The notes beneath the pieces were generated by a model, which had not been told where the DNA came from, did no database searches, and saw only the letters and a program-made list of their open reading frames with translations. Below are positions 1 to 64,000 of a stretch of 64,000 nt of DNA, one piece after another. Numbering within the stretch: position 1 is the first letter of the stretch; every line of letters starts with the position of its first letter. The position numbers and the translations under genes were made by a program. Origin of the DNA: Magnolia sinica (taxonomy: Eukaryota; Streptophyta; Magnoliopsida; Magnoliales; Magnoliaceae); the NCBI RefSeq assembly GCF_029962835.1, contig NC_080575.1, positions 42,570,336 through 42,634,335 on the forward strand. Reading direction: 5' to 3'.

Positions 1-499
1 TGAGGCGTGACCTTTCAATCCCCATCTTCTCGAATGCTTCAGAATAGATGACATCGGCACAGCTTCCAGTGTCAACTAGGATACGATAAACTTTGTGGTT
101 AGCTATGGTCATAGTCATCACGAGGGCATCGTCGTGCGGATGCTGGATTCCATGCGCGTCATCCTCTGTGAAAGTCAAGTTAGAGGGTCTTACTAGGAGT
201 TCTTTCCTAGGCCTCTCGGCCAGATGGATGTAGTGCTTGGGGTCTGAACTCCGAGTGTGGGCCTTACGGGCCCTATTCAAGTTGCCTCCACTGGAAGAGC
301 TGCCATAGATAGTGCAGATCTTGGCAGGTTCTTCCGCAGCTTTGTTCGGTCGTTCTTCTTTCCGAGCTGTCTTCTCTTCCTTGGTGTATTGTTGCAGATG
401 ACCCCTATGGATAAGGGTCTCGATCTCATCCTTGAGATCCACATAGTCACTCATATTGTGACCGTGGTCACGATGAAACTAGCAGTACTTACGCTTGTC
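1..499 (-). pseudogene. Tat-type gag C-terminus and aspartic protease, partial
   Basis: This continues gag in the same frame after the stop near 500. It reads KRKYC, stop, FHRDHGHNMSDYVDLKDEIE, the conserved tail found before the protease in this group. Further on, VYRILVDTGSCADVIYSEAF contains the DTGS active site of the retropepsin, which here is intact. The window edge cuts the protease after about 35 residues past the active site. Confidence 0.8.
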
Positions 500-1894
500 T
501 CAGTTCTTGGAGTCGATCTTCATGCAAACCGACCAGTTTAGGAGTTTCTGGCCCCTGATGTCCAGTAGGATCTGCTCAAGAGATGTATTGAGGGGAGTGT
601 AGGAACAAAATTTGCTCTCAAGCTTCCTGCTGGGTCGGCAATCGCAGGTGGCATGATCGTCAGGCCTCTTGCTGGATGATTGAGGCTCTTCGTTCCTTAG
701 TCGCTTCTCCTTAGAAGACTGTTCAACAACTTGTATATTCATACGAGAGTTGGAGAATTCCTCGACCTTAGTATATTTATGAGCCCTGCTGATGAGTTTG
801 GCCAAGGTGGTCAGCGGATTCTTCCCGATTGAAAAAGTGAACTTCCCTTCTTTGAGTCTGCTGAACATGGCCGAGAGTGTAATTTTGTCATTATAATCCT
901 CCACTAATAACGCCTCCTCATTGAAGCGGGCAATGTAATCTTTCAGTGGCTCCTTGTTCCCTTGCTTAAGGGTAAATAGATGGGTAGTAAGCTTTCGACT
1001 CTTCTTACCAGAGATGAACTGGGTAAGGAACAATCCGCTGAGCTCTGCGAAGGAACCGATCAATTTTGGTTTAAGTTGTTGATACCAACTCCGAGGATAT
1101 CCGGAGAGGGTTATGGAGAAGGCTCGACACATCATGACATCTGTGGCCGACTGGATCTGCATCCACGAACGATATGACTCCACATGTTCTGAGGGGTCTC
1201 CGGATCCAGAGAATTGGATGACGGGAGGCATCCTGAACCTCGACGGCATCACCTCATCCATGATTTCTAAGGTGAAGGGAGGCTTGGACTCTTCCATCAT
1301 CGTCTATACTGCAGTTGGGATGGATGTAGATTACTAGTTCCTCTGAAACGCCTTAAACTGGTCACGGAGTTCCTTAAACTGTGCTTCCAAAGGATTCTGA
1401 TTCTCATTTACTGTCTCTTGGGAGGCACTCGCCACCTCAGATGCTCTGCCCTGTCAACCCCTCTCCAGCCGATGGCGGAGGTCGGTGTTGGCTAGAGCCA
1501 TAGTGGCAGACACGTAGGACTGTTTGGCCTCCTGAGGGGGTTCTAGGATTCGGGCGAATCGTTCCTGGGGCACTGCATTGTGTGCAGGGTCGGGAGCTCG
1601 TGCGGATTGCGATTGGGAACCTCTGGCCCGAGAACTGACTTGCTACGGTCGTCCTTCGGGCGTTGGGGTGGCTTCCACCAAGTTGAGTGGTGGTTGCTGA
1701 TTCTATTGTGCCTTCATTCGGCTGATTTCGTCCTTCAACATTTGGACTTTGCAGTGCCTTGCATTTCCCTCCTCGACTTTGAGTCCATTGGGACGGCCCT
1801 ATCGGAGCTAACTCGGTGTGCAGAAGTGAAGAAGACTGGTGTTGCCCGCTAGGTTCGGGCTCCACTGCTATCGCCTTTTTCTTTCTATCGCCAT
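500..1894 (-). pseudogene. Tat-type gag (Retrotrans_gag domain), frameshifted
   Basis: Gag capsid protein of element 1. The likely start is the ATG at 1894, which opens MAIERKKAIAVEPEP. A frameshift in the coiled-coil linker (about 1720-1440) separates it from the 266-residue open stretch at 1300-500. That stretch has the capsid core: RMPPVIQFSGSGDPSEHVES, then a CRAFSITLSGYPRSWYQQL block, then KDYIARFNEEALLVEDY, the usual Retrotrans_gag landmarks. It stops after KIDSKN, and the reading continues in the same frame past that stop, so the stop is a mutation and not the gene end. The homologous gags at 4940 and 52258 confirm the call. Confidence 0.8.
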
Positions 1895-1920
1895 TTCCAG
1901 TAAAACCTTCTAGCTTTTTG

Positions 1921-1950
1921 TTTGCATATCCCACAGACGACGCCAAAAAA
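1921..1950 (-). promoter_or_regulatory. Primer-binding region of element 1
   Basis: The minus strand reads TTTGGCGTCGTCTGTGGGA directly after the LTR end. The same signature follows the LTRs of element 2 (4867) and element 3 (52200). The first nine or so bases resemble the complement of a tRNA 3' end; which tRNA is not certain. Confidence 0.6.
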
Positions 1951-2703
1951 TGTTGAGGCCAAAATCTAGACCACCCTCCACTCAATGTAGCGAACCTTCG
2001 ACGGGCCCTGGTCCTATGCAAAAGGGTAAGCAAAGGAGACCCTGGCTCAGTCTGGGGACCCTCTTATGTCTAAGTTAGGCTAGGGAATCTAGGTCTAAGT
2101 CGAATGTAGAGAGAGGGTGCGAGATATTGCGTACATGTATCAATGGGGTCCCCTGGTATTTATACCTGTTGGTCGGACGATTCACGTCCGTTAATCTCAG
2201 CATGATTCACTCAATCAGCGAGATATCGTGATCATGGAGATATTATCCGCAATCTTTGGATCGTATGGCGTATCGTGTCTTAAAGGTGTGTATCCTTGGG
2301 CAAGATCTTTGATCACGTCTACATCTGAGTTGATCTCCAGGCTCAGCATACGAAGTACCCTTACCCGGGCTCGGCCTCAGCCTCGGCATGCGACGTATTC
2401 ATACTCTGACTCGGCCTCAGATCGTGCAGACATAAGGCTGAGTACTAGCAGTCTGAGTCCGTCAATAAATCACTAAGGTCGGGGTTCACTTAATAGAGCT
2501 AAGGACGAGGACCAAGGCTTGGCTCAGTCATCTTTCTTCGGATGAGGACGAAAGTTTGGGTCGGCCAATCAGGATTGTAATTCCGAGTCGTGACTTAGGG
2601 GTCGGCCCCTACTTGACGTAGTATCCTCTTTCCGAGGCCTTGTTATCCAATTCATGTAGCTCAGGCTGACCTTGATTATCCTTGTATAGATTTCCCCATA
2701 ACA
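1951..2703 (-). repeat. 5' LTR of element 1
   Basis: On the minus strand it starts TGTTATGGGG and ends CCTCAACA, the TGTT...AACA termini shared with the other Tat LTRs here, and it is followed at once by the primer-binding region. A TATA-like GGTATAAATACC lies at 2155-2166 (minus). The body is rich in CTCGG and CCGAG, as in the LTRs at 50538 and 51324. Boundaries come from the termini and the PBS, since the partner LTR is not visible. Confidence 0.7.
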
Positions 2704-2831
2704 ATATTTGTGAAAGACTTGAACTGTTGCCTTTGATAATAGCCCCTAATCAAGAGGAGAACATAAAAATTTGTCTTAATAAGTAGGGTGTTAAGTATAT
2801 TAATATTTGCTTAGTGAAACAAAGGAGTACT
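2704..2831. other. Spacer between two Tat LTRs
   Basis: AT-rich, with no ORF. It separates the outward-facing 5' LTRs of elements 1 and 2, so it may be all that remains of the site both inserted into. Confidence 0.5.
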
Positions 2832-3315
2832 TGTTATGGGTAAAATTAAACTGACGAGGCAACTTAAATGAGATAGAAAACAGAAGATGGGTAGCTTGGA
2901 AAAGGAGATTGGGTAAAAGCTTGGTATAAACTACTGAGCACAACCTCCAAGACCAGCTCGGGCATCAACCACAAGCAACTACCTAAGCCTTACTGTCGCA
3001 ACAAGCGAACAACTCTGAGTACCGACCCGACCTCAAAGTTAGGCCTCGACCACAATCAACAGTTTAGCTTAGTTTGCAGGACCTTGGCCGACCCGACTTA
3101 GAGGTCAGCATCGGCTGTCGATCCCGATCTCCTTCGTGTACAAGGAAGATTAATTCCCTGAGATCTTCGCCGAGAACCATGTCAAGGATAATGCCTAACA
3201 CCTCGGAGACGATTCCTTACATGATACGCGACTGTTTGGCTGATTCATTGCCATATACATGATCAGTGCCAAAGGACTATAAAAGAGAACCCCACGTACA
3301 ATAGAAGGTACATAC

Positions 3316-4736
3316 TGTTCGACAAGAAACAAAAGTGTTTTGACAGGGGAATTATCATTAAAAAATAACAAAGAAAGAATGAGAGAACACTCATCATAAA
3401 GTATCTTATTCATTCTGAGTTCGTTTACATCCTCATGTTTCCCTTGATTCTGAAACAAAGTACATTAAATATATATAATGAAAGAAAGGATAATCAATTT
3501 AGTAGCAATTTTGGTAGCACTTCGGCTTATGATATATTCATCTCAGCGAGAGAAGTGTTGTGCGGATTTGAACATCTTTTGTTCTCTCTTTTAACTTGTT
3601 TAGAATAGTAGCATTTCTAAAATGACCACTACATTCTAAGAAAAAAGATCATAGAAAGCTTAGAAAATCCAACAGCATGTATGCTATATACATTACTTGC
3701 GGGCAACACAGTCTTGTTGCGTGAGTCGGCACAACAAACTTGTGTTGCACGGTCCAGTGCAACAGGCTTCAAGTCATCTTCTCTTTGATCCTTCTTCCTT
3801 CCTCTTCTTTAAGTACCTGACAAGGGTACTCAAAGGTCTTCCTTCGGGGGCTCTGATCTCTTGCCTCCATCAAATAAGGAGGTACTGGGGTATTTATAGG
3901 CCTTCACACATGTGAAGCCTTGAATCTTGTGCCATCGGACCCACCTTACTCAACACTTTGTCGCGTGGTACGCAACATGACTTCCCATATTTTCTGTATT
4001 GCGTGGACCCGTGCAACAACTCTTTGTTGCGTGGTCACGCGCAACTCATCTATCTTCACTCTTCTTCTTCCCAGAATACTTCTCTCCTTTCCTCTTTCTC
4101 TTTCTTCTTTCTTTTTCTTCCAGACTGTTGCGGGGGCCAATTAGTTGCATGGATGGGCTTTCTCCACTCTCTATTCTTTCTCCACTTCAAACCCTTCTCT
4201 CTCTACTGTAAATTCTTCTAACCACCTCAAATGAGGAGAAGAGGGTGCTATTTATAACCCTCACGCACGTGTGACACCCACTTCTGCACAACAGGTCTTA
4301 CGGGATGAAGAGCTGGGCGCACAACAACTAATATAGCTAGGAGAGAGGTCGTGCAACAAGGATCCAGTCCAGGACACGCAACATGAGATTCAGGGAGAGA
4401 GAGGGTTCACACAAGATGGGATCTTGCACTATGACAAGGGCGCGCAACAGGTAAGGTGAGTTGGAGAGCTGTTCGCGTAGCAGTGCTTCCAACCAGGAGA
4501 GATGTGCGTAATCAACCAAGGCAGTTTAAGTAGGTGACCGCGTAACAGGGATCCGGTTTGGGAGATTGTACCCACGCAATAGACTTGCAGGCTGGGAACT
4601 AGACCAGTGCAACAGGGTATCCAGGCTAGGAAGTCTACCGCGGAACAGGTGGGAAATTGGTAGGGAATGGGCGCGCAATAGTCCTTCTTGGAAAACACCT
4701 TATGAACCTTGTATATATTTTTTTTGTGCACCAACA
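3316..4736. mobile_element. Solo LTR with perfect 5-bp target duplication
   Basis: The 1421-bp segment begins TGTTCGACAAG and ends GTGCACCAACA. It is bordered by CATAC at 3311-3315 and again at 4737-4741. Removing it and one CATAC restores a continuous Tat LTR. TG...CA termini, 5-bp duplication and absence of any coding domain indicate a solo LTR left by recombination between two LTRs. Inside are two related halves, each with a TATTTATA-like box (about 3891 and 4249), and many CGCAACA/TGTTGCG repeats. Family and orientation are not clear. Confidence 0.75.
3690..4690. repeat. CGCAACA/TGTTGCG repeat field inside the solo LTR
   Basis: TGTTGCG, GTGCAACA, GCGCAACA and close variants recur about twenty times. 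From 4340 to 4690 they head an irregular unit (GCGCAACAGG, GATCCAG, GGGAGA) spaced roughly 40-60 bases apart. The 3690-3920 and 3950-4270 stretches look like two copies of one promoter-like unit, each ending in a TATTTATA box and a CACRTGTG palindrome. Confidence 0.6.
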
Positions 4737-4866
4737 CATACATCTACCCTAATTTGACTAGACCCAGAGTGCCTATTCTAACTTTGGCATCGAAGGGTCT
4801 CCATTGTTATCTGGTTTTGCAGATACACGACGATATAACAAAGATGACCGGATCTCAGCATCAACA

Positions 4867-4890
4867 GTTTGACACCGTCTATGGGAAGCG
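4867..4890 (+). promoter_or_regulatory. Primer-binding region of element 2
   Basis: GTTTGACACCGTCTATGGGA follows the LTR end directly. It matches the element 3 leader GTTTGGCGCCGTCTATGGGA except for two CpG-type changes, as expected of an older copy. Confidence 0.6.
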
Positions 4891-4939
4891 ACAATCAAGC
4901 CATTTCAAACTTGCCTGTCATTTCTCCATCTAATCTACA

Positions 4940-6550
4940 ATGGCAGAAGGTAGAAAGAGAGCCTTAGCCGCCATTATCTCGCAAACCCTCGCACCAGAAG
5001 AGCACTCCGTAGATCCTTAGGATTAACCTTCGCAACATTAAAACGAGTTTTCTCTTGCGGTGCTCACACAAAGGTCCCGCAATCAAGGAGGTTGGCTTAT
5101 TTCCTTGGAAAATCAAGTCGAAGCCTTAACCTTCCTTGGAAAATCAAGTTGAAGCTTTAACCCGCAATATAAACAATATAATACAAATATTGAAAAGGCA
5201 TAATCCACCTCCCGACCATAGAGGGGAAGCACCCGCGGCAACCGAGCTCTCTCGACCTCCTCAAGCACCTGTTGACTCACATGGAGCTAAGCAACAACTG
5301 GGGCAACATAGCCATGTGCTCGCCCACACCGTGGGAACTACCATGCTCACCGACTCTGACTTATGCCACACGCTGGAGAATAGAAGGTGTGGGAAGGCTC
5401 CTGAGGTGATGACAAAAAATGAGGTCTCTTGGGAGGCTGAGCTTAAGGTGATACGAGGACAAATCGGCGACATCCGACAAGCATACCGTGTCCACGTCCC
5501 AACCTCAGTTGAGGACATGTTGGAGGAAACAGAGCCACTGTTTACCGACGACATTATGGGGTCTCCAGTTCTGCCAAGATTCTAAATCTCACAGATTACT
5601 CCTTACTCTGGAATCGGAGATTCGGTCGAACATCTGGAGTCCTATAGAGCGTGGATGGAATTACATGGTGTGACTATTATGGTGATGTGTCGAGCATTCT
5701 CCCTGACCTTGTCAAGGGCAACATGAAAGTTGTACAGGCAGCTGAAGTTGAGGTCCATTAGCTCTTTCGCACAGCTCAGTAAGACCTTTATCACACATTT
5801 ATTAGAGGAAAGGATAGAATGAAGACAACGACCCACCTCCTCACGATCACCTAGAGAGAAGACGAGCTACTAAAAGACTACATTATTCATTTCAACAAGG
5901 AAGCGGTGCAGGTATAGGGGTATTCAAACTAGATAGCCTTAGCCGCCATGATATCTGGTCTTTGGGAAGGGAGATTCTTCTTCTCAATCGGCAAGAACCC
6001 TCCGACCACATTGGTCGATCTCCTTAACCAAGCGCAAAAGTACTCTAATGCAGAGGAGCTCTTTAGCTCACGAAAAGCTACTCGGAGTGCCAGCAGCTCA
6101 GTTAAGGACATGAGACACAAGGAGGAGGAGCCACCCATTGTCAACAGCAAGAAGAGAAGGGATGACGACCCGAGCAGAGGTCAACACTCGAACTGACGAC
6201 TGGAGAGGAGATTCCACTCCTACACTCTGCTGAACACAACTCTCGAGCAAGTCCTTATGAAAGTTCGCGACAAAAGAATCCTTAAATGGCTGAGCAGGAT
6301 AAAAGCTGATGCCGATAAAAGGGATAAAAGGAAGTATTGTCACTTTCATCGTGACCACCACTGCCAACTGTTTTGATCTCAAGGAAGAGATCAAGTCCCT
6401 CATTCATGGCTGACATATGTGAGGGTACATCCACGGAGGAGAGATGAGCGATCGAACAAGAAGGATGAGCAACAAGGCAACATAAACGACAATGAAGCAA
6501 CAAGCGAAATCCACACGATATTCGGAGGACCTGTAAGAGGTGGGGACTAG
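4940..6550 (+). pseudogene. Tat-type gag, multiply broken
   Basis: It starts MAEGRKRALAAIISQTL and stops after about 26 codons. A longer open stretch at 5136-5585 carries the coiled-coil and linker part, and EETEPLFTDDIMGSPVLPRF just precedes the capsid core. The core follows in a broken frame (HLESYRAWMELHGV, VMCRAFSLTL), then an open piece at 5948-6196 (MISGLWEGRFFFSIGKNPPT) and the FHRDH tail near 6340. A 31-bp tandem duplication (5101-5131/5132-5162) disturbs the N-terminal part. Same protein as the gags at 500-1894 and 52258-53930. Confidence 0.75.
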
Positions 6551-7202
6551 CATGCAGGTAGTCTCCCACATGTGAAACAATAAAAAACTGCCAAATAACG
6601 GCTAGTTTCTCACTAACAGTTAGAAGCGGTCCATTGCAATAATGACCTTAGACCAAAATGTTCAGCCACCCTTGCCTATATAAACCAAGTTTGGTTGGTT
6701 CATTTCAACATAAAAAACCATTCGACTCATTCTCTCATATGAACGAGTAAAGCTCCAATTGTTCTTTGATCAAGCCAACGGGTTCAATACGAACCTAAGC
6801 TAGCAAGTCCACGAGAACTAGACCAGTGTAGTGGTCTAAGCCAGCAAGAACCAGACCAGTGTAGTGGTTTAATCTAGCAAGTTCACAAGAACCAGACAAG
6901 TGTAGTTGTCTAATCCAGCAAAGCTAAACTTCTTTTCTCTCTCTCTCTCTCTCTAATTTAAAATTTTTTTCCTTTTAATTTTCATCTGCTAGTAAAACTG
7001 TGTTTACAAAGTTCCACTAGTAGTTTTTGCTTAATACAGAACCACACACAGGCTCGTCATATCTTGGAAGCTATTTGCTTACAACCTGTTAGCAGTCTTA
7101 ATTACTTTGAGAAGAAGCAAGTAGTGCTTTAAGGACAACGTGATCACACATGCTTTAGCCTTTCCTTAATACTATTATTTTTCAGTTTCATTTGTTTTAC
7201 AG

Positions 7203-7205
<3 letters not shown>

Positions 7206-7254
<49 letters not shown>
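7206..7254. repeat. (TA)n microsatellite
   Basis: An uninterrupted TA run of about 24 units lies in the leader of the decayed copia element. Confidence 0.9.
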
Positions 7255-7257
<3 letters not shown>

Positions 7258-7439
7258 TTAAGATTATCAAATTCTTAACAATCTTAAACTGTTATTGTAA
7301 TAGAAACTGAAGGCGTATCCTCCATCAAACTGATAAACTAGGATCTAATTTGTTTCAATTGGTTCGACAGAACCAATTTTATAAGGTGATAAGAGAAGAT
7401 AAAGTTTTTACTAACGACATTAAAGATTCACTATATCTT

Positions 7440-8490
7440 GGATCCTAATCTTCAGCCACTATCTGAGGCAATTGATGAGGATATAACCGAACAAGTTGTT
7501 GTATGCAACAAACAAGTTGAAGATAAACTGTTGTGTTGTGGACACATTCTGAATATGCTATTTGACTGATTGTACGATCTGTGCACGCAAACTATATCTG
7601 CAAAAGAAATTTGGACTGCCCTATAGTTCAAATAGAAGGCCGAAGAAGGTACTAACAAATTCTTAATTGTCAGGTACTTCGATTTTAATATGGTAGATAA
7701 TAAACTGATGTTGCCTCAAATTCACGAATTACAACTAATTGTAAACAAATTTGAGGTACTTAAAATTGATCTCCCTGAATCATTCTAAGTTGGGGCTATA
7801 TATCATAAAATTTCCATCGATTTGGAAAGACTAAATAAAGAAGTTATTGCATAAGATCGATAACTACACACTAGAACAAATTCAAAAATATTTGAGAATT
7901 AGAGAAGAATCTCGCAACCGTGATAAGAAAGCCGAAAATGAAAATTATTTGTCTAAGTTACAAGCAGTAGAAAAGACACAAAATAAGAATCTTGAGAATG
8001 ATGATTCCCTTAAACCTAATAAAGAGAAATTCAATAAATTACATAAAAAGAACGGAAAGTTCAAATGCCCTTGCCTTGTCTGTGTAAAAACCAGGCATTA
8101 TGATTGACTATGCTGATTTCATAAATCGAAAAAAGAAGCAAGCGCAGTTGAGGATAAAATAGTTGTCATGATCATCGAGGTTAACATGATACAAGAGAAA
8201 GTCTCTGGTTGGTGGTACGATATGGTTGCCATAGTCCATATTTGCTATGACAGGTTAGCCTTCAAAACCTATGCAGATATGAACAATGGTTAAGAAATCC
8301 AAATGGATAATAAAGTCCAATCGAAGGTCGAGGGCAAATAAACCATGAAGCTGGTGTTTACATCGGGTAAAAATGTGATCTTGACTAATATGCTACATAT
8401 CCCAGGCATGAGGTAAAACTTATTTTCCAAGGATCTTGTGGGAAAACTAAGAATACAACCGCAAGAGAATGATGTACCAATATATATCAA
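7440..8490 (+). pseudogene. Copia gag (UBN2-like) and protease remnant
   Basis: Conceptual plus-strand reading with many stops: ISAKEIWTAL near 7600 fits the AKEIWDAL motif of copia gag, and an open piece at 7847-8107 is lysine-rich. The piece ends FKCPCLVCVKTRHYD, a damaged zinc knuckle (CxxC, then H). At about 8210 WWYDMVAIVHICYDR matches WxxDSGATxHIC of the copia protease with the DSG triad lost. LTNMLHIPGMR at about 8380 fits the conserved block after the protease. Confidence 0.65.
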
Positions 8491-8499
8491 GAGATATGC

Positions 8500-8780
8500 T
8501 CAAAAAGCTCAAGCAGTAAGAGAATAATGTATCAATGTATACCAAGAGAAATGCCATAGAAACTCAAGCAGTCAGAAACTGACTTATCAATGCATATCAA
8601 GGGAGTTGGGACTTGCTCTAAAAGCTCAGGCCGTGGAGAATGATGTACATCGATGTATAACAACGGACTTAAGACTCTAACACTATTGGCGTGGCCCAGT
8701 AGAATGCGTTGAGAAACGGATATACAGTGTATATAACACAGAAACTATGGTGGGCCCTATGGAGTCCGCTCAGGTGGCCG
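8500..8780. other. Unassigned, with short repeats
   Basis: A 60-70-base unit with ATGTATCAATGTATATCAAGAG and GCTCAAGCAG recurs three times (about 8470-8660). No domain was recognised. Confidence 0.4.
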
Positions 8781-8789
8781 GCACATAGC

Positions 8790-9342
8790 GGGCGCGGATT
8801 AAATACTGACAATGTCAGTAGCCTAATGGCTACTGGAGTGACGTCACCAAGCTAGGTGGACCTCACCATGATGCATGTGTTGTATCCATACCATCAAACC
8901 ATTTGTACAGATGTTTTATGTCATTAGAGAAGAATGATATAGATCTAAAGTTCAAGTGGACCCACCATAGAAAACCGTGGGATCAATCAACCCACCGTTG
9001 AAACATTTATAGGGCTGACCATGATGTATTTTTTAGATCCAACCTATTCATAAATTAACATAGAGATAGATGAAGTGAAAACAAAAATATAAGCTTGATC
9101 GGAAACTTTTGTGGCCCCTAAGAAGTTTTGAACAGTAGATGTCACTGCTTCTACTGTTTTCTATGGTGAGGTCCAATTGAACTTTATATCTATCTCATTA
9201 TTTTATTATGCCATAAAACGATCTCTCGAAATTGATAGACGGTACGAGTATAACCCATGTATCATAGCGGGCCTACAGAGCTTGGTCACGTCACTTCAGT
9301 AGCGATTTGGATACTGACCTTGTCAGTATCTAATCCGCGCCC
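8790..9342. mobile_element. Mutator-like MITE with long TIRs and 9-bp TSD
   Basis: The left end reads GGGCGCGGATTAAATACTGA. The reverse complement of the right end reads GGGCGCGGATTAGATACTGA, and the match continues for about 65 bases through TGACGTCACCAAGCT / TGACGTGACCAAGCT. Flanks are GCACATAGC (8781-8789) and GCCCATAGC (9343-9351), 8 of 9 identical, the duplication length typical of Mutator-like elements. The 553-bp interior has no coding potential, so it is non-autonomous. Confidence 0.85.
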
Positions 9343-9384
9343 GCCCATAGCACACCAATTTCGTACAACCACAAGATTCTCCGG

Positions 9385-10386
9385 GGACGCGGATTTCCTG
9401 CGAATTCCTGCGCTCGGAACCAGGTGGGGCCCATTGTGATGATTTTGAGAAATCTTCTCTGTTCATACTTTTTTGAGTTCATTTCAAGACATGAGGCTAA
9501 AAAAGAACCGTACCCAATCCTCAAGTGAGCTGAAAATGTGAGAATTGAATTTCGACAGTTGAAATATTTGTGGGTTACAGTAGTTTTGAATCATTCTAAT
9601 ATTTGTTTTTTCAGTTCATCCCAGTACGAATGACGTTATTAACAGTATGGATGGCATGTAAACATCACTGTAGAACCCAAGGAGATTTCAACGGTAGGAA
9701 TTTCCCTAACCACCTTTTCATTTAGTACGGCCCACTTAGGTTGCAGATCCTGATCAATTTTGGTCTCATAGCTTAAAATGAGCTCACAAAACGGATGGAC
9801 ATAGTGGATTCTATACAAACATCACGGTGGCCCACCTAGTTCTCAGCACAGGAACTTCCTGCTAAAGGCTTCCGCAGGAAATCCACGTCCTTCCAGGATG
9901 TTCCTGTGCTGGGAATCCAGGTAGGGCCCACTGATGATTTTGAGAAATCCTCTCTGCCATAAGTCTTTTGAGTTTATTTAAGGACATGAGGCCAAAAATG
10001 AACCATACCCAATCCTCAAGTGGGCCGAAAATGTGAGAATTGAATTTAGACAGTTGAAATATTTGTGGGTCATAGAAGTTTTAAATCATGCTAATATTTG
10101 TTTTTTCGGCTCATCCCGGTAGGAATGACGTTATTAACGGTATGGATGGCATGTAAACATTACTATAGAACCCAGGGAGGTTTCAATGGTAGGAATTTTT
10201 CTAACCACCTTTTCATTTAGTACGGCCCACTTGGGTCGTGGATCCTGATCAATTTTCGCTCCTAGCATAAAATGAGCTCACAAAACGGATGGACAGAGTG
10301 GATTCCATACAAACATCAGGGTGGCCCCACCTTGGTTCCCAGCGCAGGAACTTCCTGCTAAAGGCTTCCGCAGGAAATCCGCGTCC
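9385..10386. mobile_element. Two tandem copies of a TIR element
   Basis: The outer ends are inverted: GGACGCGGATTTCCTGCG at 9385 and its complement ending at 10386. A second end (GGAAATCCACGTCC) closes the first unit at 9890, and a truncated start (TTCCTGTGCTGGGAATCC) opens the second at 9901. The two bodies align throughout with a period of about 494 bases. TIR lengths of about 60 bases suggest a Mutator-type MITE. No convincing target duplication is seen at the outer ends. Confidence 0.75.
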
Positions 10387-10609
10387 AAAGCAGAATTATC
10401 CTCCTAACAAAGACAAATTTAGACGTTTTCGTTGCGTGGCCCTTCTTCACCAAACTACTTTAGAGGTTGGGGGTATTTGGCCTCTCTAAGGCCAGGATGC
10501 AAGTAGGCTGCTACGATGGGTATCCTTTTCATCCAGAACTAATAAAGGAATAAGCTAATAATGATTTCTTAATTGATGTTTATCTGGTAATTTAGAGAAT
10601 GCCGCTTCC
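10387..10609. other. Proximal upstream region of the Prune-like gene
   Basis: Single-copy-looking sequence between the tandem MITE and the transcribed leader. No repeat or ORF was recognised. Confidence 0.4.
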
Positions 10610-10780
10610 TTGCTTGTTTTGGTCGATGAAGATATAAGCAATAAGACGCGACCGAAAAGCCGGCCACATTGCACTTCTCACTTGCATTATATATCAATCA
10701 ATCCATCACTTACTACTCTCTCTCTCTCTCTCATTTCTCCAAAGCCATCATCTACTCCGCCTTCACTTGCCAATACTTCA
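10610..10780 (+). promoter_or_regulatory. Putative core promoter and 5' leader of the Prune-like gene
   Basis: A TATATAT stretch at 10687-10693 precedes a CT run (about 10714-10731) of the kind common in plant 5' leaders, then a pyrimidine-rich leader to the ATG at 10781. The transcription start is inferred, not visible. Confidence 0.4.
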
Positions 10781-10813
10781 ATGGACAGGAGATTCAACCG
10801 GGATTCATCAAAG
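10781..10813 (+). CDS. Exon 1 of the Prune-like gene
   Basis: It encodes [11 protein letters not shown] and ends AAG|GTCTGT, phase 0. The ATG is the first in the pyrimidine-rich leader, and its frame joins exon 2 without a stop. Confidence 0.7.
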
Positions 10814-13800
10814 GTCTGTTCCTCATTCCTAATTACTTTAATTAAATAAAAATGCAACCAAAACCACATCTCCTTATAAGGGGTGACAATGGATCATGGG
10901 ACACGCTTTTCTTCTCTATTTTTGTTTTGGGTTTGGCTCAGGTCATCTGGCCCAACACATTGATAACTTATATGGGTGGGTAGGGTTGGATTGGGTCTGG
11001 TTGGATAGGACTCAATCCATGCCTGACCAATTTAAGGTCAGATTTTTAACCTGACAACCCACTCCCCATTGAGCTTGGCCCAAGCTCACCTCGTAATTTC
11101 CGCAGGCCGGCCAGACCCATTGCCACCCTTGCTTATTTCTATATTTTCTACCTGTTTTAGGAAAACAAGGCCGCTAAAACCATGCAGAAGAAACCTGCCG
11201 AGAACAAGCGACCGCAGCCGCCGAGCCGCGTAGAGCCCGCTCCAGATCTTACGGACTTCATGAATGATTGGTTCTTCGGGAGCGTGCCCGTGGACCCTAC
11301 AAGAACTTATAACTTGACAGGTGGACATTTGAACGAAGAAGAAGAAGAGGAAGGAGAAGATGATTATTACGAGGGGCCGAGGAGTGGCACCAGTAGTAAA
11401 CTAACTCAGGAGTGGCTTGAAGAAGCCAAACGCATGGTTGCTATGTCTCCCGGTCGGCATGAATCACCTTCTCGGCTCGTTGGTTCCCCTAGGTTCGCTG
11501 CAGCAAAAGCGAGCGCTTCATTGGCGTTCATTGAGCGGCGTGACCCGCTGTCAAGATCAGCGAGGAGGTACGTTTGGTAGACCGTGTTTCATGTGACTAG
11601 GTGCCATTGCTTGAGAGGATTACATGAACATTAGCTTGATGCATGCACCCATTCAATTCAGTGGAACCACGAGTTAGTTGTTCATCTATATTGAGAGGAT
11701 ATAAAGCCGCTTGTTCTCTCTAAAACATGAGAGAGTATATTTATATTCATATTCACTTTATAAAAATACAAATGTAAAATGGTCGCAGCCATATGCAATC
11801 TTGCTAAGGTTGCATGTCCTCAGTGCAACAAGCTAATGATCACCACAAAATGGGTCCACCACATTGAAGGTGGGGCCCACATGATGGGCAACCCACACCA
11901 AAGGTGTTCTTCACATGATGGGCAATTAATAATGGTGGGCCCAACATGATGGAAGATCCACATCAAGGTGCGCCCCACATGATGGACAGTCCACATCAAT
12001 GGTCAACCTAATGATGAGTGGCCCATATCCAAGACTGGTCCCACATCGGAGGTGGGCCCACATGATGGATGTTCCACATCAAGGGCACAACCATAAACTA
12101 AGAAGAATTAAAAAAACATACCTTTAACCTAAATCCACTTTTTCAAATAATTAAGAAAGTATCATCACACTATAGATGGGCCTACAATTAGTTTCATATA
12201 ATTTTAGACATTCTACTTGTGATTGGAAGGAGTGAAAACATAAGATTTTACTAATATTTGGAGTTCAGTGTGCAAATCCATAGGTTGTTTAGAATCTCTA
12301 AAACTTGAAATGACTTGACTAGCTGTATGGCTGGGTTGGGTTGACTCGTAGACTCAGGTTTGACTCAGTTGATATTTAAATATTAAATAAATTAGGTAAT
12401 GTAGCTGCTGGAGGAGAAGAGATCGCCTTCTTCTTCCCACGCAAGAGAAAATTAAAAATGAGAAATAATATTAGTATTATTAAATGAAGTGTTAATTACA
12501 ATGTTTTTGATGTGATTATATAAGCAAACACAATCCTAAATTACTAATTTATTTGGAAATAGAATATTTTTTTCCGATATAGTTAAAATTACTACAAATA
12601 TTAATAAGATGTCTAATTTTATCAAAACTTAGTAAACAACAGGTAGATAAGTAAAACAAAAACTTTGGATTACAACCATACTCTTAAAATCCTAAAAATA
12701 GAAAATGTAACATACTAAAAGTAGTACATTTTAACTTAAAACTCTAATTTAAAACTAGTAGCTTTTAACTTAAAATTCTAATTTGACTCCTCAAACAATT
12801 GAATTTTGTGAATTCATTTTGGGTGCCAATAAACCTTAGATTACTAATTTGACAGAAATAATAAAACTTACTAAAATATTAAAAAGATGTTTAGTCTTAC
12901 CAAAACTCGTAAACAACTCATAGATAACTAAAACAAAGATTTTGGACACAACCATCGTCCTAAAATTCTAAAAATAAAAATAAAAAAAACTTATAATTTC
13001 AATTTAATTAACTCCTAAAATGATAGAGTTTTACGAACCATTTTGGATGCTAACAAGCTTTAGATTTTGTCTAGGGCATAAAACTTATCGATAGCTTTCT
13101 AAAGGTATATTGTATATAAGAAAGGGTAACTAGTTGCAAAGTTATAATCATAGAATGCTATGATGTACATTTAGTTTATTTTTGTTCAATTAAAGCCCCT
13201 CTAGTTAGAATTTGGTCCACCTTCATCAGCTGTTGACTTGTTGTTTACCTGTCTTACATCACTAAGAACCCATTTGGATATTACCAAACAAGTAGTTTTT
13301 TAAACTTATGTAAGTTAATAAGTTACTTTTCTTAAATAAATTAATTTGGTTGTTAAACTTTAATATGTACTATTTTAGAAAATGCAACTTATTCAACTTA
13401 GTTTTATAAACTATTTTTTTTTTTTTTAATTGTTTTTTAACTTCTAGAAATAACTTATTTCATTCATTTTCATCAGTAATACAATAACTTAAGAAATTAT
13501 TTGAGGAAATATGCTCTTTGTGACCATAAACCCTTTCTAAGTTCATGAGATTGCAAAATCATCCCATAAATGGCTATATGATCTAGTGGCCCACATGATG
13601 ATGGCCCATATCGAGGTGGTCCCACATGATGGACAATCCACATCTAAGGTCCACCCCTAATGATGAATGCCCCACATCCAATGCAAGACCCGCATGATGC
13701 GCAATCCACATCAAAGGCAGGCTTCACATGATGGGCAATTAATAATGGTGGGCCCTACATGATGGATGATCTACATCAAGGTGGCCCCACATGATGGACA

Positions 13801-16800
13801 ATCCACATCAATGGTCAACCAAATGATGAGTGATCCATATCCAAGGCAGGTCCTGCATGATGAATGTTCCATATCAAAGGTGGGCTTCACATGATGGCAG
13901 TGGATATTGAAGATGGGCCCTACATGATGGACAATGAGAGAAATTTTCAATAAAACTTCGTCAAAAGAAATATGATCATGTACTTGGAGAACTCAAAACA
14001 TTATAAAAAATAAGTGTGTAAAGTTTCCGTTATATATGAGCCTAAACTATCTAGTATATGAAAGAAGTAATGCAATTACTTCCAAAATGAGTTCATATCA
14101 TTCCAATATCCTACATTAATAATAATAAAATTATTAAAATACAAACATAAACTAAAAAGAATAAAAAACATACCTTTAACTTAAATCCACTTTTTGAATA
14201 ATAGAGAAAGTATCATTAAGCTTAGTATGATTTGAGACATTCTATTTGTAATTTAAAGGAGTGAAAACATAAGATTTTTTAAACTAAGTTGTTATGTTTT
14301 TCCCAAATTTAAAGATAGAACCATAAAGTCCATGTCAATGCAGCAAAATGTGTATAGAAATGAATTCTAAGTAGTTCCTCTAATCAATACAAAGAATTGA
14401 ATATAAACAATTAAAATAAAAAATTTCTCACTATACCCAAACCATGATTTCTGGCAAAATAGCTAAAGTGGAGTTGCCTAAATCCTCCTAAAAATAGTTG
14501 CTCAAAAAAAAAAAAAAAAAGATTTTTTTTTTTTTTTTTTTTAAATTTTTTTGGAAAAGTCCTTGCACCGACCGATTACCATTTGGTATGTATCTGTTAG
14601 ACAAGTAAAAATATAAAAAGGGGGTTGACAATATCTCACGGTGGAATTCTACAATTCCTTCATATTTTGTAGAACTGGCTTTCGGCAGAAACTTTCAATG
14701 TTTAGAAGACTGGCCTTTTTCTTTCATTCCAATATGTCATATACAAGGTATCTCATCCATGAAAAAGGTGGAACACACCGTATGAATATCTGCAGGTTGA
14801 TTCACTTATTGGATGGGTCATAAAGTAAAAAAATCAATGCTAGTTGATACAATGACTCAGCCTCATTTTTCATACCAAGTAATCATCCTGTTGTGGCTCA
14901 TCTTTTGGCATTGGGAAAATACTCTAAAAATGTGAGACATTGCATGGATTGGAAATAGCCATCTCAATGAAGCATGTGTACATGATCATGATCTCTTTAC
15001 AAAAATGTGTTACAATCACAATGACAGTTATTATTCTCCACAATTTCTCAGCTGAGAAAATTTCGGGAGATTTTCAAAATTTGATGTTTTCTCATACTAT
15101 TATTTGAAAATAAAATAGCAGAAAATAGTTATTAGAAATTAATAAAGAATTTTAATATTTAATTATATCGGCATAAAATGCATTATGTTAATAATAATAC
15201 AATTTTTGCTTTAAAATGATGGAAATTTCACGGAAAATCGTGAAAAATAAAAATATAAAAATTTCTTCAAAATCTCATGATGATATCGCAATACTATTAT
15301 TTTATTAAATTTCTGTTAAAATATTACAAGTTTAAGAGATAAAATTTTAAGTGGTAAATATTTTATACTTGGTGAATATTTAAATTACAAATCCTGAGAG
15401 ATAAATTCCACTGAATTCTTCAAACACATTAAAAAAAAAAAAAAAAAAAAAACAAAAAAAACCAAACACATAAAAACGCTCCATTTTATTGGGCTTTGGG
15501 AGAGCATTGATGGACACATGTGATGAACGGTTTAGATGTAATCACCTTATGGTATGGACCAAATAGGATGTTTGTTTCAATCATCACGATAAGCTTGGTA
15601 CACACACGCGTGTGTGTATGTATATCTATATATATGTGTGTGCATGGTGTGTGTATATATACATATATGTGTGTGTGACACACACACACCACACACACAC
15701 ACACACAAATGTACACACACACACATATATACGTACCTGTAAAACTAGTGAAGAATTGAAGGATGAATGAACGATGGAAATGTTTTATTGACGTCACGTA
15801 TTTGATACTTAACAGGCATAGATCCGGGGAAAGCTTTAGCGGAGAAATCCTCTCGAAAACAGTGAAACATGGTAGAAATAGGTCGGAGACCTTCGAACCA
15901 CAACAGCTAAATCGACAAACCAGCGATAAATTGCCTGCTTCTTCTGTCCAGCAATGGTTTTCCAACGTATTAAAACTCGACTCAAAGCAGCAACAACAGC
16001 AACAGCAGCAACAACCACAACAGCAAGAAGACTCGTTGGATGAGTACAATCCAGCAGTCCAGCAGCTGCGTCCACCGAGACAGGCCATCCGTCGAAAATC
16101 CCGATTCCAAGATGACATCTCAGACCAACAAACTGCTGCCAGGCCCGTCTTATCAAGAAGGACATTTAGGGCTGGTGCACCTGACCCTGAAAATCCGCTC
16201 CTTTCCCCGCCCAAGAATCTCGTTGAGTCTACTCACCGGCGGTCGATTTCATCGTCCACGTGCTCGCTCGACAAGCTGTCCAGGCCAGACGCCGATGTCG
16301 TGAAAGAAGGACCGAAGCCAGGCTCGGACGAAGAAGTTGGAGTTGGACGGTTGAATTCGTTTCTCAAGGATCAAAGGGCCAAGATTGGGATGATTTCCAG
16401 TGGAGAGGTCTCCGCCAAGGCCAGGATCATTCTCTCTGGATCTTCCAACAGTTGAGTCCTTCACTTGCTCTTTTTTTGGGGGGGGATGCTGGTGGTGTTG
16501 GTTTCGACACCCACATTAGAAGTTTGCTATGGGTGAATCTTCGTTTGGAATGGACTGCACACAAAAAATGGGTGGGTGTCTGGGCCAACCACAATGAAAA
16601 TTGTGGTTGAATTGTGGGTGAATTGCAGTACACCAACCACAATGAAAATTTTCTATAGGACGAATCATATTGAAGTTGGGCTAGTTTCCATGGTGATCTT
16701 TATTTCATCCATATTCAATTCTTGCTGTGGTGCTTGTGTAAAATGACCATAATGGATATTCAGTCAGTCTTATTGACCCAGTTTCCATGATCATCGTTAT

Positions 16801-19800
16801 TGGACGGTGATACCATTCACTCAGATGCGACTTCTTCTATAATGACTGTTAATCTTATCAAAGTGGGGCACACTTCGGGCTATTTTTCTTTCAATTGGAT
16901 GGCCATATGATTAAGGCATAACAAACTTTCATGTATATGTGCATAACAAACTTTCGTTGTATCTGTTTCACAACAGAGTCTTCAAACATTATATGGACGT
17001 GGCCATTGCTTTAAGGTTTTAGGTCTTTGTTTTTCAGGCACGAGTTCCATGGTGGCTGCAATTTGTTATGCGTGGCTGTTGGAAAACAAGGAGGATGAGG
17101 AGGAAGGTTGGAGTGTGGTGGTTCCTGTGATGAATATGAAGAGAGGGAGGATGTGGAAGCAAAGGCAAGCTGCTTGGCTTCTCCACCATGTAGGGATTGA
17201 TGCTACTGCTATACTCTTCTCTAACGAGGTCGTCCCTACATTCCCTTTCCTTTCGTTTCTTTAGTTCCATTCTGTGTTTGTTGAATCATGGACATGCAAC
17301 ACATCTTTGAATTCAAGCTTTGAGCCCTGCCGAGGCTACTCATGCATGTGCCAGTGTAGCACGTGTGTGTTCATCTGGTGGACCATTCTGTGGATTTGTC
17401 ATGGCACATTCGGGTCTTCACTGGTGCCCCAAATGTATGAAGAGCAACGATCCATATTCAAGCTACATTTTTTTTTTAAAAGTTAGTTTATTAGTACACC
17501 CCACTGTCAGTTCACACTTCACTGTTAGCCACCCCACTAGGGATCGATACCAAGACCTCAGTGTTGAAACGAGGTATCTTTCACTCATATTCAAGCTACA
17601 TGACTGTCCCACCTGATCACCTGACTGGCCTGCTTTTCGGGCCACATCACGTATATGGTGGGTTGCTCCTGATGAATGGACCACCTTTTGCATGGTAACG
17701 CATGTTTGGGGAATAGGATTAGAAAGCCTACTCTTGCAATAACAGGTTTCCTGTGCACTCTATATAGAAAATTGAACAAAACATTTTCATGCTCCTTTGA
17801 AAATCAGGTGGATCTGGAGAGTCTGGTTATGGCCAAGCAACTCAGTGTCCTGGTCATTGGACAAGATGTTCTCAGAAAGAACGGCGAGGTTCGTATTGAT
17901 TGATCATGAATGATATGAAATAAATGAAGCTGTAAGTTGTAACATTGATTTTACATTGTAGACTGTAGAGGTAAGTCACCATGAACTCACACTGCACTCT
18001 ACACATGCTAGTACTTGACTTTTGTCATATATGTCGTTAGGTGGGATCGCAATGCACTATTCTCACAGATAATTACTGTGAAGATGCTTATGAACTACTT
18101 CAGACGCCTTATTTGAAAACACTATTGGTATTCTCCATAAATCTCTTTATGTTCAAAACATCAACAGTGTTTATGCCATGCTTGGTTTTTAACTAGCTCA
18201 CTCTGTTTCCAGCTTGCAGGTATTCTTTTAGATACACAGAATTTGAATGCTACAGCTAAATTCTCATCAAATAAAGACGCAGAAGCAGTACAGTTGCTGC
18301 TAGTTGGATCTTCCCCAAATCAAAGATTCGAACTTTATGACCAACGTAGGATGCTTCTCTTCTTCTCCTGAAATACACACTTCAAGTGATTGTGGAAGTT
18401 TTTTACATGTCACAGAATCTGAAAGATTCATTTTCTCTGCTTTACGACTATACCAGTGATGCAAGATCAGCAAGAGAACTCTTTTCTTGAAGCTCTGTCA
18501 TACAATTATGTGAAGCCGTCAAATGAGAGTAAGCTGAAACACGATATTCTGCTTCTTTTGTTTTGTTTTCTTTTTGTTTCCTTTACTGCAGAACAACTTG
18601 CTTGCTTTCAAAGTGATCTTTGTGTAGTTCAGGTGCTCAGTGTTGTAACCATGTCCTATCTCTTCTGTAAATTCCTGCCTCGTGGCAGTCATAGACAACA
18701 CCACGTCCTGTGGAAAGGCACACAAACCACCACTCCCACCTCTAGCCCCACTCACTCTCACTTCCACCCCCAAACCTACTCCCATCCACACTCCTAACCT
18801 CACGTCCACTCCCATTGCCCCCCACCACCCATGTCAGGAATGGACCCCATTCCTCCAAACATGCGTCGACGCTCTTCATCTTCATTAGCGATCAACACGC
18901 TCTCCCCCCTTGCCATCGTTACCTCCCAGACTAAGCATCTCTACTTGAGTTGCATTGAGGGCATCCTGCCTTTTCTTTTATATGCTAACTTTTTTACCGT
19001 CGTTTCTTCCAAATTTTGCTACATCATCTATATTATCTCTCTTGGCATGTTTGTGTACATTGTGACTTGCTCCTTTTGATGTACATGAAATTGCGTCGGT
19101 TGTCTAACACGACACTACACTACGTGGAAGCTTACAGAGCTTAGAATTATGGCTAAGTCTTTGGGGGGGGGGGATGAATAGAACCACTTAAAAATATGTG
19201 TCAATTAAAATCAATTAACATTCAGGCTTTCAAGCTAAGTCGGTCCAAGTACATAGACTACAATAGATTCAACTAATTGAGTAACTAGTCTATGGAAAGA
19301 GATGTGAAGTATCAATTGTGTGTGTGTTACAGATTAAGTGCCTAGTATACAAACTATTCATGCATGCATATGAATTAAACAAATCCAATCACAAGCATAA
19401 GAGAATTGCAAATATCAGTAATCACAAACACAATGATGTATAGTGGTTCAGCTAATTACCCACTCCACTCTCGGCGGACACACTATCCTCGAGTATACCG
19501 GATTTCACTATCTCAGAAGTTTCCAATAGGTTCACCTCTAACCTTTACACACGTACACTCCTGCCGGAGGCCTACACAAGGACTTACACATGTTCACACC
19601 TGTGCTTGGTGGCGGTATGATCCTACACAAGGACCTATGCGAGTTTGAGTCACAAACTCTATACTCTATCCTACACAAGGAAAGATTATATGGACTCTAA
19701 AATAACAATCTTACTTGTCAGCTTGAGCCTCATTAATGCGCCTTGCTTGAGAGCTTCTTCAATCTTGAATCAACTATTCAATTGCTCCCCCGATCTTTGA

Positions 19801-22800
19801 AGTCCATCTTCTTCCGCTCCAAGAATTGACTACCGGCAACGATTTTCCTATGAGATGCCAAGGTAATGAGAGTTGGGTTGAATCTTCTACAACTAATGGT
19901 TTTAGTTGGTTCCTAGTATAGATTCACCTAGATGGGTGTTCTAAAGAATGTTTAGACAATGATTTACCTATATGTTTGTATCTAATCTTTAGAAGAAGAG
20001 AGAATTCATGTACATCTTCATAATGGAGCTTGGAATGCTCATTAGAGTTGTTAATCACAAGAAGGGGGACATGAATCTCTTTGGTGTGGAGTTTAGGAGA
20101 GGGATTAAGAGTAGAGAATCACATAGGCTCTAATTATACCCAAACCCCATCATTTTGCTCATGGATCGAATGCCATTTTATAAAGAAAAGGTTTGCAACG
20201 ACTATAAAACGGCTAGTTCAATGACACTGTCAATAGGATCTAACTGGCCATCGATTCGATCGAACTACCCCTTGATAGGATCGAACAGTCCTTCGATAGG
20301 ATCGAGAAAATCATGATTTATGAAGTTTTGCCGCTGGACAATTCTAGCCCAATCTTCGATCTAATTGAGGGGGGTCTTTCATCGTGTCGAGTCCTATCGA
20401 CGGCTTGTCCATAGGATCGAGATTGACTCGAAGACTACCGATTTGGGCTGTTTGTTTATCAGCAGCTTTACACCTCTAAAGCCTAACTAGCCATGATCAA
20501 ATAAAGGCTCCTAAGGTTATGGGATGATCAAACAAATATTTACTTATTGTTGAATGAATCATCTAGAGGTTGGGTTATTTTGGACCTAATGGGGTCTAAG
20601 GTTAGGGTCACTAAGGTACCTCAATTTACTCGTTTCTTTCACCCCTTGATGCTCCAAGTCTTCATGTGTCTTCGGTCTTTAGCTTCCAAGGGCTCAATCG
20701 ACTCATTGACACATTGACACACGTGATTGACAAACAAGTACACTTACAATCACCTCCTTTGTCAATTACATGACAAAAACTAATCCAGACTTGGTCATGG
20801 TCTATACTAATGACAAACCAAAACAACTCAAAAATTACATGTCAAATATTACAAAGATTTACAATTCGAACACAACAAAACATATAAACACTAGAAATGC
20901 TACCCCTCAAATTGTTCCCCTTAACTTCATATATTCCCTATGACAAATAGAACCTACAAAATAACATTTAACTTGTTCTGATGGGACTTTGATCTTTCTT
21001 CATTTTTTTTTTTCCCAAATAAATGACAAAGAGACGATTCCATAGATATAACACTAAATATAGAAATATGGAAAGCTTATAAGTCATTAATTTTCCTATA
21101 AGCACATACTAACAAGGGAATAAGGATGCATATACACTTTAAAAACATAGAGCTTGTATATTATGGTTATTCTAAAGATATACCTATCAAGCATCATGAC
21201 CAAATATAGTTTAGCAAAATCATATAATAAGAATGAAGAAACATATGCTAAAAATAAAATTAAAAAAATGAGGCTGAATTCCTTAGATTTACCTATTAAG
21301 CACACATAGATCTCTACGGATCACCTATCATTTTTCACAACCCACATGAGTGTGAATTTCCTAGGACCCTGATTGTTTTCAAGAGAGGGAATGATTTTCC
21401 TACATGCATCTCTCTTAGGTGAATTCCTAGTTGGAGATCTATGTTCGGTAGGGAATTTTCCTATGTGATACCTACCCTCTTGGTTGTTGTTGCCCCAACT
21501 AAGCATTTTGTTCGTTTTCTCATTGAGAATGGCAAACTATTTTATTAACTCCCTCGTATGGTTGTTTATTTGTGGAGGGGTTGAAAACTTCTTCTTCTTC
21601 TTCTTTTTTCCGGTGATCTTGGGGGGGGGGGTTTCTCCATTGGTGTGTTGATTTCTCAGTCATGATATATTTACATATTTGGTTTGAAACTGAGGTGGAT
21701 TGTGGCCTTTTTGAGATAAGGCAGTCAAATTTTAAATGACCCACATCTCCACAATTATGGCACATAGGAGAGGCTCTCGATCTACTTCCTAAAGCAGACG
21801 AGTCCTTTTGGATTACCGGAGAGATAGAGGTTGTTGAATTAGTTTTCCTATTATGCTCAAAATCTCCTTTATCCCCTAAAGGCTCACCCGTACTAACAGA
21901 TTTACCTATTTGGTCTTTTTGGGTAACCTTAGCCTTGACATTGGCAAGAAGAGATTCAAGTTGGCTAACCTTTTATCTTAGGCCTTGATTTACAGATTTA
22001 ACCATTTCAAGCTCACATTCAAGGCCTGCATATTTCCCTAAAGTCTCATCTAAATTAGACTTGAGATTTTCCTTTTTCTTGCATTAGGGAGACATTTTCA
22101 GATTTTACTTTTTCTAGATTGTTAGCCAATTGATTCTTTTTTGCCTTTAACTCGACCCAGCTTTTTAAGAATCTCTAGACTTTTAATGTATAGCTGGTCG
22201 TTGGCTTCTTGCAAGTCTCCATCTCCTCCATCTTCATCTTCTTCATTGGAGGAGGACTCTTCTTCTTACTCTTCTTCCAAGGTGTTATGGTTGGAATCTT
22301 CTCCCAAGTCTTTAGGGAGGGAGGTAGTGGTGGATGCCATTAAAACTCTGAAAAAGTTGAGGTCTTCATCACTATGGGAGTCCTCACAATCTGAATTGGA
22401 CTCTTTAGTATCATCACATGTTGCTGCCGTAGCCTTGCCTTTTGATCTTACTTTGATAGTTCATTCGGAGGCAACATGTCCATAACCCTTACAGTTGGAA
22501 CGATGACCATCTCTCGGTTTCTTGAAAAATTTACCTATTCGCTTGGGTTGAACCGATTTACCCTTTTTGTCATGACTATTCCATCTTTTCTTCTTGAAGA
22601 TTTCCATGAAGGTTTTTTTTTTTTTTAAATGATTTCTTTCATTTCTTCCTCATCTTCATCATCATCATTATCTTCTCCAGATTCAACTTTGTTATGCCTA
22701 TGTGAAGTTTTTAAGATAACGTGTTTCTTCTTAAAGGGTGTTTCTCTAAAGTATAGTTCAAATGTTTGTAAGGAATCTATAAGTTTTTCCACTTGCACCG

Positions 22801-25800
22801 CATCTATGTCTCTACAATCTTCTTTAGAGGTTATCTTGGTTGTGAACTTATCCGGTAGGGATTTAAGTATTTTCCTATATATACGGCCCTCCGGAATCTT
22901 CTCTTCTAAACTCTACAAGGAGTTGTAAATATCATTCAGTTTATTATAGAACTCCATAAAAGTTTCAGACTATTCCATTTTAATATTCTCAAATTGGGTG
23001 GTCAAGAGCTGGAGATTGGAACGTTTTACTGTGCTATTCCCTCATGGGTGGTTTCTAAAACGTCCCATGCTTCCTTTCCTATTTCTCGTGTACAAATGTA
23101 TTTAAATTCATCAGGAGAAACCGCACAGTAAATCGCATTGAGAGCTTTGGCATCATAGGCATACCAAGCTCTCTCATCAACACTCCAATTAGATTTATCT
23201 TTGTGAGTGCTAATGGATAAACCATTTATCACGACTTATTCTACGGGCATAGTCTATCCTTGTTTAACAATAGCTCAAACCATAGGGTCAAGGGATCTCA
23301 AGAATACCCTCATCGTAGCCTTCCAATAGGCGTAGTTAGACCCATCAAAATAAGGCGGTCGTGTGATAGCACTCTCCTCATGAGTAGACATGATTCTAAT
23401 GGTTTTAGTAGGTTCCTAGTAGGGATCCACCTAGATGCGTGTTCTAGAGAATGTTTAGATAAGGATTTACCTATAGGTTTGTGTCTAATCTTTAGAAGAA
23501 GGGAGAATTCATGTAAACCTTCATAATGGAGCTTGGAATGCTCATTAGAGTGGTTAATCACAGGAAGAGGTACATGAATCTCTTTAGTATGGAGTCTAGG
23601 AGAGGGATTAAGAGTGGGGAATCACTTAGGTTCTAATTGTACCAAAACCCCATCATTTTGCCCAAGGATCGAATGTCATTTTATAGAGAAGAGGTTTATA
23701 ACGGCTATAAAATAGCTAGTCAACTGCATTGTTGATAGGATCAATCTAGCCATTGATTCGATTGAACTCCCCTTCGATTGGATCAGACTGTCCTTCGATA
23801 GAATCGAGAAAATCATGATTTAGGCAGTTTTGCTGCTGGACAGTGGGATGCCCAAACTGCGTCCAGGATTCATATGAATCATATGATTCAAAATATGAAT
23901 CATAGGATTTGTACAATTTGGTTGCTATCTTTTGGGATTGTGATTTGTATTGTACAATTCATGCACTGTACAAAATTACATGAATCTTACATTTCGTATG
24001 TGACAATATTGATGGAAACAAGCAATGCCTGGATTGGTGCTATGTGCTCGTCAAGGTACTGCAGTTGAAGCTCCTAAAAGCATAAACGTTATGAACAGCA
24101 AAGGTTCAAAAGCAAACGCTTTCATTGTCGAAAAGTGGGCCATTCGAAAAGGAACTGTCCCTTTCTCCTAAATGGGACTGAAGTATACTCGGATCTTTTT
24201 CATTCTCGTCAAATCTTTTCTGCAGACTGGTACGTTAAACACGTGATGTGTGGATGTTCTTTCCAGTAATCATGTAGTATATTCAATGCCAGAAAACAGC
24301 AGATCATATGTTAAAGAACATGGATTGGTGTAAGGAATTGGATCTGTCTTAGGAAGCAGATTTATAGAAATTAAGGACTGATCTTGAACTCAAATTCTAG
24401 AAATTAAGTACTGGTTTTGATCTATGATTCAGATTAGTTAAAAGAACTTTAATAACTAGGAAAAATTTCTTATTCTTATATTCTGATAGATCATGCTGTT
24501 CCTGATTTATGTGTTGGATGATGATTATTCACATGACTTGGTTCCTCTTTAAAAGGATAGATCAAAAGACACTCCCATGTTCCAGATGATTTTGTGGATT
24601 TGGACACTGTTCCTAATAAGGTATTAATGGTTTAGAAATGATGAGAGCTATAAGGACACATCAGGCTCAAGCTTTTATAACTTGCATATCTTGTTCTAAG
24701 GAGAAAGTGATCTGATGGTCCTGATGATTCTCTTGAATGATACTTCCAGTATCATAAGGCCGAAACTCATTTTCATAATATCTACTATTGAGTGAGATCT
24801 GTCAAAAGTATTGATATACTCGTAAGATATTGATATAGTCATATAGACATCAAAGATTTTCTAACTTGGACTGAACCTCAATGGTTGAATGTCAAAACGT
24901 GGAATCACATGAATTAATCCATGAAGAGTTTTTGATCTTCCTATGTTTTTAGATTGTCAATGGAATGACAATAGGTTCCTTGCACATATTGTGGTCATTT
25001 GATATCTCTGAGCCATTTCTATGATCCTTTGAAACTAGGATTCTTAATAACTGTGTGGGCTTGGAGAACAAGTCCTTGATGGATGGAGAATAATACAATC
25101 CAAGAACTCGTACATTTCCATTATACAAAATGCTGAAATTAGTATTGCTCCTTCACTATGTTAAGGCACAAAGATGCAACAATCTATCTTAATTCTTAAA
25201 TGCACCATTTGATGTGTGAAAAGTAAGAGAATCTTTGTTCCCATTAAAAAAAGAATTATTAGGAAGAATGTTTCCGAGGAAAAGCATTTCAAATGGAAAG
25301 GGATTTACACAGTGCAAGGCTTTGTTATTTAAGCAGAAGAAAATCTTGTATATCTGCAAAGATTAGTGGGAGCTAGGTGATAAATCTGTCTCTACAAGGA
25401 CATCAACACAAGAGACTTTGGTAATGCCATATATGGCTCTTGTAATATTAGTTTGGTAGATGTAAACGTCTGACCTGATTATTGATAAAACCATAAGGTA
25501 TCTTTCAAATCTTATGCTCTAGTAATCAAAGCAACTGTGTTCTCAGTTTTCCTATTAACTTGGCCTACAAAGACGTTTTTGGGTAAAAATGATAGTGTCC
25601 TGCAAATAATCTGATGAGTAAAAGTTAGATTTGTGAAGTTTGCGCATGAAGCACCTGGCCAGTTATAGTGCCTGCAAAGTAGTAAATGTTTCCCTTGTTA
25701 TTTGGTGTCCAACTTTGTCACAAAAAGAGTTGTTGAAGTTTTGAGTATACAAGGATAGGGTGATTTTCTTTACGGGCAAGTGGGAGTTGTTCAAAATTGT

Positions 25801-28800
25801 GCCCTTCAAAGTCGATCACACAACCATGTCCTTGATCATCTTTTTGTTCCCATTTGCATCTTATACATTTCATGGCCTGTATGTATACAATTTTCGTTTT
25901 TGTAATTCGTGGGGTGGATTTCTCATCTTCCCCCCTTTCTCTCTTTAAAATAAAATTTCGGTACCTTTTGGAAAAAAAGATAAAAATAGTACAAAATTGG
26001 TTTGACAGTTTGTCTTAGAATGACATTGTAGCTAGCAAAGATACACTGGTTTTTATACAAATATATGGAGAGATTTGGCTAAGCAGTTCTATCTGAAACT
26101 TGTTCTCGACCAACGATAGATCAGGACAATGTGCTACTAAGGTTTTCATGGGACTGGATGACTGTTTGAACAATGTGGTTGTATCTCAACCATTTGTAGT
26201 GTTCCGCATCAAAATATGAGTGTGCAAATGTATTTTACTAATTGTTTGAACAGTGCAGTTGGATCTCAACTATTTTCAGTGTCTCAGCATCAGAATATGA
26301 GTGTGTACATATTTGACTAATTTTAACAAATTTACCGACTTTAGGTGGATATTGATCATGCTACAATGATGTCCATGAGAAGCACTCAATGATAATCAGC
26401 CATTCTTACAAGGAAAATGATAGTTGGAACTGCCAATGTTGAGGACCCACTTCCTAATCTTAACCCATGGAGCTTAATAACATGACAAAAAAAGGGGTTC
26501 TGTAACGTCTATCCTCTCAAGATATGACAATTCACATGTAGCAGGGATCTACAAGTATTTGAGGCGCTCACATGCATTGTTCCTAATACTGACTGGCATA
26601 TGCCTAGCATAGACAGGCCCCCGGGTGGGGGAAGCTTAGCGGAGCCAAAGGTGGATTCGCATCATAATCAGCCTTAAAAAGGACCTGGGCCCCTTAAGGA
26701 CTAGAACACTTGGTTGTAGGCATGCATCCCACTCACGATCATCTAGACTTTGATGCAATATGTCAAATAACGTTGATTTGCTAATAAAATATTGTTGTCC
26801 ATCATGAGCCATGCTTTAGTAAAGGATGTTGGTAAGCTGATACTATGAAGATACATCATACATCTGATAAAAGTGATGATCCAATTAAGATACTGTTTCT
26901 AAGTGTAACGGTAGTTGACTTTTATATGTTTGGTTATCTCATTGGAATAGGGGATTAGGGGCAATTTGAATTGCACTTTTCTTGTTTGTACAAAGGGCAA
27001 TGGAAGCCAAGTTCATGTAAGAGTCCTTGTTTGTTGGTATTCAACTCTACATGGGATTTGGAACAATATCACGTTTCTTGCCTTTGTATGATATTAGTGG
27101 CCAATAAGCATACATGGTAGAATAACAAGGCATCTTACCTAGTTATGATCAGTATATGAAGGGAGCTATAAAGTGGATGATGGAGGAAAGAAAAGGCCCT
27201 AGTGCAAAGTACCACATAAATTACTTTGGATGTGGCGGATTACTACTGTATCGAGTAATATTTGAGGATTGAAAACAAATTGATAAACCGTCTGAACTCA
27301 CAAGAGATATTTGGCCTAGCCATCATGAGATAGATTAAGCTTCCAACTATACATTGTCTGGTGGTGTTAGCTGTGAAAAAATGTAGGCACTGTTAGGTGT
27401 TGCGGTCCATGTTCGATTCCCATGTGTAGTTGTATCTGACATTTAGTTCAAGGTATTTTGTAATGGCCAACAACGTTACCGTCACGGTACGGGCTGTAAC
27501 GGCCATTACAACCTTTTATTTTTTATTTTTTGGAAGAAAACCTGTATTGGCCTGGTAATGGGCCTGTTAGGGACTTAGGGGTCATTTTCTGTAACTGCTG
27601 TTTTGACCCTATAACACGTAATAGTTGCCACTATTACCGTTACGTAATGGCCGTCAACAACACACCATGATTTAGTTCCATTAGAGTGTTGTAACTTTTG
27701 TTGAAACATGCACCTACACACCTTATTGTAGCATTGTCCAAGTGTCCAGAGGTACACCCGAAAAGCTTAAAGCATCATGCCCCAAACTCCCAATTAAGAA
27801 AGTGACACACCCATGCCCTTATTGCAAGGCCTAGGGTCTACTAGCTACACTAGGTAATCTTTGACAAAGCTTGTAAGCTTTCTTGTGCCATTGAATAAAG
27901 GGACTAAACCCCTATTACATGCCCACAAAAGTGGACATGTTGAATAAGAGTGGGCCTTTAATGGTTTCCAAGGCAAAAAGCACCCACTTGTACTCTTTGG
28001 CATCACATGCACCACGTGGCATGCATTGCTACAACCACACTAGTCAACGCATTACAAAATCTAGTTGTTTCTATTGAAAGGGGGCAAATCCTTTCTTTGC
28101 CAGGGTCAACCCCATCTGATAGTTGATTGTAGCTCCTGCAACATCAATAAGTAGCGTTGGTGGTCAAGAATGTCTTACCTCAACCTTACAAATACTATCA
28201 CCCCCTAGATCACCACAATTCCCGTTTAGTGAAGGATGAGTGGATATCAACATGGAAGTCTCTTCCGTATGGTAGATTGAAAAGGAATTGACTCCCAATG
28301 GTGTTCCAAGAACTGTTTTCGCCTCTGAGAAGTCTACTGGGTCCATCATGCCATGAAATTAAAAGACAGATTAACAAGAGTAATGGAATGACAAAATAAA
28401 GCTAATTTAACATAAATTCGGAAATTTCATATTCATAACATGTCCAAATTCAAGCCTATGACAGTCCTGCAATGCGAATCTCATAAATTATTGATTAATC
28501 GGGACCTATGGAAGATAGAACCCCCATCCTAGCATGGTTAAATCTGAATTCAATGGAAATCATGTGTCTTGTAGGAGTTTTGACGTGTTAGGGCTGTTTA
28601 AAGGCTAAGGAATGTGGAAAAATGGGTTTGGGGTATCTAGGCTCAGAGGAATTAGGGTTTGGAACATTAGGGTTGAGGTTTTGGGTTTGAATTTCAGATT
28701 TTGGGTTTAAGGAATTTAGGATTTAGGGTCTCTACAATTGGGAATATGGGTTTCGGGTTGTATGAATTAGGGATTTATGATTTGGACAAGTGATTTTGGA

Positions 28801-31800
28801 ATTTGGGAATTTTAGGGTTAGGAATTTGGGGAGATTAGGATTAGGGTTTAGAGATTTAGGGTTAGGGTTTTGAGAACTAGGATTTTGAAAACTAGGTTTG
28901 GACGGATTAAGGGTTGTAGAAAGAAGAAGAATGAAGATTTAAAAGAGGAAAGAATGGGAAAGAAAAGAGATGAAGAAGATGAGAGAAGATGATACCTTGT
29001 TGAGAAGAGAGAAAAGTAGAAAAGATAACTAGAGAATCGCTCCCTATAGTTTCGCACCACCAATCTAATCACAAGATGATTTTTTTTTTTTTTGCTCAAT
29101 CTCAAAGCAAAAGGAAAGAAATCTCTTTCATTCATAACATGCATATTGGTTAGGGTGGGATGTCCAACCCTTTATAGTATTAGAAAATACCTTTTACAAA
29201 AAGGCGCTCAAAGGTAAGATTCTCAATATAAAGACACTAAATGAATTAAAAGTTGTTCCTAACTCCCTAATATCAACACAAATATGAGCTATACCAAAAA
29301 TAACAAAACATGTAAATAAACTAAACGATTAAACTATTTTCTAGCCTATGGGGGTCCACGATCAAGATGTCCGATGATGATGATCTAACGATTCGATCAT
29401 CGTGTCCACTCGATCCAACGGTCCAATGTGTCTGTCAAGCTCCTATATGTAGCCCACATGCACTAACATGCACATGGGGTCTTCAACGTGGCTAGGAATG
29501 TGAATTGGGCCAAGTGGGTCCCATGTAAGGAGGCTCAACCCTCTTCCTTTGGAATGTGAATTGGGCCAAGTGGCTAGGAATGTGAATTGGGCCAAGTTGT
29601 TTAGCCATAAGGAGGCTCAACCCTCTTCCTTTGGTATGGTACTCGGATGTCCTCATCATTACTCCTTTTTAGAGTTTAGCCAAAAGTCGAGGTCTCATGA
29701 CTTACTCTGAGCTGAGCTGATAAAACCTCTTCTTTCATGGCCTGCCTCCAACAATCAGAGGAAGTCTCATGGCAAGAACTGGGCTCCTTGGTGGAATGAA
29801 CAGTAACGACAAAGGCACGATGATTTTTAAAAGAAAGAGTTAGACCATTGTTCCTTCTAAATAAAGGCTTTTCACCCTTCACGGTGGGCTTATACAGTTA
29901 TACCACTAGTAGCTACTCACAATCAGTGTTTGTAGTATCGATATGTTACATGTATCACTAGCTGGGTATATAGAAACATGTATTGATTTTGCCGATATTA
30001 TCGTCAATACCAGGAAATATATAGTTGAATGAGGGAAACATTGGGAAAATAGTGGAAATCTTCAATAAAACAATAGGAGATGCTAAAATACACATATTTG
30101 CATATGTATGTATCCAATAATTGCAAATAAGATGCATACATAATAAATTTCCCTTCATGTATCCTTGACTAGAGGAAACATGGGGAAAATGGTGGAATTT
30201 CTCAATGAAACTTCAGGAGATGCTATAATACATATATTTGCATATTTAGGAATCAAATAATTGTAAAAAAGATGCATACATGATAAGTTTCCGTTTGATG
30301 GGGGCCCAAAAGCATGCGTGTTGTAAAAGATCAGTGCAATATTAACTATAATGATTTTATATAATTCAAATGCAAGTACCAAACAATAATTATGACATCC
30401 AAAAACTGAAGGAGCTAAAAGACATACTTATCCGCCATCCCTCATACCCACATGGAGTTTTGAGGTGGCTAGAAGTTGTCATCTTTGTCTTTACTAAGTT
30501 TGCCATAATGCTGTTGTTCAACATAATGACAGTATTGTACCCAAGTCATCCTCTATTCATACCAGTGGAGGTACTCTCTTATGTATCTTTGGTACTTATC
30601 CTCCTCGAACTGTACGAATATGCCCAGATGTGTGTACTGTGGTGCTGGTAATCAATTATGAGGGAATGGATTGACTCCAACCTTGACTCCTAGATAGTAT
30701 TAAGCCAAGGCATATGCCGGGTACTCTCAATATCCCCCTCCCTACCTCATAACCGTAACTGCTATCGGTCTGCTGGGCATATCTGTATTTGGTGATTGAG
30801 TGTTGTAGTTGCCATAATCATAATATCCTTCATGTACATAAGGTGGGATGGAAGTAGAGCTCTCCTACTCTGAACTAATATCTTGGATAAAAAGTTGTGT
30901 GCAAGAGACTCCTTGGTGCATGTGACCTTCTTCTTCGCACCCTTTCGACGCTGGAAATGTTGACTAGGCATTGATGCTCTTCGTGAGGATGATGGACAAG
31001 ATTCGTGGTCTTCTTCCTAAGTGGCATGGTCAAATTGGGCCTCAGTGAATTGGCTAACAAATTGCTAGCTTTGACCTGTCATGGAATCCGCACCCTCGTC
31101 ACTACCACCTCTACTAGTATCGTTGTTGCTGCCACCCTCACCGAATTAGCCTCCATCGCCTCCATCACCACCTTCATCAGCCCTATCATCATAGTTGTTA
31201 GCCCCACTACTTCCACGAGATAGTTATGAAGTCTCAACATCGCTCAAGACGACCTGATGTTGGGGAGCAGGCTGTGACCGTGCCTCGCCTCCCTCATCAG
31301 AATGTATCAGACTCCTCATCAATGCATTGAAAGAATAATCCTGAGTCCTCTGCCTGCTCATGACATGGCCGATGTCAATACCAAGAAAAGCTGCTCCCTC
31401 GACTACCACTAAAGCAAGGCCTCCCTCAACATCATCTAAATCAGCCGATTTGACCCACTCATAAAGTGGGTCCTCGGCATCATCACTGAACTGTCTGATA
31501 GAGCTTATCAACATTAGGTCGAGTGGGTCTTGATGTACCCATATGTCTGGCTTTGCTTGTAACTACTTCTCTTTCAGGTTCATATTATAGTGGTGGTATA
31601 TAAGCTTTTGCAGTTTTTCATATCCTGGCCCGTTCCTCCTATTGGTGTGTTAAGCGACCACGTTCTCCCATTCCTCTTGCATGGTGAAAAGGCGATGGTC
31701 TGGGTGAGAATATGGTAGCTACTAACTGTAGTACAGGTGCGTCACCTCCGTACATCACCCACCCCTCGCTTATTGACCCATTACAAGCATGTATTAGTTT

Positions 31801-34800
31801 AAATGAGAAATGTAGTTTCTGTATCACAAATCATACTATTTAATTAATACACTCACATGGAATCATTGTTTCCCAAGATGCTTTTGCAGTTGTGACGGAG
31901 AACAAGACCTTAGCATCTTTAAAGCATAGCAATTATCAAACATAGATTGGCAAATCACCATTATTAATCACCTATATATATGTAGAGATTGTAAAAAATA
32001 TTTTTTTTTTACCATTATCGGTATCTCCTCAATTTTCATTTACCTATTTCTCGAAATCTGGTTTTTCTTTCGAGTTGGGTAACAACTTTTCATAGACTTG
32101 GTGGACGACCATCGTCAGTCTGTTATCCTCCCATAGCTAATGTTTATAGTTGAACTTGGGGTTCAGGTAACATGCTGAAATCTAAATAATATTTAATCAA
32201 TTGCATTTACATATAAACAAAGTAATACTTAAAAGTGCAAGTGCCAGCAATTAATAAATAAAGTTAAATGTAATAAACTTAACAACCTAGTGGAGTGGAT
32301 GCTTAAGGGTCTTGGTTCATCTGTTATCAATGATCTAGAGCACCTATCTATGCAAATGGGGAGATGCAGCCTATATCCCCTCTCTCATTAATTTCATAAG
32401 CTCATAGAAGGGTCCCATTGAAGGCCACGTCTCATTATCTACAGCCTTAAGGTCCTTGTAAATTGGTTGTAGGATGTCAATGACATTAGAAACTGTCTTA
32501 GAAGGAATCACTAAGCATCGTCCTTGCAAACTTTGTGCACTTTGGGCATGTCTCCAATTCCACTCAAAATATCTCTCGAATTTGAACAATCTCCTCAGCT
32601 CCCTCTGTGCCTGTACAAGTTGTTGAGTGTGATAAAGTTTGTGGCAACCACGTCACACCTAATTTGATGATATCCACCTAAAACTCCTCTCACATCGCGC
32701 CAACAACCACGAATGATTATATATGAAGTTCATCACCCTCGTCGTCGCCTCAATGGTGTTTCTAATCGTCTCTTTCTACACTATTAGTTTGATCATTAGG
32801 TCAGTGCAGTGACTCATGCACAGGGTCCAATAGATACTGTAATTCTTCATCAACTCCTTGCCTTGACGAATACACTGTTGTTGTTTGTCATAACTTGTAC
32901 CACATTCATTTTAAAAGGCTGTATATATAGGAGTGATCCTTTATGTGGGTGGATACATCAACAGATTTGAAGAAAACGGGTTGTCCTTTACAATATACCA
33001 TAAAGTTGATAATGGTCAACTTTGTGGGTCCTGTCCACCCATCTCACATGACCGTCACCCCGTATTTCTCTCAATTTGGCTTGAGTTCATGTACCCAAGC
33101 TCGCACCTCCTCGTACTGGCGATCGAGGTAGACCCTCCAAGATCTCCTTTGGTGTTAAGGCTTCACACGTAGCCCAACATGCTGCATGATGTCGATCATA
33201 TTTTGGAAGTGAGGGTTGGTTGTTGCATTTGCTGATATGTAGTTCGAAATGAACCACCTGGCTATGGTGCACCCCATGCCTCCTTGAAACTCCCATTGCT
33301 CAATATCTTTGAGAATCCGTTGCTTTGCACCCGTAATGGGTGCTCTAGCCTTGCTGTAGGCTAAGCCCGCCTAAATCACCATCATCCCTACCCTACTGCC
33401 TCCCTCACCCTCCCTGTTAATGCCCCTGCCTCTCCTACTACTACCAACCTCCCGTGTAGGGTTTCAAACGACCAACTAGTCTCCTCAAATCGTCTCCTTT
33501 GCTCCTTATCCAATCCTTATGCTAAAAACTCGTGCATTGCTTGTCTATAATCCCTCCTATTTCATTCAGTAACACAATCCTCGGGATATGCCAACACCTC
33601 GCCATCATCGTTTCACTTATTATCAACGGTCCCTAGACCTCGTGCAGGACCCATAACTCCCCCCCTGATATCTCTCTCATGCTTGTTGCTGTTGCTTATG
33701 TGTATTCCCCTCAGTCATCATGTATACATGTAATTGCTTGAAATTGTTGCAAATTTATTCCCCTCCGATGGTTGTCTATGTTTCCACCTAACGTTCCTTA
33801 CTCTTATTCTCAACAGTATTTTACTCTCTGCTACATGTATACAAATACAACCAATAATTGCATCCATTAATAACATAGTAATTGCTTAAATCTCATTAAG
33901 ACAGAACAAGTAATGCATCCATGTGTGCATGACTAAATACATACATGATCCATCTATTCATCCATGCATGCATACATATATACATACATACATGTCTAAC
34001 TATCCATCCCTGCATGCATGCATGCATGTCTAACCATCCATCCATCCATCCATCCATACATACATACATACATAAACACATGCATGATTATCCATCCATT
34101 CATGATCTAACCATTCATCCATGCATGCATACTTACATACACATTCATAATCCGTCCATCCATCCATCCATCCATCCAACCATCCATCCATCCATCCATC
34201 CGTCCATTTAACCATCCATCCATCCATGCATGCATACATACGTACACACACACACATGCATGGTGATCCATCCATCCATTCTTCCATCCATCCAACCATC
34301 CATACAATGACACATACATATACACACACATGTATGATTCATTCATCCATCCATGGATACATACATAAATACATACACATACACATACATACACAATACA
34401 CACATACATCATCCATCCATCCATCCATCCATCCAACCAACCATCCAACCATCCATCTAGTCATCCATGCATGCATACATACATTCATCCATGATCCATC
34501 CATCCATCCATGCATGCATTCATATGCACCCATACATTATGCATGCATGCATTTCATCACACAATCATGCATCCATAAAAAAAAATCAAATGTATTTTTT
34601 TAATAAACAAAATTTTAACTATTTTTAAAGGAAAATTTTGATTTCAACTAACAAATGTATCCCGTTGATAAAAAAAACATGGACCATAGATAATGAAACG
34701 TCGTAACATTATAGAAATTAAATAGATTTTTATTTATTTTTTTAAATATATAATTTTTTTTCTCCCAAAAAATTGAGAGATGAACATGGATCGATAGATC

Positions 34801-35000
34801 AACCCCTCCTCATCATCATATTACAAAATGTGGCCCCAATTATTATTTTAGGGAAGAAAATATGGAAAAATCGATTTTCTTTCCATTTTCCCCAAATTTC
34901 CCATTACGATCCAATCTCTCAAATTTTCGCCCAAGTTCATGTCAATGCATGAAAATCGTGCATAAACATGGATTTGAAATGAAAACCATGAGAAAATCAA

Positions 35001-35037
<37 letters not shown>

Positions 35038-38000
35038 TTCTACACATCTTCAAGGTTCCATACCACCGAGCTTTTGATCCTCAATTTCTTCCCCAAATCG
35101 GAGATATGATCCACAAGCAATGACGAAGAGGTGCCGAAATCCACCATCCCTTACAGATCTGAAAAAAAAATAATCCAGAAATATCGATTTTCTATTTTTC
35201 TGAATAACTCAAGAACTCTTTGGGCTGGACAGGTTCTTGAACTGTATCGGCACTAATATCACCAATACAATCAAAACTTGGAATTTATACACAGTTTTCT
35301 AATGATATATTGGTGAAATATCAACATATCAATACCTAGTGATATATCGTTGATATTAGGAATTATCTGAACTAAATCTAAATGTGATATAGATATCAAT
35401 GAGGTAGCAATACCAATAATATCAGAGATGTTATTGATAATATTGGCGATACTCGGAACACTGCTCATAGCCGCTACCATAATGTGGCGGCATTTTTCAC
35501 ACGGAGCTCGAGTGGGATGCAGGGGCATACTCAGGGTGGGTGGCCCGCAGAACCCATGGATTTGTGGGGCCCATGAGGAGGGTTCGGCTGAGGATCTAAC
35601 CCATGGATTTGGGGCCTTGGCTATGAGATAAATGGATTAATTCGGCATACTCTATCAGTTCAAGCTTTTAGAGCAAGTGGTTAATTGTCTCGCATCAAAT
35701 TGGTTCTAGAGCGGGAGGTCTCGTGTTCAAAACTCCTCATCGAGGGTGATTAATGTGGGGGCATTTTCACACCGGGCTCGAGTTGGGTAGCTTGTGGGAT
35801 GCAGGGGCATACTCAGGGTGGGTTATCATGTGTGCATGAAGTCCCATCCTTGGTCCCTAACTGATTGTCATGTCACGGAGGTCTCCTCATTCGGTGACAC
35901 TGCTGGAAGTGAAATTCCACACATCAATAATTACTCCCTCGAATTGGGACCCCACGAACAAGAAAGCATCCAATGGATACTTCTCTTATAGCATGCTAGA
36001 TAGTCTTGCCTTAGAAAATTTTCATATACTCATGCACACTGCAGTAGCCACAACTTAGGCCACTGCGATTCATCAAACATCCACCATTGGGTTACCAGAT
36101 TATGTCTCTTCATGATCCCCAACACGATTTACACATTATACATTGCCTATATTATAGGATTAATTCAGTTTTTCCCTTTAAACTAAGGGTTTTCTTACGA
36201 GCTGTAATTGATGGCATTTGATATATGATGGATGGAAACGTAAAGTCCTACACGATCAATAAATTAAAACCCCTATAAGAGGGAAATTTGGTTTTTCTCT
36301 TTCTTCTATGACTAATTCATCAGATAGTAAGAAAACACAATTATTTTCCAAATTTCCCAAAGGGGATCCTTAAAGAGAAACTTGATCATCCATCTCAATG
36401 GATGGTGGGAGGACCACGATCATGGCTATAAAAGGATGCACACAGCTTCCCCCTGCCAGGGAGGTTTTCCCTAGACTCGAAGAACCACCTCTGGTTCCCT
36501 TTTATTCCTTTTGTGGATGTGCATATTTCGAGAGAGGGGTGAGTCGCACCTTGAGTTATTTTTGAAACTCTAGTAGGTGCAGCCTTGCACTCCTGTCTTC
36601 TGTATAGGACTGTCATTTCTGACATTCCTTGATCACTTTGTGCAATAGGGTGAAATCCTGATCAACATCTGATTTTATGTTTCTGCACTTCATCTAATCT
36701 CTGGGCCTAACTATAAAGTGGTCAGTAAGACTGCAACATCTTCAGATAACTTCACTGATTGCAACATCATGCACTGTCTTCAATCCTAGGCCTGACCGTA
36801 GGCTTCCAAAGTGTAACGTCTTGCAGTGTCTTCATTCATGGATCTAGCAATAGGCTTCTAGAGTGTAGCATCTTGCACTATGTTTTCACCTATGGGCCTA
36901 ACCGCACACTTCCAAAGTGCGAAATCTCGCACTTGTCTTCATTCAGGGCCTAACCCTGGGCTTCTAGAGTGTAACATCTTGCACTCTGTCTTCATTCATG
37001 GTCCCAACCCTAGGCTTCTAAAGTGTAACATCTTCCAATCTCTCTTCATTTCCGAACCTTAACCCTCAGCTTCCAGAGTGCAGCATGTTGCACTCTATCT
37101 TCATTCATGGTACAAACCCCAGGCTTCCAGAGTGCAACATCTTGCATTACTCTTCATTCCTCAGGGCCCAACCCCAGGATTCTAGAGTGCAACATCTTGC
37201 ACAGTCTTTATCTGTGACCCACCCAACCCATCTTCTAGCATCTTCATTCCTGTGCCCAACCTATGCTTCTAGAGTGTGAAATCTTGTGCTCTATCTTCAT
37301 TCTTAGGCCCAAACCTAAGCTTATGTTCATTCTTAGCCCAACCCAAGGCTTCAAGACACCGTCTTTTGACAGCTACTTCCACTTCTCCTTTACTCCATGC
37401 ACGGACATTGATGAAGGATCGATACATGAATTAAGTAACATGTGAGATCAGATAACCAAATTAAGATATCTAACAAAAAAAACACAAACGTCACTATATT
37501 CATCACACATATCATGAAAATCAAAAGAAAATCATGCATAATCATGTCCTAAGCTACGAACATCGTAACATAAGATCATTAAATAAAACGAAACTATGAT
37601 CTAATGGATGTAGGGACATCCAATTAGCATAAGATATAGTCTATTTCAAAATAGGAAACCTAATACAACCTAGGGTGAAAATTAGGGTTTGGGTAATTTG
37701 GAGAAAGTTAGGGATTTTAGGTTTAGGGTCAGGGTCTCGGGGATGGAAGAATGAGGTTTGATATAATGATGGTGGGAAGCCAAAAGGACCAGGTGAGAAT
37801 CACACGTGGCTTTACGGTCACACGAGTGGCGTGGGAGGATGGGTTTAGGGCGGTTAGGGTTTGGTTTGTGGATGGGTATGAGAAAGTTGGGTTTGGGAGA
37901 AAACGAAGATTTGAGATGAGACAAATAAGAACCTGAAGAGAATACTTGGATGAGGAAGAAAAATGAAGACGGTGTGGGGATAGATGGAGACCTTGTACCT

Positions 38001-41000
38001 CCGTTGATGAAGATTAGCCTCGCACCAATCTTCCTTCCAAATTGCATGGAAGTATCTTCAAATCGCATGAAGATGGGAGAAGAAAGCAAGAGCTTTTTTT
38101 AAAAAAAATTTATTTTTTAATCACGAAATTTAATTAGGGAGAGGTCACACGCTCTCCTCTTTTTATAGATCTAAGAAGTTTCAAAAATTACTAAAATCCC
38201 CGTCTTGTGAGCTTTAACGAAAATAGCCCTAGTCTAAATAAAATCAACTAAAACACCCATAATGTGTCCAAATATAAAATAATCAAAAACTAAATCCTAA
38301 AATATGATAAAGTCTAAAACTGATGTGGACGATCAATGATCAATGACCTGATCATGTGATCCATGCGATCTAATGGCCCAATCGTTGCGTCCCTCCGATC
38401 TAATGGTCTGGATCACTCCATAAAGCAGCCCATGTGCATCTTCTCAGTGTGGGGTCTTTCAGATGCTCACACATGCACATGGGGTCTTCAGCAAGATCAC
38501 GGGCACTCGCTTAGCCACAGGGAAAGTAGTGTGGCCCGTCTCCTCCTCTGATACGTACGTAAGGGTGTACGTGACGTGATGTCCTTATCAATTCTCTTCG
38601 ACTGAGAAGAGTTCGCCTTTGGCGGACTAAAACTCCTGTAGTGCTCCAAAATGTCTGGATCTAAATGTTGTAGCTCGTCCCTTGTAATCCACGTACTGTT
38701 GGAGATCGGCTCGTGCTTTCGCTTGACAAGGAATTTTTGAAATCCTCCATGTCAAGTGGAAACTGCTTGTGTATCCAGTATGTCTTCTATCTGTTCGCTT
38801 CGAGTAGGCAAGGAAAGTAAAGGTGGTTATGGCTCTAATGATTGGTCAGGTAAGGGTCATGGATTTGGTACTAGGTCACGATCTGTGGGAGAGTCTGTGG
38901 ATGGATCAATAGGTGAAGTAGTAGATCCCTTGTATAGTACTAGATCTTCCACATTAAAAGTAGAACTAATTCCCATGCTAGGTGGAAGGTCTACTTCATA
39001 TGCATTAAGACGCAGTTTCTGCATTATTTTGTATAGTCCTGCGCTATGTGCTTGTAACTTTTTAATGGCCCCATGTGGGAACCGCTCAGGCCTCATGCGA
39101 ACCATGACATAATCTCCTACTTAGAATTCATGAAACCTGCGATGAGAATCAGCAAACGCTTTGTATTTTTCATTATTTACATTAATTCGCTTCCTAACCT
39201 CACTATGCAACTCATGTATATGACGTTCAAACTCATGTGCGGACTCAAATGACCTATGAGACACATGCATAGGTATGAGATCTACAGGTTTCCTAGGTTT
39301 GTAGCCATGCACAACCTCAAATGGACTCATGCCTATGGATCTATTGATGGAACTATTGTATGCTAACTCGGCTATAGGCAAAACGGTATCCCAAGTTCGA
39401 TCGTGATCACCAACAAGACATCTAAACAGATTTCCAAGACTCCTATTGACAACTTCAGTTTGACTGTCTGTCTGAGGATGATAGGCAGATGAAAATTGAA
39501 GCCTTGTCCCCATCATGTGCCATAGTGTCTTCCAAAAATTGCTCATAAAGCGCACATCACGATCAGACACTATGGTCTTAGGTAGACCATGTAAACGCAC
39601 TACCTTCCCAAAGAAAAGCTTAGCCACATTGGAGGCATTCGACGTTTTCAAGCACGGAATGAAATGGGCTATTTTGGAAAAACGGTCCACAACCACGAAT
39701 ACGGAATCGTGTTTCTTGATAGTTTTCGATAAGCCCAACACGAAATCCATACTAATATCTTGCCACGAAGCATGGGGTACTAACAAAGGTGTATACAATC
39801 TTATATTTTGCTTCCTCTGCTTTGCCAGTTGACGAGTCTTGCATTGCCCAACAATCTTGGCTACATCTCGCTTGAGACTTGGCCAATAAAATCTATCCTC
39901 CACAAGGGCAATGGTCTTGTCCCTCCCCAAACGACTAACTATCCCTCCTGCATGAAGTTCCTAAACTAGGAAATCACGGAGGGAGGTACGAGGAATGCAA
40001 AGTCTGTCACCTTTAAATAGGAATTCATCGATGATGACAAATCTAGGACTATCAATCGACTGACCATCTCGTAGTGATGCATATAAATCTCCAAAATCTA
40101 GGCATGTAGGATACTCCTCTCTTAGTCGATCAAACCCAACCACTTCTACTCTCATACTTTGGAGAAGCGTCACTTGATGAGTAAGGGCATTAGCAGGTTT
40201 GTTCTCGACCCCAGCCTTATGTTTAAGAACGAAAGAGTATTCTTGAAGAAATTAGACCCATTTAGCATGCCTAGGGTTTAGTTTCTTCTGGGAACTGAGG
40301 TAACATAAGGCCTCGTGATCAGAGAACAAGACAAATTCTTGTGGTAATAAATAATGCCGCCAATGGCGCAAGGATTGGACGACTGCATAGAAGTCTTTGT
40401 CATAGGTGGAATATCGTTGTTTTGCCTCATTCAACTTCTCACTAAAATAAGCAACAAGGTGCCCTTCCTGACTAAGCACACCACCTATACCTACCCCAAA
40501 TGCGTCACATGCGTCCTCAGAGACTTTAGAAAACTCTGGAAGGCGCATGATGGGGGCTTCACTCATCTTGCCCTTAATCTCCTTAAAAGCTTTAGAGACA
40601 GCTGTAGTCCATACAAACTCCCCTTTCTTGATGCAATCCGTGATGGGAGCCATAATGGAGCTAAATTCTCTAATGAACTGCCTATAAAAAGTTGTCAAGC
40701 CATGAAAGCTTTGCACCTCATAAATATTGTGCGGTTCAAGCCATTCAACTATGGCACAGACTTTCTCGGGGTCCGCTCTCATGCCCTCAGATGATGTGAT
40801 GAACCCTAGAAATATAACGCTCTTTGACATAAATGTACACTTCTTAAGGTTAACATATAGCTTTTTAGTTCTGAGGACCTCGAAAACTTGCCTCAGATGG
40901 TGGAGGTGTTGTTCCTTTGATGTGCTATAGATAAGAATGTCATCAAAATACACCACAAGGAACTTACCCATGAATGGTCTCAACACCTGGGTCATCACTC

Positions 41001-44000
41001 TCATAAATGTGCTCGGGGGCGTTAGTCAAGCCAAAGGGCATGATTGGCCATTCTTATAGCCCATCCTTCATCTTGAAGGCTGTCTTCCACTCATCTCTTA
41101 GGCATATACGTATTTGGTGATACCCGCTCTTGAGGTCAATCTTCGAAAAGATTGTGGCACCCTCTATTTTGTCTAACATATCATAAAGACGCAGTATGGG
41201 AAACCAGTACTTGATTGTGATTTTATTAATGGCTTGACTGTCCACACACATGCGCCATGTACCATCTTTCTTGGGCGTGAGAAGCGCTGGCACGGCACAC
41301 GGACTCATACTCTCCTGAATGAAACCTTTTCTGAGGAGCTCATCTACTTGCCTCTTCAACTCCGCATGCTCCGTAGGGTTCATTCGATAATGAGGAAGGT
41401 TTAGTAGAGTTGACCCAGGAATAAGATCAATGGCATGCTAGATGTTTCTCATGGGTGGAAGTTCATTTGGTAAGTCCTCTGGAAATACATCGTGAAACTC
41501 ATCCATAATTGGCTTCACCTTAAGGGGTCCCTCTACACTAACCTCGAGTGTAATTTCTCTCGCCACTAAGGCGTACACCATTGAATCCACTATAGTCTCT
41601 CTCTCAAACTCCTTGGCGTTGATCACATGGAGAGACTTAGGTTGGTATTTCCTCGTATCCCTTGGGTTACCCGACTTCCGTTCAGTTTTCTTATCCGCAT
41701 TGCTTTTTGGTGGGAAAGAAACTAGAGATATCTTTTTGCCTTGATTTATGAATGAACATACATTTGAGCGGCCGTATATCGTCACATCATGGTCAAATAG
41801 CCAAGGCCGTCCTAAAATGATGTGTCCAACGTCCATAAGTAAGACATCGCACCACAACGAATCTGAATAGGATCTAAAATTAACAGGCAGGAGATCACTG
41901 GGTAACAGGTATGGAAGATGCATCCGCCCATGACACTATAGGGCTGAATGTGCGGTTCAGGTTTTAACCCCAAACGAGACAAAGTGCTAGTGGAGACCAC
42001 ATTGGTACAATTGCTACTATCGACGATCACCTTGCAATTCTTCTCTCCACATTTTGCATATGTGTAAAATATCGTAGTTCGACGCCAATCATCATTCTCC
42101 TTAGCATTGGTCAAGGCGCACCTGACTACTGCAAGTGGTGTGGTCTCTTCTCCTTCTACTTCTTTATCACTAACACCATTGATGTTGGGCTGATAAAATT
42201 CTTCTTCAAGATCACCCTGTTCATCTCCTTCTTTCTCACCATCATCAATTACCGGGGTTTTGTTCCTCTCTTTTGATGGACATTGATGCGCATAGTGACC
42301 AATCCCATGGCAATTGAGGCATTGCGTTTGCTCACCTCCCCTAAAGCTAGCACTCGTTATCCCCTTTCCTTTGACATCTCTAGGGTTGGGTTAGGATTCA
42401 GTTTGGGGCTTAGACTGATTTCCCATGTTAGGCTTACCCCCTTGAGAGTAAGTCTTGACACTTGGATCCCGAGTGTCATAACGCTTACCAACTAGTGCCT
42501 TGAGGTAGTGTTCAATGTCTTGCACCACTTGGTACATGTGCTTTAATGTACTAACATCACAAGAATAAAGTTCTTGTTGGATATCAAATCGGAGGCCCAT
42601 CCTGAATCTGGACAATGTAACCATCGGGTCCTCCTTAATGTCACATCGCATCATGTACTCTTCAAACTAAGTGATGTAATCTAGAACGATCATGGATCCC
42701 TGGCGCAAAGCCTGCCACTTTTGGTCTAGGAGCCTCTGACGATAAGAAAGAGGGAGCTACTTTTCTTTAAGGACCTCTTTCGTCTCGGCCCAATGCACAA
42801 CTGTGAGCTCTCCTTTCCTTTCAATTTTACGCTCTATGTTGGTCCAAAAAAGTTTGGCTTGGCCCACCAACTTCATCTTGGCAAATCTTACTTGACGGGT
42901 ATCAGACATATCATACCACTCAAAATAGTGGTTCATGCCTGCCAACCAATTAAGGAATGCTTTGGGGTCCAATCGACCATCAAAATTGGGGGCATCAACT
43001 TCCACACCTTTCATGACTTGTGCATCTGGATCATAACGCTCATAACGCTCCTTACGTGGTGGCAGCACATGTGCTCGACCACGGTTAACGCCTTGGCCAC
43101 GATCATTCTCCCGCCTATCAACTTGATTTCCAGCCTGAGATTGAACGTCATCCCTAGTGTCGGGGTTTGCTTATAAGGAGGCCTCAAGTTGATTGACGCA
43201 CGCATTGGTTGCGGTTAATTGAGTGACAGTGGTTCTATTGTGCGCTTCAATGGTCATCAAATGGTTATTGATAGCATTAAGAGCCTCGACAATCTGCTCC
43301 AGATTCATATTAAGATGTAAACCAAAACCACGCCCTGAACGAGTGGGTATACACGAGGAAATTCTAAAAGGAAACCCTAGATGTAACTCTAACCTAGATG
43401 TGACACAAAAATCCTATATGGCCTAGATCTATATGGGGACTCAACAAAACCTAGAAAAAGGGCTGACTAACTCAACGAAATGTCCCCTTCGTAGAGCTAG
43501 TCACGCGGGGGTTGCAGGGGGCGGCGCACCCCTACCCAGGGTTTGGGGCGGAGCGCCTGAAACGTAAACGATTTTTAAATTTTAGATAAAGTGTTTCTAT
43601 ATAAAATTTTCACCACAAAGATGGATTGACAATAACTTGACATACGCTAAAACTGTGCTCTGATACCAAATTTGATGCAGGACCGATGCATGAATTAAGT
43701 AACATGTGAGATCAAATAACCGAATTAAGATATTTAACAAAAAATCACAAACGTCACTATATTCATCACAAATATCATGAAAATCAAAAGAAAATCATGC
43801 ATAATCCTGGCCTAAGCTACGAACATCGTAACATAAGATCATTAAATAAAACGAAACTAGGATCTAATGAATGTAGAGACATCTAATTAACATAGGATAT
43901 AGTCTATTTCAAAATAGGAAACCTAATACAAACTAGGGTGAAAATTAGGGTTTGGGTAATTTGGGGAACGTTAGGGATTTTAGGTTTAGGGTTAGGGTTT

Positions 44001-47000
44001 CGGGGATGGAAGAATGGGGTTTGATATAATGACGATAGGAAGCCAAAAGGAGTAGGTGGGATTCACACATGTGGTCATACGGTCACACGTGTGGTGTGGG
44101 AGGATGGGTTTAGGGCGGTTAGGGTTTGATTTGTGGATGGGTATGAGAAAGTTGTGTTTTGGAGAAAACGGAGATTTAGGATGGAAGAATTAAGAACCTG
44201 AAGAAAATACTTGGATGAGGAAGAAAAATGAAGACGGTGTGGGGATAGATGGAAACCTCGCACCTCCGTTGATGAAGATTAGCTTCGAACCAATCTTCTT
44301 TTCAAATCGCATAAAAGTATCTTCAAATCGCATGAAGATGGGAGAAGAAAGCAAGATTTTTTTATTTTTTATTTTTTATTTTTTTATTTTTTAAATCATG
44401 AAATTTAATGAGGGAGAGGTCACACGCCCTCCTCTTTTTTATAGATCCAAAAAGTTTCAAATTTTACAAAAATCCCCGTCTTGTGAGCTTTAACGAAAAT
44501 AGCCCTAGTCTAAATAAAATCAACTAAAACATCCATAATGTGTCCAAATATAAAATAATCAAAAACTAAATCCTAAAATATGATAAAGTCTAAAACTGAT
44601 GTGGACGATCAATGATCAATGACCCGATCATGTGATCCATGTGATCCAATGGCCCGATCGTCACGTCCCTCCGATCCAACGGTCTGGATCACTCCTTAAA
44701 GCAGCTCATGTGCATCTTCCCAGTATGGGGTCTTCCAGATGCTCGCACATGCACATGGGGTCTTCAGCACGATCACGGGTACTCACCTAGCCATAGGGAA
44801 AGTGGTGCGGCCCGCCTCCTCCTCTGATACGTACGTAAGGGTGTATGTGACGTGATGTCCTCATCAGATCTATTTGCTTTGAGAGAGCTGTGAACAACAA
44901 AATATTTCTCCAATAAAGAGAGTATCAAACTAATAGTGAAAAGGAAGGACAAGAAGAAAAGTATGGAGGAAAAGGAGAAGGAGAAAGAAAAGTGTCAACT
45001 GAATAGCAGGTAGTAGTTGGTATACAAACTTCTCTAGGATAAGTACCACTTGAACAATGGATAATAGTTCTAGAGGAAATAAAATGGCACCTTGTTGGAA
45101 AACAGCCCCGATATCTTTCAGGATAACCCCCTTGACGTATTTAGTTACCTAAACCAAGTCGAAAACTGCCCTTGTAGGAAGAAAGACTCTTGCTTGACAT
45201 TCAACCTATGGAATTGTTAAAGAATGGAACAAATCTCATCCTATTTTGGCCCTCCCGTATCCAGCAAGTCATGCAGGAGCCCCTTATGGGCTGTTGACAT
45301 TTTCAAAACTCTCTCAAAACTAATTATCAAGCTTCGAAGGCTCCTAAGCTGGCTAATAAGCACTCTCATATTTGATGCCGACGTGGGGTCCACCTTAAAC
45401 TAGTAACAACTTGGAAATTAGTCCAATCTATTCATCAAGAGCTTAGCAGCTTTAAGAACCTGCTATTTTTATTTTTTTTTAATTTTTTTATTTTTAAAGA
45501 AATAGAAAAAAAAGAAAAGAAAAGAAAAGAAAAGAAAAGAAGGGCCTCGTTAGGCTTATTGCATGGCATATATGCATGTGAGATCCATTTGAATAGGTTA
45601 GAAAGCCTAGCATTTGAGTTTCTTTCCTCTTTTTGGGTCCTTGTACACGTCATATCTGTTTATTGGGACCCATGTTGAACTACATCACTTATGATTTGAT
45701 ATATCATCACTTGCATGATAGCCATCCATAGGGGTATACAAACGTATGAGGGTTAACCCCAATACAAATGTGCCACAGTCATCCTGATTCCCGATTGCTA
45801 ATGGGCAGCAAACATAGTAAACTTGGTGAAAATAAAAGTGCCTTTGAAAATTAGGGACCACTATCTGTTAGTGACTATTCAATTTTCCTAGAACATGTTA
45901 ATAGGAAAGAGTCATTTTTCATTTTGCTGCAAGTGTTTCTTAATTTCTCTTAGCGACTATAAATAATCATCTAATTTATTTCTTTCGGAATTTCATTTAG
46001 GAGCTTTTAGACCTCTTGTTTCTTTAAAGCTTATGTTATATTTACTAAGGGCCTTTTTGGTAGATGCCTTGAATTGAGTTCATCTCATTTAAACCATAAT
46101 TATGTTTTAGAGATATTCTTTGTTGGTTATCTCAATTATTTTTAGCCTTTACCAAGAAACAAAGTAATGATCTCTAATGCATTATTGCAACCAACTGAAA
46201 TGAAATGAACATGTTTTTAGGCGTCTACCACACAGGCCCAAGGTAAGAACTGCATCCAAACAATGTTGCTCATTCAAACTTTCATTTATTTTTTGATATA
46301 ATCATGCAGAGGTTTCTGATATTTGGAGATGAAATGTAATTCTGCTTTTTTCATTGGGTTGTTCAAAGTATTAGCAAATGCTTATTTAAAGTTAACTTGG
46401 TTCCTATTTTGATAGGTGACGATGAGAATGAAGCACCTACGGAGCATAGGGTTCCAGTGAGAAAGTCAACCTCCAGTCCACAGCAAGACATCAACACAAG
46501 AGCTTCTAATATAATCCCAACTGATACAGAGAACATAAAGATCCAGGCAGTTTCACCAAAATCAGGTAATTAGCATAATTCATGGAAGCTTCATAGATTG
46601 GTAGAGTGTGGTTACTGTGGTAATTCAACTAGCTGCAACATACACTATGGATTTAGTTTTTAGTTACTAGAATGGTTTTCTAGGACTTCTCATATAATGA
46701 TGTTATAGAAGCAGCAGTAATACTTTTTGCTCACCATGTTATGCCAATGTTATTCTCCATATTGCTAGATTAAATCAGAAGAGGGCTGAGGGTGAGAAGT
46801 GGAAACAGAAGGTAGATAATAACCTATTTAAAGATCTAAAGCTTCCAACAATCTTGAGATTCTTAGGCAGGGAATCCTCTGATCCTCATGGACAACATCT
46901 CAGGTTGATGACTTATGCATCTATGTAGGGGACATCCATTCGGTATTATAATAACTAATGAATAGGATTATGTGAGAATAAGAGTAAATTGGATTTCAAT

Positions 47001-47898
47001 AAATCAGACTAATATGACATCTGAGAGAAAATAATTTGAATCTCGTGACTTGGATGAAGCGGTTGGGATCTGGTGAGGTTCCGAAAGGGGGTGAGGACTG
47101 AGGAGATGGTATATATGTCCTAATTTGATTTTCAAGAAGCTATAAAATAGTTTAGTTAGACATTGAAAGATCCAAGTACTATCGAAAGGGAGGACTTTGT
47201 TGTATGAGATCCCTTACAAATTTTTTGGGAGAAAATGAACATATTAGAATGAGTGATGTCCAAGAACAATAAACCTACTAGGCCACATGGTTACAAAATT
47301 ATCAAAATTTCACATCAAATAGCAAGTCGACTATAATATGAAAAGATTAGGAACGTCGATGGTGATTTATACCACAGTAAGTAGACGGAGGAAAATAATA
47401 GTCCACAGAACAGAGTGATAATTGGCTTTCAATGAAAATTTCATATGCTTGAAAATAGCATGGCATGGGTTGTGCAGTCGCTTGAATTAGGCTAAACTAC
47501 ATGTTAATAATTTCTCTTACCACTTACTGTTTATTTCTTGAAACATCACATCTTAGTTGCATGCCAATCGTTTTCCTATCTTATGCATGACTATGTTAGT
47601 TATCCATTTGGTTGTTTCTATCATTTGAGTCCAATTTATGTATATAAATCACCAGATTTGCTACATTGAAAAATTTCAAGAGTAATGTGAACTTTTCACT
47701 CATTCTTTCATGCAAAATGTATCATCTTGAAAACATTCCATAAGCTTATCCGTGCAAATATTCCCTTTAGCTGCAGCTAGAAAGAAGCCATCGGCAGCAA
47801 CAGTTCCGGTTCCAACCCCTACGCAGGCAGCTGGACCTGCTCCTCGTGGCAAGAACAAGTTCTTTTTGGCTAAATGGTTTGGCTTAGGTTCAAAATAG
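10781..47898 (+). CDS. Prune/exopolyphosphatase-like DHH-family protein, probable pseudoenzyme (10 exons)
   Basis: Join of 10781-10813, 11161-11567, 15816-16450, 17038-17228, 17808-17888, 18041-18127, 18213-18345, 18457-18528, 46416-46565 and 47771-47898. All introns are GT-AG, phases agree, and the sum is 1917 nt (638 aa plus stop). Residues 1-350 are polar and low in complexity, with an acidic run in exon 2 and Q9PQ3 at 205-217. Residues about 350-525 resemble Prune/PPX1: [44 protein letters not shown]. In that family the first motif is NExxDLDS and the second VDHN. Here the equivalents are SNSTSSM (357-363) and VIGQDV (438-443), so metal ligands are missing while LLDT (483-486) stays. The C-terminus ends [13 protein letters not shown]. 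Phosphoesterase activity is therefore doubtful and function unknown. Splicing is inferred from sequence only. Confidence 0.8.
10814..11160 (+). other. Intron 1 (347 bp)
   Basis: It runs GTCTGT to CCTGTTTTAG. It contains the degenerate GGGTTGGATTGGG-like text often seen in plant introns. No gene is seen. Confidence 0.65.
11161..11567 (+). CDS. Exon 2 of the Prune-like gene
   Basis: It opens [16 protein letters not shown] and carries [14 protein letters not shown], an acidic run ([15 protein letters not shown]) and a Ser/Arg-rich tail ending PLSRSARR, whose last codon is split AG|G. The donor is GAG|GTACGT. An internal ATG at 11182 is in the same frame and could be an alternative start if exon 1 is skipped. 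Confidence 0.8.
11840..12270. repeat. CATGATGG-rich repeat, copy 1
   Basis: GGTGGGCCCACATGATGG, GACAATCCACATCAA and variants recur every ~35-45 bases, followed by a unique tail (AACATACCTTTAACCTAAATC, GGAGTGAAAACATAAGATTTT). The same order recurs at 13580-14290 in the same orientation, so this is a duplicated unit. Confidence 0.7.
12540..12990. repeat. Direct duplication of an AT-rich block
   Basis: 12540-12700 and 12838-12990 share AATATTAATAAGATGTCTAAT/AATATTAAAAAGATGTTTAGT, then CAAAACTTAGTAAACAAC/CAAAACTCGTAAACAAC, then CCTAAAATTCTAAAAATA. The period is about 300 bases. It sits between the two CATGATGG segments. Confidence 0.55.
13580..14290. repeat. CATGATGG-rich repeat, copy 2
   Basis: Same motifs and same tail as copy 1 (AACATACCTTTAACTTAAATC, GGAGTGAAAACATAAGATTTT) but longer, with more GTGGGCCC-CATGATGG units. 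Direct orientation about 1.4 kb apart could mean long terminal repeats of a non-autonomous element or a segmental duplication. Clear TG/CA ends were not found. Confidence 0.65.
14504..14542. repeat. A17-GA-T20 near-perfect palindrome
   Basis: Seventeen A, then GA, then twenty T. It could fold as a hairpin, be a head-to-head pair of retroposon tails, or mark an assembly joint. Confidence 0.8.
15601..15732. repeat. Compound GT/CA/TA microsatellite
   Basis: Runs of GTGTGT, TATATA and CACACA alternate, ending about 85 bases before exon 3. The GT block followed by the CA block makes much of the tract self-complementary. Confidence 0.9.
15816..16450 (+). CDS. Exon 3 of the Prune-like gene
   Basis: It starts after CTTAACAG with the G that completes an Arg codon, then [14 protein letters not shown]. 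It encodes [10 protein letters not shown], a polyglutamine run (CAG/CAA mixed, 15990-16028), [29 protein letters not shown] and [15 protein letters not shown], and begins the globular domain with [13 protein letters not shown]. It ends AACA|GTTGAG. The donor is weak but the frame joins exon 4 as SSN-S-TSSMVAA. Confidence 0.85.
16451..17037 (+). other. Intron 3 (587 bp)
   Basis: It runs GTTGAG to TTTTTCAG. A CCAACCACAATGAAAAT motif occurs twice (about 16585 and 16633), the first copy forming a short hairpin with ATTGTGGTTG. No gene is seen. Confidence 0.7.
17038..17228 (+). CDS. Exon 4 of the Prune-like gene
   Basis: It encodes [54 protein letters not shown]. This corresponds to the first strand-helix region of the Prune fold, where the catalytic DLDS motif would precede xxMVSAI. 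The equivalent here is STSSM. It ends GAG|GTCGTC, phase 0. Confidence 0.85.
17229..17807 (+). other. Intron 4 (579 bp)
   Basis: It runs GTCGTC to AAAATCAG. At 17480-17600 a stretch reads CCCCACTAGGGATCGATACC and GACCTCAGTGTTGAAACGAG, which looks like the head or tail of a small retroposon, but no tail or duplication confirms it. Confidence 0.65.
17808..17888 (+). CDS. Exon 5 of the Prune-like gene
   Basis: It encodes [20 protein letters not shown] and then VLRKNGE. In Prune-family enzymes this strand carries the DHN/DHH signature (VDHNVL); the aligned residues here are IGQDVL. The donor is GAG|GTTCGT, phase 0. Confidence 0.8.
18041..18127 (+). CDS. Exon 6 of the Prune-like gene
   Basis: It encodes [20 protein letters not shown] and then QTPYLKTLL. 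The VGSxxT motif is a conserved Prune/PPX1 landmark. It begins after GTCGTTAG and ends TTG|GTATTC, phase 0. Confidence 0.8.
18213..18345 (+). CDS. Exon 7 of the Prune-like gene
   Basis: It encodes [20 protein letters not shown], then [20 protein letters not shown] and LYDQ. LLDTxNL is the third conserved aspartate motif of the family and is intact. It begins after GTTTCCAG and ends CAAC|GTAGGA. Confidence 0.8.
18457..18528 (+). CDS. Exon 8 of the Prune-like gene
   Basis: It encodes [20 protein letters not shown] followed by SNE. It begins after TATACCAG and ends GAGA|GTAAGC, a strong donor. The split Ser codon (A|GT) is completed 27.9 kb away at 46416. Confidence 0.8.
18595..19149. other. 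Intron 8, C-rich stretch
   Basis: 18710-18840 is a C-rich, G-poor tract of CCACTCCCACC-like text. The open frames across it are compositional. Nothing else was recognised before the copia LTR. Confidence 0.5.
19150..20748 (-). repeat. 3' LTR of the SIRE-like element
   Basis: On the minus strand it starts TGTAAGTGTAC after a purine tract and ends CTTAGCCA, just past a C10 run (CTATTCATCCCCCCC), a feature of SIRE-type LTR ends. 19893-20345 is repeated at 23394-23845 in the same orientation. The left end is chosen by the TG/CA rule and the C-run, so it is less certain. Confidence 0.65.
20749..21320 (-). other. Untranslated 3' region of the SIRE-like element
   Basis: AT-rich, with no coding potential on either strand. 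It lies where pol and the usual long 3' spacer should be. It begins with the polypurine tract at 20749-20760. Confidence 0.55.
21330..23391 (-). pseudogene. SIRE-type copia gag, broken
   Basis: It starts [20 protein letters not shown] and continues [15 protein letters not shown], then a stop. [20 protein letters not shown] and [14 protein letters not shown] follow, the UBN2 core. An acidic and serine-rich spacer holds a first CCHC-like knuckle ([12 protein letters not shown], near 22490). A second, intact knuckle is [14 protein letters not shown] (21762-21721). The reading fades at KFTLMWVVK near 21330, where protease should begin. Several stops and frameshifts interrupt it. Confidence 0.75.
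23394..23845 (-). repeat. Truncated 5' LTR of the SIRE-like element
   Basis: It aligns with 19893-20345 base for base apart from scattered substitutions. Both the inner ~745 and outer ~400 bases of the full LTR are missing. Confidence 0.75.
23846..26600. other. Old copia remnants and unassigned sequence in intron 8
   Basis: At about 24105-24165 the plus strand reads [15 protein letters not shown], a CCHC zinc knuckle with its first cysteine changed to arginine, as in Ale-type copia gag. The rest to 26.1 kb has no recognisable domain in any frame. 26163-26320 is an 80-bp tandem duplication. Confidence 0.45.
26163..26320. repeat. 80-bp tandem duplication
   Basis: TGTTTGAACAATGTGGTTG...AATATGAGTGTG and TGTTTGAACAGTGCAGTTG...AATATGAGTGTG follow each other directly. 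Confidence 0.75.
27450..27670. repeat. Palindrome-rich MITE-like block
   Basis: GTAACGGCCATTAC, GTAATGGCCAACAAC, GTTACCGTCACGGTA and TTACCGTTACGTAATGGCC occur at both ends of a ~200-bp block with a T-rich centre. These self-complementary TAACGGCC/GGCCGTTA motifs suggest a small DNA element. Exact ends and a target duplication were not found. Confidence 0.4.
27671..28345. other. Unassigned part of intron 8
   Basis: No repeat, ORF or domain was recognised. The 61-codon minus-strand open frame at 28164-28349 gives no family clue. Confidence 0.4.
28350..29658 (-). repeat. Diverged solo LTR related to the chromovirus at 37409
   Basis: The right end GGATGTCCTCATCA matches the terminus of both chromovirus LTRs. 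GATCCAACGGTCC, CCACATGCACTAACATGCACATGGGGTCTTC and the upstream TTAGGGTTT-rich and CCTCTTCCTT-like blocks occur in the same order. The left end is approximate (CATGAAATTAA near 28350). No internal sequence adjoins it, so it is a solo LTR or an isolated fragment, older than the 37409 element. Confidence 0.5.
28620..28905. repeat. TTAGGGTTT-like degenerate repeats in the solo LTR
   Basis: TTAGGG, TTTAGGG, GGGTTTGG and GGGTTTTGGG variants occur about twenty times with irregular spacing. The spacing and the LTR context argue against a telomere remnant. Confidence 0.6.
29659..29923. other. Unassigned spacer before the hAT element
   Basis: No repeat or gene is recognised. The last eight bases (CTCACAAT) are the hAT target site. 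Confidence 0.4.
30031..30302. repeat. 140-bp tandem duplication
   Basis: GAGGGAAACATTGGGAAAAT... and AGAGGAAACATGGGGAAAAT... run in parallel through AGATGCATACATRATAARTTTCC. It is subterminal in the hAT element. Confidence 0.75.
30660..33420 (-). pseudogene. hAT-family transposase, degenerate
   Basis: Minus-strand reading with frameshifts and stops. Near 33290 [20 protein letters not shown], then [18 protein letters not shown], then [20 protein letters not shown] and FFKSVDAS (DUF659-type core). Near 32900 [10 protein letters not shown] (usual form VVQVVTDN). Near 32670 NFITLNSLYR. At 32589-32371 an open piece has [20 protein letters not shown] and [11 protein letters not shown]. Near 31650 [14 protein letters not shown] (C-terminal dimerisation region), followed by an acidic and polar tail to about 30660. 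The order is that of plant hAT transposases. The N-terminal BED finger was not identified. Confidence 0.7.
33930..34575. repeat. CATC/CATA tetranucleotide tract
   Basis: CCATCCATCCATC alternates with CATACATACATA, CATGCATGCATG and ACACACA over about 650 bases. Long open frames in several frames (Ile-His-Pro on plus, Met-Asp-Gly-Trp on minus) are by-products of the tetranucleotide period and not genes. Confidence 0.9.
35003..35033. repeat. (TA)n microsatellite
   Basis: About 15 TA units, inside the hAT element. Confidence 0.85.
35464..36690. other. Intron 8 between hAT and the minisatellite
   Basis: A ~65-bp direct repeat (GTGGGATGCAGGGGCATACT and flanks) occurs at 35485-35545 and 35753-35822. 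Between the copies, TTCTAGAGCGGGAGGTCTCGTGTTCAAAACTCC resembles the tRNA-derived head found in many plant non-autonomous retroelements. From 35830 to 36690 no repeat or gene is recognised. Confidence 0.45.
36700..37330. repeat. 54-bp minisatellite with a hairpin in each unit
   Basis: About eleven units. A typical one reads CTTCTAGAGTGYAACATCTTGCACTCTGTCTTCATTCATGGKCCHAACCCTAGG; unit starts at 36961, 37015, 37070 and 37124 give the period. Most units contain GAGTGCAA-CATC-TTGCACTC, an 8-bp stem with a 4-base loop. The array ends about 80 bases before the chromovirus LTR. Confidence 0.85.
37409..38590 (-). repeat. 3' LTR of the chromovirus
   Basis: 1182 bp, aligned along its whole length with 43673-44866. 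It has a telomere-like TTAGGG/TTTAGGG cluster at 37680-37740 and 37845-37865. On the minus strand it starts TGATAAGGACATCACGTCAC. Confidence 0.85.
38591..39120 (-). pseudogene. Integrase tail and chromodomain-like module
   Basis: After the stop the same frame gives [53 protein letters not shown], the GPY/F-type module of chromoviruses. After a Ser/Thr/Pro-rich linker come [12 protein letters not shown], a stop, [20 protein letters not shown] and [17 protein letters not shown]. This is a chromodomain-like fold of the kind thought to steer integration to chromatin. The frame reaches the LTR edge (KRID), and the LTR's own TGA would end it. Confidence 0.75.
39121..39960 (-). pseudogene. Chromovirus integrase
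   Basis: It begins [20 protein letters not shown]. The HHCC finger is damaged: the second His is replaced (SRL for GHL) and the last Cys is Arg (QCKTRQ). The catalytic triad is intact: [30 protein letters not shown]. The C-terminal part [20 protein letters not shown] is as usual in this clade. It ends at HRRFHEF, where a stop interrupts HEFxVGDYV. Confidence 0.85.
39961..41383 (-). pseudogene. Chromovirus reverse transcriptase and RNase H
   Basis: 41383-41054 carries RT motifs 1-3: [33 protein letters not shown], then [14 protein letters not shown]. After a stop and frameshift near 41050 (PFGLTNAP), 41004-40252 has [11 protein letters not shown] with the YxDD site intact, [17 protein letters not shown], and RNase H landmarks [20 protein letters not shown] and [10 protein letters not shown]. 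The connection region to 39961 ends [13 protein letters not shown]. Two breaks separate otherwise well-preserved domains. Confidence 0.85.
41438..42114 (-). pseudogene. Chromovirus protease, active site altered
   Basis: It reads [20 protein letters not shown] near 42050. Members of this group have DSGS or DGGS at that position, so the glycine after the first serine is lost here. [20 protein letters not shown]-like text near 41800 (RPWLFDHDV) is the flap-to-end region. A frameshift splits the domain between 41812 and 41923. Confidence 0.7.
42258..43310 (-). pseudogene. Chromovirus gag with CCHC zinc knuckle
   Basis: An open piece at 43068-42757 has [20 protein letters not shown], then [20 protein letters not shown] and [11 protein letters not shown], the capsid core of plant chromovirus gags. 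42654-42391 continues with [20 protein letters not shown]. The knuckle [14 protein letters not shown] lies at about 42308-42267 with all four ligands intact. The N-terminal piece upstream of 43068 is frameshifted. The likely start is near 43310, where the minus strand reads [10 protein letters not shown]. Confidence 0.75.
43658..43669 (-). promoter_or_regulatory. Primer-binding site, tRNA-iMet type
   Basis: The minus strand reads TGGTATCAGAGC four bases inside the LTR end. This 12-mer is the standard complement of the initiator tRNA-Met 3' end. Confidence 0.8.
43673..44866 (-). repeat. 5' LTR of the chromovirus
   Basis: 1194 bp. On the minus strand it ends GGTCCTGCATCA, followed by AATT and the PBS TGGTATCAGAGC. 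An expanded T-rich tract (44356-44394) accounts for some of the length difference from the 3' LTR. Confidence 0.85.
44867..46415 (+). other. Last part of intron 8
   Basis: An (AAAAG)n stretch lies at 45496-45541, and the rest is AT-rich single-copy-looking sequence. No gene or domain is recognised. It ends at the acceptor TTTTGATAG. Confidence 0.6.
46416..46565 (+). CDS. Exon 9 of the Prune-like gene
   Basis: GT completes the Ser codon split at 18528, then [49 protein letters not shown]. It is polar, probably disordered. It ends TCAG|GTAATT. Confidence 0.75.
46566..47770 (+). other. Intron 9 (1205 bp)
   Basis: It runs GTAATT to TTCCCTTTAG. AT-rich, with no repeat or gene recognised. Confidence 0.65.
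47771..47898 (+). CDS. Exon 10 and stop of the Prune-like gene
   Basis: It encodes [42 protein letters not shown] and TAG at 47896-47898. The basic-aromatic end KFFLAKWFG is the most conserved-looking part of the tail. The 3' UTR follows; its end is not clear. Confidence 0.8.
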
Positions 47899-50537
47899 GA
47901 GGAAAGGCTTTTCAACACTTGAGATTGATGGCCGAAATGGTGAGCTGAACATAGATGATCATGGAAGTGAGTTTCCTCTAAATTAAGGGCGGGAAAGCTG
48001 CATCATGCAATAACTCATGTTATTGTGTCATTGCAACATCCCTCTTGGTTCGTCAGTTATCAGGCTGCTGTTTCTCAATCTTTAAAGGCAATGATATAGT
48101 GCAAGTCCCGATTATTTTGATCTCATTTCAATTATACTGAAAGTGGTCATGGTTGTTAATTCTTAATTTGTTTTTCTTTTCCAAACAATAAGATGGAGAG
48201 TTGTTAGTGGTAGCCCTGCTTTTTAGTGTGTCTAGGTGGAATAGAACAAACTAGGACGTTGGTTATTATTTTATTTTATGTTTGTGTTTACGAAAGAACA
48301 TTATTGAAGTAGATACTTTTGATTCCTTTGATCTGTGTTTTCAATATTTTCTATGCGGATATGACGCAGACAACTTGAATATTGCAGGCGAGCTAACTGA
48401 ACAGGTGTGTGCCATTGCAGTTAAGTTGAAGTGCCCATTGTGATTCCACAACAAAAATCCGACTGGTGCTTGCATAAAATAATTCGTACTAATTGACATA
48501 CATGGAAATTTAAATCATTGGCTTGGGAAAGTTGATTAAAGATAGGGAATACATGGTACAATCATCATGCTCTTTATGAAAAATGTTGCCTCAATAAATT
48601 ATCTCCATTCAATATCACTTCTGATTGTGTGCATCAATTACGAGAATCCCTCATGAACATGATCTATCCTAGAAGAAAGAGGAAAGAACAAAAATAAAAT
48701 TAAAAAAAAATAAAAAAAATCAAATGAACCAATTGTTTCTCTATCACCGTTTCAAAGTGGTAACTGACAAGATTGAATGATAACGAAAGTGAGTTGATTT
48801 TTGTATACAGTTCAAAGAGCAAATCCGATGGTCCCCCATACAGTTCAAAGAGCAAATCCGAAGGTCCCCCATACAGTTCAAAGAGCAAAACTGACGAATT
48901 AAACCTTTTGTTCGCGGTTGTCTCATGTACTTGTATCAGATCTTAGCAAAGCATATATAACCCATGACATGGCCGCAATAGAGCACTTTAGATGAAAAGA
49001 AGGCTTTTGAAAGATCCTTCAAATGGGTGTACTTTTTAGCCCAGCCATTACTCTTCAAGGTGAGCTTGGTGAGTTTAGATGATTTGATATTCTTCCCTTG
49101 AGAAAGATGTGGGTTGGAGGCAAGATGTAGAGTGACTTTCTCCTCTGTCATTATAAACTACCACAAAGCTGTAGTGATTTTTTTTTTTCAAATAGGGAAG
49201 AAAAAAAAAATGGTGGCCTTATCTTAAATACATTGAGAGAAAGTGAGCTTTGTATGAGGGATGCCAGGTGCCAACATTCTATATATAAACGGCCCGCATA
49301 CGGGCTGGCTAGAGATGGTGCAGGTAGTCAAGGCAAGGCCTTCTTTAGGAAGACAAATGACTTACCCATCCGTATCAGGGGATTGTATCTGTTAGATAAG
49401 GTGGGTTTGGGGGCGATAAGAGAGTCTTAATGGAGCCTCTTGTCGCTGCTCGGGTGGGGGTCCTGTATATGGATATGATAGGCGGCCCGGATGTTTTTTG
49501 TTATCAGGGGGCTGCCGAATTTTGTGTTTGATTTTTCTCTAAATATATATAGAGATATTTGTTATAAAAAAAAATAATAATAAATAAATAAAAAAAAAAA
49601 CCACATCTATACATGTTAAACATCTTTCATCTCATTTGAACTCTTTCAAATTCAAACAACCATATCTCTTCATCTCTCTCTTTCTCTAGAACTCCCAATT
49701 CTCCTTTCTCCCTCACTTCTATACACATTATTTTTCTTCTGTCATCGCGGCATAAGCTCAAATCTATATGCAACATGACCAACATATTAGGATCAATTCA
49801 CCACTGGTGGGCAAGCATCATTACACTTCATCTGGTTGGGTGGGCCCTGATTGCTTTTTTCATCTGATCTAGCCTCTTAAAATTTTGCAAAACTACAGGC
49901 ATCTTAAACAAACTAAAGAGGAAATGGTTTCTGGATCACATTGGGTGGGCCCTATTTTTACGTACGAGATCGTGCAAGCGGCCACCCACCGAACAACTTT
50001 GATCTTGCACAAGTGGTTTCTGGATGTATGCCGGCACACAGTTCCTACTAGTAACATGAAGAAAAAAAAAACGTAGCCATTGAAGGGTTGGTTGCTGTAC
50101 TGCCATGTTAATAACACGGTGTTTTTTCTTGAGAATAATTTTGATACTCTAGGAGAGTGTGATGGATGATACTCAGGCTGTTGGAAATTAGTTAGAAATT
50201 GCATAAGTGGCATATATGTATCTTAAAATAAAATTTCCAAATTATGGGTATTAGTCTATATGATCATGAAATAGAAATTATGCTTATTTAATTATCTGAG
50301 TATTGGATGGTGGACATTTATTGGACAGTTAAACATGATCCAATGCTCTTATTTGAACAAACCTCCACGAATTGGACGTTAGGACTTCTAAACCAATCAG
50401 ATCTCAGGACCGGCTTTGGGTTCTACAATTTAATCAGACCATTTATTGTATGCCACGTGTGCAACTTCGTATCTGCGTATCAAGCATTACGCATGCCAGA
50501 AGATCAAAAGACCGCACCGGTGTTTTTTGTTTTATAT
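47899..50537. other. Gene flank downstream of the Prune-like gene
   Basis: 3' UTR and intergenic sequence. A 33-bp unit repeats three times at 48805-48893. 49240-49602 is GC-richer than its surroundings and ends in an A-rich AAATAATAATAAATAAATA tail, which could be a LINE or SINE 3' end, but no RT text was found. No other gene is recognised. Confidence 0.5.
48805..48893. repeat. 33-bp triplicate
   Basis: ATACAGTTCAAAGAGCAAAT followed by CCGATGGTCCCCC, starting at 48805, 48838 and 48871. The third copy is incomplete. Confidence 0.85.
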
Positions 50538-51323
50538 TGTCATGGGTAAAACAGGATTAGCGTAGGAGAAGAGTTCAGCTCGCACAACTGTGCTCATCGT
50601 GTGATCAGCCAACACCAGTCATGAGCAAGTGGCTCCTCAACAGTCAGAAAGCAACGAATCACTGCCAGGGAAAGGACAAACTCCCTAAGCTTGGTCATTA
50701 GGAGATGAAGTATCTCCACTTCCGTTAAATGCCGAGCTCTTTCATGGTCCCATCTATTTCCGAGCTGTTGCTCGGAACATCTCTCAGTAAGGTCTTCCGA
50801 GACATGATCCAGACTTCGAGCTGCTACACTCGGCAAGACCCTGCCCCTTACGGTAGGATGAAGAGGATGGTCACCTACGATTTCGTTTATATTCTACTAA
50901 GGAAAGGAGCTTGGTCTCAATGTTTGAATGTGACTCCCAAAGGCAGGTCGATAGGTTGGTAATCTGCTCGATGCCAAGGGAAAACTCGACCATGACTCAT
51001 TAAAGAATCCAGGTCGGCAAGAAGACGTTCGGAACGACCCTATAGGCCATGTCGAACTCGCAAGCTCAACGTCCTACCACGTGCTTTTACTGATTCCGAC
51101 CCGGTTCTGACTATACCTACCTGAGATCCCAACCTAAAATCTCGGAAGATGACCAAAACACGAATCTGCCCGAGATCTCAGACGAGGATCTCAGGAGATA
51201 CTCACTACATATTCGGGATACGAATCCCTCTACAATACACCTCTACTAAATAGGAAAATTGTCTTCTACGTCACTGCCCCTCCTCACCTATAAATAGGAG
51301 CATCCCTAATGGTGAAAGGTACG
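50538..51323 (+). repeat. Tat-type LTR, 5' portion, cut by element 3
   Basis: It starts TGTCATGGGTAAAACAGG, matching the TGTTATGGGTGAAACTGG start of the next LTR. It has a TATA box (CTATAAATAG, 51288-51297) and ends AAAGGTACG, where element 3 begins. The rest of this LTR should lie to the right of element 3, outside the window. Its body is rich in CTCGG and CCGAG like the others. Confidence 0.7.
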
Positions 51324-52199
51324 TGTTATGGGTGAAACTGGTCTGACTCGGACTCACGAGTACATGCTTCTGAACCAAGGGGATCCTAAACAACAGTCTC
51401 AGATCGTTTTGGGGAAGAGTAGGCACTAGACTCCCGAGCCTAATCCTCGGCACCGTATATCTCTGAGCTTCAACCAAGCTTATTTGTACATCTCCGAGCT
51501 TCGACCAAGCTTATCTGTACATCTCCGAGTTTCGACCAGGCTTATCTGATCTCCAATAGATGTCTGGATGTATATGACCAGAAGACAACCAGAAGACTAA
51601 TCGGCTTGGGGAAATCAAGGGGATGGTCCATCGAGAACGGTAAGTGTTGCCAAGGAGGTGGATCCACTCCCTATGCCCAAAGCACAGACAAATCTAGGAA
51701 TTGATTAGTCGACTAGTGATGATCAGTGCAGAAAGTCACTTCGAGCTGATTGTGGAGATCAGCCCGATTAATCGATGGCTCAGCTTGCCTTGGCCCCATC
51801 TTAATTGATTGAGGGTTTAGCTCAGGTCAATATCAACTAATCAAGGGCATATATCAGGTTGGCCTCGACCACTCGTTGCATGATTCTAAGGTCAATTACA
51901 TCAACACTTATCACCTACACAAATCTCGCATAACGGTTAAGAAACTTATGCAAAGATTATGCCTAAGATCAAGAACCGCCTCTAGCCCACCTACACTATA
52001 AATAAGGGGCCCATCTACGTGAAAAGGTACACAGAATCTCTCACCCAAAACCCCTCAATATTACTAGACCCATATTCCTAGATTGACTTTGGCATCAGGG
52101 GGTCCCTTGCTCTAGCTAGGGTCTCCTTTGTCTTCTTCCTATGCCGGTGCTTGAAGGTTTAGTAGTTTAGTGAGGGTGAACCGGATTTTTGCATCAACA
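51324..52199 (+). repeat. 5' LTR of element 3
   Basis: 876 bp, TGTTATGGG...GCATCAACA. TATA box CTATAAATAAGG at 51996. The first ~300 bases recur at 63689-64000. A short unit (TACATCTCCGAGCTTCGACC, AAGCTTATCTG) repeats three times near 51460-51550 in both LTRs. Confidence 0.85.
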
Positions 52200-52225
52200 G
52201 TTTGGCGCCGTCTATGGGAACGACG
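52200..52225 (+). promoter_or_regulatory. Primer-binding region of element 3
   Basis: GTTTGGCGCCGTCTATGGGA directly follows the LTR. TGGCGCCGT fits the 3' end of a tRNA with ACGGCGCCA, such as tRNA-Asp; this is an inference from the short match. Confidence 0.6.
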
Positions 52226-52257
52226 TTAAAGCCATTTCTTACTCTCACATATTGACT

Positions 52258-53930
52258 ATGGCCAAGGGAAAGAAGAAAGTTCCTCCTGCCACCTTTATTG
52301 TCAATCCTGTGCTTGCAGAACAACCTGCTCATCGGAATTCATCTTCTTAACTCTAGGCTGAGTCTACTCCTACAGACCTGACACAACGGTCTCAGAATCG
52401 AGGAGGCCGCCTCCTTTCCCTGGAACACTAGGTTGAAACATTGGCCAACAATCTTGATCAAATAAGGCAGATGCTGGAGAGGTAGATTCACATTCCTAAT
52501 CAGGACCCTATCGCATGAACGACCATCGGGGTTACGGCACCAATGGACTCCCAGAAAGATTTATCCCATAACGCTCCAAATCATGCGCCCTCTCACATCT
52601 CGGGGACCGCCACACTGGCCCCTTTCGACCTACGCCATTAGCTAGAAAAGAGGAGGCAGGAAAAAGCACCTAAGCTAGATCCCACTCCTGAAGCAGTCGT
52701 TGAGAACAAAGATCCCTAAGAAGCTCAAGTGGATGAACTACGAGGTTAGATCGGTGATATACACCAAGCTTATTGAGCACAACCCCGATGTCAATAGATG
52801 CCATGAAGGAGGAAGCCGAGCCACCGTTCACTGACGACTTCATGAGCTCGACCCTCCCCCTGAGGTTCCGAATGCCACCCGTCACCCCGTATTCCAGCTC
52901 TGGGGATCCCACCGAACATTTGGAATCTTTCAGGGCATGGATAGAATTCTAGTTAGCATTTAAGCTGATTATGTGCACTTTTGCCCTAACCTTAATCGGG
53001 GCTGCGCGGAGCTGGTACAGGCAGTTGAAGCCGAAGTCGACCAGTTCTTTTTTTGACCTCAGCAAGGCAAGGCGTTCCTGACACAGTTCATTGTTGGGAA
53101 AGAATGGAATAAACCATCCAGTCACCTACTTACTATTAAGTAGAAAGAAGGTGAAGCGCTGAAAGATTACATTGCACGGTTCAACAAAGAGACAGTACAG
53201 GTGGACAACTACTCAGACAAAATAGCCTTGACCGCCATGATATCCGGACTAAGGGAAGGAAGGTTCCTCTTTTCGATAGGTAAAAATCCTCCAGCAACCC
53301 TAGGCGAGCTCATGAACCATGCACAAAAATACTCTAATGCTGAAGAGCTTTTCAATTCTCGGAAGGCTACTCGAGATGCTGGGAGCTCGGCTAAGGACAA
53401 GAAGCGAAAAGAGGAAGCCCTATCCCAAGCACCCTCCAACAAAAGGAGAAGGGACGAGGACCCAGTAAGAGATCAACGACTGAGCAGACGACTTGACAGT
53501 AGATTCAGTTCTTATACTCCTCTTGACGTCATGCCCGAGCAAGTCCTCTTCGAAGTTCAGGATAAACGATTGCTGAAATGGCCAGATGAAGACCGATGCG
53601 GACAAGCGGGATAAATGAAAGTATTGCCACTTCCACCACAACCACGACCTAGTGATTATTTTTTCCTCAAAGAAGAATTGAGGCCCTTATTCGTAGTGGG
53701 CACTTGCGAGAATACGTTAAAGAAGAACGATCATGTCGAAAGGATGAGCAACCCAACAGAACGATCGACAACAACCCCACCGGCGAGATCTGTACTATCT
53801 TTGGTGGGCCTACAGCAGGTGGTGATTCAAACCGAGCTCGAAAGGTCCATGCTCAGAGTACTAGCCCTAGCTATTATGTCCATCCCACCAGCAGACTGCA
53901 CAAGGAGTAGCGAATGAGCCCTTGCGATAT
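52258..53930 (+). pseudogene. Tat-type gag, broken
   Basis: It starts MAKGKKKVPPATFIVNPVLA and stops after about 30 codons. The capsid core is frameshifted (52860-53160). The best open piece, 53201-53614, has NYSDKIALTAMISGLREGRF, LFSIGKNPPATLGELMNHAQ and KYSNAEELFNSRKATRD. The tail (DYFFLKEELRPL, then IFGGPTAGGDSNRARKVHAQ) marks the gag-protease linker. Paralogous to the gags of elements 1 and 2. Confidence 0.8.
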
Positions 53931-54460
53931 GACATTCACTGAGGAGGACGCTTGCGGTATTCAACGCTTACATGATGATGCCATGGTCATAACCATGACC
54001 ATAGCCAATCGTAAGGTGCATCATATTTTTGTGGACAACTGACATACTTTTTGATGAGGCATTCAATAAGATGGGAATAGTTAGGTCACAGCTCCGACCA
54101 GTCAGGACTCCACTGCTTGGGTTTGCGGGTGACAAGGTCATTCCTAAGGGTTCCATCCAACTCCCAGTTATTGTTGGAGAAGGGCATTACCAAACCACCA
54201 CGATGATCGACTTTTTGGTGGTAGATTATCCCTCCGCCTACAATGTCATCCTCGGACGACCTTCCCTCAACTCCATGAGAGTTGTGGTATCTACTTATCA
54301 CCTCTTGATGAAGTTCCCTACAGATCATGGGGTCGGCCATATCAGAGGAGACCAGCGCGAAGCACGACAGTGCTACTTAACCGCTCTAAAAGTAAGAACT
54401 CCAGTCTATACCTTAGCGGTCACTTCCATCGACCCCAGGGAAGATTCACTCGAGTGAGTC
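53931..54460 (+). pseudogene. Tat-type aspartic protease, active site lost
   Basis: The upstream half reads VHHIFVDN, stop, in place of VDTGSSAD, so the active site is destroyed. 54047-54457 is open: ILFDEAFNKMGIVRSQLRPV, TPLLGFAGDKVIPKGSIQLP, FLVVDYPSAYNVILGRPSLN, the conserved second half including the ILGRP motif. Confidence 0.8.
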
Positions 54461-54599
54461 TGACCCAACCCGAACGGTGCAGATCAATTCATCGTTGACT
54501 CCTAACTTACAAAACCAAATTATGTATCTCCTTCAGTGTCATGCCAATGTGTTTGCTTGGTCCCATCAAGACATGCCCAACATTAGCCCCAAGGTGATA

Positions 54600-55330
54600 G
54601 TCCACAAATTGAATGTGAACCCGATCATAGACCAGTAAGACAAAAGGGACGAGCTTTCGAGCCAGAGCGGTATGTCGTTATTGCAGAAGAGGTCGGAAAA
54701 CTTTTGGATGTAGGGTTCATTGAGGAGATCTGTTACCCGACTGGATCGCTAATGTCGTCCTTATGAAGAAGCTTAATGGAAAATGGCAAGTTTGTGTTGA
54801 TTACACGACCTGAACAAAGCCTGCCCCAAGGACATCTTTCCTCTTCCTAGGATCGACCAGCTAGCCGACAGTATGGTGGGGCATGAACTCCGAAGCTTCA
54901 TGGACGAATATTCAGGCTATAATCAGATAGCCATGCACCAGCACGATAAGCTGAAGACGACCTTCGTTACTGACAAAGTACTCTATTACTACAAGGTTGC
55001 CCTTTGGACTGAAGAACACTGGGGCGACATATTAGCAACTTGTGAACAAAATGTTCGCTTAACAGATCGGATGTTCTATGGAGGTTTACGTCGATGATAT
55101 GCTTGTGAAAAGCATCAAATCTGTCGACCACATCATTGACCTTGAAGAAATGTTCTCAATTCTGCGACAGTATCAAATAAAGCGAAACCTGGCCAAGTGT
55201 GCATTTGGGGTCTGCTCGGGGAAATTCCTTGGGTTCTTGGTTAACCAGAGAGGAATCGAAGGGTCGTCGCCCTCAATCGCTTCGTATCCAGAGCAACCAA
55301 AAAGTGCCTCCCCTTTTTCCACAGCTGAAG
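54600..55330 (+). pseudogene. Tat-type reverse transcriptase
   Basis: WQVCVDYT near 54785, PLPRIDQLADSMVGHELRSF, MDEYSGYNQIAMHQHDKLKT (motif A with its Asp), then a damaged PFGL segment, EVYVDDMLVKSIKSVDHIID (YxDD intact) and KCAFGVCSGKFLGFLVNQRG. At least three frameshifts. Confidence 0.8.
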
Positions 55331-55760
55331 GGTAATAAGAAGGTAGAGTGGACTGAGGACTGTGAACAAGCATTCCAGTGGATGAAGCGATACCTAGGAT
55401 CACCTCTGCTACTCTCGAATCTTGAGCATGGAGAACCCTTGCTAGTATACATGGTAGTCTTAGCAGAAACAATCAGCTCAGCCCTTATCAGAGAAACCAG
55501 GGGAAAATAACTCTCTATATATTACATCAGTAAAGCCTTGGTTCCCATCGAGACCAGGTATCCGGACGTAGAGAAGCTCGCCTTAACCTTGGTAATCTCA
55601 TCTGGACGTCTTTACCCATACTTCCAAGCCCACACAATAATAGTCCGAACTAATCAACCCCTCCGTTAAGTGCTTCAGTGGCCTGAGGTGTCGAGAAGAC
55701 TCACGAAATGGTCAATCGAGCTTAGCAAATTTGATATCAGATATTAGTCAAGGAATGCCA
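55331..55760 (+). pseudogene. RNase H of the RT (first RNase H)
   Basis: QAFQWMKRYLGSPLLLSNLE, PLLVYMVVLAETISSALIRE, then after a stop YYISKALVPIETRYPDVEKL and ALTLVISSGRLYPYFQAHTI. It is the usual RNase H region of gypsy pol; the first catalytic Asp position (LYLAVS/LYLDAS) reads VYMVVL and looks inactive. Confidence 0.75.
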
Positions 55761-55949
55761 TCAAGGGTCAAGCGATAGCTGACCTCATCGTCGAGTTTGT
55801 TGAACATAGAAACCAAGTTACGTCAGATGAAATAGATAAGAATGATAACTTCGCAGTCGACCCCATGAGAGAACCTGACCAGCTTATTGATGTGGGCTCA
55901 TTGGTCACCACATTGAGGGATCCTGAGTCTAACTAGCCAGCAGATGATG

Positions 55950-56360
55950 CTCGAATGACCAAAGTCGACCACAGCACCTGGACATTGTATGTTGATGGAT
56001 CTTCCAACTCCAGGCAGGTGGGGCTGGTATTGTCCTCATTACCTTGACCTGACGTCTTTCCAGTATGCCTTACGATTTGGATTTCGCACGTCTAACAATG
56101 TCACAAAGTACGAGGCATTACAGCAGGGTTGAGGTTAGTAGCATCTATGGGGGCTCAAGTCCCAGAGGTCTGCTGCGACTCTCAGCTCATCGTTAATCAA
56201 TTCACCAACGAATATCAAGATAAGGAGAAGTGAATGATTGCGTATTTACAAAGAATTTAAGAACTAATAAGAAAATTCTAAAAGTGCGACATTAGTCTAA
56301 TTTCGAGGTCAGAAAATTTGAAAGCAAATGCATTGGCTAAATTAGCATCTACGACCGAGG
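55950..56360 (+). pseudogene. Archaeal-type RNase H (second RNase H)
   Basis: WTLYVDGSSNSRQ at about 55978 is the start of the additional RNase H typical of the Tat lineage. Later landmarks: GLRLVASMGAQVPEVCCDSQ (D at the third catalytic site), LIVNQFTNEYQ and ENLKANALAKLAST (the last motif; usual form NxxADALAKLAS). The first Asp is present, while the middle is frameshifted. Confidence 0.75.
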
Positions 56361-56379
56361 AAGATGTCCCAAGGTTAAT

Positions 56380-57770
56380 CCCGATCGAGTTCTTAGCCGA
56401 GCCAAGCATCCATAAGCTCGACCAGGAAACTATCATACCCATACACTCAAATTTGAGCTAGATGGACCCAATTATTGAATACCTTCGAGAAGGTAAGCTT
56501 CTCAATGGCTGGCTAGAAGCACGCAGGCTCAGATGCAGGTTAACTTAATATATGATGATAGGGGATATCTTGTACAAGAAAGAGTGCTCTCTGTCCTATC
56601 TCAAGTTTCTCCAACCTGATGAAGCCAATTATGTCATGAAATAAATTCACGAAGGGATATGTGGCAATCATTTTGGGAGTCGAGCTCTCACCCATAAGGT
56701 CATCCAACAGGGACACTTTTGGCCGACCATTTAAAAGGACGTTAAGCAATATACTCAGAAGTGCGACAAGTGTCAGAGGTTACAACCGTTCCTCATCAAC
56801 CTGCAGTAGAACTAAATCCGATGACTGGACCCTAGTTATACGCCCAATGGGGATCAACATCATCGGCCCACTGCTCATGGGAAAGGGTCAAACTCGACAT
56901 GCTGTTGTAGCAGTTGACTATTTCACCAAGTGGGCTGAGGCCAAGCCTTTGGTAAAAATTACTGAGCAGAAGATCATTGACTTTGTTTGGAAAAAAATCA
57001 TCTGCCGGTTCGAAATTCCACATACCATCATCTCATATAATGAGAGATAGTTCAATAATGACAAATTCCATGGTATGTGCAGGGAACTCGGTATCCACAA
57101 TGCCTACTTGTCTCCTCGGCACCCCCAAGCTAACAAACAGGTGGAAGCAATCAATAAGATAATTAAAAACCACCTCAAGACTAAACTCGAGAAGGCGAAA
57201 GGTGTTTGGGCCAAGGAGCTTCCTTATGTGCTCTGAGCATATAAGACCACTGCTCGGACATCAACTGGGGAGACCTCCATTCTCCCTAACCTTTGGAGTG
57301 GAGGCCGTCGTCCCGGTCGAAGTGGGACTCCCTATAACGCGTGTGCAATCCCACGATGAAGCTTAAAACGCGGAGCAGATGGCCATGAGTCTCGACCTTC
57401 TCGAAGAAACAAGGGAACTAGCCAGTCTTAGGACCGCAACCCGGAAGCAGTAGGTTGCTCAGTTCTACAATTCCAAAGTAAAAGTTTGAAGATTCAGACT
57501 AGGAGACTTGGTCCTTCGTAAGGCATTCCAGAAACTAAGGAGCCTGGGTTAAGGGCTCTGGGACTAAATTGGGAAGGACCATATCAGGTAATAGGTACAG
57601 CTTGACTGAGTACCTATCAACTAGAGGATCTAGAAGGGCAACCTTTGCCACACCCTTAGAATGCCGAGCACTTAAAAATTTATTATTCATAGACTATCTG
57701 GGCCAAGGAATGAGGGCAACAGACCCATTAAGGAACAATGGAATTGCATGTAAATCTACTCAAATTTTAC
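56380..57770 (+). pseudogene. Tat-type integrase
   Basis: The zinc finger reads IHEGICGNHFGSRALTHKVI and QKCDKCQRL (HHCC largely intact). The core has NIIGPLLMGKGQTRHAVVAV, DYFTKWAEAKPLV, TIISYNER (usual ISDNG; the second Asp is lost) and LSPRHPQANKQVEAINKIIK (Glu present). The tail near 57580 reads WEGPYQVIGTA-like text. Stops and frameshifts occur throughout. Confidence 0.8.
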
Positions 57771-57779
57771 AATAAAGCT

Positions 57780-58135
57780 TGCTCGGCACGAGAAAGTTTT
57801 TCCAGAATTCCACTGTTCTCTAGCTGCTCGGACTACCGAGGACCTCCTTCAATGCAAGAAGAAACGTTCCTCTAATAGTCTGACCCTTAAAGAAGAGGTT
57901 GGATTATTAATTATGACGATAAATGAACTAATCTGTAGTGTACAGATCGAACTAACGTTCATTCTCTCAACTTAGCATGGCTAAGCACGCCTCAACTACT
58001 AAACCCAGCCCACTGCTACGTATAAATGCATGGCCCTAAGGATCTACCATTCAGATGCACAAAGAATGGATAGAATATAAGAAAAAGATTTCTTTTCCGT
58101 TTTAAACCAAAAAATTCTACAAAAAAAAAATATAC
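57780..58135. other. Spacer after integrase
   Basis: AT-richer, with no coding signal on either strand. It separates pol from the convergent antisense ORF. Confidence 0.5.
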
Positions 58136-59119
58136 ATTTAGTCTGCTCTAGGAGGAGGCTACTCAGCTTCGGCTTCAGACTGCGAGGGCCCCTCCGAGGC
58201 TTCGTCATTGAAGAGGGCGTCCAAATTCAGTTTAGGGTACAATCACCTGACGTCCTCAACACAACGGTCATAGCCGCAGTTGTAAAGTACGTTCACCTCG
58301 TCAATTCTTTCCTTCGAGGATTTGTATTCCTCTATGGCTATAGCCTTAATTGATGGGATGGTTGCCTCGGACTCAGATTGCTAGGCGGCCAAAAGTCTTC
58401 TCGACTTCATCTAACTTAGCCACTGAGCTCGCTTTTACTCTCTAGCTCCGCCTCCAGCCCTGTAACATCAGCTTCGACAGATGAGAGGTGCGCCTTCACC
58501 CTCTATAGTTCAGCCTTAGTAGAGTTAAGGTGGGACTTCATCCCTTCAAGCTCGACTATCACCAAGCTCTCCTTGTGTCGGGCCTCATCCAACAGGATCT
58601 TCAGAGCATCTCGTTCCTCCCCAGCATACTTCAAAGCCCCCCTTAGGGACTTAGCCTCTACCACCCCCTCCTAAAGACCCATACTAAGGGCCTCGACCTC
58701 AACGGTCTTCTCCTCGAGCGTCACCTCAGCTCGCTCGCACTTGTTAGCTACTTGCCTCACCTTTTGGAGGGTGGTTAACAATGCAGGGACGAGCTGGACA
58801 CAAAGGAAATAAGTTAACGGAATAAAATAGGGAATGGAAATGATGTCAGTAAAAGGGTGTACCTTGTAGCAGAGCGTGGCAACGTCAATGAAGAAGGCCT
58901 CCGGATGGGAATCTATCAGGTCGACAATCTCTTCCTTTGAAACGTGTTCGCCGCCCAGTTAGTCAGTTGAGACATATGATGACCTTGCGAGTATGTCCTT
59001 GCCTCCTCAACAGCCCGGGGACTCGAAGCCTCGCTCCTTTCGGCACCGGCCGGTGTCGCCAAAGAATCAGTCTCCTCGGTCGTCGAAAGCCCCGCTCCCT
59101 CGGTGACATGGGCAGTTTC

Positions 59120-60961
59120 TATAACGGTCCAATCAGCACTGTACGATAATGTCCACTGGATCTGCACAGTTTTGTTCTAGGGGTCACCCCCAAAAGGCCT
59201 CGTACAATATAGGGTGACAACCCCACATATAACCATCACAACTTTCGACAACTCTTACGATGTAGGACAAGGTTTCACCTCTCACTTGGTACACAGTACC
59301 CTGCTAGCCACTGGTAGCTCGTCCAGACTCTCAGGTCTACATCAGCGCCCGCCCACATCTGACCACAGTGACGGGGTGTCAAAATATCCCCCACCAACAG
59401 TAGAGTCGTCCTCGGCTCTGATACCATTTGTAACAGCCCACGCCTACACTGTATGATATTGTCCGCTCTAGGTTCCACTGGACCCGCACTGTTTTGTTCT
59501 CGGGGTCGCCCCCAAAAGGTCTCGTACAAGGAAGGTCCGAACCACACATATAACCACTATAGCTTCAGACGACGCGTCCGATGTGGGACAAGGTTCCACC
59601 CCACTGCCAACACAGTAGCATGCCAACCACTGGCAGCTCACTCAGGCCCTCAGACCCCGCCTACATCAGCGTCGCCCACATGTGCTACAGTGACGGGGCG
59701 TCACAATATCCCCCACCGAGGGCAGAGTCGTCCTCGGCTCTAATACCATTTGTAATGGTCCGACCAGCACTGTACGATATTGTTCGCTCTAGGTCCCATT
59801 GGACCCGCACGGTTTTGTTCTTGGGATTGCCGCCAAAAGGCCTCATACAGTATAGGGTGACAATCCCACATATAACCATCACAACTTCCGACAACTCTTC
59901 CGATGTGGGACAAGGTTCCACCTCTCACTAGGTACACAGTAGCTTGCTAGCCACTGGTAGCTCGCCCAGACCCTCAGGTCTTGCCCACATGTGATCACAG
60001 TGATGGGGTGTAACAATATCCCCCACCGAGGGCAGAGCCGTCCTCGACTCTGATACCATTTATAATGGTTCGACCAGCATTGTACGATATTGTCCACTCT
60101 GGGTCCCACTGGACCCGCAGGTTTTATTCTCGGGGTCGACCCTAAAAGTTCTCATACAAGGAAGGTTTGAACCACACATATAACCAGTACAACTTCAAAC
60201 GACGCTTCCGATATGGGACAAGGTTCCACCCCACTGCCAACACAGTAGCCTGCCAACCACTAGTAGCTTGCTCAGGCCCTCAGGCCCCACCCACATCAGC
60301 GTCCACCCACATGTACTACAGTGACGGGGCGTCACAATATCCCCACTGAGGGCAGAGTCGTCCTCGGCTCTGATACCATTTGTAAGGCCCGACCCAACAG
60401 CACAAGATATTGTCCACTTTGCTGAAGCTCACGTGTTTAAAACGCGTCTTGACTATTAAGGAAGGAGCCCACTTATAGCCACCACAACTCCAAATAGGTC
60501 TTTCGATGTGGGAGAAGGTTTCACCTCTTATTGGGTACACAGTAGCCCGCCAACCACTGGTAGCTCGCCCAGACCCTCGGGTCCTGCCCACATCAGTGCC
60601 TGCCCGCATGTGGCCACAGTGACGGGGCGTCACAATATCCACCCACTGAGGGCATAACCGTCCTTTGCTCTGATATTATTTGTAAGGGTTTGACCAGCAC
60701 TGTAGAATATTGTCAGCTCTGGGTCCCATTGGACCCGCACGATTTTATTCTTGAGGTCGCCCCCAAAAGGCCTCGTACAATATAGGGTGACAACCCCACA
60801 TATAAGCATCACAACTTCCGACAACTCTTCCGATGTGGGATAAGGTTCCACCTCTCACTAGGTACACAGTAACCTGCCAGCCACTAGTAGCTTGCCCAGA
60901 CCCTTAGGTCCTGCCCACATCAGCGCCCGCCCACATGTGACCACAGTGACGGGGCATCACA
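59120..60961 (-). mobile_element. TRIM concatemer: six LTRs, five internal domains
   Basis: LTRs: 59120-59383, 59429-59705, 59751-60015, 60061-60336, 60381-60634, 60681-60961 (254-281 bp). On the minus strand each runs TGTGACGCCCC to about TTACA. Between them are 44-46-bp internal domains: two bases, TGGTATCAGAGC (initiator tRNA-Met PBS), CGAGGACGACTCTGCC, and a purine tract CTCGGTGGGGGATAT. GTTTC flanks the whole array (59115-59119 and 60962-60966), so it counts as one insertion. LTRs 1, 3 and 6 are one type (ACAATATAGGGTGACA); 2 and 4 another (ACAAGGAAGGTYYGAACC); 5 is the most divergent. It interrupts the antisense ORF of element 3. Confidence 0.9.
59384..59428 (-). promoter_or_regulatory. 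TRIM internal domain 1 (PBS and PPT only)
   Basis: 45 bp. On the minus strand TGGTATCAGAGC (59426-59415) lies two bases from LTR 2 and a purine tract abuts LTR 1. The same layout recurs at 59706-59750, 60016-60060, 60337-60380 and 60635-60680, with one to three substitutions in the PBS of some units. Confidence 0.85.
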
Positions 60962-62099
60962 GTTTCACCCATGGATATGGCTTCAACCTCATCAGCCACA
61001 TGGATGGCCTTAGCGTCATCAACCGTACGGATCTCAGGAGCAACAAGCACCTCCTCCAGATCCAATTCTACCACCTCCACGGCACTCGGCTATGAAGAGG
61101 CAATTGGGGAAGGAGCCTCTCTCTCGCCCACCTTGACTAGAACCGGCTGGCTCACAAAGGGTTGCTTGACGCTAGCCCCCGACCTCACCTCCGCTGCGGA
61201 AGTGAGTATTTGTGTGATAGAGGGGACTGCTACCTTCTTCTTAGCAACGGTCTTCTTTTTCACCATCTCCTCCATGGGAGGAGGGCACTTCCTTTTCACT
61301 CACTTCTGAACCTCGTCCATGCCTCCACCAAAAACTTTTTAAGTTAGCTAAATGCTAGCGCCGAGCTGAAACAACATTGGTAAATTGACGACCTGCCACT
61401 TACCAAAAGAAGTAGAGGCAAAACCATGAAAGAAGATTGCTTGTTGAGGAGGAGTCGATTGACAGAGCTCAGTTATGTAGAGCAGGTCTAGGTGATAAGA
61501 GTATTCCAACTGCGAAAGTTGTCCTTCAAAAGTTTTCGCCTTGTCCCCTTGCTTGCTAAGGGGGTCAAACAGCTCAGGATGGCCCTTAAAAAAACTACAA
61601 AAATAAATAAGCAGTAAGATCATTGAGAAACTAGAAGACTCAAAAAAGAAAATTTAAGTACTATACCGCAGCGGTACCCGACTTAGAGTGCCAAACTTGG
61701 TGGGAACCCTAACTCATAGATGAGCCAGCTCGACAGCAGGCGCCTTCCACTCTCCTGATGCCTAGAACCACTTATTCTTCCAATCCTTCTTGGAGGTCAG
61801 GAGATTGATGATGAGGCCCCGACCTTTGTTCACCCATGCTGAAAAGTAGTACTAGCACGACTGCACGGGATTGTGCTTGACCTGGTATAGATACATAAAT
61901 TCCTCAAGCGTCATCTCATTGTTCTGGAGCTCAAACTAGAGGATATATGTTTCGAGAAGCACCCTCCACGCGTTTGGGATAAGTTGACTCGGGGCCAACC
62001 TCAGACAAGTTGTCATGGCCCTCACAAACGGGTGGAGCGAAAATCGGAGTCTGCACTGGTAAGCGGGAGAAGAGACTCCACACGCGATTCCTCTGTGGC

Positions 62100-62844
62100 C
62101 AACTCGAGCATTGGAGGCAGGGGACTGGCCTCGCTTCAACCAAGATGTCAAATGACTTCCGTTTGCTCCACAACATATGTACGTATAACGTGTATCCCCG
62201 ATATCCCCGATCAAGTAACCGCACCAAGTGCACGAGGTTTATGGTGGACTTCTTGTTTCAAGTTGGAAAAGGAGACAAAGTATGTCTGCCCACTCTCATC
62301 CTGATGCAGATAATCAAAGCGGCAAGGTCCAATAAGGAAAGCACCGCGCTGCATTCGGCCAACTGATTTGCAAGATCGCCTCCCACTATAGCTTTCGACT
62401 CCATATGGATGACGTCGCCCTAATCCATATATCAATAGAAGCATGCTTGACAACATGGGGATTGGCGAAAGGCAACGCCGAGGCCACCTTGGGGAGCAGA
62501 GTGACGATATTGAGGAGAAAAGTGATGAGATTGAGGAGAGCAAGGGTGAGGAACAAAGTGGCGAGGAAGAAGAAGGAAGTGGTGAGGATGGAAATGGAGA
62601 TGACAACAGTGGCGAGGAGGAAGGGCAAGAAGAGGAAGAAGTGGAGGCCCAAGGCCCTGATGTGGCCTCTCCTCTTGCTACACACGAGTGTGACAGTGAT
62701 CGGGCTACTTTAGAAGCCCGCTTGGCTAGACTTGAGGAGGGCCAGGCCGCCCTGCGACAAGAGGTGGGTGAGACGTGGGCCTTCGTGAAGCACCAGTTCA
62801 AGAAGTTGTCTCGCACCGTGAAGGTTATCCTATGCTGCATGTAG
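62100..62844 (+). pseudogene. Putative plant transposon protein fragment (PF20167-like), plus strand
   Basis: Plus strand, frameshifted near 62355. It reads STKMSNDFRLLHNICTYNVY, RFMVDFLFQVGKGDKVCLPT, LILMQIIKAARSNKESTA, then AFGQLICKIASHYSFRLHMD, DVALIHISIEACL, then a strongly acidic run (EEKSDEIEESKGEEQSGEEE) and a terminal coiled coil RATLEARLARLEEGQAALRQ ending at 62844. This resembles the C-terminal half of the 'putative plant transposon protein' family found in plant retroelements. Its first part overlaps the start of the antisense ORF. Its origin (part of element 3 or a separate insertion) is open. Confidence 0.55.
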
Positions 62845-63671
62845 GATAAGGGTGGCCACAGATGAATATGGCTAATTCCCCTTCTAGTAGATCCCTGGGG
62901 ACTTCGTAAGGGGTGGGAATCTAGATATACATGGAGTCTGAAATCTGGTATTTCGAGTGGATTCTGGCCAAAGCCATCTCCTTTAGGATTGATCCCCCAG
63001 GACCGACGTTAGATCAGCCACCCTCTATGCAAGGGCAGGAGCCTCTTCCTGTGTGAATCTCAATGGAACAACAGAAGCTGGTTCCAATGGGACCCTAGAT
63101 CGGGAATTGATGCTTCCCCAGTCCGAATCACCTTTAAAGGCATAAATCCCTTGCTCCTCTCCCGACAAATTTGACATATCGGGCTGAGGAGAAAAAAAAG
63201 CATGAAAAATTAAGAAGGAAGCGAAGGAAATGATGGCCAGAGAAGAGGGAAGAACTCACCAGAAATCACCTACTTCGGGAGCTCTGATGCAGCAAAAGGA
63301 AGGACAAAATGCAAATAGTTGAGCTGCCCGCGGGTACCTTCGCTTTTATAGGCTTTCTCGGCTGTGGGCTTTAATGGCCAACATTAAATGCCACAGATGA
63401 AGACACGTCTTAGTGCCAACCACTTTACATGCGAAAGCTCCCTTTTTGCCCCACCGAATAAACTTCTCGTGCAGTGCCACGCGTCCACACCACACAGGCC
63501 AGAAGTTAAAAAAGCTACAGCAACAGTGTACGACGCCTCGATCGTGACAGACCATCATTGTAGATTTTCCTCGATCTTCCCACCTTCCCATCCACTAGTA
63601 ATGAATACGAGACGGCTCGTCCGCTCAACCCCATTCTACCTATTTACTTCCCAAGCTCGCACTGAAGACTC
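62845..63671. other. 3' untranslated region of element 3
   Basis: No convincing coding signal on either strand; the open frames near 63346-63711 show no family features. It leads into the polypurine tract. Confidence 0.5.
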
Positions 63672-63688
63672 AGGAAGTAGGGGGCTTC
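63672..63688 (+). promoter_or_regulatory. Polypurine tract of element 3
   Basis: AGGAAGTAGGGGGCTTC lies immediately upstream of the 3' LTR start TGTTACGG. Confidence 0.75.
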
Positions 63689-64000
63689 TGTTACGGTTGA
63701 AAATGGTCTGACCACCCATGGGGTCAGCTCAGACTCACGAGTACATGCTTCTGAACCAAGGGGCTCCTAAACAACTGTCTCAGATCGTTCTGGGGAAGAG
63801 TAAGTGCTAGACACCTGAGCTTAGTCCTCGGCATCGTATATCTTCGAGCTTCAACCAAGCTTATTTGTACATTTCCGAGCTTCGACCAAGCTTATCTGTA
63901 CATCTCTGAGCTTCGACTAAGCTTATTTGATCTCCAAGAGATGTCTGGATGTATATGACCAGAAGACGACCAAAAGACTAATCGGCTCGGCAAAATCAAG
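63689..64000 (+). repeat. 3' LTR of element 3, partial
   Basis: It starts TGTTACGGTTGAAAATGG and aligns with 51324-51625, including the three TACATYTCCGAGCTTCGAC units. It has a short extra segment near 63712-63730 (CACCCATGGGGTCAGCTC) absent from the 5' LTR. The window edge cuts it. Confidence 0.85.

Follow-up and report, generated by a model that had tools for sequence, protein, structure and literature searches.

How do six LTRs come to lie in tandem within one target site duplication (TSD)? A preliminary description of a 64,000-nucleotide stretch of Magnolia sinica DNA, the whole of which we call the window, reported such an array of TRIM units and offered two answers: a multimer integrated as such, or one TRIM inserted and later expanded by unequal exchange between its LTRs.

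Anatomy and target site of the array

Re-annotation returned the coordinates and composition first reported, with six LTRs (254 to 281 bp) and five internal domains (44 to 46 bp) standing head to tail on the minus strand at 59120-60961. Read in the direction of the element, the 5'-terminal LTR1 (60681-60961) is followed by internal domain 1 (60635-60680, 46 bp), LTR2 (60381-60634), internal domain 2 (60337-60380, 44 bp), LTR3 (60061-60336), internal domain 3 (60016-60060, 45 bp), LTR4 (59751-60015), internal domain 4 (59706-59750, 45 bp), LTR5 (59429-59705), internal domain 5 (59384-59428, 45 bp), and the 3'-terminal LTR6 (59120-59383). All five internal domains open with AA and a PBS and close with a purine tract and ATAT. 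Compared with TGGTATCAGAGC, which we take to be a tRNA-iMet-type PBS, the primer sites of domains 1 to 5 have two, zero, one, one, and zero mismatches, in agreement with the original reading of the units as TRIMs primed in this way. The array begins with TGTGATG and ends with TTATA, and TA terminates both LTR3 and LTR6. A conserved hairpin in the internal domain was considered and rejected: 479 of 539 cells were paired, but 44 of 500 shuffles equaled that.

The array structure was read from assembled sequence. An assembly artifact is nevertheless hardly credible, since the six LTRs differ by 12 to 32%, which makes collapse or false expansion unlikely, and the LTR edges are clean and accompanied by a TSD.

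GTTTC borders the array on its low side (59115-59119) and its high side (60962-60966), and the match between the two flanks extends no further. The high-side flank gave at least 42 matches to the host element, itself included (40 of 350 candidates scored). Seven host paralogs whose match ran as far as the insertion site were chosen for inspection. The site was empty in all seven and held a single copy of the 5-mer, reading GTTTC in four and a variant differing by one or two letters in three. When the flanks of the array are joined, an antisense frame stays open for 108 codons. Because all seven inspected paralogs are empty with one GTTTC-like copy, the net event at this site was one insertion, as had been proposed. 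An alternative is that separate neighboring insertions were fused by LTR recombination that deleted the DNA between them, a published route to three-LTR structures (PMC7215508; here and below, most papers are cited from the parts of their text available). At this locus it is very unlikely: the two outer 5-mers are a perfect match, and all seven paralogs show uninterrupted flanks, so that the site lacks no host DNA.

The first host LTR lies at 51347-52199, with boundaries taken from the BLAST alignment, and its BLAST partner at 63728-64000 runs past the window end (both plus strand); the pair is 89.6% identical over 853 bp (p-distance, 0.103). A PBS-like sequence, TTTGGCGCCG, follows the first LTR on the plus strand. 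A reverse transcriptase piece at 55063-55332 (plus strand) matched RVT_1 with 30.7 bits against a cutoff of 29.6, an RNase H match stayed under its cutoff, and four host open reading frames within 53-59 kb gave no Pfam match. From the LTRs, TTTGGCGCCG, the RVT_1 piece, and the sub-cutoff RNase H match we infer a Ty3/gypsy-type element on the plus strand; a minus-strand host was ruled out, as reverse transcriptase and PBS-like sequence both lie on the plus strand.

The window holds other repeats as well. Direct repeats at 37408-38598 and 43672-44874 (90.5% identical) flank minus-strand reverse transcriptase and integrase pieces and, judged by this arrangement, are another LTR element. The stretch 8788-9344 aligns with its own reverse complement (71% identity in 568 columns), and 9405-9890 and 9901-10386 form a tandem duplication of ∼490 bp (88.6% identical).

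Subfamilies, timing, and origin

The TRIM family of the array is abundant in the 1.84-Gb M. sinica genome. Searching with the whole array gave at least 67 matches (40 of 2,225 candidates scored); among the 40 scored, the best other match was 74% identical, and none was a sibling array with its units in the order seen in the window. We scanned 60 loci (duplicates L002 to L008 and L013 omitted), selected by likeness to the window array, of which 55 yielded elements, and annotated 63 elements. A perfect 5-bp TSD was present in 26 of these (21 two-LTR elements, 4 three-LTR elements, and the window array), and 12 more had a TSD with one mismatch, two of them with poor edge scores. Swapping the 3' flanks between elements in 10 rounds gave 0 or 1 perfect TSDs against the 26 real ones and the insertion site was empty in 7 of 7 paralogs, so the GTTTC duplication around the window array is not due to chance. 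Both two-LTR TRIMs and further arrays with one TSD exist in the genome. At least three LTRs were found in 19 of the 63 elements, a share biased upward by the likeness-based choice of loci, and many of these 19 arrays have no TSD.

The internal domain is exactly 45 bp long in 77 of 90 cases across the family, and the shortness pointed out in the preliminary description is thus a family trait. The PBS lies within three mismatches of TGGTATCAGAGCC in 76 of the 77 45-bp domains, which had originally been located by a PBS-like motif. A printed internal-domain length is 122 bp, for FRetro129 (PMC3281118). Searching viral contigs for relatives of the family with two patterns gave no match. At L026 (C9:18721300-18726200) we observed a long array of the same family with LTR matches oppositely oriented in its halves; the unit-by-unit analysis left out this locus and L010, L017, L018, L019, L035, L046, and L062, all among the arrays that have no TSD.

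By subfamily, the LTRs of the window array follow the order A-C-B-A-B-A, with A at both termini. LTR1, LTR4, and LTR6 (A by U3) differ pairwise by 0.117 to 0.140, the terminal pair by 0.140, and LTR3 and LTR5 (B) by 0.138. Distances between A and B LTRs are 0.18 to 0.22, and LTR2 (C) is about 0.28 to 0.32 from all others; its 3' part is the most distinct, at 0.40 to 0.47 from the other five in columns 201-282. Fifteen sites, all within columns 20-191, separate LTRs 1, 2, 4, and 6 from 3 and 5, and the next patterns have four sites each. For five of the six LTRs, the closest array member stands two or three places off, so the notion that neighbors within the array might be closest fails for all except LTR2, which is itself almost equidistant from LTR1 (0.276) and LTR4 (0.282).

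The U3 and U5 trees comprised 96 LTRs, 6 from the window and 90 of the 96 annotated elsewhere (6 were removed by edge and length filters), and the whole-LTR tree comprised 99 with looser edges. The whole-LTR tree groups LTR1, LTR4, and LTR6 (support, 0.86) and makes LTR3 and LTR5 sisters (0.96). In the U3 tree, LTR1, LTR4, and LTR6 fall together (0.64) and join L021, L025, L060, and L046 at 0.94, LTR3 and LTR5 are sisters (0.95) within the B group, and LTR2 belongs to the C group (inner node, 0.84; wider node, 0.99). The U5 tree likewise assigns LTR2 to C (0.96). It places the other five array LTRs in a mixed group, which contains most B elements as well as L051, L053, and one LTR each from L025 and L064, and the U5s of the array's A units stand apart from those of L021 and L060. 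On these trees, the A units of the array are chimeric, A in U3 and unlike A and B-like in U5, which indicates that mixing by recombination happened at some stage. Relatives of A, B, and C each occur elsewhere as separate two-LTR TRIMs, C for example at L029 and L031, with the A likeness confined to U3. The nearest genome copies compared are 0.145 and up from the array LTRs, only slightly beyond the within-array distances, and closer relatives may exist.

We compared these distances with the divergence of the host. Bootstrap intervals of the differences between the same-type pairs at 0.117, 0.129, and 0.138 and the terminal pair include zero. Between the same-type pairs and the host LTR pair over 853 bp, the difference is not significant (Fisher p, 0.12 to 0.57). 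The four cross-type pairs tested against the host pair over 853 bp are all higher (p, 1e-3 to 1e-13). When the 273-bp part of the host pair serves as the reference, a significant difference is seen for each of the 11 cross-type pairs (p ≤ 0.0043) and for none of the 4 same-type pairs. Among 29 two-LTR elements with a TSD, the median distance within LTR pairs is 0.108, and only L042 (0.285) and L048 (0.208) exceed 0.163. Because cross-type distances exceed the host LTR divergence, the subfamily mixture was, by this measure, present at insertion or brought in from outside, and decay in place was not its source. The argument takes the host to have been in place before the array, with which the seven empty paralogs agree, although they are no proof for the host copy in the window.

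The simplest account of a tandem array, and one that a single enclosing TSD would suit, is that a TRIM with identical LTRs grew solely through unequal exchange between its own LTRs, the second answer of the preliminary description. We consider this very unlikely, since the array holds three LTR subfamilies whose relatives occur elsewhere as separate two-LTR TRIMs. Its cross-type distances of 0.18 to 0.32 compare with a host divergence of 0.103, LTR2 is set far apart in columns 201-282, and every B and C difference would have to be a gene conversion tract.

We instead favor, with moderate confidence, the view that a heteromeric TRIM multimer integrated once into an antisense-ORF region of the Ty3/gypsy-type host. 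Read-through or template-switched TRIM RNA with a unit of ∼310 bp would have drawn on the RNAs of several subfamilies, and the enzymes of an autonomous element would have copied this mixed RNA into one multimeric cDNA. Reverse transcription would make the two outer LTRs alike while the inner LTRs retained their own types, and integrase would have inserted the cDNA, generating the 5-bp duplication. A leaky end signal, be it the conserved T4 described below or another, could account for the frequent arrays in the family. Such an origin fits the single TSD, the like terminal LTRs, the clean junctions between LTRs and internal domains, and the equal ages of same-type pairs. The multimer proposed earlier is thus the better fit to three subfamilies in one TSD but is unproven, because early recombination with foreign units would look similar.

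Other elements of the family bear on this question in both directions. On another chromosome, L009 is a five-LTR array with the order a-b-a-b-a, in which 14 sites separate LTRs 2 and 4 from 3 and 5 and 7 sites have other patterns; the truncated LTR1 sides with 3 and 5 at 6 of the 14 sites and is missing at the other 8. Same-type distances in L009 are 0.063 to 0.082 and cross-type distances 0.106 to 0.137. Its alternation supports multimer integration; the absence of a TSD, which we looked for at L009, counts against it. Order alone is weak evidence, as like neighbors are absent from 10 of the 60 possible arrangements of AAABBC. In L012 (C-B-C by U3; TSD with one mismatch), the outer LTRs are 0.138 apart and 0.305 and 0.322 from the middle one, and this likeness of the outer LTRs also speaks for a multimer. 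Mixing is not the rule, given LTR pair distances of 0.043 to 0.175 in the three-LTR arrays L014, L015, L022, and L030. Integration of a mixed multimer must further contend with the third template that the C unit requires, with the lack of a same-order sibling array among the 40 scored of 2,225 candidates, with genome copies almost as close to the array LTRs as these are to one another, and with the chimerism of the A units. It must also contend with L042 (C6:47523700-47525100): this two-LTR TRIM combines a C and a B LTR, 0.285 apart, within a perfect TSD (ATACA), which shows that a foreign LTR can enter other than by plain reverse transcription. L025 too has unlike LTRs, and LTR mosaics are widespread in the family. 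The left-right correlation of distance matrices dips at columns ∼110-160 and not at R (∼186-197), with the same outcome for all 46 loci and for the 28 non-C loci separately. Strand transfer at R (ping-pong) as the source of the mosaics is therefore unsupported, and the missing dip at R is a further point against the multimer.

The main rival to multimer integration is the capture of foreign units by recombination: an A-type TRIM would have come first, its LTRs, once in place, would soon have gained B and C units by homologous recombination with cDNA circles of TRIMs or with other copies, and the B-A pair would have been doubled through unequal exchange offset by two units. Both outer LTRs are A, as expected from a resident element, within one TSD, and like-with-like pairing would preserve the alternation. 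For several TRIM arrays, published work invokes recombination between elements or LTRs (PMC4528315, PMC7215508), and the chimeric A units, the unlike LTRs in L042 and L025, and the widespread mosaics accord with it. Kalendar et al., who suggest for Cassandra both template switching and transcripts joined in concatemers, argue that ectopic exchange should leave differing units and report none such in Cassandra (PMC7215508); the units of the window array differ, which on that argument favors exchange with other copies. However, none of the array's same-type pairs is clearly younger than its two terminal LTRs, LTR2 is C by U3 and U5 alike, and alternation with equal same-type distances is seen again in L009. 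We regard this rival as a real but distinctly less likely explanation.

A U6-like layout in the LTRs

All six array LTRs contain RTCCCACATCG followed by TATA exactly 26 nt on, with 0 mismatches in three and 1 in three. The USE-like motif of LTR1, ATCCCACATCG, lies at 60831-60841 (minus strand); from LTR1 to LTR6, the USE starts at 60841, 60514, 60219, 59911, 59589, and 59268. Among the USE-like sites of the window with up to two mismatches, USE-26-TATA pairs were found only in these six LTRs. An exact USE motif at 12038 (plus strand), beside a GGTGGGCCCACATGATGG-type repeat, has no TATA within the next 49 nt. Across the family, 85 of 96 LTRs have a USE (up to one mismatch) with TATA at 26 nt, and 88 of 96 have TTTT 35 to 36 nt past TATA, the most conserved block measured; a stretch near column 245 equals the USE in conservation. 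The length of the USE-TATA stretch is kept in 0.969 of LTRs, ranking 2 of 241 stretches. Depletion of TTTT was rejected as proof of Pol III. In 91 LTRs, which are related and not independent, TTTT other than the conserved T4 occurs 8 times against 25.6 in shuffles, but GGGG is also low (158 against 266 expected), and AAAA (89 against 63.7) and CCCC are high.

As a control from the same genome, we read 12 U6 loci (of 47 matches) and 12 U2 loci (of 46 matches). A USE with up to two mismatches was present at 11 of the 12 U6 loci, with the start 53 to 55 nt after it in 10 and 58 nt in one, and a literal TATA stood 25 to 26 nt from the USE in 4 of the 11. Two U2 loci have both a USE (up to one mismatch) and a canonical start, which lies 66 nt past the USE; L087, with a USE-like site but no canonical start, was omitted. 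Promoters of 70 bp taken from U6 and U3 genes of several dicots were active in planta, and they tolerated changes outside USE and TATA (PMC12268498).

Pol III transcription from this layout is possible. We tentatively suggest that the TRIM LTRs are transcribed from a type 3 (U6-like) promoter, starting ∼53 to 55 nt past the USE like U6, with the conserved T4 lying 6 to 9 nt after the start, read past in the 5' LTR, and terminating transcription in the 3' LTR, although we think this less likely than not to prove correct. If so, TRIMs with a type 3 promoter would join those of type 1 (5S) and type 2 (tRNA), so that all three Pol III classes were represented, and leaky read-through of T4 would produce multimer RNAs.

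The same layout is widespread: a genome-wide count of GTCCCACATCG-N26-TATA gave 1,694 occurrences, and that of the reversed pattern gave 1. Judged by eye, the spacers belong to several unrelated families, among them several LTR families, and the 100 places listed include 10 pairs 5.1 to 5.6 kb apart. The gap between USE and TATA among 100 matches listed is 26 nt in 53, 24 nt in 19 (mostly TATATA sites already counted at 26 nt), and at least 34 nt in 2. One example, L102 (C1:82654600-82660900), is a Ty1/copia element with gag, pre-integrase, and reverse transcriptase matches; USE-26-TATA is present in both its LTRs, where TTTTT follows the USE at 63 nt. This coding element has 53 TTTT on the sense strand of its 6,301-bp stretch, which makes Pol III reading of the whole element unlikely and weakens Pol III as the plain answer for the LTR promoter. 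USE-26-TATA may instead serve LTRs in general as a promoter for another polymerase.

In barley, the RNA that BARE packages is exclusively uncapped and non-polyadenylated and is made from its own TATA1, and the terms "pol III" and "polymerase III" are absent from the paper describing this (PMC3735527). A snRNA-class promoter for packaging RNA is thus conceivable, and such promoters in copia LTRs could be a source of the uncapped, non-polyadenylated RNA packaged by copia particles. If the U6-like layout drives transcription, it would offer a testable source for BARE-type packaged RNA. We found no paper on the USE in plant LTRs in the literature searched, which covered few subscription journals.

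Relation to known tandem arrays

No 5S rRNA match, the hallmark of Cassandra, and no tRNA-derived match, that of Helenus, was found in 58500-61500 at E values up to 5, and membership in either was ruled out because both are absent. The array nevertheless belongs to a known kind, since tandem TRIM arrays with a TSD have already been published. In TA-TRIMs (Gao et al. 2016, PMC4717578), as here, at least three LTRs alternate with internal regions in one TSD; examples include L5I4 in maize, and 129 subfamilies were reported in 35 of 43 genomes. In these terms, the window array is an L6I5, with at least three LTRs and at least two internal regions in tandem, PBS and PPT, a unit below 1,500 bp, a 45-bp internal domain too small for coding, and a TSD in the 4- to 6-bp range (GTTTC on both sides), and other complete genome copies (21 two-LTR, 4 three-LTR) bear different TSDs. 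The tandem-array section of that paper describes no mixing of subfamilies, whereas three are present here. Wukong in maize (PMC4528315) has intact elements with three, four, six, and seven LTRs, similar to our array, with TSDs on most multi-LTR elements and none on others; these are attributed to recombination between intact elements, and the available text does not mention subfamily alternation.

Cassandra arrays (Kalendar et al. 2020, PMC7215508) are likewise tandem, with up to 12 repeats and a very small internal domain, and their Pol III promoter lies within the LTR, whereas the U6-like layout of the window LTRs is a candidate promoter. Unlike the window array, they consist of nearly identical units with 5S rRNA in the LTR, and the available text mentions no TSD, such as the GTTTC found here. 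Tandem LTR retrotransposons in rice (Morales-Diaz et al. 2025, PMC11899658) share an internal LTR within one TSD and are argued to stem from one insertion, with LTRs 85 to 89% alike at the described locus; these are gypsy- or copia-sized elements, two per tandem at that locus. TRIMp3 elements, that is, Cassandra, Helenus, and Ajax (Kojima 2024, PMC10886601), carry in their LTR a Pol III promoter, either proven or expected, and have a short internal domain (85 bp in Helenus-1_SMo, compared with 45 bp in the window family); their promoters derive from 5S or tRNA genes, in contrast to the U6-like layout of the candidate promoter here.

We found no description of a mixed, alternating TRIM array in the literature searched. 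In the available text, work on tandem TRIM and LTR arrays leaves undecided whether multimers integrate or arrays grow in place (PMC11899658, PMC7215508). A mixed array carries internal markers for this question, since its subfamily order, the identity of its terminal LTRs, and the age of its host can be compared, and with two alternating arrays in the same genome, testing it across the family becomes practical.
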